Below, piece by piece: positions 1-64,000 of a stretch of DNA of 64,000 nucleotides (position 1 is the first letter of the stretch; each line of letters begins with the position of its first letter). The translations under genes were made by a program, and so were the position numbers. Source of the stretch: Babesia bovis T2Bo (Eukaryota; Apicomplexa; Aconoidasida; Piroplasmida; Babesiidae); contig NW_026261571.1 in assembly GCF_000165395.2 (NCBI RefSeq), forward strand, positions 954,501 through 1,018,500, read 5' to 3'. The notes beneath the pieces are model-generated. The model did not search any database, was not told the origin of the DNA, and saw nothing but the letters and a program-made list of their open reading frames with translations.

Positions 1-1847
1 ATCTCCCAAAGGCCAGCACGTATTTTGGCATTCCTCTGCCCACTTGCTTGGTACGTTTTTACTTTGTATGTTTACACTTCTCAGGTTCTGCTCTTGAGAC
101 TCTATATGGAGCGTATATAACTATAGGTCCTGCTCTAAGCCAGGGATTTTACTATGACTGTTACTTGGGCAACAACGTAGGTTTTTGGGGTTTATTATTA
201 AAAATGTATTAGACCTTCAAGCCTGATGACATGGCTTTGATAACTGAGCAAGTGTCTACTGTAACCAAGACCAAGTCACCATTTCAACGCTTGGTTTGCA
301 GTAAGGAGGAGGCTTTAGAGTTGATGAAGCACAATCCTTTTAAAGTGGAGCTCATTCGCAAGAAGGTGCCTGATGGCAGCAGCACTGTTTGTTACCGTTG
401 TGGTGATTTTGTTGACCTTTGTCGTGGCCCACATCTACCTTTTACTACATCGGTTCATCACAAAGCGATGACGGTGACCAAGTTTTCATCGTGTTACTGG
501 TTATCTAAGAACACTGCTGACTCCCTGCAGCGTGTTTATGGGATATCGTTTCCCAAAGAGGCACAATTGAAGGCTTACGAGCGTCGTATAGAGGATGCCA
601 AGGCCAATGATCATCGTTTGCTTGGTACTACTTTGAACCTGTTCCACTTTGACAATATTCATTCTCCCGGTTCTTGTTTCTGGTTGCCAAATGGCGCCAA
701 GATTTACAACCGCTTGGTTGATTTTATGCGTGAGAACTATCGTTTGCGTGGATACCAGGAGGTGATTACTCCCAATATATACTCTTGTGAGCTTTGGAAG
801 ACATCTGGCCACTACGATAACTACAAGGAGAACATGTATATGTTTACTGTTGACGAGGCTGAATGGGGAATGAAGGGCATGAATTGTCCTGGTCACTGCT
901 TGATGTTCAAGCACATGAACCCTTCTTATAGGCAGTTGCCTTTACGTTTTGCCGATTTTGGCGTTTTACATCGTAACGAGCTTACTGGCAGTCTTAGTGG
1001 CCTCACTAGGGTTCGCCGGTTTCAGCAGGATGATGCCCATATTTTCTGTACTCCTGAACAGATTAGTGCAGAGGTCCTGTCTATGCTTAAATTTATTGAC
1101 GATGTTTATTCCTTATTCAATTTCGAGTACAACTTTAAGCTTTCCACCAAGCCTGCTAAGGCCCTTGGGGATGATGAACTTTGGAACAAGGCTGAAGCTG
1201 GTTTACAAGATGCTTTGGAGAAATGTGGTCGTCCTTGGACTCTGAACCCTGGTGACGGTGCCTTTTATGGACCCAAGATTGACGTAATTCTGCTGGACAG
1301 CTTAGAGCGTGAACACCAGTGTGGCACTGTTCAGTTGGACTTTAATTTACCCATTCGATTTAACTTGGGTTACCGTGACAAGGACTCTGAGGACAATACT
1401 GACTGCAAGCGCGGTTACTCTCGTCCTGTGATAGTCCACAGGGCAATCTTTGGTTCTTTAGAGCGCTTTATCGCCATTGTCATCGAGCATATGAAGGGCA
1501 AGTTGCCATTTTGGCTATCTCCAACTCAGGTTGCCGTGCTTCCCATATCAGACAAGCACCTTGATTATGCCAACAAGATTTACCGCAAGCTGCTTCACCT
1601 CGGTTACAATTGTTATGTTGATTCCAGTGCCAACACGATGAACAAGAAGATTAAGCTGAACCAGGCTCAGCGTTATAACTACATGTTGATTCTTGGTGAC
1701 CGTGAGGTTGAGACTGAGACGGTATCTGTCAGGGCCATGGACTCCCAGGACAACGAGGTGCTGACTTTAGAGCAGTTGTATGCCAAGCTGGCCGATGAAG
1801 CGGAGTCTTACAAGCGCAACATCAGTTGCTTCCACCTGGAGGAGTGA
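1..1847 (+). CDS. Threonyl-tRNA synthetase (5' partial)
   Basis: Charges tRNA-Thr with threonine for protein synthesis. Three exons are visible: <1..50, 85..176 and 213..1847. The introns are 34 and 36 nt and the frame is continuous across both. The first exon already reads FWHSSAHLLG, so the gene starts outside the window. Order of domains: second additional (editing) domain ending near the CRGPH zinc-binding motif, then the class II catalytic core with GMKGMNCPGHCLMF, RFQQDDAHIF (motif 2) and HRAIFGSLERF (motif 3), then the C-terminal anticodon-binding domain (roughly the last 110 residues). An ATG at 231 opens the longest frame but is internal, because upstream exons carry conserved sequence. 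Convergent with the BCKDH gene, whose stop lies 63 nt away. Confidence 0.95.
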
Positions 1848-1910
1848 GTTCACTTGTGCGAACGTAATACTAATTATATTTACACAGTACAATGTTTTAT
1901 GTTGGATATG

Positions 1911-3324
1911 TTATACTTGGCATACTCGCCTGATGGCTTCCAGCAATTTGAATTGATCGGGTAGGTAGAATTTTTCAAAGGCCAATGGGAACGGCGTATC
2001 GTATCCACAGACGCGCTCAATGGGTGCTTCTAATTTGAAGAAGTGCCTTTCAGCCATGGTAGCTGCAATTTCCGAGCCCATTCCAAGTGTTTTAGGCGCC
2101 TCATGAGTGATTATCAGCCTTCCCGTTTTGGATACTGACTTGTCCAGGGTTTCAACATCCCATGGCAGGATAGTCTGCAGGTCGATGACCTCCACATCAA
2201 CATCAAGTTGCTCTTTCGCAAGTTCAGCTGCCTTTAGCATCAAATTTACTGAACTACCATATCCAACCATGGTTACATCTTTACCCTCCTTCACTACATC
2301 GGCCTTAGATAGTTCCAGTTCGTAGTCGCCTTCTGGTACATCGCCTACGGCAGCCCTGTACAGTGCCTTGGGCTCGAAAAAGATTACCGGGTTAGGGTCC
2401 CTGATAGATTTCAACAGCAGACCTTTTGCCTGGTAAGCGCTTCTTGGCACAACTATTTTGAGTCCTGCGGCATGTGCGAATTGTGATTCCGGGGACTGTG
2501 AGTGGTACAGCCCACCATGTCCAACAGCTCCCCAGGTTGATCGGATAGTGAGTTTTCCTACATCCCAGCTACCGCCAGATCGGTACCTGAACTTGGCAGC
2601 TTCATTAACAATTTGGTCGAACGCAGGGAATATGTAATCGGCGAATTGTATCTCAGCTATAGCATTAGCTCCCAATGCTGCCATACCAATACCGAATCCG
2701 ACGATTCCCTAGAATCATATACAACAAGTTTACCATGAACTAACCTGCTCACAGATAGGCGCGTTAAACACACGATCTTCACCAAAGCGTTCCAAAAGCC
2801 CTACAGAGCACCTAAAGACGCCTCCGAAGGCTACATCTTCTCCGAAAATGGTGGTTCTGAACGTATTTTTAGGCGTCATGTATAACATAAATCATATGGT
2901 ACACCAGTGAAAACGACAAACATGGAAAAAATGACCAGCAATGCCCCTATACACAATGGGAGTCATTTGTGCCATATAAAACACGTCGTTGAACATTCTT
3001 ATTGGCAATAGAATAATTCCAGGAATAGCTAGCATGGAACCCTTCTAACAATGCGAATGTTGCACCGAACCCACACCTTAGACAGGGTGTCTTGAAACTA
3101 ACGTATCCACCGTATAAAAGACATTGTGACTTCACATGTCATGCATTAGGCTATGATACACAGCACACACTAGAATGAAGGACTTACGTGGGATCTTCTG
3201 CCATAGCAATGTGGAGGGCATCATTGATCGCTGTGCACATGTTCATCTGCTTGGTGGCACCGGAAGACGCCGTAGAAAATGACCTCCCAATTTGGGGAAC
3301 CCTTCTCAAAAAACGTCGCATCAT
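1911..3324 (-). CDS. BCKDHB: Branched-chain 2-oxoacid dehydrogenase E1 subunit beta
   Basis: Beta subunit of the thiamine-dependent E1 decarboxylase of the mitochondrial BCKDH complex. In apicomplexans this complex is known to turn pyruvate into acetyl-CoA, replacing the mitochondrial PDH. Exons on the minus strand: 3188..3324, 2745..2856 and 1911..2708, giving 348 aa. The N terminus ([11 protein letters not shown]...SFSTAS) looks like a mitochondrial presequence. Hallmarks are [47 protein letters not shown] and VCGYDTPFP near the C terminus. VCGYDTPFP is typical of BCKDH-beta and argues against PDH E1-beta. The first intron (2857..3187) is 331 nt, about nine times the local norm. An ATG at about 2875 is intronic, because splicing to 3188 gives the conserved EDPTTTIFGED join. 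Confidence 0.93.
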
Positions 3325-3388
3325 TTTGCCAATTTAATGTGACTGGATGTGGGTACCGGTGACATAGTGCAATTGTGACGGGAGCACT

Positions 3389-4495
3389 CTAGCACTTTTT
3401 AAGTTTGCCGTGCGAGAGGTAAGCTCCAACACCTACGGCTAAAAACAATGCCAGGTAAATGTACCCTATGCATATTTGTCACTGCTGCGTGTTATCAACG
3501 TACCCTTTGAAGTGTGTAATAATCTAGCCTCTATGGCTTCAACAGCCTTCTTTATGGCGTTGAAAACTTCGGAATGATCCTTGTAAAAGTCCTTTTCTAT
3601 CTTGGACAGATCCTCCTGATTTACCGTTGTTTTTGACAGTGGTGTCCTAACCTGTGGGAGTACACTTTGAGCCACATTGGTCACTATCTTGAGTTGTTCC
3701 ATATTCTGGAGCACATTACACGCACAAATGGGCTGCGCTTACCTCTACATACACGAGAATTATGGTTCCAACCTCTGCGGTGTCCCATGCCCTGTTAATA
3801 CGTTATGGTTTCCAGTTACACTCTCACTTTAGAAGTTGTTTAGCGAAGGTGGTTTGTACATCATTTTGATTCGGCTGCAATAGTATACTACGTGCTAGTA
3901 CCGCGAAAATCTGTATGCAATGATATTTGATATATGTTTGGTTTACCCTGTATCCTTTGGCCTGGCGTAGCAGGTCGTTTAATTCCGTCTGCTGTTCTGC
4001 GATTAATATTCCGTCCGGATCGCACACGAAGTTGTGTGACAGTCTAGAGCAACATTTCTATATAACTGCGTTTTAACTTACGATGGTGATTGGATGCATA
4101 GCCCTGGGTTGGTAGCCGGGTTGGGATAAGAATCCACTGTATAACCAACAGACTGTGTTCTTATTTCCACTGGCTGCTCCTGTGGTTGTGTCTTCTGTGT
4201 AGTTGCTGCTGCAGAAGTGGTCTTCTGCTCTTTTGCAGGTGTTTTTTCTTCTGTTTTTTTGGTTTCTGTTACAGCGGGAGCTGCTGGCTTCACGTTTACT
4301 TCTGGTTTGAGATCCAGGACACTACATGTGTTACACAGTAGACAGACAGAAGACTTACTGCTCATCTTCGTCTTTCAAATATAGTATTTCATCGGAGAAT
4401 CTGAACTTCCCGGGTGCGATTCTATCGGAAGCATGTACTCCCTCTGAGAGGTACCAGACGGCTGTTGCCGTCACCACTAGGTATTGATGTAACAT
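3389..4495 (-). CDS. Secreted TPM-domain-like protein with C-terminal membrane anchor
   Basis: I rebuilt seven exons: 4359..4495, 4082..4321, 3947..4043, 3828..3910, 3743..3791, 3504..3705 and 3389..3465 (294 aa). All introns are 36-38 nt and every junction keeps phase. Residues 1-22 look like a signal peptide. Next is a Pro/Ala/Thr/Lys-rich linker (about 55-100), then a globular part from about 120: DPDGILIAEQQTELNDLL, then FAKQLLKAWDTAEVGTIILVYVE. That pattern (Asp..Gly.Leu, then Phe-Ala..Leu, then a beta strand ILVYV) resembles the TPM/Psb32/MOLO-1 fold. The last exon adds one hydrophobic helix (YIYLALFLAVGVGAYL) and a short KLKKC tail, so it is a single-pass membrane protein. The fold call is by pattern only and the function is unknown. 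If the last intron is ignored the protein loses its anchor. Confidence 0.72.
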
Positions 4496-4522
4496 TCTAA
4501 AACGTTCATATTAAAGTGTGTG

Positions 4523-6142
4523 CTATCCGTGTGCTGCAGTGTGCCTAGGAGGCTTTGACACGAGGTCAATGAATACCCCGCGCCACTTGTCTAGCATGAA
4601 CTGTATAGCACCTGCAAAGTTGTCATAAACCATTGTAACAACGTAATCTTACCTTGACCTGGTGGCGGAGTTGATGTGTAATCATAGGAGAACACTAGGC
4701 ATGAGCAGCACTTGTTACTCTCGTTTACTGGCATCGATATACCTTACATTGAATGGAAACTCACTAGTATTGCGATGTAGGACTCTTGAGTCGAAAATAA
4801 GTACGTCACCCTTATTCAAATCAACACCAACTTTGCCTGTCACTAGCTCAGTAGACAATTGTCTCAACAAACCGAATTTATATGGGTTGATTTCAGGTTG
4901 TGTTTTATGAGTGCCGGGTAGGAATTGGATCCGGCCGTTATTCTCCTCTACACAATCGAGTGCGAGTACCACAGTAACTCCAAAATGCCGGTTGTTGCGA
5001 TGCCAGGGTTCCACAAAGCTCATTGCATCTGGGTAGTGTATATCGTGGGCAATAACAGTTACCTGTAGAGACTAAGTTCACGCTGGACGTGTAGAACTGG
5101 CTGCCGAATATATAGTATATCAATGGCATCCAAAAGTTTTGCAACGGGTTGATTTGTTTGTCGAACGAGGTCCCCTTCAGCAGACAGTGTATCCGACCTT
5201 AGCGTAATGCACAAAAGCTTACGGAACATACCTCTAGTGGCTTTTACTATCGGTACGTTGGCATCATCATTCATTATCTTAAACGCGCCGTCACGGGCCA
5301 TGGAGCTGTTGAGATGTAGTATTTTTCGTATAACGTCTATATTTTCGCCGTCCACGACGTTACGTACTACGGCTACGCCTACTCAATGTAGATTTAACTG
5401 TTTACTACAAACCGTATTTATCGAGGTTGCGATTGATCACATCGAGACTTGCGATACCCAACGTCCGTTGTGGATGTATACCAGGTTGTGTATGTCCCTT
5501 ATCCGTGTTGGTGAGCAACGCATCCCACAATGACTTGGGCCGTTCTACTTCTTGGGCCATAATATACGAAATATCGGTATCGTCCATATTTGCTATATCC
5601 TCTTCTATAGCATCGGCATCATGGTCTCTAACGTAACCTTGCTTTTTCCAATGCTCCAGTAGCAATTGGAACACCTCACGCTCAAATTTAGCTGTGCTGT
5701 ACGTACTACTTGTATCCAACATTTGCACTATGCTATCCATCCATGATTTGGGTTTGGTTTGGTAACTTTCATAGTTATCTATTTGCGACTGCACTGCATT
5801 AGCAAGCTCTGTACCTAGCGTCCTAAGAAAAGGTGGATCTAGGGGTGATATTCGATGGTTACTGCGATGTTTCAATGCGTGATAATGTACAAGTTCGGAT
5901 ATAGCTTGGAATTGTATTTCAACAGGTTCAAGTCTCCGTGCTGAACGTGAGACTATGCTGCGCGATATGCCCAAACATTCGTCCCATCGCTTCAAATAGG
6001 TCATGTATGGCTGCTTATCTACAGTTCTTTCGTTGCGCATATCAATAGCGCCATTGTCATCTGAGTTGTATGTAACAGTACAGTTGATTGATACCTTTGT
6101 TACCGAAAAGCGTATTGCAACGTAACAGCGAACTGGTAGCAT
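4523..6142 (-). CDS. Phytanoyl-CoA dioxygenase (PhyH)-like protein
   Basis: Predicted 2-oxoglutarate/Fe(II) dioxygenase-fold protein. Exons: 5413..6142, 5232..5378, 5063..5197, 4729..5028, 4653..4694 and 4523..4611 (480 aa). The N-terminal 240 residues are helical and of no family I recognise. The PhyH-like part begins at YGVAVVRNVVDG and includes LALDCVEENNGRIQFLPGTHK, GDVLIFDSRVLHRN and NVRYIDAMFSYDY. The second metal His (VLHRN) and the 2OG-binding Arg (NVR) are present, but the usual HxD pair reads His-Arg-Asn (PWHRN), so activity is doubtful. The open frame runs upstream to a GTG at 6187; I start at the first in-frame ATG (6142). The exon ending at 4729 uses donor GTAAAC, which keeps the Arg and gives a 34-nt intron. 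Substrate unknown. Confidence 0.72.
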
Positions 6143-6171
6143 AGGGATGTCTATACATTTTAATGCTAATA

Positions 6172-9100
6172 TTATTTTTGAAGCCACTTATGTCTACAAG
6201 TTAATGCTACCATGCGAGCCTGTTGGCATCTATCTCCCAGACACTGGCTCATACGCTTCATAACCTACACATTTTGGTAATAACAACATATAGGACTTAC
6301 AGCTTTGCAGTATGTGCCCGGTATAGTTTTAGGCGACTGTGTAACAACACAGTGTACGATAAGTATAGCCAGTATGCGGCATATGGGTACGGCTGTCTTA
6401 ATAGCGACGTTTACAGCGCCATCGACAAAACGTTCCCACTGGTCAACTTCTAGGCACAAAGCTGGATTTCGATCCTTTTTCATAACATTATCTTGGCTTT
6501 GTACCGGATAATATACAAATGTGCGCTTGTTAGCGTCGTCATCTTCATGTTGGCATAGAATCCTCAGCAAAATTATCTGGCTCAAGAAAAAGAATTCATG
6601 TTGCAGCCACGTTTCATATGCATTTGTATCATCTTTGGAAGTTTTTTGAAGGCCCAATTCAGGTGTTTGTAGCGCAGTTATTTTTATATGATCCAGGTTA
6701 TTGCCTAGTTCTACATATTGTTGCAGTATAACATTTACAATGTTTGCATACTCACTGGTCAGTAGCCCATCATCCATGTGAAGCAAAATAGTTGCTATAG
6801 CCACCAATGAGTTTAAATCCCGGTTTATTGGTGCCAAAATTTCAATTAGCCATTTAACCAAACGCATGTCACTCGTGGTACCTACGTTACAATGGGCCTT
6901 GACAAATTTGTATTGCATCTTTTCGACATAGGGTAACTGTTCGATTTGTGTACCATCCGTTAGGAATAGGTCGTTATACGACAGCATCCCGGTTCCTGTA
7001 CTCTTCAAGTTAAATCCGCATAACTCCATATTGGCCGCGAGTTTATCTGGTACGAAGGGGCACATCCGTGATACGAACGCCATTAGGCAGGTTAGGGGTA
7101 GTGACTTTATATAACTGCCTAATCCCAAACCCACAGCTGTGTTGTAATTCATTGCTTCTAGGATATAAACCATGGCACAAGGATGGAGCCCAGATGTAAC
7201 TACTCGTTCCAAACGATTGTGTCTTCGTTTGTCTTCTTCCATTAATTGTGCGTTGTCTTCCTCCAGATCGACGGCCAAACCATCGTTATACATGGCACTA
7301 TTTGTTATTTCCAAATGCCCAGTTATCCAGCGATGTAGTACAAGGCCGATCATTTCCATTTCTGCGGTACTAACCCCTTTGGTTCTAGAGTATCCAACCA
7401 GAACATCCACCATATCGTCATTTGGATTCACTATCAACACTGGAATTAGCATACCGAGTCCATCTGCTAAGAGTCGTTCCACCGAAATACTTGGTTGGCT
7501 TATCAGGACTATTGACATATATTGCGGTATTATTGTAGTACCGAACTTCAATAGACCGGCTGTTGGATTTCCCTGTACAATCAAGGTTTTATAGTAACGC
7601 AGTAACGTGTCGTACGATAATAGTTCCCCGAGTCTAGGTGCTACCTTATTGGGGTTAGCCGTTAGAGCCAGTGATAGGATAGCAACAAAAGTGGTGATTG
7701 TAGATCCAGGGTTTTCACAAACATAAACGAAGCATTTAGTCAAAGCGTCCACTATCCCGTTAACCACCGATACATCCTCACATTTGTCAATAGTTATGGC
7801 CATGATTTCAGCCAGTTCGCGCGATATATCGACGTCTGTCATTACATAAGCCTTTACAGTGTCTTCTATATCTAGAGTAGATAGGATGCTATCCGACACT
7901 CTTTGCACTGCATTTAACACAAACCCTGAGTCATAGAAGTGCGCCTTGAACATGGCTATAAAGGCTTCAGCATATAGTTTTATGCGCTGGTTACCACAAA
8001 CCGGTGTAGTACCTGATATAACCCCCGATTCCTTTAAACAATGAGTGAGTACTTGCTCCACCATGGCAGTTTTTGATGCAGTTACTGCCAGAGTGACCAA
8101 TCGCAACCCGGCGCTAAATAGCTCCATGTCGTTAAGACGTATACAGCATAGACCTGCTAATGTGATTCCATTTGCATGTTCATGCTTCAATGGGTGCTTT
8201 ATTAAACCCACTATTTTTGGAAACAGTGTATTCCCCAGGATGGGAACGATTCTACTTAGCTCAGCATGAAGGTCAGATTCCGACATTTGGCCTTTGTCGT
8301 AGTCCGCATAGCTTACGATCACAGCGCTACACAGAGGTAGAGCGACATGATCTAGTAACAGTCTGTGGAGTGGTTCTATACCCGATAAGATATCCAAAAA
8401 GTATGCTGCGTGTACATTGGCATCGGGATACTTGGAGGCTTCTGCGACAAGCTGATCGCGGAGTTCCACTAAAAACCTCACAATGCGATCTTTACAAGAA
8501 TGTATATCAACGGACTGCAAATAGAATTTCAATACCTCACCAAACAGTTTAAGCTGCTTTGAGACTGATGCCCAACCGTTGTAATAGGCCTTTGCTATTC
8601 TATTCGCGCAGGATACGTTTATACACTCGCTTATTGTAGGGGTATCCTGGTCTGTAGTAGTGACCAAGTCCAATGGAATTGGTATATGGTCAGTTGATTC
8701 CTCCCTTGAGACCTGGAGGAACTCGGATGTGAATACATCCAAAAGGGAATCTAAATGCGCCGTGTAGCATTTCTGCCCATATACAGGCAAACATTCATTA
8801 AAGTATCTTAGGGCGTCTGCTATGACAGTAGCATGCTCCTCTTTGCTGGCGTAACCTGAATAAAGGCAATCGATAATCACCTCCAGAGAATGCTTGCCAA
8901 ATTTGTGACTAGCCTTGAAAACACGCAGAAGAGCTGCTTTCAATTCCATAGGAGTAATACCAATAACATCGTTTTTAGGCGGAATGAACTGTATAGGATA
9001 ATATGCGGTGTACACTTGCGATAATATGTCAATATCCTCATCATCTGAATCGAAGCCTGCGAACGTCACCAGTATGTCAAACAACAACAACAGGTTACGT

Positions 9101-9702
9101 GGATCCTTCTCACCAACAACGACACGACAAAATTGCTTTATTACATGCTTCGGACAAACTTGGCCAACCCTCTTGTAAGAGTCCAGTAAGAACTGAGTAA
9201 TCCACAAAAAGTCTATACGTGGTTGCTGCGCCAAGGATGCTATGTTATACGACAATGCGGTATCATAGAAACTTTGCAAACGCACTAGCAACTCATGGTC
9301 TACCTTAGATAAAGTGACATGACGTTGCAGCAGGGCACGCATCGATACTATGGCGTAGTGAATACATACTTTGTGATCTAAGCATTCTGCTAAAAACGGC
9401 ATTACCGCATCACCGTAATCTAGATGTTCACTCCGAGATGCGATTTCATAAAATAGTTTCACAAAATTCTTCTTACGTGCCACATCGTCATCTTTAGGTT
9501 GTCTAATTGAAGCGACATCTTGGAAGGCAGTTAGCAGCAGTTGAACAAACTTCGCCGCATTCCCGTCAACAACTGATATCAGTATCCTATTACGTGCATT
9601 ACATCTTCCGGTATCAGATTCCGTATCACAGTACTCCTGAATCCAATCGATTAGGACGTGACCTGTATCCCGGTAGGATTCTACCTCTATTCCGTCACAC
9701 AT
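6172..9702 (-). CDS. MMS19: MMS19-like Fe-S cluster targeting protein
   Basis: MMS19 is the large HEAT-repeat adaptor of the cytosolic iron-sulfur targeting complex; it hands clusters to DNA polymerases, helicases and primases. The N-terminal third carries clear family signatures: VVGEKDPRNLLLLFDIL, YYPIQFIPPKNDVIGI and a later PVYGQK. The remainder is helical repeat. The main exon is 6301..9702. A 36-nt intron (6265..6300) then leads to a last exon 6172..6264 ending in TAA, giving 1,163 aa. Without splicing the frame stops at 6265 (1,145 aa). The frame extends upstream to a TTG at 9720 but the first ATG is at 9702. The spliced stop lies only 29 nt from the ATG of the downstream dioxygenase gene. 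It shares a 336-bp divergent upstream region with TIM17. Confidence 0.85.
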
Positions 9703-10038
9703 TGGATCCACGTTGTTCAAACCATCTTGTATGTTTGTATTAATACATTTATAAGTACCTAAATTGGTATAGGGGGATAACGGTAGTATTTACGTGCCCA
9801 CGGCATATGGCCGCTCATGGCGCTACATGAACCCACCCTTGATTTAAGTACCTCAACATCCAACTTTCCGTTGGGCGAACTTATAGTATATTTATATACA
9901 CATTGAAATTAGTTAGAATACTTTGACTTTATCTTCCTGATTAACAGTCAACATATCTGTTATGTCGTAGCACGGGGAGGGTTGCGGTTTTAATCCTAGT
10001 CTGGTGACGTTATATCGGATATATACTACTATATAGCT
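9703..10038. promoter_or_regulatory. Divergent promoter region MMS19 / TIM17
   Basis: This 336-bp stretch separates two start codons that face away from each other, so it must hold both promoters and both 5' UTRs. It contains a GC-richer patch near 9795-9840 inside AT-rich flanks. I see no clear coding frame or RNA gene. Confidence 0.4.
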
Positions 10039-10599
10039 ATGGAGGGTCGTGATGTATCACGCGAACCATGTCCAGATCGCATAGTTGAGGATATGGGCGG
10101 CGCTTTTGGTATGGGATGCGTTGGTGGATTCCTTTGGCACTTCGTTAAGGGTGCTAGAAACGCCCCTCGTGGTATCATAATGCAGAATGCATTCTATAAT
10201 GCACGATCACGCGCACCTGTGCTTGGTGGCAACTTCGCAGTTTGGGGTGGAACCTTTTCAACCTTTGACTGTACCTTCCAGTACCTTAGGGGCAAAGAGG
10301 ACCACTGGAACGCTATCGCAAGTGGTTTCGCCACTGGAGGCACTCTTGCATTACGAGGTGGTATGGGTCATGCCGCCCGTAATGCCGTTATCGGCGGGCT
10401 TTTATTAAGTTAGTTATACATTTCCATGTAATCTATAAGCCACATTACAAAGGCTGTTGTCATGTCATCCTTTTGGTGCACAGTTAAATTTTATACAGGC
10501 ATCATTGAAGTGGTCTCTGTTGTAGTCAACAGAAGAATGACCCCAACCCCAAGACAGCAATTTGAGCGTCAGATGGAATATGAACGACAGCTAAAGTAG
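10039..10599 (+). CDS. TIM17: Mitochondrial import inner membrane translocase subunit TIM17
   Basis: TIM17 is a channel subunit of the TIM23 complex, which moves presequence proteins across or into the inner mitochondrial membrane. Exons 10039..10408 and 10499..10599 (156 aa), with a 90-nt intron. The family signature is strong: REPCPDRIVEDMGGAFGMGCVGG, then KGARNAPRG, GGNFAVWGGTFSTFDCTF, RGKEDHWNAIASGFATGG and the last helix VIGGLLLSIIEVV. Four glycine-rich membrane segments are expected. Unspliced reading stops at 10413 and loses the end of the last helix and the basic tail (NRRMTPTPRQQ), so the intron is needed. It converges with TIM44, whose stop is 60 nt away. Confidence 0.93.
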
Positions 10600-10659
10600 G
10601 TAACCACAAGTGTTAGCAACAGTTGATATAGGGATGGCAATGTGGCTACCACATGAGTA

Positions 10660-12101
10660 TCACCAGCACTGAGTGTTACCGATAATCGCTACTTCATGTA
10701 CCTGGACCTTTCTATGGATAAATGCATTTTACACTAACCATGTATGGGTACTCCAGACCATCACGTGAAATGTCTGGGTGGCGCGACACTGCCATCGAGT
10801 AAACTACTTGCCTAATGTCATCTATCTCACCTAGTACTAAATGGACCCACGCAATACTCAAACGTACCAGCTACTACGTGACCACGAGAATCCCGCAAAC
10901 AGTTGATTTGCTGGGTTTTGAAGTTAAATATGAACCAGGGGTACCCCTCTTCCATGGTCATACCACCTGAAGTGATATAGAAACTAGTCCCTAGAAACCC
11001 ACCTTTCAGTTCCACATCCTTCAGAATTAATATGTTAGGGTCCAAATACAGTTTTTGCAAATCGCGTTCGCGTATTGATGCATTGAGGACGTTGAAGGCA
11101 AGCTCACCACAGTGCTGCACTGTAATAAGTTGTTAATTAAATTGCATACCGCTTCCAAGGATTTAGAGTCGCCATCCAAGTAACATTGGACTATGTGAGG
11201 CGCCACTACATGCTCCACAGATTCGATAAATTCAGGCAAATCAAAAGAAGAGTCTAGCCTCTTCATTTCCTTCACTGCCTTGGCCAATGTAGAGTTGCCA
11301 AAAAGCTGATCAAAAACTGGATTCTCTGAACAGACATTAATATATAGATATAAAAAATACCAAAAAAGTTCGTCAAAAACGGCATGTCACGAAGACGAGT
11401 GCCAAAACGTTCCCACACTGATTCTTTGGCAAGCACCAATGCATATTCCTGGGTGTTACCCTGTGGATTGGAATCTGGCACGTTTGTATCCACAGCGGTG
11501 ACATCACTGCCATCCACGTTGATATTACTCTGTGCCCTGTGATGGCGTCAATAAGTTGAATAAAGGATAACCCACCGCTGGCTTGCTACACGCTGCTTCC
11601 ACTTGGCCTTCAAGGCTTTAGACTCACTCTTCTCATCATGAAGCAGTTCAGCAACACGAGTCATGCCACTCGCAAGAGATTTAGCTGCAGAATGTGTAGC
11701 GCCTTTACATGGAACATACCGGAAGTAAATACAAATTTAACCGCGCTAGAGTTACTACTAGTTTCAGTAATTTTGTTAACATAATGACTGCAAGCATCCT
11801 TAGAACGAGTGTATATCTCCCCTAGACGATTGACCTTCTCCTTTATTTGTGCCTCCTCAAGTGATTTCATAGCCTCCTTAAACTTCTCATCCTTTTCCAA
11901 ATCACGTTTAACTTGATTAATCACAGATTGAACAAAAGAATCCGAACTGAAAAGTCTAAAGCCATTAAAAACACGACCGGGTTGAGAATTGCGATGTAAA
12001 GTACGAGTTAAGTCATTACGCGTCAAGGACGTGCGGTAACCAGATGTAGAAAAGATATCCAATGATACCTTCCTTCTAAATGCCAATGCCATTTGAAACA
12101 T
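10660..12101 (-). CDS. TIM44: Mitochondrial import motor subunit TIM44
   Basis: TIM44 sits on the matrix side of the TIM23 channel and recruits mitochondrial Hsp70. Exons: 11720..12101, 11576..11684, 11361..11536, 11150..11325, 10868..11114, 10739..10830 and 10660..10701 (407 aa). Six introns of 35-39 nt are all phase-consistent. The N terminus has a presequence-like, Arg/Ser-rich stretch and a charged coiled-coil region (VKRDLEKDEKFKEAMKSLEE). The Tim44 C-terminal domain starts at FFENPVFDQLFGNSTLAKAVKEM and includes SSFDLPEFIESVEHVVAPHIVQCYLDGD, AHCGELAFNVLNASIRERDLQ, LDPNILILKDVELKG, then VAGEIDDIRQVVYSMAVSRHP and a final Trp. GrpE, which recycles the same Hsp70, is encoded 2 kb away. Confidence 0.92.
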
Positions 12102-12427
12102 ATGAGAAATATTAACGTCGAAAGAATACCACTAAATAGGGAACTACATTCATTTAAACTGAAATCGCCCTCTGCTAACACCATTAGGGTAGATTAATAC
12201 CCCCGATACACAGCACAATGAACTGTAGACACTCTATTAAATAATATAAGCACACGGAACTAAGAAAAACAATGTCATATTCTTAATACAAAGAGATAAA
12301 TCAATAATGAAGCTACACATCCATGCAAGCGCCAACAACAATAAAACAGAGTCGACACTAAATCTATACTGGCGATAATGTTACACATCCAATGTTGTTC
12401 TTATTAGCGCTGGAATTGTGTGAATAG
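12102..12427. other. Intergenic, TIM44 upstream / Sm D1 downstream
   Basis: This 326-bp AT-rich stretch lies upstream of TIM44 and downstream of Sm D1, both on the minus strand. It should hold the TIM44 promoter and the Sm D1 3' UTR. I see no gene in it. Confidence 0.4.
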
Positions 12428-12805
12428 TTACCGGCGCCCACCGGCAAACCTGCCGCGGCCCCTTGCCGGCGCGCCTCGCCCGCGTCCACGGCCTCTTACA
12501 AGGGGAGCACGTACCCTGCTGGGTTTTTGCTTAGGAGTATCATCAATCAATAGCGTGTCCAAAGGTAGACTGTCGGAGAGGATGAAATACCTGATGTTGT
12601 TACCTCTCACTGTCAAGTGATCTAACAGAATGTAATTAGGCTCAGATCCACTTCCGCTGTCCTTGTTCACAATCTTCACATTTTTCAAATGAGTGTTCAT
12701 AGATATATCAACACCAATTACAGTACCAGTCAACACCGTGCCGTTCTTCAGCTCAACAGTGACGGACTCGTTGGCCAGCTTCATAAGGAAGCGAACGAGC
12801 TTCAT
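12428..12805 (-). CDS. SNRPD1: Small nuclear ribonucleoprotein Sm D1
   Basis: Core Sm-ring protein of the spliceosomal U1, U2, U4 and U5 snRNPs. A single exon of 125 aa, the usual family length. The start [22 protein letters not shown] and the Sm1 motif ([23 protein letters not shown]) are diagnostic. The Sm2 motif ([28 protein letters not shown]) follows. The C terminus ends in the expected Gly-Arg repeats ([22 protein letters not shown]), a target of arginine methylation in other eukaryotes. A real spliceosomal Sm protein fits the many short GT-AG introns of this genome. Confidence 0.96.
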
Positions 12806-13102
12806 CTTGATTGTGCCACTACGAATTTATAACACTAATAGATAACTAGAAGGTGCCCAGTTATTATGTATTAAATGCCAATTTGGACCAATGTGACGCC
12901 CACAGATATCAGCACATCATAGCGCTGATGTATCATCAATATCGATAAGCATCGATTAAAATGATATTAAAGCTATATTTTGCGATGAAAAATGGCCTTA
13001 TAAGTGGTCTATTTTAGGCCAGGTTCGTACTAATACCCCCATCCCATCACGCCAGACGGTGTGGATTATGTATCGAGCCACAATGTGCAATATGGCACTA
13101 GG

Positions 13103-13937
13103 ATGCAAATTATACATTACCTAGTACTTTGCATGTGCATGGTTGAAAAAGCATTGTTGTACAGACATTGGATTCCAAACGATGTGTCTACTCCCTATCG
13201 CACTTTATCGGAAGGATGGAGAAGACAGGGTTACGCCTTCCCTGAATATACTCCAACATGCCACCAAAAGCACGGTTCTCACCCGCTTTATATGATATGG
13301 TGTTACCCGATCATAGATGATGGGCCAGAACGATCTAACAGAAGAAAGATCAACCAAGCTTTCGAGCGAGGACCGATCAGGGCTAATGTTGCCTTGACGT
13401 ATCGATGGGCTAATAGGCTAGCGCAAAACCAGTAAGTTGCCATATCACATCTATAGATGTAATAGGATGTTCGTGCCTTTTGAAGGGAACTTACCATATT
13501 ACCCGGAAGAAGGACTTGGCCGAACTGAGGATGTTTACACCCCCGTGGAAACTGCCTGTGGAGAGGTGGATATCGACCCTCACGAATTTGCTAAGATCAA
13601 GGACGTATACACGACGTTCAATGACAATGGATGCGGTGTGCTTAAGCTCCTGGGTGCCAAAAGTGGGCACTTTGCATTCAGTTATTCCGGCCCTCTAAAG
13701 GAAAAGTACGGTATTAAGGCCTATCTGAACTACCAAATCAACCTAGTATACCCAGGTGCTAAAGTCACCATTCTAACGGATCATTTAATAGATAACGCTG
13801 ACCAACAGGGCACGGATCCATGGCTATTCTCTAAACAGAGGCGCCTGGTGCGTACTGGTAAGGACTATATGAAATCGTTCAAGGACGATCTACCTCATGA
13901 AAACGCATACCCACCAAAGTTCGATATGTTGATTTAA
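13103..13937 (+). CDS. Conserved hypothetical protein, possibly organellar
   Basis: Two exons, 13103..13431 and 13466..13937, join in frame over a 34-nt intron to give 266 aa. The start is uncertain: the open frame begins at a GTG at 13061, and the first in-frame ATG is 13103. The protein is rich in aromatic and basic residues with several Pro-Tyr-rich turns (GNLPYYPEEGLGR). A late stretch (CGVLKLLGAKSGHF) faintly recalls the C-terminal part of mitochondrial ribosomal protein uL15, but I do not consider that safe. It sits between Sm D1 and GrpE and shares a divergent upstream region with Sm D1. Function unknown. Confidence 0.6.
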
Positions 13938-14173
13938 TAATATACCGAGGTGTTTATCTTAATGGACTCTAAAAACCTATAGATGGCATGAGCAGTAGCA
14001 GCCCTTATGGAATGCTTGACCTAGCAATACACTACAAGAAACACATATTTTTTATCATGTATTAGTAAATACCAATGATATACAACATAAAGTACTGGCC
14101 ATAGGCAGCACGCTACTCATTATTCACTAGGCATGATGTAGACTTAAATGAGTTATTAAAATATAACACAATT

Positions 14174-14984
14174 TTACTTGCGTGATACCCCAACCTTTGC
14201 AGCACGAAGAATGCGATCTTTGATCGTGTATCCATTGAAGACAACTTGAAGAATAGTATTCTTTTCAACGCTATCGTCCTGAATCTCATACATGGCCTCA
14301 TGAACCTCAGGGTTAAACATCTGGTTCAAACTCTCAAAACGCTTAATGCCATACTTCTCAAACGTTTTGTGTAATTGGGATTCAGTCATCTTGATACCCT
14401 CAATAAACTTGCTGTCCAGATCTACATTATGCTGACTACCCAGCGCTTTGAATGCCAACTCAAACGCATCGGCAACATCAAGCATATCCTTAGCAAATTG
14501 AGTAATTGCATATAGTTTAGCATTTTGTAGCTTGTTTGCACTTATACGCTCAATCTGCTCACAGTTGTCTAGGCTTATGCGGTATTTCAATTGAAGCTCC
14601 TTCAAAGTGTTTGTCAACTCCGCAAGCTTCCCCTCCAACTCCGTAACTTTCTAATACACTGTATAAAATCGGAGTGCGACCTACCTCAGTCAAATCGACG
14701 CTATCATCTTCCGCAGTCTTTTCTTCAGGATCTACCTGTGCATCCAACTCCTCTACGTTTTCACCGTCAGCATCCTTCTTCGCCTCAGTTGCATCAGAAC
14801 TAAAATATAACCTCTGTGGAAGGTTACTTTCCACAGGTGATCGCGATTTGAAATGGCTATAGGCGCTATTGCAGTGTAGTGGCCTAATGGTACTGTACAA
14901 GACCCTGCTTCTTACGCACTTGAAGGCGCCTCTAAACGCCGATAAAGCGATACGATTAAAAAATACTGATTGATGTGCGATCAT
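14174..14984 (-). CDS. GrpE-type nucleotide exchange factor, mitochondrial (Mge1)
   Basis: GrpE/Mge1 releases ADP from mitochondrial Hsp70 and so drives the import motor and matrix folding. Exons 14685..14984 and 14174..14650 (258 aa), with a 34-nt intron. The first 70 residues form a long basic leader rich in Arg and Ser, followed by an acidic linker (EEKTAEDDSVDLTE). The GrpE domain follows: a long helix (VTELEGKLAELTNTLKELQLKYRISLDN), then FAKDMLDVADAFELAFKAL, GIKMTESQLHKTFEKYGIKRFE, FNPEVHEAMYEIQDD and the C-terminal beta-domain end GYTIKDRILRAAKVGVS. The leader suits a mitochondrion; I see no hydrophobic signal peptide that would suggest the apicoplast. Confidence 0.93.
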
Positions 14985-15163
14985 TGTTATATATAATGAT
15001 TGTCGCTATACTTAGGGTGTGTCGTGCAACAGTACCTGGATACCGAAATACAGCAAACGTAGATATAATAGAACATAATATGCACACTTTAAATGTGTAT
15101 ACAAGATGTCAGTATAGCTAGTGCAAAAAATCACGTTGTGGATATTGCTAAATACAACACAGC

Positions 15164-15984
15164 TTAAGAAATGTTTAATTTCCTCAATGTGGCCAAGTGA
15201 CCGCTTCGCTCTTCATTCAACGGCCTAGATACAGCCTTACGTTTTATTGTCTTCTTGTCGTTGACACCCTTTTTCTTTTTGTCAAATTTGCCACAACTAC
15301 GAGTTGATGTTTTAGCACGTTCCAGCGCAGTGTGAGCACGGTTAAGGGAATCACCCTCAACCTTGTTACGGATTTCCCTAATCTTCTGACGTGTCTTTCG
15401 CTCACTCTTCTTGCGACTAGCAGCCTCAAAGGGGTCGACGTCAGGAGGCACTGTTACATATGACACATGAGTTAACAACACACCTTTAGAACCAGTGACC
15501 TCAACTATCGGAGGAGCATGCAATGGACCCTTCTTAATAGACTTGTAACCCCAACGAGGTACCCAGTCATTCACACTCTTGTCAAATACTAAACGCGAAC
15601 GCTTATGCTTCTTTATGCCCCTGGCCTCTACAAATAATATTAACTAAAGCAAGTAAAACATACCAGCAAATATCTGCCACCGAGTCTTGGGCTTAGGTTT
15701 TGGTAGAGGATACATACGAGGCATAACTATGCCATTCTCCTTCGGTAGGGTGGCAAATATACCATCCTCCGTAGTCGTCCTACCAAGAGAAAATATGCGA
15801 TTTATTAGCAATTGGGTATTGTCACGTGATAAATTTGTTAGTCTGTGACCACAGTGTATAAAATAAGCAAAAAACCTACGATTCTGCATCACAACCTGAA
15901 GCGTCTACAGGCGTGGCATCTATTGCGATAAGATTACGAAGACAATATTCAAGGTTATCAACCTTGTCCGGCGTAGACACACCC
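15164..15984 (-). CDS. RRS1: Ribosome biogenesis regulatory protein RRS1 (5' end unresolved)
   Basis: RRS1 acts with RPF2 to load 5S RNP onto pre-60S particles in the nucleolus. Exons found: 15880..15984 (5' incomplete), 15664..15842 and 15164..15627. Family motifs: DNLEYCLRNLIAID, LSRDNTQLLINRIFSL, MYPLPKPKPKTRWQIFAEARGIKKHKR, then FDKSVNDWVPRWGYK and a basic C-terminal tail. The middle junction keeps phase only if the upstream exon runs to GAATC before the GTAGGT donor. The exon at 15880..15984 contains no in-frame ATG, so at least one more 5' exon must exist; I could not place it with a matching phase in 15990-16330. Confidence 0.85.
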
Positions 15985-16730
15985 CTGTATATCAGTTAAA
16001 GAATGTTTAAGACAGTAGAATTAGACACCTACATTATGCACCTTTGCCAATAGAAGGCTGGGTATCAACAGATGATGTAACTATTTGCACATCTCAGAAC
16101 CAAGACTAAAAATCACAACACAACAAACTCAAAATCCTTTCCGCAAACGCTAAAACATTATAGATAACATAAATAAGAAAAGTCAGTAGTGCGAATATTC
16201 GACGCGACGTGCACATTGCCAAAGTATGTACCCAACATTTTTCCCCACCCCCAATAAGGCCTAAAAAGATGATAACGCGTAGGAAACTTGGCACAATTAA
16301 GTTCGTAAGGGCCATTAAACAATTGGCAAGTGCCTGCTAAACTTGTAGATAAAGGTGTAGCACGGTAGGTAGTCCAGGTGGCGCAATCAAGGAGCTGCCT
16401 GTCGTCTCTATATCACCCTGGAATATTCATAGCTGCCTTCCAACAACGTACCACAAACTCCATTGAGCTAGGAATATAATCAGGAAGTTTTTTAAACAGA
16501 AGCCGTATGATATAGCATCATTTACGTCGTACCCTATCGTTGACTACTTATACCCACAAGCTGTGTACACAATACGGTGGCAATCTTTAACTGAGACCTT
16601 TCTTAGACCTGCTGAATATTATTATCTCTGTGTTGGCGACGCTCTACTGAGGATTCCAGTATCAAGATCGTAGATTCTATTTGTTGATTGGGTACATTCG
16701 CCAAGCCCACGATATATTTGCTATTTATCA
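15985..16730. other. Divergent region RRS1 / PABP
   Basis: About 750 bp between the divergent RRS1 and poly(A)-binding protein genes. It must contain the missing first exon of RRS1, both promoters and the PABP leader. A 69-codon minus-strand frame at 16106..16315 starts with ATG and is strongly hydrophobic. A GC-rich patch lies at about 16355-16410. Nothing here is convincing enough to name. Confidence 0.35.
16106..16315 (-). CDS. Possible small hydrophobic protein (doubtful)
   Basis: An ATG-started frame of 69 codons. It predicts two membrane-type stretches (FLRVIIFLGLIGG and IFALLTFLIYVIYNVLAFA) separated by a short basic loop, and ends near a pair of cysteines. It lies in the divergent gap between RRS1 and PABP. 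It could instead be chance reading in a promoter, or part of the unresolved RRS1 leader. No family is recognised. Confidence 0.18.
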   Translation of the reverse strand: MALTNLIVPSFLRVIIFLGLIGGGEKCWVHTLAMCTSRRIFALLTFLIYVIYNVLAFAERILSLLCCDF

Positions 16731-18488
16731 ATGATGACGACAACCAAGGCAGGTTCCGCGGCCCCAAGGCCTATAAACGGTGTATTACCCGTTGGTAATT
16801 ACCAGGGTCAACCCGCTCGCAGCTCTTTTAACTCAGCAAGTTTGTACGTAGGTAACCTGCTACCAGAAGTCACCGAGGCCATGCTGTACGAAGTATTTAA
16901 TGGAATTGGACCCGTAGCATCTATACGTGTCTGTCGTGACAGCCTAACCCGTAAAAGTTTGGGATACGCCTACGTGAATTACTACAATTTCCAGGATGCT
17001 GAAGCTGCCCTAGAATGCTTGAACTACATTGAAATAAAGGGTCAACCCGCACGTATTATGTGGAGTGAACGTGACCCAAGTCTTCGCAAGAGTGGTACTG
17101 GTAACATATTTGTAAAGAATTTGGACAAGGCCATTGACACCAAGGCTTTGTACGACACCTTCAGTCACTTTGGCACTATTCTGTCTTGTAAAGTCGCTAT
17201 AGATTCACTTGGTAACTCCAAGGGTTATGGATTTGTGCACTACACTACCGAGGAAAGTGCCAAGGAAGCTATTGAAAAGGTCAATGGTATGCTCATAGGT
17301 AACAGCCAGGTCAGCGTCGCACCATTCTTGCGCCGTAACGAACGCACTTCTACCGTGGGTGATGTTTTCACTAACTTATACGTCCGCAACTTCCCTGACA
17401 CTTGGACTGAAGATGACTTGCATCAAACATTTAGTAAATATGGTGAGATCACAAGTCTACTATTAAAATCGGACGACAAAGGGCGTCGATTTGCATTCGT
17501 TAACTTTGTGGACACCAACATGGCTAAGGCCGCCATGGAAGGTGAGAACGGTGTCAAATTTGAGTCGGTTGAGGAACCAATGATGGTCTGCCAGCATATG
17601 GATAAGGCCAGGCGTTATGCCATGCTCAAAGCTCAGTACGACTCCAATGCTCAAGACCAGAGAAACAAATTCATGGGTGTGAATTTGTATATAAAGAATT
17701 TGGACGACGATTTTGATGACGACGGTCTACGTGACCTATTCAAGCAATATGGTACGGTCACTTCATCAAAGGTCATGCGCGACCACAATGGCGTAAGCCG
17801 AGGTTTCGGTTTCGTTTGCTTCTCTCGTCCTGATGAGGCCACCAAGGCCGTTGCCGGTATGCATCTGAAGCTCGTCAAGAACAAGCCGTTGTATGTTGGC
17901 CTTGCCGAGAAGCGCGAGCAGCGTGCTAGCCGTATGCAACAGCGCAATCGTCAAAATGATATGATGCAATATGGCGACCGCCCCGGATATGTGCCACTAT
18001 ACCCACCGGAAATGGTGCCACAGGGGTACTTCAATCACCAGGTTGGATTCCGACCAACGGTGCCAGCTCAACCAATGGGTGTCGGACCCAGAGGTATGCG
18101 GATGGTTGCTCCTATGCCAATGATGCATGGGCGCGGTACCGCTTCGCCACATGCCGCTGCCCAGGGTCGTCGTACACCGGTTAAACAAGTGCCACTCAGT
18201 GGATTCAAGTTCACTGCTCAGGCTCGCAACCGTACTGAGCTGCCCAATGGCGCTCCAGCTGCAGCAGTTCCCACCCAACGTCCAATTGACGGTGCCGCGA
18301 TGCACAAACAGATGATTGGTGAACGTTTGTTCCCAATCGTAGCTCGTGAAAACCCAGAGCTCGCTGGCAAGATCACAGGCATGATGTTGGAGATGGACAA
18401 CCAGGAGCTCATGGCCCTTTTGGAGAACGAACAACAGCTCAAGGATAAAATCCAGGAAGCCATGCGTGTGTTGAAGCAGGCTTCCTAA
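16731..18488 (+). CDS. PABP: Polyadenylate-binding protein, cytoplasmic
   Basis: Binds mRNA poly(A) tails and links them to translation and decay. A single uninterrupted exon of 585 aa. Four RRMs are visible: SLYVGNL near residue 37, NIFVKNL near 124, NLYVRNF near 216 and NLYIKNL near 319, each with its RNP1 partner (SLGYAYVNY, SKGYGFVHY, RRFAFVNF, SRGFGFVCF). A Pro/Met/Arg-rich linker leads to a C-terminal MLLE (PABC) domain at about 527-583 (IGERLFPIVARENPELAGKITGMMLEMDNQELMALL). Domain order and length match the canonical protein. Long intronless genes such as this stand out here, where many genes are cut by 35-nt introns. Confidence 0.97.
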   Translation: MMTTTKAGSAAPRPINGVLPVGNYQGQPARSSFNSASLYVGNLLPEVTEAMLYEVFNGIGPVASIRVCRDSLTRKSLGYAYVNYYNFQDAEAALECLNYIEIKGQPARIMWSERDPSLRKSGTGNIFVKNLDKAIDTKALYDTFSHFGTILSCKVAIDSLGNSKGYGFVHYTTEESAKEAIEKVNGMLIGNSQVSVAPFLRRNERTSTVGDVFTNLYVRNFPDTWTEDDLHQTFSKYGEITSLLLKSDDKGRRFAFVNFVDTNMAKAAMEGENGVKFESVEEPMMVCQHMDKARRYAMLKAQYDSNAQDQRNKFMGVNLYIKNLDDDFDDDGLRDLFKQYGTVTSSKVMRDHNGVSRGFGFVCFSRPDEATKAVAGMHLKLVKNKPLYVGLAEKREQRASRMQQRNRQNDMMQYGDRPGYVPLYPPEMVPQGYFNHQVGFRPTVPAQPMGVGPRGMRMVAPMPMMHGRGTASPHAAAQGRRTPVKQVPLSGFKFTAQARNRTELPNGAPAAAVPTQRPIDGAAMHKQMIGERLFPIVARENPELAGKITGMMLEMDNQELMALLENEQQLKDKIQEAMRVLKQAS

Positions 18489-19185
18489 AGCTATGGCATT
18501 ATTTGATATAACCACTAGTAGGTTGCACCAAGGTTAATGGCTAATGGGCACGTTTGTACGATGTCGTTCGGCCTGTGGTGTCTATGTACGGGTGCTCTAA
18601 ACCTAGCATATCGGCGATGGGCTGAGTTTGGTTCCAGGGATTCGCTCCTCTCTCCCTAACTTTTGGGCAATAATTTGTTACATCCATATTTTTCATAGAA
18701 AAACAACATGCTTGCCATGTTTTCTGTAGGCCTGCATAACTTATGGCCTCTGGTATGTAGCAACTATGTAGAAAATAGATTACTCAAGTAACATCAATAC
18801 TGGTGAATTACTAAAATTACTCTAGCAGTAAAATGTTAATCCAACGACATATGGAAAGCATATTTAATGTTTACAGGAAAATCTACACTTTAAGGTAGAT
18901 ACAGCACTTAGCCTTAACACTGCATATTCAAGTTTTGCTTCATATAGAAAATGGAGTAGGTCAATATACACAATATATATTCTATAGTTTGAAGTGGGCT
19001 TGGAGAAAATAGGAAGGTTGAATATGTCGCGTGGGTTAACAGATGTTGTGGTGGATTATATGGGCCATATCTATTTTAAAACGCAGATATCACCAGGTGA
19101 ATGATGCACAGATTTACATTCACGGTATTCCCGGGGATATAAACTGCTTTATTCACTTAATCGCACACACCAATGACTTGACGGA
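18489..19185. other. Intergenic, PABP downstream
   Basis: About 700 bp between two plus-strand genes. The first 180 bp are GC-richer and are probably the PABP 3' UTR. The rest is AT-rich and probably carries the promoter of the next gene. A frame at 19043..19276 overlaps the next start codon and looks spurious. No RNA gene was recognised. Confidence 0.35.
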
Positions 19186-20529
19186 ATGGGTGGATGCCAC
19201 AGCAGAAGCAGAGCCAACTCAGCGGTTACTGCACCGCAAAATTTTCAATCTATCAAGGTATGCGACGAATCTCTAGAAGAAGCGATTCTTGAGATCCCGG
19301 AGATCAATTATGGCTCATTTCAACGGGTGGCACTGGAGTGGGACCTACTCGGAGAACTTATACCATACAACCCAGACGGCGCCGATGTGGACTTATCTGA
19401 ATCGAATCCAGATCGTGCATCCGAGTTCAACTCTCTGCGTAGGAAGTTAACCAACACTAAGCAACGTGAATATTTTACTAATCCAAATGATGGAAGTGCC
19501 GATAGAAGCGTTCAGAGGCAACGAACCGGTGGTTCAATACAAGGAGACCAGTCTATGGACAGCTTCAGACGTGCCATTAACATGTGGACCAATTTTAAAG
19601 TAAGCTCCAAAGCCCATAAGAATCTACATGGCCAAACTGATGCGTTCTGCTACTTTGACAGTACACATGTTCCGCTGCCGCAGGAACTTTTCGCTAGTGA
19701 TGGATCGAATTCCATAGACGACGAAGGCATAGCAGATCAGTTAATTTCAGGACGAAGCTCACAGATAGCTGCAGGTAGCTCAATCTTAGATAGAAGTGCC
19801 AACGCTTCGATAACATCACAAAATAGCGTCCTACAAACGAAAACGGCATCAATTGTATCAGGTAATCTATCCATAGACGCAGTGGAGCGCCGACCTACGA
19901 GTGAAACAGATCGCAAAGAATCGCTAGAACCAGATGTACCTTTCACTGACCCCCAAGGACCAATGGACTTGCTTAACTATGAATTGGTTTTGCAGCCATA
20001 TTATGATAAAGAAAATGGAAGGCATTCATACAAGTGTATATACAGGCCTAGACGTGAAGTCTCACCACGAGACAAAGGCCACAATGTGGAAGATGGCGTA
20101 GTACAACTAGTAGGGGAGCTGTTAGATCCCTTCCAGTCACATTCCAACAACCAAAGAAGATCACAACTGCTAGAACTGCTGAAGGGAATGCAATCGCCGA
20201 CTGGCCATGATATAGATATACAAGACACTGCAAACAACGATATGGATGAATACCCAATACGACCTGTGAGAAGACAGACAAAGAACGTAGTGCGTAGAAC
20301 AATGGATCTACGTAGCCTATCGACATTTAGCCACGCACCATGCGAAATAAATGAAGACGATATTTGCATACCACCAGAGTGCCTGGAACAATTGGAAGAA
20401 CTGGACAATGGAGTATGCTGTAGAATTAGACACAATACCCCTAACTCCATGCAAGTGGCGTCTTTGGAACGCAGGCGGGCAAGAAAAGGCAGATTTGGAG
20501 ATATGTCGGACATACCCTTGCTACTATGA
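19186..20529 (+). CDS. Predicted dually acylated membrane-associated protein
   Basis: 447 aa in one exon, of no family I recognise. The N terminus begins Met-Gly-Gly-Cys-His-Ser-Arg, a textbook site for N-myristoylation of Gly2 and palmitoylation of Cys4. This arrangement brings apicomplexan proteins to the plasma membrane or inner membrane complex. The rest is hydrophilic, Ser/Asp/Arg-rich and mostly disordered in appearance. Two more compact stretches stand out: MDLLNYELVLQPYYDKENG and the C-terminal region around CIPPECLEQLEELDNGVCCRIR. I chose the ATG at 19186 because it exposes the acylation site; an overlapping frame upstream is in another phase. A NEK-like kinase gene follows in the same direction. 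Confidence 0.7.
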   Translation: MGGCHSRSRANSAVTAPQNFQSIKVCDESLEEAILEIPEINYGSFQRVALEWDLLGELIPYNPDGADVDLSESNPDRASEFNSLRRKLTNTKQREYFTNPNDGSADRSVQRQRTGGSIQGDQSMDSFRRAINMWTNFKVSSKAHKNLHGQTDAFCYFDSTHVPLPQELFASDGSNSIDDEGIADQLISGRSSQIAAGSSILDRSANASITSQNSVLQTKTASIVSGNLSIDAVERRPTSETDRKESLEPDVPFTDPQGPMDLLNYELVLQPYYDKENGRHSYKCIYRPRREVSPRDKGHNVEDGVVQLVGELLDPFQSHSNNQRRSQLLELLKGMQSPTGHDIDIQDTANNDMDEYPIRPVRRQTKNVVRRTMDLRSLSTFSHAPCEINEDDICIPPECLEQLEELDNGVCCRIRHNTPNSMQVASLERRRARKGRFGDMSDIPLLL

Positions 20530-20887
20530 TCTGCGACGCAACTTTTTGTCTTACCCGCAAAATAGGTACATCAGTGAATCTACCAATCAATTTTATAGCA
20601 TTTAATCAATGAACTACTACCCTAGTACAGCGTATCTATACATGAAAACATGATTAACAACAGATGTCTCTAGACTAGAAATTCGCAGGTCATTAACCTA
20701 AGAATAGATCGGAATAGTGATCTGAAATTCCTAGTGAAATTTCATCAAATGATGAATGACATAATGTAGCATCACATATATAATTTACGTCGTTAACACG
20801 TAAAAGAATAATAATAACATAGGCAAATGACAACACTACCTTATACACTGGTATGTCTCTGTACAGCAAAAACATTATGCAAAACCC
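20530..20887. other. Intergenic, acylated protein / NEK kinase
   Basis: 358 bp of AT-rich sequence between two plus-strand genes, presumably 3' UTR plus promoter. No gene seen. Confidence 0.35.
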
Positions 20888-22189
20888 ATGCAGCCCCTAA
20901 CAAGGGAGACAGTCGCAATACACTTTAAAACACTAAGACAACTAGGAAGCGGAGCCTACGGAACGACTACACTACTTGTAGACAAGTATGGCAATACGTA
21001 GGTACATACAAAACATAGCCACATGAATCCAGAGTCGTTAGTAAACGGATAGACATTGCAGCATTCTCTGAAATGGAACGAGCGCTATGTCTCAACGAAA
21101 TCAAGGTAATTGCGAATAGGCACAACTTATTCCCCAATAGCTCATCGCCAATATCAACCACCCATTCATTGTAAAGTACCTAGGAAGCTACCTTGAAGGA
21201 TATGTGCTTTACATATTAACCCAATACTGCAAAGGTATAACAACCACTATATCGCCACATATATACCCAGGTGGAGACCTACATCGGTATATAGCACAAA
21301 AAAGAAAAGCTAATGAACCCATAAGAGAAGAAAGGATAACAAAATGGCTAGCACAGTTATTATCGGCACTTAAATACCTACATAAACGACATATACTACA
21401 TAGAGGTGAGCTGTGAACTCTGTTTACCCCAATTTTTGTACAGATCTGAAATCACTCAATATACTTATCGACGCAGACAAGTCAATCAAATTATGCGATT
21501 TCGGGGTATCAAAAGCATTGAACACTACGGCTGAACATACGAGAACAGTAATAGGGACACCATATTACTTCAGCCCGGAACTTATAAACGTAAGTTTACG
21601 TGATACTATAGTGGCGAGTTAATATATACCGGATAACCAGATTGCGTGGATATATTATAAAATGATATGCATTAGAACAGCTAGATGCCTTTATATCATA
21701 AATCAATAGGGGAATGAATACAACTGGCCATCGGATATATGGGCATTGGGTTGCCTAACATATGAACTAGCAACCTTTAGAACACCATTCGATGGTGCGA
21801 AAGGTATGCAACAACTAGTTAAAAGCATCAAAACTGAACCTGTAAGTATTTTTATTAACAAAATTACCAAAAACCACAGATACCAAACCTACCTGAAATC
21901 TACTCACATGAACTCAACACACTTTTTAAATCAATGATGTTCCATGACGTAAGGTTCCGATTATCCGCATCCGAGCTGCTATCAACGGATATAATGCAGG
22001 TAATATCATATATAATAGGATTCTATAGTACAACAGATGGCACTCCGTAGAATGTTAAAGGAAGCAGAACGTAACTGTACAATACACAGCCAAGAAAAAC
22101 CACATGATGGATCCAAAAACAACGAATACCTAGAAACAATGCACAATGGGTATGAACCAGTTAGAAGCGACAGTGCAATAACAGGATAG
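20888..22189 (+). CDS. NEK-like serine/threonine protein kinase
   Basis: NIMA-related kinases control mitosis and cytoskeleton, and meiotic roles are known in other apicomplexans. I rebuilt eight exons: 20888..20997, 21033..21105, 21141..21234, 21271..21405, 21444..21589, 21710..21841, 21880..21999 and 22037..22189 (320 aa). All junctions keep phase; six introns are 35-38 nt and one is 120 nt. Kinase features in order: Gly loop LGSGAYGTT, Lys in VVSKRIDI, HRDLKSLNIL catalytic loop, DFG, GTPYYFSPEL activation end and DIWALGCLTYELAT. The HRDLKSLNI plus GTPYYFSPEL combination favours NEK over other groups. Almost nothing lies C-terminal to the kinase except about 50 hydrophilic residues, so it is a short NEK with no long coiled-coil tail. 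Confidence 0.88.
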
Positions 22190-22679
22190 ATGCAATGTAA
22201 CTGGGTATGCCAACCCCCAAAACGAACCACAAACAATGAATAGATACACATGTTTCGAAACACCAATAAATGCATACACACTACTTACCGATATAGTCAT
22301 TTAAATGTGTCAGCGTGATAGAAGGAATAATGTACCATAGGCGTTATCCCACACATATAGGTATGTTACCAAAATACCAAAGTTAATTAAAATACGTGCA
22401 TATTGAAATATGCACAATTTTAATACCATTATTTGAATATTAGAACTAGTCACGCCAAACGCGACGGGCTTGTACGTCACCCCCTATAATTAGGTCTAGA
22501 GCAGGTAAGATCTGATCATTCAATAATGTGGGTCACTTTTACAACGATCCTTAAAATTTGTAATTAGGCGTGCAATATTATATTATCTACAGCTCTACAT
22601 TCGGCTCCTACCCTAGTACGAGCCTGAAAGTAGTAAAAACGATACAAATTCATGTTAACCATTCAATCGTTTCATAACC
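22190..22679. other. Intergenic, NEK kinase / first ethanolamine kinase paralogue
   Basis: 490 bp, AT-rich, between two plus-strand genes. It should contain the NEK 3' UTR and the promoter of the next gene. No coding or RNA gene seen. Confidence 0.35.
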
Positions 22680-23976
22680 ATGGCATTTTCAAGGTCCATT
22701 CCTAAACGATCGCAAGGCATTGCTTATTGGGAGATAACGGGAATATGTGATGAAGTGGCTTCAAAACTCGATAAGATACCATCCAATACAACAGCACTAA
22801 ATAATCCTACCTCTCCCGAACTACCATCCGAAGAACAGATTTTGGACCATGTAATTCGTTTGGCAAACCCCCAATTGGAGCTTGATGTTACAGGTTTGGA
22901 CCTGAAAGGCGAAATAGATATATCCAAGTTCAAGAACCTAGAAATCTGCTCCGTAACAGGTGGATATACAAATATCTTGTACAAGGTGACTAACCGTGAT
23001 AACGGTAATATTGTAGCTGTTCGTATTTTCGGTCGTCAAACGGAACGTTTTATCGACCGTTCCCATGAGCGTATAATCCAGAACCACCTTTGTCTGCAGG
23101 GTTTCGCGAAGCATGTCTACGCCCGGTTCAACGGTGGTCAGATTGAAGAGTGGCTGCCCGGCAATGTGGTATCGGACGATGACTTTTACAGCTTCAAGTA
23201 CACGGAGTTGATTGCTAAGCAGCTGTACAAGTTGCACGCAACACCTGGACAGCGCGACCTTTATGTGAAATTGTATCCACACCTAGCGAAGAACGGTGAG
23301 TTGAAGTTTGAGTCGCAGCTTTGGGCCAGTGTCTGGAAGTTCTATGACCTGTAAGTGTTTTGTTGTTTCTCATAATTTTACCAAGGTGCCTGGAGAACAT
23401 CCAACAGGTGGAACCAATCATCGGAGACAACTTCAACCTAAGAGATATCAGAAAAGTGAGTTAATGAATGAACCAATATATCTGTATGTAGCATATGGAA
23501 CAAATTCACGACTACTGTGATGATGCCATGTCTCCTGTCGTGCTTTGCCACGGTGATTTATCAAAAGGCAACATTGTGATCGACTCCTCAGGTAACCGAT
23601 TTCATGCAATAATCCATTTTCCATAGGCAATGTTATATTTTTAGACTACGAATACTCATGCTTCATGGAGCGTGGATTTGATATAGCCGCTCACTTCTCG
23701 GAGTTTGCCGCTTATGAAACAGATTCAAGCAGAATTCCATCTTCTGCGGTACAACATGAATTCATACGCCACTACCTTGGTGAAAATGCTACGGAAAAGA
23801 TGATAGAAGATTTGTACAAGGAAGTCCAGCCATTCCTACTGGTTCCAAATATATATTGGGGTCTTTGGGCACTTTTGCAATGCCTGTATTCCTCAATCCA
23901 CACTGATTTCGCCCACTACTCTATCAACAGGATTAGGCGTTTCTTGGATGATGTAAAAAACTATACGAAACAGTAG
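22680..23976 (+). CDS. Ethanolamine/choline kinase, paralogue 1
   Basis: Phosphorylates ethanolamine or choline, the first step of the Kennedy pathway to phosphatidylethanolamine or phosphatidylcholine. Exons 22680..23350, 23386..23455, 23492..23591 and 23627..23976 (396 aa). Motifs: GGYTNILYKV and VAVRIFGRQTERFIDR (N-lobe nucleotide site), HGDLSKGNI (catalytic HxD....N) and FLDYEYSCFMERGFDIAAHF (choline kinase motif with the second metal Asp). A 490-bp tract covering most of exons 1-2 and intron 1 is identical to the paralogue downstream, while the first 96 residues and the last two exons differ. The FGRQTERFIDR sequence favours ethanolamine kinase over choline kinase, but substrate choice is not certain. 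Confidence 0.88.
22968..23457 (+). repeat. 490-bp identical tract, copy 1
   Basis: Every base matches 24973..25462 (constant offset 2005), including the 35-nt intron. Identity begins and ends abruptly: the base before the tract (T versus G) and the base after (G versus A) already differ, and flanking exons and introns are clearly diverged. Such sharp borders with an identical intron are the mark of recent gene conversion, or of an assembly artefact. Confidence 0.95.
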
Positions 23977-24735
23977 AAAGCGCTATTGACTAATAACCTA
24001 CAACAATGCATTTTAAAACAAATTATATCACATCGTTTACATGAGTGCTTAACTAGACAGCGTTATATACGTTTAATGACCACATATTAAGCGTTAGATA
24101 AACATGAGAATGCTATTAGTAATACTATCTACTGTGACATATCAAAATAAGTCATTTAAGATTTGAAGATTATGTGATCCATACACCCAGCATAACATAC
24201 TCAAGGGCGATGTATGGGATACCGACGGTACGTATCTGCCACACATATCATCAATACCTTACATACACACGTGTGTCGCACAGAAGAAGCACCTTTAAGT
24301 GTTTAAATAAGAGATCGCAACGCAAATGGTTCTTCAATTATAATATATAATAAAATACAATGTGTATTACACCAATTCTCGTGACATTTGCGATAGTAAT
24401 ACCATATTACGGTGATATATAACCATCCAATAACCTTAATGTCTATGTCTTACTAACGTACGTGCCACTGTAAGAGACCAAAGCAATAATTGCACATCAC
24501 CCCAGTGCATCTTTTAAATAACACTGTATAACAAGGAAGATAAATAACAGATAGTATTTTAATATGCTAGATAGCATTCAAAGCCGATATCTTTTGTAAG
24601 CGTTCGACTAATTAGCGTTGGACTCTAACCCACCACAATACACGCAACACATAAAAACACATCAATTTGCTTTACCTGTCAAATTAAACATTCACACCCG
24701 AATTCGAACTTCATCAATATTGATTAATATATGAG
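23977..24735. other. Intergenic between the two kinase paralogues
   Basis: 759 bp of AT-rich sequence. It carries the 3' UTR of paralogue 1 and the promoter of paralogue 2. I found no similarity to the region upstream of paralogue 1, no pseudogene and no RNA gene. Confidence 0.35.
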
Positions 24736-25978
24736 ATGGTGGATTCTAAGGCGGTAAAAAACATTGCAGAATTCCTGGGAGCCACGCAGCCTACATTTCC
24801 ACAAAGTGAGAAAACGGAACTTGAACCATTAAGCCATGAGGAAATAATTGCACATGCAGTAAGACTAGGACATAAACAACTAGGAATAAATGTGGAAGGA
24901 TTAGATCTAAGTGGGGATTTGGATATTAATCAATTCAGCTACCTGGAGAAGGTACTCATCGTTGGAGGATGGACAAATATCTTGTACAAGGTGACTAACC
25001 GTGATAACGGTAATATTGTAGCTGTTCGTATTTTCGGTCGTCAAACGGAACGTTTTATCGACCGTTCCCATGAGCGTATAATCCAGAACCACCTTTGTCT
25101 GCAGGGTTTCGCGAAGCATGTCTACGCCCGGTTCAACGGTGGTCAGATTGAAGAGTGGCTGCCCGGCAATGTGGTATCGGACGATGACTTTTACAGCTTC
25201 AAGTACACGGAGTTGATTGCTAAGCAGCTGTACAAGTTGCACGCAACACCTGGACAGCGCGACCTTTATGTGAAATTGTATCCACACCTAGCGAAGAACG
25301 GTGAGTTGAAGTTTGAGTCGCAGCTTTGGGCCAGTGTCTGGAAGTTCTATGACCTGTAAGTGTTTTGTTGTTTCTCATAATTTTACCAAGGTGCCTGGAG
25401 AACATCCAACAGGTGGAACCAATCATCGGAGACAACTTCAACCTAAGAGATATCAGAAAAGTAGGTTTCTACTCACTGTTAGCAAACATTATAGGTGATC
25501 AAGAGGTTGGAAGTTGTTTGTGCTGCAAAGAAATCGCCTGTTGTGTTAACACACTGTGATTTGTTGAACGGCAACGTTTTAGTTAGCGAAAATGAAGGTA
25601 CGTCCGTCGTGTTTGTTGTTAACATCCGCAGATCATGTCATTTTCCTTGATTACGAATACTCATGCTTCATGGAGCGTGGATTCGATATAGCAAACCATT
25701 TCATCGAATACTGCGGTGTCGAATGCAATTGGGATAGAATACCTAACGAAGAGGAACAGCGCAGATTCATCAAATACTATATAGGTGAAAATGCTACGGA
25801 AAAGGCAATTGAAAAGCTATATAATGAAATACAACCCTTCTTCATGGCCGCCAATATATTTTGGGGACTTTGGGGGTTGCTACAGTGCATCTATTCAACG
25901 CATGACATCGATTTTAAACGCTACGCAAACTTCCGTATAGAACGAGCTATCAACGATCACAGATGGATGCTGTTATAA
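24736..25978 (+). CDS. Ethanolamine/choline kinase, paralogue 2
   Basis: Tandem partner of the preceding gene, same strand. Exons 24736..25355, 25391..25460, 25495..25597 and 25632..25978 (379 aa). Intron positions match paralogue 1 exactly. Motifs: GGWTNILYKV, the same FGRQTERFIDR block, HCDLLNGNVLV (catalytic HxD....N; the middle residue is Cys here and Gly in paralogue 1) and FLDYEYSCFMERGFDIANHF. The divergent C-lobe (EYCGVECNWDRIPNEEEQRRFIKYY) is closer to canonical ethanolamine kinases than that of paralogue 1. Both copies keep all key residues and look functional. Sharing the N-lobe but not the C-lobe suggests different substrates or regulation. Confidence 0.88.
24973..25462 (+). repeat. 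490-bp identical tract, copy 2
   Basis: Partner of 22968..23457. It runs from inside the GG(Y/W)TN codon block, through the first intron, to the donor GT of the second intron. Two shorter identical patches follow at the same offset (25652..25683 and 25784..25804), inside otherwise diverged exon 4. Confidence 0.95.
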
Positions 25979-26030
25979 TGAATATGCAGCTTTTACCATA
26001 TTATAACCGCAGAGAACGCTAAGTTTTATA

Positions 26031-27366
26031 TTAAAGGCTCGAGTTCTGGTCTACGTAATTATTGTTGGCCCTATTGGCCCATCGCATCATATCCCTGTAA
26101 CATATAATTTAATTTTTATCAATAAATACCTGAATACGTTAGGGTCAGTAGCGTCGTCATCCAACTCTATCTCACCGTTGCCTATGTTGCGCCAAACGGC
26201 TAACTTCTCAAATGCGATATAGAGCTCTACGTGGTTCTCAGGAGATAATGCAGCTAGAGCATCCTGAAATTGAAGTTTCTCCTCTGTAGACACGGCTTTC
26301 ACCGGCACGGGAACAGATTCAGGCATTGGAGGTACAGGAACCTGAATGGGAGCTGGAGGATGCTTACCACCGTAACCAACATTAGCAACCTCAGAATCTA
26401 CCAAGCCACTGTCACGACGCAAAGTATCCAGACGACGACAGGCATCGTGAGTAAACATCCAAAGCTGAGTGCCAGGATTCTGAAATTTAAACACAGATAA
26501 CAACATGGAATACACCTCAGCAAATGCTTCAGTGGCATTTGAATAATTGTTCTTCAATAGCTTCTCTAGAACTAATTGAAGAGTCACCTTTGGAAGTGAC
26601 GCCGGTGCATTCTCATCTTCAGATGGCTTCGTAAGCTCCAGATCAAGGTGAGTTACAAAATGACTACCACTTTTGGTACGACACAAAGATGATATAACAT
26701 TATGAAACTTTTCTACCCATGGCGGCATATTGGGTAATACAGATTCATCTGGATGTAACAAGGGATATACAGGAGATGCAGAGTCGAAATCGACCGTCTC
26801 ATCCAAATCCTTATAAGCAGATTGATGTGGCTCAATGATATTCTCAATTTCATCAAACTCCTCATCCATTATCTCCTGGAATAAGGAGTCTATGTCCTCA
26901 TCAATGGTCTCATGGTCAACGACGTCAGAAAATGAACTACGACGTAATGCATTCCTAAATATCACATATATTCATTTTTTGAAAAATTTAACGCACTTTT
27001 TAGCAATGCTACTTGATGATCGCTCACGCTTAGGCTGCATAGATGTTTAAAATCCGCAACAATTAGCACTTACCGTTAAAGATACGTTCATATCGATCAG
27101 GTCAGAATGTAACAAACTCTGAGCGCGTGATACTGCGGCGTCCAGAGGTGTTAGCTTCCATGGTACTTCTACACCTGATCCTTCACCGGCTGCTTCCCAG
27201 AGCTGATTCAAACGCTGCAAAATTATAAAATTGCACTCAATGAAAAACCCGAATTCATTCAATAATATCACAAACATACCTCGCGAAATGCCTCGAGCTC
27301 GGTGGACGTGAGAAGGATCTCACCTCGGTACAAGGTGCTCGCCATCGTTTTTGTAGATGCAGACAT
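26031..27366 (-). CDS. Bromodomain-ET (BET-like) protein
   Basis: Predicted reader of acetylated histones. Exons 27280..27366, 27074..27214, 26997..27034, 26130..26954 and 26031..26094 (384 aa). A bromodomain-like part covers about residues 170-270: FVTHLDLELTKP, then NNYSNATEAFAEVYSMLLSVFKFQNPGTQLWMFTHDACRRL, where FQNPG keeps the acetyl-lysine-binding Asn. After a Pro/Val-rich linker comes an ET-like domain (LSPENHVELYIAFEKL ... GEIELDDDATDPNVFR) containing the EIELD pattern typical of BET proteins. The N-terminal 100 residues are acidic with a basic KRERSSSS patch. Only one bromodomain is seen, unlike animal BETs. The gene converges on the second kinase paralogue, leaving 52 bp between stops. 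Confidence 0.75.
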
Positions 27367-27862
27367 TGCGACACACATCACAAAAAATCTACAAAATTAT
27401 TCATAGACGTAGATCCAAGTCCTCTATTGAGGAAGGATCGACAATATGACCTTCCGTCCTACGGTTACGCGTTTACAACCCTGCCATAACTTATGTGTAC
27501 CTAGCTCTATGGGAATGAAGTTGTACCATTGAAGAATATTTTTTCCTCAACATGAAGAACATATGCACAAATTCTAGTTATAATCATTCTCATTGTTGTA
27601 GAATGCTCGATATATGCAGGCAATGCACGACGACAGACTGCCAGTAACAGACAGTGGTGATACACCAAAATATAAAACAAACCATTGCATTCATTACAGT
27701 ACTAATATAATAACGCTGCACCGATCAATCAAACGTTTACGCAATGACTTTGCATCTCGGGAATTGTTGTGCCACTAGTAAGGAATCAGCTATTAACCTA
27801 TTTGGCGCGACATCGCAAAAACATATAATGAAAACTACTGAACACATTAGACCGGCTATATG
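27367..27862. other. Intergenic, bromodomain gene upstream region
   Basis: 496 bp between two minus-strand genes. It holds the promoter of the bromodomain-ET gene and the 3' UTR of LSm1. No gene or repeat recognised. Confidence 0.35.
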
Positions 27863-28431
27863 TCATACATATGCGTCATTGCCCATCATGTCGTTAAGAA
27901 CACCAGGTCGTACCGGTAGGCGATCCTGGTATTCCTTAAGCATACGTAAAGCATCATCTAGTGGTATATAGCGCAAAGGGGAAATGGTGGAAGGAATAGA
28001 TGGCGCATTACCCCGTTTACGTGCGATTTTACGAATACGTGCGCAATCAAACGCACCGTCGTATTTAAAAGTATTCAAATATGACTCAGCATCAAGCGAA
28101 CAAAAATAAGCAATACTCTCACCACGGATGATCAAATTACCTGTATATACTATTAACCGATTTATACACAGAATCCTGGTAACTAAAGACTGTAGCTAGA
28201 CATACCATTATACACGTCACTAAATACACCCTCAGCTTGTACAATGACCTTCCTAACACTATCAGTCAAGAATATGTTTCCATATTGATCAAAGCTCTTG
28301 AAAATACCAACATAGGATGTCTCATCCCTCAGAGTTACCCAAATGAGGGAACCGAGCTCGTCTTCCAACACCCAAATCCACTGCTGCTTGCTAAGGTGGT
28401 CGTCCTGATCCGTCAATCTACCACCATCCAT
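27863..28431 (-). CDS. LSM1: U6 snRNA-associated Sm-like protein LSm1
   Basis: LSm1 defines the cytoplasmic LSm1-7 ring that binds deadenylated mRNA and promotes decapping. Exons 28206..28431 and 27863..28140 (167 aa), with a 65-nt intron. The Sm1 motif reads LIWVTLRDETSYVGIFKSFDQYGNIFLTD and the Sm2 motif GNLIIRGESIAYFCSLDAE; GNLIIRGE is the LSm1-type ending. A C-terminal extension of about 80 residues follows, as in LSm1 of other organisms. The ATG at 28431 is preferred because the frame upstream opens only with TTG. Confidence 0.88.
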
Positions 28432-28707
28432 TATACACACAAATATACGACCATGGAGGTGGTGTAACAAACAGTCATACGTAAAATATTACAACCTGTT
28501 CTTAGTTAAACAAGAATCCACACATCCCCATAGAAATGGCCTTTTTATGCCATGAATTTACACAAAATAACTTGTGAACATCTGTTGGATAGATGTGCAT
28601 GGGATTGAGCCGCCGTAGGCACTATAACTCATTGCTCATATCTATTTACTGACTATCACGAAATATAACGGTTACAAATCTAGATTAACATGTTAACAAC
28701 AGGATTG

Positions 28708-30343
28708 TTATCCCTTAGTGGTGTAGAAGCGAACGTTATCGCCCTGTAGATCTTATAAAATAAACATATAAACTTACCACACGAAGCTGTACGTGACACA
28801 GTCGATCGTATTGCATCCCAGCTCGTTGTAACATGCAAACAATTGGGCAAGAAGCATCAATCACCTCCATTGTATGACCAATGAAGTTCTGCGCTTTCAC
28901 TATTTTGCCCGGTTTGGCAGCGACATAAAATGAACGAGATGTGATCACATCAATACCAGCCACCTGAGTTAGCTGATGGCTCAATTCCGGCTGAAGCATA
29001 TCAGGTTCAACCAAAATGTATTCATCAATGTCACTTGGGAACAGCTGCTGCAAATACTGCGAATTGGGTCCCACCGTAAACCACTCCCGATGCATACGGT
29101 CAAGGGATGATTGAGGGTCGCCAACCACAGGCTGAACGCGCAATGGCTGGAAGCTGATACTCTCAATGTCAGCATTGCCCAAAGCGTTCATTAGCACTAT
29201 GGGCACCTCGATAGAATCACCCTCACAAACCTGACTAACCGATTCAGGAGCAGCCACGTGCAAGTCGTCACCGTGAATAGACGATACATCACGTGTAAAG
29301 GACACCGTACGACGAGAATAACGCTTTAGACAATCAAACACAAACTTGTTAGCATAGGTGGGCTGATAAATAGGCTGCCCAGGAACAACATTGCGAGCCG
29401 TGTAGTTGAATGTATACTGTAAAGTGTTCCGAAAATTAGCACAAACTGGTAATAACTTAGCTCGCAATACCAAGTCAATGCGCATGCTTTTCTGTGCTGT
29501 AAATACAGATTGGCATATCATATACGATGATTCAAAAGCTAGCTGGCCGTCATAAGCAGACTTGAAAGCATTCACAATCTTCGCAGTCTTACGATTCATC
29601 AATAAACGAACGTTATCAGCCCATTCCTTAGATACATTGCGATTAGCCTGGGGGTCAGAACCCATGAAATATTGCAACAAAGCGTCATATACACGAGAAT
29701 TCAAACTACTCCAGTCGTCAGTAATATAGTGACTCATCAGTTCATAATAACGTAAACTGGATTCACAGTGCTCACCATTAGCTTCAGATCGATTGGCAGG
29801 TACATCTGTTGATTGTGATTCATCCAAGGCGGTTAAATGACCACCGAGAGATAGATGAGCATCTGTACCGTCCTTCTTGCTAACATTGTTGAATACAGGA
29901 TCACTGTACCATAAACCACTTCCATCAGTTGATCCGCCAACCTTTGGTGTTATGGTGTTGGAGTCTTTGTGGATATTATCCACAGCCTTAGGCTTAACAG
30001 GGGCGGAGTCCATACTACGACGTGATACCCGTGGAGAAAAACTCATAATCAACGGGTCATAGACATCGTCGGTTACCAATGGAGATACATCCTTATGCAC
30101 AGGGGCATCCAACGAAGCTGATCGATGTGAACATGGCGGTATAGAAACTGCATCTACAGCAGGAGCAACCTCCAAAGGCAAGACCAAAGTCTCATTTAAA
30201 GGTAATGTACGACTCTCCAGCTTCTTCTCAAAAGGTATTTCAGACGAAGTAGATACCACAGAAGGCTCCGTTACCTGTGATACGCACTTTCGCCGAGTGC
30301 ATAAGCCACTCATGCAACGAAAGAAATGGACACGCTCAGCCAT
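28708..30343 (-). CDS. Conserved hypothetical protein
   Basis: 533 aa in two exons (28778..30343 and 28708..28743, intron 34 nt). I do not recognise a family. The N-terminal 200 residues are Ser/Thr/Pro/Val-rich and low in predicted structure. The C-terminal 330 residues look folded: helical at first (ESSLRYYELMSHYITDDWSSLNSRVYDALLQYF ... RLLMNRKTAKIVNAFKSAYDGQLAF), then probably beta-rich (EGDSIEVPIVLMNALGNADIESISFQPLRVQP). No signal peptide or membrane segment. The frame opens with TTG at 30355; the first ATG is 30343. It shares a long divergent upstream region with CDC48. Confidence 0.7.
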
Positions 30344-34105
<3,762 letters not shown>

Positions 34106-34126
34106 ACAAAACTAAATCATGTTACA

Positions 34127-34915
34127 TTATCTGAATCGTGTTATATATGTGTCGCCAAATGCCTGTGGAAATGGAGCGAATGAAGGAAGGGCAACCTCCA
34201 CAACACGCTCAACTAGGTGTTCGGGCAACCGATTGTCTCCCACATATTGCTTTAGCGAGTTGCCAACTAAAACCACATTCGAAAGATTGTAGCGGCTACG
34301 TGGGCTATGCCGGCTATGGCCCGCTAAAGTCTCAGCAGCACACAAAGGATCCTCGCCAGCATCAATAGCAAGCAGCACGGCTTTGTACAAAGATGCCTCG
34401 CAATGAGGCATCCAAAGAATTAAATGTGGGAGATCATCAGCAACCGACTCTTCGTCACTCAGCTCATAAACGTCACGGCAGATTTCACCGAGATCCGGAA
34501 TGCTGCTACGATATTCGAAAAGTAGAGATCGGCATGCCTCCACATCGTTGGCATCCATAATAGGGTCAAATACATCCACGTTTTCAACGTCAAAGATATC
34601 ACGAACAACTAGACATACAGCCAATTGATAACAGCAAGCCTGTGTTAAAGGTAAGCTAAGAGCTGTTGGAGAGCCAATACCCAGAGCAACCATACGATGG
34701 AATGAACTGGAACCCTGATATATACGCAGACGCTTCAACAAAGATGCTAAAAAAAGACGACCATTTGATATTGTAACCGATACAGATTGAACAATACGAT
34801 CACGTACTTCGCGGCATACGGCCTCGTCCTTAACCAGACTTCGGCTTAAGGATACATTAGCACGCCGAATATCACGTTTACTTGAAACTAGGATCCAATC
34901 ACCATCGTCAGTCAT
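34127..34915 (-). CDS. SRR1-like protein
   Basis: 262 aa, single exon. The SRR1 domain covers residues about 75-255 with the family order VALGIGSPTALSLPLTQACCYQLAV, VFDPIMDANDVEACRSL, LILWMPHCEASLYKAVL and VVLVGNSLKQY. The MPHC and GNS motifs are diagnostic. In plants and fungi SRR1 proteins affect light signalling, the cytoskeleton or haem synthesis, but the biochemical activity is unknown. Its ATG overlaps the TGA of the upstream ISWI gene as ATGA. No other in-frame ATG occurs before the conserved domain, so the start is well supported. Confidence 0.85.
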   Translation of the reverse strand: MTDDGDWILVSSKRDIRRANVSLSRSLVKDEAVCREVRDRIVQSVSVTISNGRLFLASLLKRLRIYQGSSSFHRMVALGIGSPTALSLPLTQACCYQLAVCLVVRDIFDVENVDVFDPIMDANDVEACRSLLFEYRSSIPDLGEICRDVYELSDEESVADDLPHLILWMPHCEASLYKAVLLAIDAGEDPLCAAETLAGHSRHSPRSRYNLSNVVLVGNSLKQYVGDNRLPEHLVERVVEVALPSFAPFPQAFGDTYITRFR

Positions 34916-37803
34916 TTTTCAGAAGGAGCCTCAGTTTTAGTTCGGCGACGCTTAGCACGCTCAACCCCGCTACTACGGGCATTCTGCAATACAATGTAAA
35001 ACACACTAATAATAAACAAACCTCTCTTGCGATATATTTGATTATATAGTCAGCGCGCTTCATAAAGTCGTTGGGTGAACGAGTGTGTAGGAATGAGTCA
35101 AATTGCCAACGAGGATCTAGACGAGATAACTCAGCAATATCATCCCATTGGTCGTAACCTACAAAGGATATATCTTAGAGTATAAATGCCTACCTAGAAT
35201 AGCAACCACGTTAAGAATCCAACGGTCCTCCTCTTCCGTATAAGGACATTTGCCACGATGAGAAGTTAACGCAAGATCGGTGTTGACCCAAGGACACTTA
35301 ATCAGCTTCTGCTTAGCCACAATCATCTGAAGGACATGATAAGTTAAGACGTGACAAATATACCTGGTGTAGTATATTGCGCTTCAAAAGGGATTCTTCA
35401 CCCTGCTCTATGCGCTTTATGTATTTACCCCAATCGGACATTTGCTTGTACTTCTCCCAGAAAACCTTACTGTAACGCTTTACCTCCTCAGGAGATTTGG
35501 ATTTGATGCTGTTTGCGATAGACTCAATGTCATAACGACTGTAAGCAGCATTGGCCCTTATAAAAGCAGCAAAATGCCTCTTATTCCAGTCGGCAAAACC
35601 CTCTGAAAGAAGCTGATCACGTTTAGCACGTAATTCTTCATCTATTTCACCTTGCTCCTGCTCAAGCTGGTCTATTCTAGAAATCTCAGCCTTGTCAAAA
35701 AATTGCCAGTCCTATGATACATGATTCAACTATAATAGTGCATACCTGGAATGGAGGATGCTTGTTAAAACGAGCAAAGCGAGCAGCATCGGCTTCAGCC
35801 AGCCTAGCAGCTGTCATACGCATACGACGACGTATATCACGCTCATGTAAAACCTCGTCCTGAACACGCAATGCGACAAGCTCGTCCCAAGCCACCTGAT
35901 CCTCCTTATTTGTAGCCTCAAGTGTCTCGTAATCATAAAGTTGCTGACTTGAATTATTAGTGGAAAAGTCGAGCAAAGCCTTCCCTGTATGAGCCTTCAA
36001 TTTGTCGTTCAACATGGTGGCACGTTCCAAACCCTTGCTCAAAATTACGTCAAGGTCAGCCTCTGTAATCTCTTCATCACCAGCCTTAAAAACGTGACCA
36101 GCACCAAATTGAACCATTTCTAAAAGCTCCTTTTGTCCCATACGACCACTTTGAATAACAGCAGAGTCTAGTTGTAATTTAATGGTAGCACGCTCTATAA
36201 TCTTCTCCTCGATAGTGTATTCGTGAACCAAACGATACACGTGAACTGTCTTTGATTGACCTATACGATGCGCACGGTCAATAGCCTGAAGATCAACTTG
36301 AGGGTTCCAATCACTGTCGTAAAGAATGACGACATCAGCAGTGGCTAGATTAATACCCAAACCACCAGCACGAGTTGATAACAAGAAAATGCTGACCTCA
36401 CTGTTAGGATCGTTAAAAGACGATATTTGATCGTCACGTTCCTCACCAGAGGTGTTACCGTCAATGCGGAAATAACTATAACCACGCATACGACAGTAGT
36501 CCTCCAAAATGTCTAACATACGAGCCATCTGAGAAAAAATCAATATACGTGAATTGGCCTTGAGAAGCCGTCTTAACAACTTGTCAACGACGTTCAATTT
36601 ACCGGCATTCTCAACCAGATGTTCGCCAAAGGGATCGGCATCGCGATCTTCCCAACCTTCAAACAAATATGGATGGTTACAGGCTTTTCGAAGTTGCATG
36701 GCTAAATTTAACAGCTGCACCTTAACTACAGAGGAATGGCTGTCCTCAGCACCTAAATCAGGAACTGTACGACGAAGGAGATCCTTATACAACCTCTTTT
36801 GCATCGCACTTAAAGGAATCATAAGCAACAACTCAGTCTTTGGCGGCATATCAGTAAGCACGTCCTTCTTGGAACGACGTAACATAAATGGACGCAATAT
36901 CTCATGTAGACGAGCTACAATACGCAAATTCCTAGATTCACGCTCTTCCTGAGATAGGTCCTTGGGACCCACCAAGTCAAACTCAGCTTCAAATTCTTCA
37001 GAAGAAGCAAAAACCTCCGGAAACAAGAAGTTAAGTAAAGCCCATAACTCCTTCAAATTATTTTGCAATGGAGTACCGGTAATCAAGAGGCGGTATTCAG
37101 TATGAAATACACGAACCACTTCACTTAGCTTAGATTCTTCATTTTTAATGCGATGGGCTTCGTCTATGATAATGTAGTGAAATTGCAACTTGGATAGCGC
37201 ATTTTTGGCCTTACAGCATGTCTCGTATGATGTGACTATCACGTCGTACTTGGAAGAATCCAATTCATGACTAACCATATATGAACGTTCTTCCTTGTTT
37301 CCAATAAATTTCAGAACACGCAAGTCGGGACAAAAACGATTAATTTCATTAATCCAATTGCCAATAGTAGATTTAGGAGCTATAACTAAATGAAGACCGT
37401 CTATACCACGACTTTCCTTGAGATAAGCCAACAAACTAATGGTCTGGAATGTCTTACCCAAACCCATTTCATCAGCCAATATACCGTTCATATTACGATC
37501 GTATAGGCCAACTAACCAACGCAAACCCTCTAATTGATACGGCTTTGCAGTACCAACGAGGTTTTTAGGCTGCTGCGTCACCTCAGCATTCTTTTTCCTG
37601 TTAGCAGCACTGGCCTTGGAACTTGAAGCACCTTTTGAAAAAGTCTTACGACTGTTAGCTAATATGTCATCAACAAAATGATCTTCATGTAATAGCTTGT
37701 GTAATAAGCTTGCATTAGACACTGCAGTTGGAGGAGACAACGGAATATCAGAGGAAGGTTTTGTGCCATCTCCACCGGAGGCAATATGATCGCCGTTCGC
37801 CAT
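34912..37803 (-). CDS. ISWI-type SNF2 chromatin remodelling ATPase
   Basis: ATP-driven nucleosome-sliding enzyme. Exons 35746..37803, 35364..35711, 35194..35326, 35022..35158 and 34912..34983 (915 aa), introns 34-38 nt, all in phase. SNF2 motor: LADEMGLGKT (motif I), IIIDEAHRIKNEESKL (DEAH), ITGTPLQNNLKELWALLNFLFP, RIDGNTSGEERDDQI, STRAGGLGINLATAD and RAHRIGQ. HAND-SANT-SLIDE follows: FDKAEISRIDQLEQEQGEID, FADWNKRHFAAFIRANAAYSRYDIESIA, YIKRIEQGEESLLKRNI, CPYTEEEDRWILNVVAILGYDQW, DPRWQFDSFLHTRSPNDFMKRADYIIKYI. The C terminus is basic (RAKRRRTKTE). These exons are lost if reading stops at the first in-frame stop. The start is ATG 37803 (MANGDHIASGG). Its stop overlaps the SRR1 start. Confidence 0.95.
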
Positions 37804-38096
37804 TCTGCCGTGAAAATGACACACAGTAATGGCAAATGATAAAAACAACTGTCTTCACGACAGTCAAACGGTGTATTTAAGCCATAGATGCCCTAGGCTA
37901 CTCCAGTGCTTGCACAGAGGGGGGAAATTAATAAATGGGACACCACAAACGATGTAAAATCATAAATGGCATTTAATCAATTAGATAAAATTGTATATAA
38001 TTATATTAATGCGGTGTGTGGAATCCTAGTATATTCTATCGCCATTAATACAAGTAGAATTGCCATATGCGATTGAAGGTTAATAAATCCGATAAG

Positions 38097-39980
38097 TCAC
38101 AATACCAACTGATCTCGTAGATGGTTATGGACATTGTATTCTACCTTCGTGGTTTGGTGGGCATTCTTATGCTTACAAAGAAGGTGCTCCAATGTATATA
38201 CGTATTGTCTCATCGATGGACTGAGGGAAACACTGGTTCCCTTGTCCAATGTGGTTAGAGTCCCAGAGTCATTCACACACACCAACGCAGTGTCACCGCC
38301 GTTGCCATTATGTAAATATAGATAGCTTAGTCCCCCAATCGAGCCAAGATGATGCTCGGAGTCGCTCTTACACATCGTAGGCAACGAGGTAACGATCTTA
38401 GAGGAGAAGAACGTAGAGAGCCCTACAGGTAGCCCCTCATCTGTATTAAAGGATGCCAAAGCTTCATGTAGTTCACGCTGCTGCTTCAGAGTGAGATGCC
38501 TGTAACAGGAATCCAAATGGTTCAACAAGGAGTTGAAACGGTCTTCAGTAACAATTTTCTTTCCATGGGCCCTGGTTGAATATGTAAATGTCTATACCCA
38601 ACTTACTTATTCATCAAAGATATTGCGTAAATCAGGTGCAGTGACTGCGATGCTGTGGCGTAGTCACTATGAACAATGCGTTGTATCATCTCCAGTAGAG
38701 TTAAACTATCAGAGTAACCAAGCAAACACAACATATATATATGATATGCCAGCATCCCCTTGGTGTACTCAGGATCTTTTAGTAATAGTTCCATGGAGTT
38801 TATCACGACATCTACAAGCTTGGGCACCACCACGCTACAATTGGTTTTCAGAGAATCAGTTAACATACCCTAAAGACCTTTGCACACTCAATAACATAGA
38901 GATATCTTCAGCAGTTAAACTAATGACATCCAGATGCGATACCAGGTGGTTACTAAGATTGGAAGTTGAGATCCATATAAATAGCACCTACATGGTTAAG
39001 GAAGATGCTTCGCTATTTTTGTAGCGACCAGCCGCCGCAACCAAGTAGAGCAGCTGTTTCCATTTAAGTTCCTGATAACGTTATATGGTTCAGATATATA
39101 AATTACAGTTAGCCTTGGAACGTATTCTTCCAATACGCGATCTATAAAAGAACACTTATCACTTCTCAACCTAGACATGGCCTCCGCACATCTAAACATT
39201 AAATCGATCATAGACAAGTAGAAGCTACCTAATGGAACGTGATCCGAGCTCCGTTATGTGTAATAATGCCTGGGTACGATACATCTCGATTTGATCCTGA
39301 TCTGTCATGCCCAAATAAACGGAGTTTGCAATCAGCTCCGGAAGTTCAACCACATAGTTATGCAACTGAGCTTTCACAGCTGATAAAACAGGGTCAACCA
39401 CCTTTGACAAAGTTATTGAATATCGTAAAGTTACTTACGGAGGGGTGCGTAATATTATGGCGCCTTAAAAGAGTCACAAGTTGGGCAATGTACCTTGGAG
39501 ATGTCATACTAAATTTGTGCATCCTGCAACTTTCTAATTAACAAAAACCCCGTAAACATACGCATCCGATATACTTACTAGTATGGTTTTATTACAAAAA
39601 CCTATTTGAGCGTATGCGTTGATACCCTAGATTGTTATATTGAACTTCCTAGTTTCTATATACCCGGAGTAACTGAAGTGGAGTCATGTCGTACGAAGCA
39701 TTCCTAAACATATCACTAGTAGCTTGAGCCGTAAAAGAACATGTGCAATTCTCAAGCGCCTGCAATATTAATGAATGAAGTACAAATGGAGTAAATAATA
39801 GCATCGGTTGCACAAACATACCAACTCCTCAACACATCTGATAACACCTTCTGCTGAATTCAACGAAGATGATGCGATAGACGATTTCCTGCGTAAACTA
39901 GCATAGCCTACGGCAGTTCTCGTTAAGCTGCCTACCTTACGGTAGGCAAAATGGATAACGGATGCCGATGTTGTCAACAT
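38097..39980 (-). CDS. Nine-exon helical protein, possibly mitochondrial RNA-binding type
   Basis: Exons rebuilt: 39822..39980, 39695..39759, 39439..39523, 39229..39401, 39107..39191, 38992..39071, 38878..38952, 38607..38834 and 38097..38571 (474 aa). Phase holds throughout; seven introns are 34-62 nt and the second is 171 nt. The N terminus (MLTTSASVIHFAYRKVGSLTRTAVGYASLRRKSS) looks like a mitochondrial presequence. The middle is made of short helical units (SPRYIAQLVTLLRRHNI, LKWKQLLYLVAAAGRYKNSE, LVSHLDVISLTAEDISMLLSVQ, TASQSLHLIYAISLMNK), like the helical repeats of apicomplexan RAP/FAST-type organellar RNA-binding proteins. No C-terminal RAP domain is evident, so the family is a guess. 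Exon 2 to 3 is the least certain join. Confidence 0.68.
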
Positions 39981-40149
39981 GGGCACTTTAAATGCTGGAA
40001 TCACATTTTATCCATACATCATCACATTTAAATATTGAAGCACGTAGATATTGTCTACTGGATGTACATATATAGCGGATTGCCCCTACTGCTGAGTTAA
40101 ACGGGGACAGAAAACGTGGCTCTACACATCTATACAAAGTAAAATATTA

Positions 40150-41520
40150 TCAATTATTTATGTTAGGAACCCATTCAGACGCACCCAGTGATGCGAAAAA
40201 TTCGGAATTGCTGCGATAAGAATGCGTAAATTATTAATTGTCAGCGTACCTGTATACCAGCATTGTAAAAGAACAATTAGACCAACGGTTTACGTATGAT
40301 TTGGCCATTTGACGAAACCATTGCGAATCGAAAAGAAGCCCCGAGAATAGTAACCTAACACTTGATGACGATGGCGCTTCTATCTTACCTGTCTACGCCT
40401 TTAATTTTAGCGTGCAAACAAGCATTTTGGGTGACGTTAATTACCACAACTTTCAGAAGGCTGTGAGCTAGGTCTTCCTCTTTTACATACTGTTAACTGT
40501 TACCACGAGATGGCATGAACTTACGTCTCTCAAATTTCTAATATGACTGTTTTCGTCTTCCTCATTTTCAGGATTACATGACAAATTGAAAGCATTATGA
40601 TCGTCCATTATATTCGCATCGCTTTGTTTCGTTTGCAATTCATTTAAATCATTTGGATTTGGGGTGCATCCACTATGAGGGTGGGAAGCTGGAACGTGTT
40701 GCTCACTCTTGGATTCGGCAAAGGAATTATCCATCCATAATTCAGGTCTTTTGTGTAATTTCCCAAATGACGATGCCAGCATTTTCCCAGATAAACCAAT
40801 CGATTCACAAGCACCGCCATATATATTTTCCACAAGCATGTCACAAGAAGCACTAGAACCACGAGAAGCGAGATCACCTATTTCCGATATGTATACTCTA
40901 GATGCTTCATTGCTAACGTAGCGCAAAAGAAACATATTATAGATAGCAAACACCGCAGAATATCCAATGACAGAGTGGCATAAATATGAATAAGGCTCAT
41001 TAGCACCTGGATACAAAAAATAAGATCCATGGGAATGAACGGCGGCATGTATATGCCCTTTGCCATTGATAAATGCTTCGTTCAGTTCGGTCAAATTCCC
41101 TGCATCGTCAACAGAAAAAAGATTGCCTTCAGAATGACCAAATAAAGACTTCCCTAAGTGCAAACAAGTTTCATATTCACATTCACTGATTACCGAATTG
41201 GGTAATAAGGATTCCACAGTAGTCAAAATAGAAGTGGCTGGGGAACCACAAAATGTTACGCGTTTTACCTTATGACGGTAGTTAGAAAGCAAATGGATCG
41301 CAGTTTCGGCATCATCTGAATCCACAGTTAGAAAACGGTATGTGTTGCCATTTTGTGTAATTGGTATTGGCAAATCGCAGAATGAAATAAACCGACAGTT
41401 TGCCAAACTACCATCAAAACATCTTTCATCATCTTTGTTGGTTAATACTACTGTAACAAAAAACCTGTCTAATAGTTTTTTGGACGCGTAACTGCAGTCA
41501 ACACCAATAACATTTCCCAT
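40150..41520 (-). CDS. Divergent type II pantothenate kinase (probable PanK2-like, catalytically degenerate)
   Basis: Pantothenate kinase starts coenzyme A synthesis. Exons 40525..41520, 40389..40489, 40250..40354 and 40150..40210 (420 aa). Family features: MGNVIGVD start, ISECEYETCLHLGKSL (position of the catalytic Glu segment), DMLVENIYGGACESIGLSGKMLASSFGK, then EEDLAHSLLKVVVINVTQNACLHAKIKGVDRLLFSGLLF and a final FFASLGASEW. The glycine-rich ATP loops are missing: the usual DIGGT is DCSYA, and the NIGSGVS and GGTSIGGGT segments are replaced by HSVIGYSA and an unrelated stretch. In Plasmodium and Toxoplasma two PanK subunits form one active complex; this looks like the degenerate partner. 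Divergent from the ER Hsp90 gene. Confidence 0.82.
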
Positions 41521-42774
41521 TCTTTGCGTAAGCGAATATAACACCCATTATATACAAATTAAACATTTATGAATGTCTTTATGACATATTTGCCAGAGAA
41601 ATGCAGAATATAAAGGTAATGTTGAAAAATATCGGCTAATTGAAACTATGGTTAACATATATAGTAATATATCCAAACTAATAATGAAGAAAATACCTTT
41701 TAACTTTTTATTGTTAAAAGAATTTTGAATTATCAAAATTATAAAATGTGGATACAACTAACAAGATGTGTAACCAGTATAGAGAACACCTGATAACCTA
41801 TCGTATATTGTCTATCATGAGATTAATGCTCTATACATGTGACAACAGTGTAACATAATTCTAAATACTCTCCAGTGTAAAGAATTTTAACATGTGTAAC
41901 TGTTGCCTGCTTATTGGCATTAGAATATACTATAAGATTCCTTCATACACTATACAATAATTATATGACGAATAATTGATTATAGAGCATTCATTAATGA
42001 TACACAATTACATTTCAAACTTTTACACTACAAAATGTAACCATAATGAACCAGGAAACAAGAATCATTCCTTTATCACTAGTATTATCCTTCAAGGGAA
42101 GAGATCCTATATAACAATAAGTCAAAGATATCCATCAAGATCTGCACGTTAAAAGATCCATTTGAGGACTACAGGCCATTGTTATCTATTACCAACTGCT
42201 GATGTATGTTAAATTACATCTTCTGTTTTAGGCCCCTATGTACACCGCCTGTACGTTGTTGCAATTTCGCACAGGCGCCAAGCAGCAATCATCTAGTGAC
42301 ATAAGCAGTTGCGAATCCATTTAAAAATATCTCAGCCTCATGTACACCTTTGTGTCAACCACCATATTAAGTACTTTACTTAATCAGTTGTACCTCATTT
42401 GACTATTTACCACACACTGCTTACACATTTCGGGTGGTATGCTCCACTATAAAACTAAAACCCCAATCAATCGAGGCCTAGTTATTAACAGATTTTATAC
42501 AGGCCGTGTCTGTATTATATCGGCTTTAAAACCCCTGTCTATCGTGGGAAGTTGTGGACCATCGGAGCAACTGTACCCACCGAGGGTGATAGCTGATAAC
42601 ATATTGCAGGGAAAGAATTTTCGTCGTTTCCCCGCCACATACTGATTTACATAGGGAGGTAGTTACTCTCCACTGTTACTATTATTGGATCAAGCTACTT
42701 ATATATTAAGACACCGTCGAAGCCAGCAAATACGCATTGTATGGATATATCGACTGCCATCAAATCTTTTAACA
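41521..42774. promoter_or_regulatory. Divergent promoter region PanK / GRP94
   Basis: 1,254 bp of AT-rich sequence between divergent starts. The half near 42160-42660 is GC-richer and may be the GRP94 leader. A frame at 42439..42645 has no features of a real gene. No RNA gene or repeat recognised. Confidence 0.35.
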
Positions 42775-45162
42775 ATGAAGCTGTCTACTGTTTATATTTT
42801 ACAATGTATCTTGGCTATAAGTGCCATCAACTACATCCAATATCCCGTATGTGCTGAAGATGTCGAAGACTCAATAGAGGATATTGTTGATGAAAAGAGC
42901 GAACAGCCTCCCATTAGCATCGATCTACGAGATGGAAAGGCTGAAGAAGAGACGGAAAAGCCAGAAGTGGAAGTGACAGAACCCGAAGACTTCGTTAGCC
43001 TGTCTGATGATGAAATGACCCAAGCTGCTAAGCATGGTGAAAGCCATACTTACCAGGCTGATTTCGCACGTGTCATGGATATCATCGTAAATTCCCTTTA
43101 CTCAAATAAAGATGTATTCCTTAGGGAGCTCATTTCCAACTCAGCAGATGCACTTGAAAAATACAAAATCGTGGAATTGCGTGAAAATCGGTCGGAGTCC
43201 GTCGATGAGTTAGCTATTAAGATCAGAGTTTCGAAGAATAAACGTACTTTGACGATTCTAGATACTGGTGTTGGTATGACCAAGCACGAACTTATCAACA
43301 ACCTTGGAACAATCGCCAAGTCTGGTACCGCTAATTTCATTGATGCCATTACCAAAGGTGAAAATGATTCTAACCTAATAGGACAGTTCGGTGTTGGCTT
43401 TTACTCTGTTTTCCTAGTAGCAGACAGTGTTGTTGTGCAAAGCAAGCATTTAGAGGACAAACAGTATGTGTGGAAATCGTCAGCTGATACTAAATACGAA
43501 CTGTATGAAGATCCCAAGGGAAACACACTTGGAGAACATGGTACGCAAATCACTCTCTTCCTTAGAGAGGATGCTACGGAGTATTTAGAGATTGATAAGA
43601 TTGAGGAACTGATTAAGAAACACAGCCAGTTTGTGAGGTTCCCTATCTATGTTCTGAAAGCGGTAAAAGGTGAGCCAGAAGCTAAGTGGCAACATGTAAA
43701 TGATATTAAACCAATATGGGCTAGGGACAAATCGGAGATCACCGAAGATGAATACACCGCCTTTTACAAGGCAATTAGTGGATCTACCTCGAAACCCTTG
43801 GCTCATATTCATTTTGTCGCTGAAGGTGACATCGATTTCAGAGCGCTGCTGTACATCCCAGAAAGACCAAAAAGTGCATATTTCGATAATGAAGATGTGG
43901 GACACCACGTTAAAATATACGCACGAAGGGTGCTGGTATCTGACAGTCTACCCAACTTTTTGCCACGTTACCTTTATTCGCTTCACGGTGTTGTTGACAG
44001 TGACAATTTCCCTCTTAATGTGTCTAGAGAACACTTGCAACAAAGCAAGATGATTAAAATCATCGCCAAGAAGATAGTAAGATCTGTATTGACAACCTTG
44101 GAGAACCTCATGAAGGAAAGCATGGAAAACAAGAAACAGCTTCGTGAAGAATTGGAAAGTGAAACAGATGAGGAAAAGAAAAAAGAATTGAAAACAAAGA
44201 TATCAGAGAAATCAACCTTTGACAAGTTCTACCAGAATTTCAAGGGTTCGTTGAAGGTTGCCTGCTACGACGATCCTGCAAACAGGAAGAAGATAGCCAA
44301 ATTATTGAAATATCAGACTTCAAAACACAAAGATGAAGAAATTACATTGGAACAATATGTTGCAGAGATGCAAGAAGGTCAGTTGTTGATATACTATGCC
44401 AGTGGAGAGTCATACGATGCCATCCATAACAGTCCTCATCTACAGGGATTCAGAAAACGTGGTATAGATGTTCTATATCTCACCGACACGATGGATGAAT
44501 CTTGTGTTACACAGATGTTTGAATACGAGGGCAGATCATTCAAATCAGTACAAAAGGGTGATGTAGAATTCCAACGTACAGAGGAAGACCTCGAAAAGGA
44601 CCGTGTCACAATGAAAAAATATGCACCCCTAGTTAAGCTTTTCAAGCAGCACATCGATGACATATATGATGTGAAGCTGTCGCACAGGCTTACCGATGAT
44701 CCTTGCACTGTTGTTGCTGCTGACTGGGGTATGTCAGCACATATGGAAAAGATTGTTAAATCTTATGTTGTCAACAAACATGAAGGCGATATGAATTCAT
44801 ACACTTCAGGTTTACGCTCTCGCATTCTAGAAATCAATGCGGAACACCCTATTATGCTCGAAATGCTTAAAAGGGCAATCAATGAAGCCGATGATTCTAG
44901 TTTCATTGATTCAATCAAACTTCTCTACAACGCAGCAAAGTTGGCAGGAGGATTCACCATTGAGAATCCCAGTGTAATTTCACACAGTGCATATGCCTAT
45001 TTGTCCGACAAGCTTAAGGTCGATTCATCCGTTACTTTAGAAGACATTCCATATACTCCTGAACCAGAAAAGGAGGATGATCCTCTTAAGATGCCTGAAG
45101 GTTTGGAATTAGAAGAAATTGATTTAGACAAAGATGGTAAACCAGCCAACGATGAGTTGTAA
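42775..45162 (+). CDS. Endoplasmic reticulum Hsp90 (GRP94/endoplasmin)
   Basis: ATP-driven chaperone for secreted proteins in the ER lumen. 795 aa in one exon. The start at 42775 gives a signal peptide (MKLSTVYILQCILAISAINY...CAEDVEDS). An acidic pre-N segment follows, then the GHKL ATPase with SNSADALEKYK, LDTGVGMTKHEL, NNLGTIAKSGT and GQFGVGFYSVFLVAD. The middle domain (PIWARDKSEITEDEY, YARRVLVSD, NVSREHLQQSKMIK) and dimerisation domain follow. The protein ends NDEL, an ER-retrieval signal of the KDEL class, which separates it from cytosolic (MEEVD-type), mitochondrial and apicoplast Hsp90s. The frame opens further upstream, but that would bury the signal peptide. The next gene begins only 118 bp downstream. 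Confidence 0.96.
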   Translation: MKLSTVYILQCILAISAINYIQYPVCAEDVEDSIEDIVDEKSEQPPISIDLRDGKAEEETEKPEVEVTEPEDFVSLSDDEMTQAAKHGESHTYQADFARVMDIIVNSLYSNKDVFLRELISNSADALEKYKIVELRENRSESVDELAIKIRVSKNKRTLTILDTGVGMTKHELINNLGTIAKSGTANFIDAITKGENDSNLIGQFGVGFYSVFLVADSVVVQSKHLEDKQYVWKSSADTKYELYEDPKGNTLGEHGTQITLFLREDATEYLEIDKIEELIKKHSQFVRFPIYVLKAVKGEPEAKWQHVNDIKPIWARDKSEITEDEYTAFYKAISGSTSKPLAHIHFVAEGDIDFRALLYIPERPKSAYFDNEDVGHHVKIYARRVLVSDSLPNFLPRYLYSLHGVVDSDNFPLNVSREHLQQSKMIKIIAKKIVRSVLTTLENLMKESMENKKQLREELESETDEEKKKELKTKISEKSTFDKFYQNFKGSLKVACYDDPANRKKIAKLLKYQTSKHKDEEITLEQYVAEMQEGQLLIYYASGESYDAIHNSPHLQGFRKRGIDVLYLTDTMDESCVTQMFEYEGRSFKSVQKGDVEFQRTEEDLEKDRVTMKKYAPLVKLFKQHIDDIYDVKLSHRLTDDPCTVVAADWGMSAHMEKIVKSYVVNKHEGDMNSYTSGLRSRILEINAEHPIMLEMLKRAINEADDSSFIDSIKLLYNAAKLAGGFTIENPSVISHSAYAYLSDKLKVDSSVTLEDIPYTPEPEKEDDPLKMPEGLELEEIDLDKDGKPANDEL

Positions 45163-45184
45163 AACTTTTTAGTCAATTTTTTTT

Positions 45185-45240
45185 ACACATTAGTCAATGT
45201 GTCGCTGGATGGTTGGGTGCCTTCCGGCTCAGACAGGCAC
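45185..45240. other. Paired inverted repeats between GRP94 and TRAPPC8-like gene
   Basis: Two small hairpin-forming sequences lie in the 118-bp gap. One is a 7-bp stem with a 4-nt loop (45185..45191 with 45196..45202, ACACATT/AATGTGT). The other is a 6-bp stem (45217..45222 with 45235..45240, GTGCCT/AGGCAC) in a GC-rich patch. They follow a T-rich run. A role in 3' end formation or trans-gene spacing is only a suggestion. Confidence 0.4.
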
Positions 45241-45280
45241 TAGAAGTGTAGCATATCACATAATTCATTTGATATAATAA

Positions 45281-48200
45281 ATGGGTATACCGGTGTGCAG
45301 TAATATAGATCTTTTTGATCGCCTTTCTAAGCATTACAGCGGAGCCTGTATGCTGGTCAAGGCAACACCCTCTGCTAGAGACAAACTTTATACCTGTGGT
45401 TATAAATCATTTGTAGATATAATAAATAAGCTGTATGAAAAGCGAAGCACAAGGAATGCCATTAAAAAGTTGGAATACGAGGACGAAAATGAGATTCTAA
45501 GTCTTCTGGATGCAGACATTGACACATCCCTCCTGAATGCAGTCGAAAGTAACATACCAAACTTTGACATTAAAGATTTAGAGTTTGTTGGATATCCTTT
45601 GTGGTTTACAGAATGGGCGGTAACGCTGGCAAAGATACTTCGTTCAACGCGCCATAAGACCTTAGGTATTCCATTGGATGCAAAAGGTTTAATGGTATGT
45701 TGTACATCAAATGACGATGCTAAAACGGTTATGGATATGCTAGGAGAGCTAGAATCAAATAAAACATACTCAGTTGTCATTATTGGGGAAGGGAACTTCG
45801 CACAACTTACAGAATCCTTAACGTTGGTTTATAAAGAACAAATATTTGTCCATGTTTTAAATGATTTAAACGAAAAATTAGCAAGTGAACCAGATTGCCA
45901 AAAATTTGCGGCATTTTTTATGAACGTCGAAGAGCATTACATCTCCAAATCACTGGTGCCATTGACCACGGAACATAAACAAGATGTAGCTTCTCTGTGC
46001 CTCAAGCTTGCTAAATCTAAATCGCATGAACCTGATTATGAAACTATGAAATCTATATTTATTGCGATGCAGGAAGAGACGCTTTCTGGTACATCGGTTG
46101 GTTATGTAGACCTTGTATCGCGAGGTTGTGACCATGAATTGCAAGGTATTGCGTATGTGTATAGCGCCATATCGAATCGAAAGATGCTAAACAAAATGGT
46201 TCTGTCGGATAACGATAATGTAGAATATGATGGAGAGGCTGTAACTTCATCCAACGATGCGGCTATTGTTGACCTGGATAAAGCCATATCGATATTTTTG
46301 AAATACAACTCAAAAACAGATGCTTTATTAGCAGCCATTTTAGCAGCTACAATAGGTGGTACGGCAGAAGCCACCAAGATGGCCTCCATAAGTGCAACCA
46401 TGGAGCTAAATAGCAAGGCTGACTTTGTTAGAATGGCGTTGTCATTGGAATCATCAACTTTCTTTACAACGAAACATAGAAAACGCAACTTCAATTTAGT
46501 GATGGCAGGTAATCTATATTCGAAAGCCGGAATTGTTAATCTTACCAAAAGATGCTACATGTTGGCTGTTCCCATGTTCAATAACAAAGGTTGGAATATC
46601 GCATCGGATTATCTGTATGGTACGCTGAGTCGTTACAACCCTTTGTACTGTATAGATGCTCTTAATGAGTTGGCAAATCAATATGAAACACTTTTATGTA
46701 ATGGGCAACTGAATAGTAATGATGCCCATTCCCTTAAATCATCGTGGTATATTAGCGACCGTGAAATGGCCCATCTAAGAAGACTTATGAAATTATCCGT
46801 TATAGACCCCGAATTAAGATGTTCCAAAATAGAAACGCCCACAGTTATATCGCCTGCATACAAATATAATCCCGGATTGGTCTACGACAAAGCGGATATC
46901 CCAAAGTTAAACGGTGATATACCGTATCTCGTACGTGTTCCGTTTATATTTTTACGAAACAAAGGGGGTGTACATGGGCGTAATTGTGGTCTCTTATCAA
47001 CCAGGCAATTTTATGCCTCATCAAACCCCAATGAAGACTCTGTATGCAGTGCAGTAGATGACTTTGAACTGCAGGAATCCACCATGAAACAAAATGTGAA
47101 AACAATGTCTGAAAATGATGCAACGTGGAAACGATGTTATGATTTTATTAGTGATTATGGAAATATATCATATAAAGTTGATTCAGATTCAGGTTATTTT
47201 CTTCCCAAGGAATCCCCCATGCATACCGTGAAATATACCATAAACGAACCCAGCATTATAAAGCTCGAATTAATTAATCCACTCAACATTGGTATTCATT
47301 GTGATGATTTCCACCTTCTTATAAAGGGTAAGGATTCAAGTTGGTGGGAAACCGCTTCTATGGCTGATACAACTGCTTCTGATACATCAAATGCAAACCC
47401 TAAGGACAACTTCGTCTATTTATCCGAAGGTGACAGGCGCACAGTATATCTTAAGTTCTGTGTTTCACAACCAGGAACATACAAGGTGTGTGGATTTGCA
47501 TGGAAATTATTTGGTTGCGTTACATGCTGGGTACCGTTGTATCTGTGTGGTTCACGAAAAACAAGGGGTGCGCCACTGGCTGTGGAATCTCATCAGACAC
47601 TTGACGAATATGCCGAAAACAGAAAAATTGATAATGGTTTATCTTTTACAGTTACAGACACCCATCCAGAAATTGCAATTGTTTTGTCGAAGGTGGCCAA
47701 AATTCCACCAGATGCTATCCCACTTAACATGGATTGTAGATACTTTTCAGATGTTAATGATTATCTAGGCGTATCGGATACTGATGCTAAGTATGAAACT
47801 GATGAAGGTGGGAATCTGTCTAAATGTGAGGCCATAGCCGGCGAATATGTTATAACCAAGTTGACCATCAAAAACATAGGTACAGCGACTATAGATGCTA
47901 TATCTCTGTCTATGAAAACAAGTGGCAGGTGTATTGTAAGTAGTTATCCATTTGCTTACCATCCACATGGGACCAATATTAACGTTATGTGGGAAGATCC
48001 AGCTAAATGCAATTTGGGATCAATAAGTGGCAACAAATCATACCAAGTCACGCTGAAGAACGATGTGGATGGGTTAATATCAGCTAATGGTACCATTACC
48101 ATTCTTATACTCATGGTCCCACGGGTGGCTGATGCCCCAAGTGTCATATGTATGCAAGGTAGAGTACGCACATCATCTAAATGCTATAACGTTGATGGGA

Positions 48201-48886
48201 ATATTTCTTTCTGGAGATTCTATACCGTGGACAATGGATTGGATGTCAGTTATGAATATGATCACAGCTTAGAGAAAATGGTAAAATGCAGTATCGTTAA
48301 CAATTCCAAAGCAGACATCAAATCGCTTTGTTTATATGGCGTTGATAAAAATCCGATCAAAACGCATATAGAAACCCAACAATATTCGAATGAACAAAGT
48401 GTCGTAGATTCCAAACGTAATTCGATCTTACTGGTATCGCCTTTTAACCCAGAGGATCCATCGGTTACCCTAAAGTGGAAATGTGGTGAGGCAGTTGGTC
48501 TGCAGACAGATAATATTTTTGTTGATTCAAAGGCACATGTATTGGTAAAGATCACATCAGATGTATCCATGTTACGTTATGAAGGAGCTCCAATTCTTGT
48601 CCACATCAAGGTCATACTGGAAAACCCTACTGATGAAGTCATACCGTACCTAAAGGTAAAGGCTACAAAAGATAAAGCCGCAGCTAACATTCACGCCTGG
48701 TATTACGTAGGCTTACTTACTGTAGACGTTCCACAGATATTACCTAGATCTAAGGCATGTATAGTTTTCGACGCCATCCTTCCATTGCCTGGGGTCTACT
48801 CATTCACATACAAAGATATCAACATTACGCCTACCAAAAGCCTATCTATTACTCCATGCATTCAACATATGATTTCGGTGGAGTAA
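45281..48886 (+). CDS. TRAPP complex subunit 8 (Trs85)-like protein
   Basis: TRAPPC8/Trs85 belongs to the TRAPPIII tether that activates Rab1/Ypt1 in ER-Golgi traffic and autophagy. 1,201 aa in one exon. The best evidence is the central helical stretch KHRKRNFNLVMAGNLYSKAGIVNLTKRCYMLAVPMFNNKGWNIASDYLYGTLSR (split here only for reading), which matches the TRAPPC8 pattern of a TPR-like segment followed by a Trp and a His/Asp. The N-terminal 130 residues have the PLWF...W arrangement seen in TRAPPC8, and the C-terminal half is beta-rich, like the immunoglobulin-type domains of large TRAPP subunits (ITKLTIKNIGTATIDAISLSM). Lys/Asn/Asp-rich loops reflect AT-rich coding. TRAPPC9 is the main alternative. 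Confidence 0.7.
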   Translation: MGIPVCSNIDLFDRLSKHYSGACMLVKATPSARDKLYTCGYKSFVDIINKLYEKRSTRNAIKKLEYEDENEILSLLDADIDTSLLNAVESNIPNFDIKDLEFVGYPLWFTEWAVTLAKILRSTRHKTLGIPLDAKGLMVCCTSNDDAKTVMDMLGELESNKTYSVVIIGEGNFAQLTESLTLVYKEQIFVHVLNDLNEKLASEPDCQKFAAFFMNVEEHYISKSLVPLTTEHKQDVASLCLKLAKSKSHEPDYETMKSIFIAMQEETLSGTSVGYVDLVSRGCDHELQGIAYVYSAISNRKMLNKMVLSDNDNVEYDGEAVTSSNDAAIVDLDKAISIFLKYNSKTDALLAAILAATIGGTAEATKMASISATMELNSKADFVRMALSLESSTFFTTKHRKRNFNLVMAGNLYSKAGIVNLTKRCYMLAVPMFNNKGWNIASDYLYGTLSRYNPLYCIDALNELANQYETLLCNGQLNSNDAHSLKSSWYISDREMAHLRRLMKLSVIDPELRCSKIETPTVISPAYKYNPGLVYDKADIPKLNGDIPYLVRVPFIFLRNKGGVHGRNCGLLSTRQFYASSNPNEDSVCSAVDDFELQESTMKQNVKTMSENDATWKRCYDFISDYGNISYKVDSDSGYFLPKESPMHTVKYTINEPSIIKLELINPLNIGIHCDDFHLLIKGKDSSWWETASMADTTASDTSNANPKDNFVYLSEGDRRTVYLKFCVSQPGTYKVCGFAWKLFGCVTCWVPLYLCGSRKTRGAPLAVESHQTLDEYAENRKIDNGLSFTVTDTHPEIAIVLSKVAKIPPDAIPLNMDCRYFSDVNDYLGVSDTDAKYETDEGGNLSKCEAIAGEYVITKLTIKNIGTATIDAISLSMKTSGRCIVSSYPFAYHPHGTNINVMWEDPAKCNLGSISGNKSYQVTLKNDVDGLISANGTITILILMVPRVADAPSVICMQGRVRTSSKCYNVDGNISFWRFYTVDNGLDVSYEYDHSLEKMVKCSIVNNSKADIKSLCLYGVDKNPIKTHIETQQYSNEQSVVDSKRNSILLVSPFNPEDPSVTLKWKCGEAVGLQTDNIFVDSKAHVLVKITSDVSMLRYEGAPILVHIKVILENPTDEVIPYLKVKATKDKAAANIHAWYYVGLLTVDVPQILPRSKACIVFDAILPLPGVYSFTYKDINITPTKSLSITPCIQHMISVE

Positions 48887-50124
48887 TGATAAAATAAACA
48901 ACGTTTTCAATAAAATAACGTTTGCACTATAATTTTCCATATGCGTAAATACTAAAATGTTATTCCGTAGACTATAGCTAATTCTATGATGCATGTTTAA
49001 AATGTTTATAGTTACCTAAATAGGGAATGATGTTCATTTTGTCTTCTGCATATGCTTTGAAACTGTTATTTATAATCAATTCTATATACCAATTATCGTA
49101 TACATTATTTGAGTGCTCACCCGACAATATTTTGCTATCGTAATATATACTATTATTTGTTCTTTTCAAAATTATTTTACGATTGGAATAATGTTTGTAA
49201 CCTCATCTACGAATATGCAGGTTGTTAAATGAATGGAATATGTAATATATAACAAAATTTGCTCATCACTACATTACATATGAAAAGCATGTATACCAAC
49301 ATTTGCAATAAGAAGATTTATTTGAGATGATGACTTCTATATGAATTGCTTTGTTTGACAGGAGTTTTAAAACGGCGCTTGTAACGATTAAACAACCGCT
49401 GAATAAGTACAATAGAACGTTGGTTATACATTGGGTGCTGCCACATCGATTAACTATCGCCAATTAAAATTAATAGATGACGCATAATACACGGATGATT
49501 AAATGTGGGTTTTGGGCGTATTTTAGCTGTTATCATATATATGGTTTCAAATAATAAATGAATTACCCTTATACATTATGCATGAAACCCAATTGAGTCT
49601 AATCCGTCCTACAGTATATAACCCTCTGTTGTACATTCATATGTTACGTTCGTATTTTATTTATATCAGATTGGGCCTGAACAGATAATATTATTAAGAA
49701 AGTATGCAATATGTTGAAGGTGGGAGGGATGAGGTTGCATCGTTGAACTTAGGGTACATGTTGGCAGCATAACTGTTTGGTTTAAAAAATGTATATAAAG
49801 TATATCACAGATAATTACATTGCACAGTACGCTTTGATAAGCGATTAGGCTGTTAGAGAATACGCATCCTTCTTAACATTTATGGAGAAAGTATTTTCCG
49901 TAGATAAATGTTATATCCTTTCTCTATTCTATCAGCTGATGTAACATATAGCTTTATAAAATCTATATTTTGTGACTGCTGTTAGATTTTCCACGCTAAG
50001 TATGGTGGGAATTTATTACTTAGAGGTTACTCACTACCAGGTATTTCCATGTTTCAAGGAACGATTAGGTAAAATACCATAAAGGATTCTATATAGAGGG
50101 GAAATATTTTTCATCGTGCAGAGA
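48887..50124. other. AT-rich intergenic region
   Basis: 1,238 bp with only short, unconvincing frames (for example 48984..49169 and 49269..49463 on the minus strand). It holds the 3' UTR of the TRAPPC8-like gene and the promoter of the secreted Cys-rich protein. No repeat family or RNA gene recognised. Confidence 0.35.
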
Positions 50125-50625
50125 ATGATAGGAAGAAGGAGTTTAGTTGTGGCCATTGCCATGTTGTCTACCTTCGTCCACGTTGCATATGCACAAGGCC
50201 ATTGTGCAGAAACAGATTTACGCATACTAGGTTTGAGTAAAGACTCAGTAACTGAGGAATCTCTAAAGAAGCTAGGGATAACTCGCTATGTGGTAAAATC
50301 ATGGGTAAGATGGAGGCCCATTTTGTTTCCTAACAATCCAAGATTGCTCATGGCCAATATTTTCAAAGACCTTCTTCATGAAGGCATAGAGCCATTTAAT
50401 CCCAATTGTTTAGTTTGTTTGATTAAACAGGCACAATGTGTAGATACTACTTGTCATGCTAGCTGTAACTTAAGCGAGTATAGCGTAGAGTGCCTTCATT
50501 GCATTGATAAATTCTGTTATGAGGACGTCGTAGATTGTGTAGGTGCAGAAATGATACGCATGATAGAACATAAAGATGTGTTTCAAAATGACTTCCTTCG
50601 ATATGATATACGGACAAGGAATTGA
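50125..50625 (+). CDS. Secreted cysteine-rich protein, lineage-specific
   Basis: 166 aa, single exon. Residues 1-25 form a classic signal peptide (MIGRRSLVVAIAMLSTFVHVAYA) with cleavage expected before QGHCAE. The mature protein has one N-terminal Cys and a compact C-terminal cluster: CLVCLIKQAQCVDTTCHASC, then CLHCIDKFCYEDVVDC, ten cysteines in about 55 residues, mostly in CxxC or CxxxC spacing. No membrane anchor. This points to a disulfide-stabilised or metal-binding fold in the secretory pathway or outside the cell. No family is recognised. The frame opens with GTG at 50116; ATG at 50125 gives a normal signal peptide. Confidence 0.68.
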   Translation: MIGRRSLVVAIAMLSTFVHVAYAQGHCAETDLRILGLSKDSVTEESLKKLGITRYVVKSWVRWRPILFPNNPRLLMANIFKDLLHEGIEPFNPNCLVCLIKQAQCVDTTCHASCNLSEYSVECLHCIDKFCYEDVVDCVGAEMIRMIEHKDVFQNDFLRYDIRTRN

Positions 50626-51263
50626 TAATAATTAACTCTCCCTATATCATAGTCTTCGGCGTCTAAGTTGTATTTGATCACACATTAATACTGGAATGCC
50701 TTAAGTAATAAATCATTAGTTAAGAATTAAGATGCTGATTCGTATTGTGCAGAACCCATGTGATGCTTTCAAGATTAGTGATATCAATATCTCTGACCTC
50801 TTACATTCTGAAGTATATTTTATGAATCGGCATAACTTTACTTATTTTGTTATGTTATATCTACTACAACTTGATATAGAAGCCTCACATACATCATAAT
50901 TTTCATTGATTGTAAGACAATATCAATAATGACCATGAATTTTCATTTATCAAGATGCAAGACAACCTGCTTCTCCTTCAGTTAATGGTTCAAGCATATG
51001 TGCCACTTAATTAATAGCATTGTCTTTATCTACAGTGATAAGAGCGTTTTGCCGTTTGGGACCTGATAGATATAGTTTTAATGTCTAATACAGTTAGGGT
51101 TATAACCATCCATTTATACCATTTTTATTATTGTTTATAAACTATTGTCCGAAGGCAACCATCACTTTTCGAAAAATTATATTCGCTTTGGTGAATTAAA
51201 CCCATTATTCATATATTTAATGCCGGACCAGTTATATCTATATATTACAAAGAGAAAGAACGT
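50626..51263. other. AT-rich convergent intergenic region
   Basis: 638 bp between the convergent 3' ends of the two secreted-protein genes. It is strongly AT-rich. No coding frame, repeat array or RNA gene recognised. Confidence 0.35.
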
Positions 51264-52529
51264 TCACGATAACAGATAGTCGTGAACATCTTGGTAACAT
51301 TCTTTTGCAGTATTGATATTATGTAACATACTTATGTATGGATCTACCCAGAAAGCATCTAAATCATAATACCTCACATTGTCACCATCATGTATACATT
51401 TGTATACTTTGTGATTTTCGTCTTTAAATTCTACCATTTCGTTTGATAAGTCTACAAATACCTTATTAACTACAACATATTTCCAACCATATATAATGTG
51501 TTCAAAAATTTCCACATGCGTTACAATTTCATTATTGTCACTACTATAGATTATGTAATCTCGCTTGGAATCGGCAACGTTAACCTTTTTAAATTGGGAG
51601 TTTCCTAGATCGGCTATTGTATATTGACTATAATACCAACATCCACGTTGAAGATTAGCCAAAAATATGATCTCTGGCATTGCAGCATGGTTGCATGAGA
51701 CATCTATTTGAATGGCTTTGGATTCCCCAAGAGTTTTGTTAAATACTTTTAGAGGGGGACTATCTGAGCAGTAAAGAATGTTTTTCGGTTTGAATATGTT
51801 ATTTTGTACTTGCGGTATGCATATAGCTTGTGGTATATAATATTTAACATTCCAATTTAATATCAAAATTATTTTATTGGTATCAACCATTTGTTGAATC
51901 TCTTTAGCATGTGAACTAATATAAGATTCATGGCTTGGATCATTATTTGCAGTATATTCTATACCAAGAAAAGGGGATATGGTTACATTTCCACCGGTAT
52001 GGCGCAGGCGCTTTACAAGATTCGCTTGTGGATCGTGATTAATGGGTATTACACGCCATATAATCATATTAGCTTTGCCGGCGATGTAGAGTTTTTTAAT
52101 AAAAGGATGTATTTTGTTCGATTGAGCGTGGACACTCAGTTTAGTGATTTCTCCAATAAATTTCAACATTCGTTTTCGGTTTCCTTTGGTAAACAATATA
52201 TCATCTCCCTGAAAATAATGATTCGTTATTTTCTTTCTACCTGTAGTGCTTTTCGCACTAATTACAACATGTCGATATTTACCACGTAAAAAGTCTTGTA
52301 TATAAATTTCTTTGGGCATTTTTTGAAACCTTGGTAAATTAAATTCGAAATCGTTACATTTTATAAAATAGAAGTGCTCTGTAGTTGCGTAATACATTCT
52401 ATATATACCTCCTTCACTGAATGTGCCTTCATACATTTCTATTGAATCAGAAATTTCAGGGCTATTAATGTCTAGTACAAATGTTTGAGATTTAGCAATG
52501 CATTGCATAACTAAAATTAGAACAATCAT
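51264..52529 (-). CDS. Secreted protein, lineage-specific, weakly FAINT-like
   Basis: 421 aa, single exon. A short signal peptide (MIVLILVMQCIAKSQ) precedes TFVLDINSPEISDSIEMYEG. No membrane segment or anchor. Two regions share a loose pattern: LDINSPEISD ... GGIYRMYYATTEHFYFIKCND and IQIDVSCNH ... YTIADLGNSQFKKVNVADSKRDYIIYSSDNN. Both recall the FAINT (DUF529) repeat of secreted piroplasm proteins: an LDI start, then a Tyr/Thr-rich strand, then Phe-x-Lys-Val. I see only the pattern and could not test it. Codon use is very AT-rich, as in the surrounding block. It is encoded opposite to its small Cys-rich neighbour. Confidence 0.65.
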   Translation of the reverse strand: MIVLILVMQCIAKSQTFVLDINSPEISDSIEMYEGTFSEGGIYRMYYATTEHFYFIKCNDFEFNLPRFQKMPKEIYIQDFLRGKYRHVVISAKSTTGRKKITNHYFQGDDILFTKGNRKRMLKFIGEITKLSVHAQSNKIHPFIKKLYIAGKANMIIWRVIPINHDPQANLVKRLRHTGGNVTISPFLGIEYTANNDPSHESYISSHAKEIQQMVDTNKIILILNWNVKYYIPQAICIPQVQNNIFKPKNILYCSDSPPLKVFNKTLGESKAIQIDVSCNHAAMPEIIFLANLQRGCWYYSQYTIADLGNSQFKKVNVADSKRDYIIYSSDNNEIVTHVEIFEHIIYGWKYVVVNKVFVDLSNEMVEFKDENHKVYKCIHDGDNVRYYDLDAFWVDPYISMLHNINTAKECYQDVHDYLLS

Positions 52530-54039
52530 TTTTGCGTTTACCTAATGTATAGGGATCAGTATTTATGCTTAATATGAAAAATTCATTTATAAGTTCATAG
52601 GAAATTATATTGGTATATATGCACTATCTAACGATGTTGAAATTTCTTGCTGCTGTTGAGCATTATAATACTACAGCCATTGATAAGAGAGGATGGATTA
52701 TCACACGTGGAGTATTCCAACGAAACATTAAATTAATTGTTGGGGGTGGGTTGAAAATCTCTTATATAGAGTACGGAGATTGCATAATATATATATCATG
52801 TTAAATATATTGTTGAATAAATAGTGTAATAGGTTATCGGCAAAGATCATATTCGGCATTTGTAACAAAATACAAGAAGGGTAAATAAACCGTATAACTG
52901 CGATTATACAATACTCAATAAACATAAAAAAATATAATCGGATATGGTAACATCCTTATATTGGTGGACTGATTTCATAGTCATTGACACAGTGCTATCA
53001 AAATATATATAGTGAACTATTTTTCTAAATAATGCATTATTCACAAACTCGTGATGATATGCAATTCCTCTAATATCACAATACGGAAATTATATATAAA
53101 AAGGCATACACATGATAACATGTAATTAATGCTTAACAATTGGTGGTATAGTGTAACTATTGTAAAAATTATGAAAGTATTTACATCAAAAAATAAAAGG
53201 TAAATGGTGATGATATACACGCATAAACTATTAGCATATGCATATTGCGGTATTTATAATATATTAATTACCCTACGTTTGTTTTTTTGTTGCAACACTA
53301 TATTATAATGTAGAAGATAAATGTATAGATGAAACAAAATGACAAAATGCTAATGATTAGGTTCAGTTTGTTTCATAAGGCTAAAAATGGCAAATATATG
53401 GCAATGGATTCATTGATATATCATAGCCTTTTTGATCATATTATGACTTTTAATTGTGGTAATAGCGTTGGTTATTTCTATCCAATTTAGTTTAATATAT
53501 GCTTCAATACAACTCCATAGAAACCACAGAATCACCTTAGATAGGCGAAGTAGGTGTATGTATGATTTATAGACGAACTTTGTGTGATTTATCTACAAGA
53601 ATGCGCATATGCTCTTCACCATCATGTCATTCTAATGAATCGATGAATCCAGACAACAAATGACAGATAAGATTCATTGGCTAATATATATAATCGTAGG
53701 AAGCAACAACGCATGCTTGTTTTCGTTATCCTTTACGATTTTACATCCAAAAAAGTTTAATAGATGTCGCCATAACATCGTTATCTTGCTCATTTCAACA
53801 CTTTTATGAAATTCAATTTATGAGTGTCAGGTTAGTCTGTAGGGTGGATAATGCCGAAGTTAATTGGACTGCTAAAATTATATGGTATGACTTCATATTA
53901 TCAAATAGTTGTACGTGTTTACAATATTAGGTAAAACATTAGAATATTGCTATTATAGACGATTTATCAATTGAGGATTCTATGCGATGCTACTGTATTA
54001 CACTGTGCTGTCGGAAAGAATGTGAATAAGTGCGCCGCA
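52530..54039. other. AT-rich gene-poor region
   Basis: 1,510 bp, among the most AT-rich in the window, between the start of a secreted-protein gene and the stop of EF-P. A frame at about 52619..52804 begins with ATG but lacks a signal, a domain or convincing composition. I see no tandem array, telomere-like repeat or RNA gene. Confidence 0.35.
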
Positions 54040-55292
54040 TTAGCCAATCACTGACCTCCTCAGAAATTCACCCTTTGAGGTATTAACATCAATATAATCT
54101 CCAGGTTTAACGTAAGTTGGAACCAATATGACCAAGCCATTCTCTAATGTAGCTGCATAGTTACCGACGTTTATACGTATGACCTTGTATTGGATTTGAT
54201 GTGGAACAAATATTCCAATTATTTGTCCTTTCCATGTTGATATGGTCACCTTAAGTTCGGGTTTAAGATACTTAATTGCCTGTAACTGCGAACTCTTAGG
54301 TAGATGCATTTCACCCTTTTCACATTGAAATATAAAATCACCTGATCTATCTTCTGTTCCTTGGTAGGTGGCTGATATCTTGTTTGGAGCGACAACGCTT
54401 AACTTGCTACCGTCAGAAAAGGAATGCACAATCTCTTTGTTATTCATTAAGTTTCGCATCTTCACCTTATAATGACCTCTAGAACGAGCTTGTGATATGT
54501 GTTGCGATGAAAGCACCAGATGGACATCACCTCTGTGTATAACAAAAGTAGAAGCTCTGATTTTATTAATATGCGTTGGTTCTTCAACGTCACGCTCCCC
54601 TGAAAATGGATCTACAGCATCGTCCTTAACATCGTCTTCGATCCGTGTATCCCTAAGAATCGGTCGGTATGCTGTAGATGTTGGTACTACACGAGATTTT
54701 GCCGGTTTTTTGTAAAGTCTATCTAAATTTACATTTTTTAGCACCTGTTCTATGAGCTTCACATGTCCGCCTTCCATGATCATATCTCTAATTTTCCGTT
54801 TTTCTGCAGGTGATATGATGGATGGATCAATATTCTTGTATCTAGATGCGTACAAGAATGAATCTCTTTTCAATGGCAAACGACTTTGACCGACAGCCAT
54901 GGTAGAATCCATTTTTGTGATAGGCTTGGCCTTTGATTCGTTGAATCGAGATACGTTAACCAGGTTGTGCGATAAGAAACGAGATGAAGAGCTATTAGTT
55001 CCTAATATAATGTTAATGAGTACATATAGAAAAATTTATATAGTTAATATTATATATAATTATATTACAATGCTTCTGCAAGTTAAAAATAATGCATCAA
55101 CGTTATATTTGTTTGATATGTAATGTTCAGTTCATATTCTATCATAATTCAACAAGAAACTATGTACATACTGCAAGCATCAGTTAACTTACTGTCACCG
55201 TAGAAGGCATTGGCAGTAGATAGGATAAGAAACAGGGTAAACCACCTTAGAGTGAATGATATTGCTATCCATTTGGAAGCATAATGCACCAT
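54040..55292 (-). CDS. Elongation factor P, apicoplast-targeted
   Basis: EF-P rescues bacterial-type ribosomes stalled at proline runs; here it would serve apicoplast ribosomes. Exons 55193..55292 and 54040..55001 (353 aa), intron 191 nt. Exon 1 encodes MVHYASKWIAISFTLRWFTLFLILSTANAFYG, a signal peptide (positions 1-28 or so). Exon 2 continues with a Ser/Asn-rich, acid-free stretch typical of apicoplast transit peptides. The EF-P part spans about residues 165-353: STFVIHRGDVHLVLS, SRGHYKVKMRNLMNNKEI, FIFQCEKGEMHLP and the diagnostic end NVGNYAATLENGLVILVPTYVKPGDYIDVNTSKGEFLRR (shown in parts). At the loop tip the usual Lys is replaced by Ser-Arg-Gly. An ATG at 54912 is internal. Confidence 0.85.
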
Positions 55293-55760
55293 CCCAGTGA
55301 TATGGATTGTTATTATTGACTCCTCATATGGTCTAAAGGCTCATTTCATTAAATCTTCCACTCTCGTCGAGACCATCGAGGCAACTGTTTATCTCTATCC
55401 GTTTAATAGACATTCAACTAATTGAAAAAGCGTACAATTATCTAATGTGTACACATACACTCAGTTAAATGAGTTTCAAACATTGGATAACTAACATTCT
55501 ATCCTATGTAATGGCCACTAGTGTCTATCATGAAATATCTTAGCACCATCCATTTGTAAACATGTTATTATATAACTAATATTAAATGCGATACTGTCAT
55601 GTCTTTGGGATATATGGATAGAGTGCATACAACAAAGATTCTTCAACGTCATTATACTTAACACGTGTTGACTACAAATTATCGTTGCAATCAGTTAAAA
55701 TGAGAAATTCTAACATCGCAAGTAGTGTTAATTTAGGTACATGATAGGTGTGTGACATTT
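55293..55760. other. Intergenic, EF-P upstream region
   Basis: 468 bp between two minus-strand genes, holding the EF-P promoter and the 3' UTR of the next gene. No gene or repeat recognised. Confidence 0.35.
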
Positions 55761-57201
55761 TTACCTTCTACGTCGCTTGCCGTACACTTTCATAGCGTCA
55801 AGAACTCCACCGATTGCATTGTTGTTCATCTGTGTCGTATGTTTGAGTGGAACATCAATTGAATAGATAGTGGATTTCGTATTGCCACCGTTATCCAATC
55901 CTGCAATAGGTAAGCATTTGTAAATTACAGAATGCAACATTCGCTTTGATTTTAAATCGGCATTTATCAATGTTGCGAAGTTGTAGCTATATTTTCCACC
56001 CACAAGATAGATGCATAGCCACAAAATATAGCAGATGAGCCTCTGCAGTCCTTTTGCATACAAAGTGAATTCATCAGCAGAGTTTCTTTCATAAAATAAT
56101 CCCAATGCCCAGGTAGCCAGTGCCTCCGGTATGCTACAAAATATTAATTATATTCATTCCAACCTACTTATTAACCTTGCTTAAGAATTCCTTCATGTCC
56201 TTCGCTTTGATGAATACCCTTTCATGATTTGCCAATAAAATTATCAAGCAGTTCAGCATTACTAAGGCATTGGAGGTCTTGGATTTATCCATTGTTATAT
56301 TTCCTTTATTATAACCATCCAAGCATTTATTGTAAACATCCGCAACAGTGGAAGTGATGGCATGTTTTTCAATGTTAGGGTCAATTTTTTGATTCCTCTG
56401 GAAATATTCCAAGAAAGGTGCACCTGAAAATGCAGGGTTTTCTAGAAGATTGCGTCCAAGGATATCATATACACTTGTTAAATCAGCGGGTTCCGACGCA
56501 GTACTTAGATGCTTAGGCAGTATTTCGGCCCTCATTTGTAGAAGATCACCAAGATCGTTATTAATTACCTCAGCGCTTTGGAGATTGGAATTCGCTGTTC
56601 TACTAAAATGATCAGTAGACTCTAGAATGTTTGCCAACATCTGCGGAAAGCTCTTGCTGCTTGCTCTCAAGTCCTCGTATACACTGTTACGTAATTTCGA
56701 ATAAATATCCTCAAAAGAAGGAATGACTTCATTTGTGTAAGTGCATATAATATCTGTAACAAATTCAGCAACTTGCAGTTTACCAGATTTATAGGCTTTG
56801 AACTTATTGTTAAGATCATCAATGAAACGTCGGCATGTATCATTAAACGGCTTGATTGATTCATCGTTATCATCTATTTTCCAATTATTTAACAATTGAG
56901 GTAATTCTTGCATGTCTGCTTCCGTTACAATATCTCCTGGATAGAAATTCCAGTGATTCCAAAGGCATCCCCATTGTATATTAGATATTGCCTAGTTTAT
57001 ATAATATTCCGAAAATCTGTAGCTTACTTTAGAGATGGTGTCATTATGGCTCCGCCATTCCGAAGCACCATTGCGCAAGGCATAAACACAACGAAGTAGC
57101 TTGATAAGTATTCGTGTAAATAGCTTCCCCTGTTCTATATGTGACGTTAACAGCGAGCGACACTGAATGGTTAATGACATTTTCTTCAATTTACATACCA
57201 T
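55761..57201 (-). CDS. Conserved hypothetical helical protein
   Basis: Exons 57028..57201, 56168..56991 and 55761..56133 (456 aa), introns 36 and 34 nt, phase-consistent. No family recognised. The protein is mostly alpha-helical (QELPQLLNNWK, RRFIDDLNNKFKAYKSGKLQVAEFV, QMLANILESTDHF, NALVMLNCLIILLANHERVFIKAKDMKEFLSKV). There is a moderately hydrophobic stretch near the C terminus (LICYILWLCIYLVGG), probably a buried helix or one membrane segment, and a strongly basic end (YGKRRRR). The start may be the second Met (MSLTIQCRS). It is followed on the same strand by EF-P and preceded by another unknown gene. Confidence 0.68.
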
Positions 57202-57333
57202 ATTTAGTTGCCGGCTAGCGGCGCTCGGGTGAACACGTGCAACATATGTGACACAATTATATAACCTAGAATTTTCTCCTATTAATACAACATGCTCAAC
57301 GCTGAAATAGATAAAGAGTTACTGATTTCAAAC

Positions 57334-58447
57334 CTACGGCGATAGGGAAGCAGAAGAATGCGATCTAATTGTAGAGACATTGATAAACACAATGTCTATA
57401 TAGTTGTCTTCTACTTGACCTGGTACCACAAATGCAAATGGCAATTTGTTTTTGGACTTTTTTGAACTTTTAAGCAAGGAATTTGCAAGAGTAGACCGTG
57501 GCTCACACCAAACCTGCCTTATACAATTTTGCGATACGATGGGCGATATGATATGCTTTCGCCCAGTATGTTTGGTATAATACGTATGCAAAGGGGGATA
57601 CATGCCGCCAACATACGTGGTGACACCATTATCCCTGCTACAGGCATACACCTCCTTTAAGTCCTCATAGTAAGGCTCAAAAGGATTATATACGCTTTTA
57701 ATAACAGTCTGATGTGAGCCAGGTAATAATTGGGTGACGTTGACATTTTTAAGTAAGAAGCTTTCATCGTCATCCTTTATGATGTCTGATGTATCCGCAT
57801 TATCAATAATGTTTTTTTCAGAGAGTATTGTAAACCCTTGACCAAATGATAAATTTTTTGTACCACCTGTATAAGCTTCCAGGGTCTCAAGAACATTGTT
57901 GTTTACTGAAGAAACCCTGGATGTTTCTCCTACACGTCGACTTTCCAGTATGTTGAGATTGTAAAAACCATCGGAGTGCTCATTGGAACACAAATCAGTT
58001 TTACCATTTATACTTATAAATGCATTGATATCCGATATATTGCCTATTGTAAGATATGTATACCATGTTAATTCACTTACACAAAACCACCGTTTTATCA
58101 GATTGCTTGAATTGACAACCTTTGGCACATTTAGCGATTGTTGCTAATGACGTCTTAGTATTACTCTTATAATCTTCTCGAACCGTTTTTGGGTTAGATA
58201 AACCTTCTAATAGCGCCAAGGTGTCGATCAACAGGTTACACCCATTTTGTAAAGTGTTGGTATCCGACGTCGCCTTCTCCAAAAAGCATTCTTTTACAAG
58301 CTCTTTAGTGCCTTTTAACGTTACTCCTTCTGAAGCTGCCCTAGTAGCTATATTCACGAAGTCGTCCTTTATAATGGCTCCATTCACTTTGCAACTATGG
58401 GTCGCGGCCAGCTTGAGAGTTCTCTCCGTCGCTCTATAACGATCCAT
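57334..58447 (-). CDS. Conserved hypothetical protein
   Basis: Exons 58081..58447 and 57334..58043 (358 aa), intron 37 nt. I do not recognise it. The first 120 residues are helical and Lys/Thr-rich with several cysteines (CAKGCQFKQSDKTVVLC). The middle is acidic and polar (DTSDIIKDDDESFLLKNVNV). The end contains a compact part (GGMYPPLHTYYTKHTGRKHIISPIVSQNCIRQVWCEP ... LPFAFVVPGQVEDNYIDIVFINV). No signal peptide or membrane helix. ATG 58447 is chosen because the frame above it opens without an ATG. The stop lies 132 bp from the start of the next minus-strand gene. Confidence 0.65.
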
Positions 58448-58691
58448 GTAATGGAAATTGTAGAAAAAATCATACTCTAACAAGTATTAAGATCTTAACA
58501 ATACACATACGTGCGGTTGGGTTAGGCGGCTATAGCGCCATAATTAAAATGTGTAATATCGTGCGCAAGTGTTATTGTGATTGAAGCAAATAAAAGCAAA
58601 AATTATACTTGTTTAATGTGTGGAGATTTAAACAACATTGATTGGGTATTTGACAACACATAAGTGCAACATTTACACTGTCTGGGCGACA

Positions 58692-60746
58692 TCAGTATAG
58701 TCTGTTTGCTTTCCACATCCTATACCTGTTTGTCTTCTTCCAGAAATAATACATATCTACAATCTCCTTAACAGACTTGGTAGGAATCTTACGTTGTATT
58801 TCAAAAAATTCCTTACCATATTTAAAAATACCCAATTCAAACAAAACAATTTCCTTTGGTCCCCAAAGATCCAATACTTGGGACTGTCTGATGTTAGACG
58901 TAAGCATGGCAAATGACACTTTAAATCTGAAATCAATCTTGGAACAGTAAAATTCCAATGGATCATCAACACTCATGCTATCATCAGTATGTTCAAAGGA
59001 ATTCTTGGCGCCAGTTTTCGCGCCATTATTTGTCTTATTCACGCTCGCACGCCTTTCTCCTGATAAAGGATGCTCAACTTCTTCCAGAAGTTTATTTATA
59101 AACGATTCATCATCACTTACAGCTTCATCAACATTGTTTTCAGCCGGGTCCTCTGAATCCGATTTTTTTCTGATACAAAAAGGGCGTCCGCAGTACATCC
59201 TTTCACTCATATCTAAATACTGCTCAAACATTAGTAATCTTTCGCTTTCTACACTATCATATACAGGAGTATTTTCCTCTAGTACCGGTTCACCATCTTC
59301 TGTTTGCGTTCCTTCCTCTATACGCATTGAAGAAGCTGACCCTTTGTTTTCTTTTCCTCTTTTTGATCCACGAGTCTTAGTAATAGGCACATCGGCATGT
59401 CCACCTGTAGTTTTCTTGACGACCACTTTTTGTTTATCTTTACGATTTGTAACTTTAGGTACTCGCTTAGGTGTGACACCATAATCAGAGTCCTTTGTAT
59501 CATCGTCCACTACCACAATGTTAATATCTTTCCTTTTGCTTCTCGATGTTAACGCTACACGATCAGCAGCAGAAGTAGTCTCAGCCTCCGTGTTTGCATC
59601 GTTATCTACCTTTTCCACAGTTACACTATCCGATTCATCTGTTTTCAGTGCTTCACGTTCATCAGCCATATGACGTGTGTTTACAATATTCAAATTTAGA
59701 TTATTGTTTGAGCGTGTTCTAGCACCGATCCTCTTTATTGCAGGTGCAAGGTCAATCTTTTCTACCACTACCCGTTCAACTTTTACTTTTTTAGTAGCAG
59801 GTCCACGTTTACTTGGGGCTGCACTTTTAGAACCTTTGGGCCTCCCCCTTTTTCTTTTGGGTGAACTCTCTATTTTTACAGGGGGTTCAGCAGGAGTCGC
59901 TGCATCAACATCCATCTGATAGACAGGTATAGTGTCGGCCTCTGCGTCCTTCATTGGCACATCCTTTATTTGCGTTGTATGCACATCAGTATTTTGAGTA
60001 TCGGTATCATTACTGATGGCGGGCTGTTCTACTGACTGAAGTTCTTCTGTTCCTAATTCATACCTCACGATGGACGGACGCCTTTGTGAAGTGGTTCTGG
60101 TACGCGTTGGTTGGTCCAGATGATTGTTCGACACTAAATCTCCGTTAACCATGAATGAATCCACAACTGTCGATCTAAATGTATCTTGGTGCTGTTGGAT
60201 ATTAGACTTCAACTGCATTTTGCCCGTTCTGTCCCTTGACAAGGCGGTGTTCTCTTGCGGGAAAGAAATATTTCGAACGCTTTCCTTAGTATTGTTTAAA
60301 CTAATGTCCCCTCGGCGGGTAGAGCTAGCACCAGTGGCACTTTTCTTTGGCGAAGCATTATACACTCTGTTGCCCACAAATGATGCGTCTTGAACTCTGC
60401 GCGACAGTGGCGGTTTGGGACGCATATTATAGACACCATACTCATGATTATATAATTCTCTTCTTGAATAGAGATACGTAGAGTCATATTGCTTCGCATA
60501 AGAATCTTCAGTATCGAATCGACTGTATCGAGAAATTTGGTTTCGTTTATTATTTTCTCGCGCCAATGAGCGCCTTGCGCTTGTTTCTCTTTTAGCGATC
60601 TTTGGATATATGTAATCGCTTGATGTTGCCGATTCGACCTCGACCTGGGGAATTGCCTGAAATTGCTCGCGCAATTTACTACGACGTTTGGTTAATGGGT
60701 AATCACGATTATCGTCCATATTGGAGTTAATGATCATATACCTCAT
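58692..60746 (-). CDS. SANT-domain protein with AT-hook, probable chromatin factor
   Basis: 684 aa, single exon. The C-terminal 60 residues form a SANT/Myb-like domain: LWGPKEIVLFELGIFKYGKEFFEIQRKIPTKSVKEIVDMYYFWKKTNRYRMWK, written here as the family reads it (Trp..Glu..Leu-Phe-Glu, Tyr-Gly-Lys, Lys-Ser, Tyr-Tyr-x-Trp-Lys). This type follows ELM2 domains in MTA/CoREST/MIER proteins that hold histone deacetylases. A central KRKRGRPKGSK is an AT-hook, and several basic clusters (SKRGPATKKVKVER) suggest nuclear entry. The rest is Ser/Asp/Arg-rich and probably disordered. The start may instead be the Met at 60719 (MDDNRDYPL). Upstream lies a divergent region shared with OSCP. Confidence 0.8.
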   Translation of the reverse strand: MRYMIINSNMDDNRDYPLTKRRSKLREQFQAIPQVEVESATSSDYIYPKIAKRETSARRSLARENNKRNQISRYSRFDTEDSYAKQYDSTYLYSRRELYNHEYGVYNMRPKPPLSRRVQDASFVGNRVYNASPKKSATGASSTRRGDISLNNTKESVRNISFPQENTALSRDRTGKMQLKSNIQQHQDTFRSTVVDSFMVNGDLVSNNHLDQPTRTRTTSQRRPSIVRYELGTEELQSVEQPAISNDTDTQNTDVHTTQIKDVPMKDAEADTIPVYQMDVDAATPAEPPVKIESSPKRKRGRPKGSKSAAPSKRGPATKKVKVERVVVEKIDLAPAIKRIGARTRSNNNLNLNIVNTRHMADEREALKTDESDSVTVEKVDNDANTEAETTSAADRVALTSRSKRKDINIVVVDDDTKDSDYGVTPKRVPKVTNRKDKQKVVVKKTTGGHADVPITKTRGSKRGKENKGSASSMRIEEGTQTEDGEPVLEENTPVYDSVESERLLMFEQYLDMSERMYCGRPFCIRKKSDSEDPAENNVDEAVSDDESFINKLLEEVEHPLSGERRASVNKTNNGAKTGAKNSFEHTDDSMSVDDPLEFYCSKIDFRFKVSFAMLTSNIRQSQVLDLWGPKEIVLFELGIFKYGKEFFEIQRKIPTKSVKEIVDMYYFWKKTNRYRMWKANRLY

Positions 60747-61541
60747 AGTTTTGAGAAAATTGAGTGCAATATTTCGTTGTTGCGTATACGAGTTGACAAA
60801 ACACGTATATTCAGTTTAGCGACGTGATCACCTCTAGAGATCACGAGGTATGTTCTGTTAAGGAGCCATGATATGGCATGTTTTTGAAGATCACCAACTT
60901 AAAAAATGCTATTGTTATGGGATAAAGTGTATTCTATTGTTGGAATGTAGCACCATATTTACGTATCTATTTCCCCGCCATATTTCGTATATAGAAGAAT
61001 ATTATATTGAATATTTACTTAACCAATAGGCTATGCTGATGAGTAGACGATGGCGCGTTTAATAGTTACAAATACACGTATCTAACAAATCCATCTGTGT
61101 TTTTTTTCCATGGTGTGTCAGCTTGTTTACGATTGCTTAATGAGAACAATTCATCTGTTGAATAGCGTTATTTACGTAGAGATGAATTAAAAATCTATCC
61201 ACACGTCAATTTCATTATAATTGCGATTTCGACTTAGGAGAGTCACATTGTTAATGACTTCATTGTCGGCTAACTTCGAATTAACGTTGGTTATGGTCGA
61301 TATACGCTAACTCATTAATTCACGCACATTATGCTGCACACATACAATAATTAACACACAAATTTATAACAACAAATAATTATGTTTCATTTCGCTGAAG
61401 GATTCCGTTGCCACACAAGGATGCTGGGATGAGGTTCCATACGCGCTTTCTGTACGATGCGTTCTAATAGTCTATGCATGACACACATAGCATTTTATAT
61501 GAAATGATCGCACTATGTGTCTTTATTAACTGTTTTTTCAA
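60747..61541. promoter_or_regulatory. Divergent promoter region SANT protein / OSCP
   Basis: 795 bp, AT-rich, between two divergent starts. The final 150 bp before OSCP are GC-richer and may be its 5' UTR. No coding frame or RNA gene recognised. Confidence 0.35.
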
Positions 61542-62219
61542 ATGAGGGCGCTTACTACAGGTTATCTTGCATTAAGGGGTTGCGGCCGTTTTAGGGGCCC
61601 AATTCTCTCTATTTATCGCCGCTTTGGGACATCATCAGATGAGAATGCTTTATCATTAATGGATTCTAGCGGTGTTATGGGTTCATACGCTAAGGCGCTA
61701 TACCTTGCTGCCAAGTCTTCGAAGAATGTGGACAAGGTTATGGGTGACCTTAACAATCTTCATGGTGCCATGTCCACGTCCGACGAATTCAATACTTTTG
61801 TTGTTAACCCGTGTTTACGTTCTGTGACTAAGGTTGCTTTTCTCCGTGACGACCTCAAGACTCTGGGTTTCCCTGAACTTCAGAAGGAGACTCTGATCTG
61901 TCTTGAGATACTTTTTGAACAACGCCGTTCTGGTGAACTTCCTCAGTTGAAGAGGCTATTTGAGACATTATATATGGCTACCAAAGGTCAAGTAAAATGT
62001 TTCGCACAATCAGCTGTTGAGCTCAGTCCCAAACACAAGGCTGCCCTCGAAGCTGCTTTGAAAAAGCGTTTGGGTGATGCACATCAACCTGCAGTGACAT
62101 ACATAGTGAATCCTAGTTTGATGGGTGGTCTAGTTGTCCGTATTGGAGATCAGGTCATTGATGCGTCTGTGAGTTCGAAGCTTGATCGTATGTATTCACA
62201 GCTATCTCAAGCAGCGTAA
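61542..62219 (+). CDS. ATP synthase subunit OSCP (delta), mitochondrial
   Basis: OSCP joins the F1 head of mitochondrial ATP synthase to the peripheral stalk. 225 aa, single exon. Residues 1-30 are Arg/Gly/Tyr-rich without acids (MRALTTGYLALRGCGRFRGPILSIYRRFG), a mitochondrial presequence. The helical N-domain starts at SYAKALYLAAKSSKNVDKV. The C-domain carries VKCFAQSAVELSPKHKAALEAALKKRL and the signature end YIVNPSLMGGLVVRIGDQVIDASVSSKLDRM, which matches the conserved GG..v.iGd..iD.S...kl pattern. Length and motifs are normal. Convergent with the p25-alpha gene. Confidence 0.94.
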   Translation: MRALTTGYLALRGCGRFRGPILSIYRRFGTSSDENALSLMDSSGVMGSYAKALYLAAKSSKNVDKVMGDLNNLHGAMSTSDEFNTFVVNPCLRSVTKVAFLRDDLKTLGFPELQKETLICLEILFEQRRSGELPQLKRLFETLYMATKGQVKCFAQSAVELSPKHKAALEAALKKRLGDAHQPAVTYIVNPSLMGGLVVRIGDQVIDASVSSKLDRMYSQLSQAA

Positions 62220-62525
62220 TGGTAACTAAGTGTTAACGACGATTTTTCAATCTTAAGATTGTCGCAAAAATATTGATAATCTGGCAACCAAAAATTCATA
62301 AACATCGCGTTTTCTTTATGGTTACTGGAATGGTAATGACCATTGATTAATGAGAATAGCATGGCAGCAATGTAGCTGTACCAAGGTTGTTTAACATATA
62401 ATGCATAAAAATGCACTAATATATGCATATCAAAGAGCAATTCATATTGAAATAATCTGTTGTTTTAACGACAAAATATTCCGGAATCAAACCATTTTAT
62501 GGGCTTCATTAGAACATGTTTTGTG
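62220..62525. other. Convergent intergenic region OSCP / p25-alpha
   Basis: 306 bp holding two 3' UTRs. AT-rich; nothing else recognised. Confidence 0.35.
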
Positions 62526-62935
62526 TCATTTAACTGAAGGACCTCCATGAGCATGTACTCCAGTGTAGCTGTTTTTATCGTCATAAAAACGTACAGGTAG
62601 AGTTTCCGTGCCGGCATATACTGGTGCGCCAGCTTTAAGGACCCTTTCTACAATTTCCTGATAGTCAATTCCCAATGCTACTGCAGCTGCTTGTATAGCT
62701 TTTTCGAATCCGCTGAAATCCATGGTGCGTGATCCCTACTATGATCTTTATATTATCTATATATACCTACTTTTGTCCGATGTTTAACAAATATTATATC
62801 TAAATCGTTAGTGTTTAGTTTCTGGTCTAACAGGTTCGCCTGTTTGAATATTTTAACAAACATTCGGCCCTCTAGTTGTCCGGTGGATTTGTTAATGTAA
62901 TGCTGGTATATTTGATGTAGCTCAGAGGATGCCAT
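62526..62935 (-). CDS. p25-alpha/TPPP-family protein
   Basis: Proteins with a p25-alpha domain bind and stabilise microtubules. Exons 62771..62935 and 62526..62735 (124 aa), intron 35 nt. The first exon has the EF-hand-derived N half (YINKSTGQLEGRMFVKIFKQANLLDQKLNTNDLDIIFVKHRTK, shown as a pattern). The second continues with MDFSGFEKAIQAAAVALGID and ends with FYDDKNSYTGVHAHGGPSVK, the p25-alpha C-terminal motif. The acceptor GTAG just before GGATCACG keeps phase and gives the expected KGSRTMDFSGF join. It has no doublecortin domain, so it is not apicortin, the p25-DCX fusion of apicomplexans. Confidence 0.85.
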
Positions 62936-63434
62936 GGTTATTGACTTTTAAATATTAAAATAATCGTAAACCGCATGCTTTAAAATATCAAAAATTATAT
63001 TAAGGTAGTGAATTTGCTGGTTTACCTTGAGTCAGCATGATTTATGTAACTGATTTTCATTGTCTATGTTATTAAATAATCTGAGATATATAGTTAATGG
63101 TTACTATCCATAAAGAATACATAATATCTAAATCTACACAACACTAAAGATCTATTACAAGTGATATAATGACGTAGAGGAACACCTTAGCAGTTGGCTA
63201 GATATTTTACGTGGCAGTGCTACGCAACCACTTAACGATAACGCACAACGGAAACTTTAGCAAATTGTTTTACACATTTAACAAAATATTTATTAATGTA
63301 TTTGATACGTCTCATTTAATGTTTAATGTGTTGCATAACATATGCGCACTTTCAGGTGAAAATAGTGTATAAGCGGGTGGTGTAGCACCGACAGTGTTTT
63401 CTGTGACGAAGTTGCATATAAACTTTAGTCAAAT
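62936..63434. promoter_or_regulatory. Divergent promoter region p25-alpha / prefoldin 3
   Basis: 499 bp between divergent starts, AT-rich, with a GC-richer patch shortly before the prefoldin ATG (about 63360-63420). No gene recognised. Confidence 0.35.
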
Positions 63435-64000
63435 ATGGGAACTTCATCGTCAGGTTACGAGGGATTCGTGACCTATCTGTCAAACAAGAAGGTCCCTGAG
63501 GCTAAATATGTTGTAAGTGAAAGTAATCTCTTTCCTTCTTTGCAATGTGCATCTTTTGTTCTGTTTGATGTGGCAACTAGCTTATAATTAACATGTGTAG
63601 TACAAGTTGTGGATTATTTATTTAATGATTGTTCATTAAATGTTTTAGGAAGACATCGAGAAGTTGGTAGGAGACAAGGACCCCGTTGCTGTAACTAATT
63701 GCGGCAAGGAGCTTTTAGCGTAAGTCTTTGTTTATGAGCTATGGTTTAACTTCTTGTAGTAAGTACCGTTTTATGGAGAAAAGCTTGGCAACTAAATTGA
63801 CATCCCTACATAACAAAGTTCCCGAATTAAAAGATGCTCTTACAATCATAGAAAACATACACAAACAGAGTGTAAGTTTATTAAATACGTTGTAACATCA
63901 CGGTTTCAGTCAGATGGCTCGGGGGAGATTTATACATACTTTAAAATTTCTGATACTCTCTATTCGGAAGCCCGTATTCCTACAACTAAAACAATATTTT
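63435..64000 (+). CDS. Prefoldin subunit 3 (VBP1), 3' partial
   Basis: Alpha-type subunit of the prefoldin hexamer that passes nascent actin and tubulin to the CCT chaperonin. Exons 63435..63512, 63649..63719, 63760..63871 and 63910..>64000. Introns are 136, 40 and 38 nt and phases agree. The readable part gives VPEAKYVEDIEKLVGD, KYRFMEKSLATKLTSLHNKVPELKDALTIIENI (first coiled-coil helix) and TYFKISDTLYSEARIP, which match the VBP1 pattern (kYkfME..L, ipe.k..l.i, f.laD.lY..A.vP). The second hairpin strand and the C-terminal helix lie beyond the window. Confidence 0.9.

What the first reader, a model, noticed from the sequence alone, without database searches (positions are those of the whole stretch)
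22968..25462. 490-bp perfectly identical tract inside otherwise diverged tandem kinase paralogues
22968..23457 equals 24973..25462 at every base, including a 35-nt intron, while the N-terminal coding regions, later introns and C-lobes are well diverged. Borders are sharp to the base. An intron is free to drift, so identity there means recent gene conversion, not selection on protein. The tract makes the nucleotide-binding N-lobe common to both enzymes while catalytic and substrate segments stay distinct, a natural domain-level homogenisation. The tract also looks GC-richer than its flanks, as expected for a conversion hotspot.
Basis: partly seen in the sequence, partly recalled or inferred. 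Interest (0 to 1): 0.8.

Follow-up and report, generated by a model that had tools for sequence, protein, structure and literature searches.

The report
Repeatedly copied half of paired kinases
Two neighbouring lipid-making enzyme genes of a cattle tick-fever parasite keep one half identical by copying it between them while the other half stays different, and protein comparisons indicate that the same has happened separately in related species.

Summary
Confirmed. Window 22968-23457 equals 24973-25462 at 490/490 bases, with sharp borders. The tract lies inside two adjacent four-exon choline/ethanolamine kinase genes (g1, g2) of Babesia bovis, the only PF01633 genes the genome search found. Synonymous divergence is saturated in both flanks and zero in the tract, whose intron is identical. 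Gene conversion, or an equivalent double exchange, is the best explanation.

The new part is recurrence. Protein pairs from B. ovis, B. ovata and B. bigemina show the same layout with other borders. In residues 59-247 each species' two paralogues share residues found in no other of 11 Babesia-like rows (bovis 19, ovis 17, ovata 4, bigemina 9 columns); in the C-lobe, none. The N-part groups paralogues by species in bovis, ovis and bigemina (ovata unresolved); same-species C-lobe pairs are rejected in all four. Columns separating g1 from g2 number 38 of 126 in the C-lobe, from the residue after the catalytic histidine on, but 1 of 208 in residues 59-266: X of the GGXTN loop.

My reading: repeated conversion homogenises the ATP-binding half while selection keeps the catalytic half, and perhaps X, apart. 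Donor, substrates and relatives' DNA remain open.

The parts
22680..23976 (+). g1: choline/ethanolamine kinase gene, exons 22680-23350, 23386-23455, 23492-23591, 23627-23976; 396 aa
   Evidence: spliced translation open throughout; PF01633 over cut-off in its pieces; 395 of 396 residues equal database protein P0001/S6BKW8
24736..25978 (+). g2: tandem paralogue, exons 24736-25355, 25391-25460, 25495-25597, 25632-25978; 379 aa
   Evidence: spliced translation; PF01633; 379 of 379 residues equal P0003, annotated B. bovis T2Bo
22968..23457 (+). identical tract, copy 1 (codons 97-247 of g1 plus intron 1 and the GT of intron 2)
   Evidence: 490/490 identity, no extension; codon range
24973..25462 (+). 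identical tract, copy 2 (codons 80-230 of g2 plus intron 1 and the GT of intron 2)
23351..23385 (+). intron 1 of g1, 35 nt, identical to 25356-25390
25356..25390 (+). intron 1 of g2, 35 nt
22965..22967 (+). codon 96 of g1 (TAT, Tyr), X of GGXTN: last codon before the tract and the only type-diagnostic column in residues 59-266
24970..24972 (+). codon 79 of g2 (TGG, Trp), X of GGXTN
23552..23554 (+). codon 268 of g1 (Gly of HGDLSKGN): first type-diagnostic residue of the C-lobe
25555..25557 (+). codon 251 of g2 (Cys of HCDLLNGN), counterpart of g1 Gly268
23647..23678 (+). 32-nt exact patch in exon 4 shared with 25652-25683; codon clustering not significant
   Evidence: exact match; shuffle p 0.11-0.13
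23977..24735 (.). 759-bp spacer between the two genes; no similarity between the flanks of the two genes at the 2005-bp offset

Best explanation
An old tandem duplicate pair of ethanolamine/choline kinases in Babesia undergoes repeated ectopic gene conversion over the part coding for the ATP-binding half. In B. bovis the latest event copied at least about 490 bp (exon 1 from the GGXTN loop on, intron 1 and exon 2) between g1 and g2, recently enough to leave no difference. Similar events happened separately in B. ovis and B. bigemina and probably in B. ovata, with different ends. Conversions that overwrite the catalytic loop and substrate half do not persist, most likely because the two enzymes differ there in substrate or regulation and selection removes them. 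One residue at the tip of the nucleotide-binding loop also stays different. Shown: the tract, its intron and the saturated flanks in B. bovis; at protein level, the tree conflict in three species and species-private sharing in four. Inferred: gene conversion as the molecular event, selection as the reason the C-lobe is spared, and the functional difference between g1 and g2.
For: Identity 490/490 with an identical intron. dS 0 in the tract against saturation on both sides; 0 differences over about 95 synonymous and 29 intron sites gives a 95% upper bound near 0.024 per site. Paralogue identity by segment (P0001 used for g1): residues 98-171 bovis 74/74, ovis 72/74, ovata 72/74, bigemina 74/74; residues 268-396 68/128, 58/127, 58/125, 59/125. 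Trees (15 rows): N-tract pairs bovis (99/98), ovis (98/99) and bigemina (100/100) by species, and holding the four g1 rows together costs 259 log-likelihood units (p-AU 6e-72); in the C-lobe same-species pairs are rejected (p-AU 1.3e-5 bovis, 2e-7 ovis, 2e-18 ovata, 3e-51 bigemina). The groups were named after the alignment had been seen, so these p-values are not those of a blind test. Species-private residues shared by both paralogues in residues 59-247: bovis 19, ovis 17, ovata 4, bigemina 9 of 189; in residues 267-396: 0 in each of the four (11 rows). Two B. bigemina gene models both carry the same 14 residues at the intron 2 position, read here as a retained intron identical between paralogues. 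Third-position GC of tract codons is raised (amino-acid-stratified odds ratio 2.19, p 8.5e-5).
Against: Only proteins, no DNA, of the relatives could be read, so their introns and synonymous sites are untested. The B. ovata pair is not a clade in the N-tract tree (p-AU 0.099, not rejected). Donor direction is unresolved (tract matches B. ovis g1 at 10 and g2 at 7 of 27 informative sites, p 0.63). The tract intron has GC 0.29, no higher than the other introns of these genes (0.31-0.50), against a GC-bias signature. Residue X does not follow type outside the four species: B. caballi has Tyr with a g2-type C-lobe, B. gibsoni Leu with a g1-type C-lobe. The g1 and g2 groupings of the C-lobe tree are not starred (82/53 and 88/95). 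Selection on the C-lobe was not tested directly.
Confidence: 0.9

Rival explanations
1. Assembly artefact: reads of one copy were used to fill the other, so the identity is not biological.
For: A 490-bp exact repeat 2 kb apart is the kind of place where an assembler can err; no raw reads were available. The contig length (1,797,577) equals that of the contig given for the T2Bo protein P0003, so P0003 is probably the same record and no independent check.
Against: Flanks on both sides are unalike and gene structure is intact in both copies. The same layout, with other borders, appears in the records of three other species. P0001, listed under taxid 5865, joins g1 ends with the tract; how that record was made was not seen.
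Confidence: 0.04
2. Strong purifying selection on the N-lobe keeps both copies alike without exchange.
For: The N-lobe binds ATP and several residues are invariant. Between B. ovata and B. bigemina g1 the tract is slightly better conserved than the C-lobe (136/150 against 111/126).
Against: Synonymous sites and an intron are identical. Between B. bovis and B. ovis the tract is no better conserved than the C-lobe: g1 105/150 in residues 98-247 against 103/129 in 268-396, g2 103/150 against 89/127. Species-private shared residues are not expected this way, least of all in one half only.
Confidence: 0.01
3. Successive unequal crossovers (a chimeric third copy gained, then one copy lost) rather than non-crossover conversion.
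For: Gives the same final layout; longer tandem near-identical copies exist about 110 kb away on the same contig.
Against: Needs two events per species with an internal tract each time; the searches returned one protein of each type in each of the four species, no third copy.
Confidence: 0.12
4. Conversion is mechanically confined to the N-part by a local initiation site, and the C-lobe is spared by its position, not by selection.
For: Tract codons are GC-richer at third positions than the flanks, as expected of a long-lived conversion site; residues 98-169 are homogenised in all four species (70-72 of 72).
Against: Right borders differ between species (about residue 169 in B. ovis, 247 in B. 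bovis, 267 in B. ovata and B. bigemina), yet none passes residue 267. The tract intron shows no raised GC.
Confidence: 0.3

Closest known systems
Concerted evolution of tandem duplicates by ectopic gene conversion (general; e.g. tandem arrays of Trypanosoma brucei, PMC1855330, search listing with start of abstract seen)
   Same: Paralogues more alike within than between species; tandem arrangement.
   Different: Here only one internal part is homogenised and the rest stays paralogue-specific in the four species examined.
Segmental gene conversion of ves1 antigen genes in Babesia bovis (PMC6684078 and PMC4066756, passages seen)
   Same: Same organism; ectopic copying of segments between paralogues, thought to be homologous recombination.
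   Different: Large variant-antigen families in which copying creates diversity; here a two-gene metabolic enzyme pair in which copying removes it.
Plasmodium vivax ethanolamine kinase, PDB 2qg7
   Same: Best solved relative of g2 by sequence and by fold (E 2.7e-24, 32% identity), and of g1 exon 1 by sequence.
   Different: A single protein; Babesia has a tandem pair, of which g1 departs at the catalytic loop (Gly for Cys after the His, against the P. vinckei relative P0013).
PfRh2a/PfRh2b of Plasmodium falciparum (recalled, no call)
   Same: Neighbouring genes sharing a near-identical part with unique C-terminal parts.
   Different: Invasion ligands, not enzymes; recalled only.

Membership tests
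Ectopic gene conversion / concerted evolution | identity tract with sharp borders inside diverged paralogues, neutral sites included | tested here: met
   B. bovis only:
Ectopic gene conversion / concerted evolution | paralogues closer within species than orthologues between species, in the tract only | tested here: met
   protein level only; bovis, ovis and bigemina by tree and private residues, ovata by private residues but not as a clade
Ectopic gene conversion / concerted evolution | identifiable donor and recipient | tested here: inconclusive
   10 to 7, p 0.63
Ectopic gene conversion / concerted evolution | GC-biased repair signature | tested here: inconclusive
   third positions raised; intron GC 0.29 not raised
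Choline/ethanolamine kinase PF01633 | profile match over the curated cut-off | tested here: met
   (four of four pieces given, 72-110 bits against 29)
Choline/ethanolamine kinase PF01633 | HxDxxxxN catalytic loop and DxE metal motif (motifs recalled) | tested here: met
   HGDLSKGN / HCDLLNGN and DYEY in the two proteins
Ethanolamine kinase subgroup | closest to known ethanolamine kinases in sequence and fold | tested here: met
   2qg7 best hit of g2 by sequence and fold and of g1 exon 1 by sequence; the g1 C-lobe was not compared alone and the g1 model was not searched
Ethanolamine kinase subgroup | phosphorylates ethanolamine | not testable with these tools
   needs an assay

The most novel reading that the evidence does not exclude
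Babesia bovis has only this one ethanolamine-kinase-like pair and no separate choline kinase, and g1 has become the choline kinase through changes in its catalytic and substrate half. Recurrent conversion in four species acts as a natural domain-swap experiment: the only positions that resist homogenisation (residue X of GGXTN and the C-lobe from Gly/Cys268 on) are the ones that make the two enzymes different.
Probability: 0.3. Interest if true: 0.72.

Novelty: new member of a known kind. Interest (0 to 1): 0.58.

Why it matters
In the papers seen here gene conversion in Babesia figures as an engine of antigenic variation. This shows it acting repeatedly on an ordinary metabolic enzyme pair, and each time on the same half. 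Because each species is a separate trial, the residues that are not homogenised point to what makes the two enzymes different, so enzyme specificity becomes testable. It also warns that gene trees or drug-target comparisons based on the N-part of these kinases mislead.

Tried and rejected
Second conversion patch in exon 4: 32 identical nt, but clustering of identical codons among conserved residues is not significant (p 0.11-0.13); dropped. Donor direction: site votes and a tree of residues 170-267 gave no answer. A separate choline kinase: PF01633 finds 5 exon pieces, all in g1 and g2; PF01636 finds three places, one of them in g1 and two elsewhere, which by their reading frames look like a protein kinase of CK2 type and a RIO-type kinase (judged by eye, no family search run), so no third family member was found; the genome search is exon by exon and its counts are lower bounds. 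B. gibsoni P0009 with P0011: 59 of 62 residues identical over 98-159 with differing C-lobes, but P0011 bears no species name, so it is not counted as a fifth species; their C-lobe pairing is rejected (p-AU 0.004) and their N-tract pairing is not (p-AU 0.52).

Literature, 9 of 10 searches used: Babesia bovis with choline kinase 4 papers, 3 listed; Babesia, gene conversion, tandem, paralog 22, 20 listed; gene conversion with ethanolamine kinase 2; gene conversion, Apicompl, housekeeping, recurrent 2; T2Bo with PacBio assembly 0; Babesia choline and ethanolamine 4; rap-1 with gene conversion 8; concerted evolution terms 45, 20 listed; Babesia, gene conversion, kinase, tandem duplication, exon 1. 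No title or abstract opening listed describes this pair. Three papers were opened, passages only: PMC3505731, PMC6684078, PMC4066756. The library lacks most subscription journals, so prior description elsewhere is not excluded. A survey of the whole chromosome was cut to 200 kb.

Full report
What is there. The two 490-bp stretches are identical at every base and cannot be extended; the DNA search lists only these two places in the 8.23-Mb genome. They sit inside two four-exon genes on the + strand, 759 bp apart, with introns at matching places (34-36 nt). Both genes encode PF01633 choline/ethanolamine kinases. The g2 protein equals P0003, annotated Babesia bovis T2Bo, at 379 of 379 residues, and the g1 protein equals P0001 (B. 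bovis) at 395 of 396, the one difference lying inside the tract (Leu242Pro). The profile PF01633 finds five exon pieces, all in these two genes.

The tract against its flanks. Aligned codon by codon, the part before the tract keeps 30 of 72 amino acids and the part after it 75 of 148, with dS not computable (saturated) in both; among conserved degenerate residues 8 of 29 and 40 of 72 keep the same codon. The tract keeps 151 of 151 codons. With about 95 synonymous and 29 intron sites unchanged, divergence since the last exchange is at most about 0.024 per site. In the 200 kb fetched only ten exact direct repeats of 30 nt or more exist, of lengths 2669, 644, 490 and less, so chance is excluded.

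Where the tract lies in the enzyme. Predicted structures (g2 mean pLDDT 87.2; g1 81.6) and the codon range place it from the start of the second strand, just after the tip of the GGXTN loop, through the rest of the N-lobe, the hinge and the first helices of the C-lobe, ending inside the helix before the catalytic loop. Fold search with the g2 model gives P. vivax ethanolamine kinase 2qg7 first, then human choline kinases; the g1 model was not searched.

Recurrence. In the alignment and segment counts the four pairs are nearly identical over residues 98-171 (72-74 of 74). Further right they differ: B. bovis is homogenised to residue 247 (window copy), B. ovata and B. bigemina through residue 267 (20 of 20 in 248-267), B. 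ovis only to about 169. To the left, residues 59-88 are 30/30 identical in B. ovis, B. ovata and B. bigemina but 15/30 in B. bovis. From residue 268 on, paralogues of one species share only 58-68 of 125-128 residues.

Tests of independence. In the N-tract tree paralogues pair by species in B. bovis, B. ovis and B. bigemina (starred); the B. ovata pair does not, though it is not rejected (p-AU 0.099). In the C-lobe tree the rows group by type (the four g1 rows 82/53 and the g2 rows with B. caballi 88/95, neither starred; g1 rows with B. gibsoni 100/99, starred), and each same-species pairing of the four species is rejected (p-AU 1.3e-5 or less). I named these groups after seeing the alignment. 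Counting directly, columns in which both paralogues of a species share a residue absent from the other nine of 11 Babesia-like rows number 19, 17, 4 and 9 of 189 in residues 59-247 (bovis, ovis, ovata, bigemina), and 0 in residues 248-266 and 267-396 in each of the four. Columns that separate all four g1 from all four g2 number 1 of 208 in residues 59-266 and 38 of 126 in residues 267-396. B. bigemina gives a hint at intron level: both gene models carry the same 14 residues exactly where intron 2 lies.

The residue that stays different. The single separating column in residues 59-266 is residue 96, X of GGXTN: Tyr, Phe, Phe, Tyr in g1 and Trp, Cys, Leu, Leu in g2 (bovis, ovis, ovata, bigemina). 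In B. bigemina it is one of only two differences in residues 59-266; in B. ovata all five differences lie in residues 91-101; in B. ovis all five differences left of residue 170 lie in 89-96. In B. bovis it is the last codon before the tract. This may reflect selection, or simply where conversion ends; against a simple rule, B. caballi has Tyr with a g2-type C-lobe and B. gibsoni Leu with a g1-type one.

How it probably works. Ectopic repair between the neighbouring copies, probably by homologous recombination as proposed for ves genes (PMC6684078, passages), copies tracts of the N-part. Events reaching past residue 267 are not seen in any of the four species. There g1 has Gly268, Ser271 and Lys272 where g2, Theileria orientalis and the two Plasmodium-like rows have Cys, Leu and Asn or Ser; Theileria annulata has Ala, Leu, Ala. 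So g2 keeps the commoner, probably older form, and I infer that g1 has changed substrate or regulation. No other choline kinase was found, and the Theileria equi genome paper notes raised phosphatidylcholine in B. bovis and more choline/ethanolamine kinase genes in T. equi than in B. bovis (PMC3505731, passage); g1 is thus a candidate choline kinase. This is untested.

GC. Third-position GC is 0.596 in tract codons against 0.33-0.45 in the flanks; after stratifying by amino acid the odds ratio is 2.19 (p 8.5e-5), and none of 5898 overlapping windows in 12 reading frames of the window shows such a rise over its surroundings. The tract's intron, at 0.29, does not share it, so GC-biased conversion is suggested, not shown.

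Verdict. The finding is real and correctly read; it is an instance of a known process. Its recurrence on the same half of the gene in several species, with one loop residue spared, is the part worth following.

Noticed in passing
G000 contig C4:1088500-1094640 (L026/L027), outside the window: Tandem array with a 2999-bp period, 3142 bp at 99.9% identity between two copies plus a 143-bp piece of a third; a reading frame rich in Cys and His, CCCH-like by eye.
   Followed up: partly
G000 contig C4:1080669 and 1086032 (L026), outside the window: 822-bp repeat at 99.4% identity, 644 bp of it exact, 5363 bp apart, with unalike flanks: another possible conversion tract.
   Followed up: partly
window 23438 (codon 242 of g1): P0001 (S6BKW8, B. 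bovis) has Pro where the window has Leu; the only difference in 396 residues lies inside the tract, so it may be a change after conversion or a sequencing error.
   Followed up: no
P0005 and P0010 (B. bigemina gene models): Both carry the same 14-residue insert at the place of intron 2, probably a retained intron in the annotation.
   Followed up: partly
P0009 (B. gibsoni) and P0011 (unnamed): 59 of 62 residues identical over 98-159 with differing C-lobes; may be a fifth case if P0011 is from B. gibsoni or a close relative.
   Followed up: partly
window 23647-23678 and 25652-25683: 32-nt exact patch in exon 4 of both genes, an older conversion or shared codon use; not significant.
   Followed up: yes
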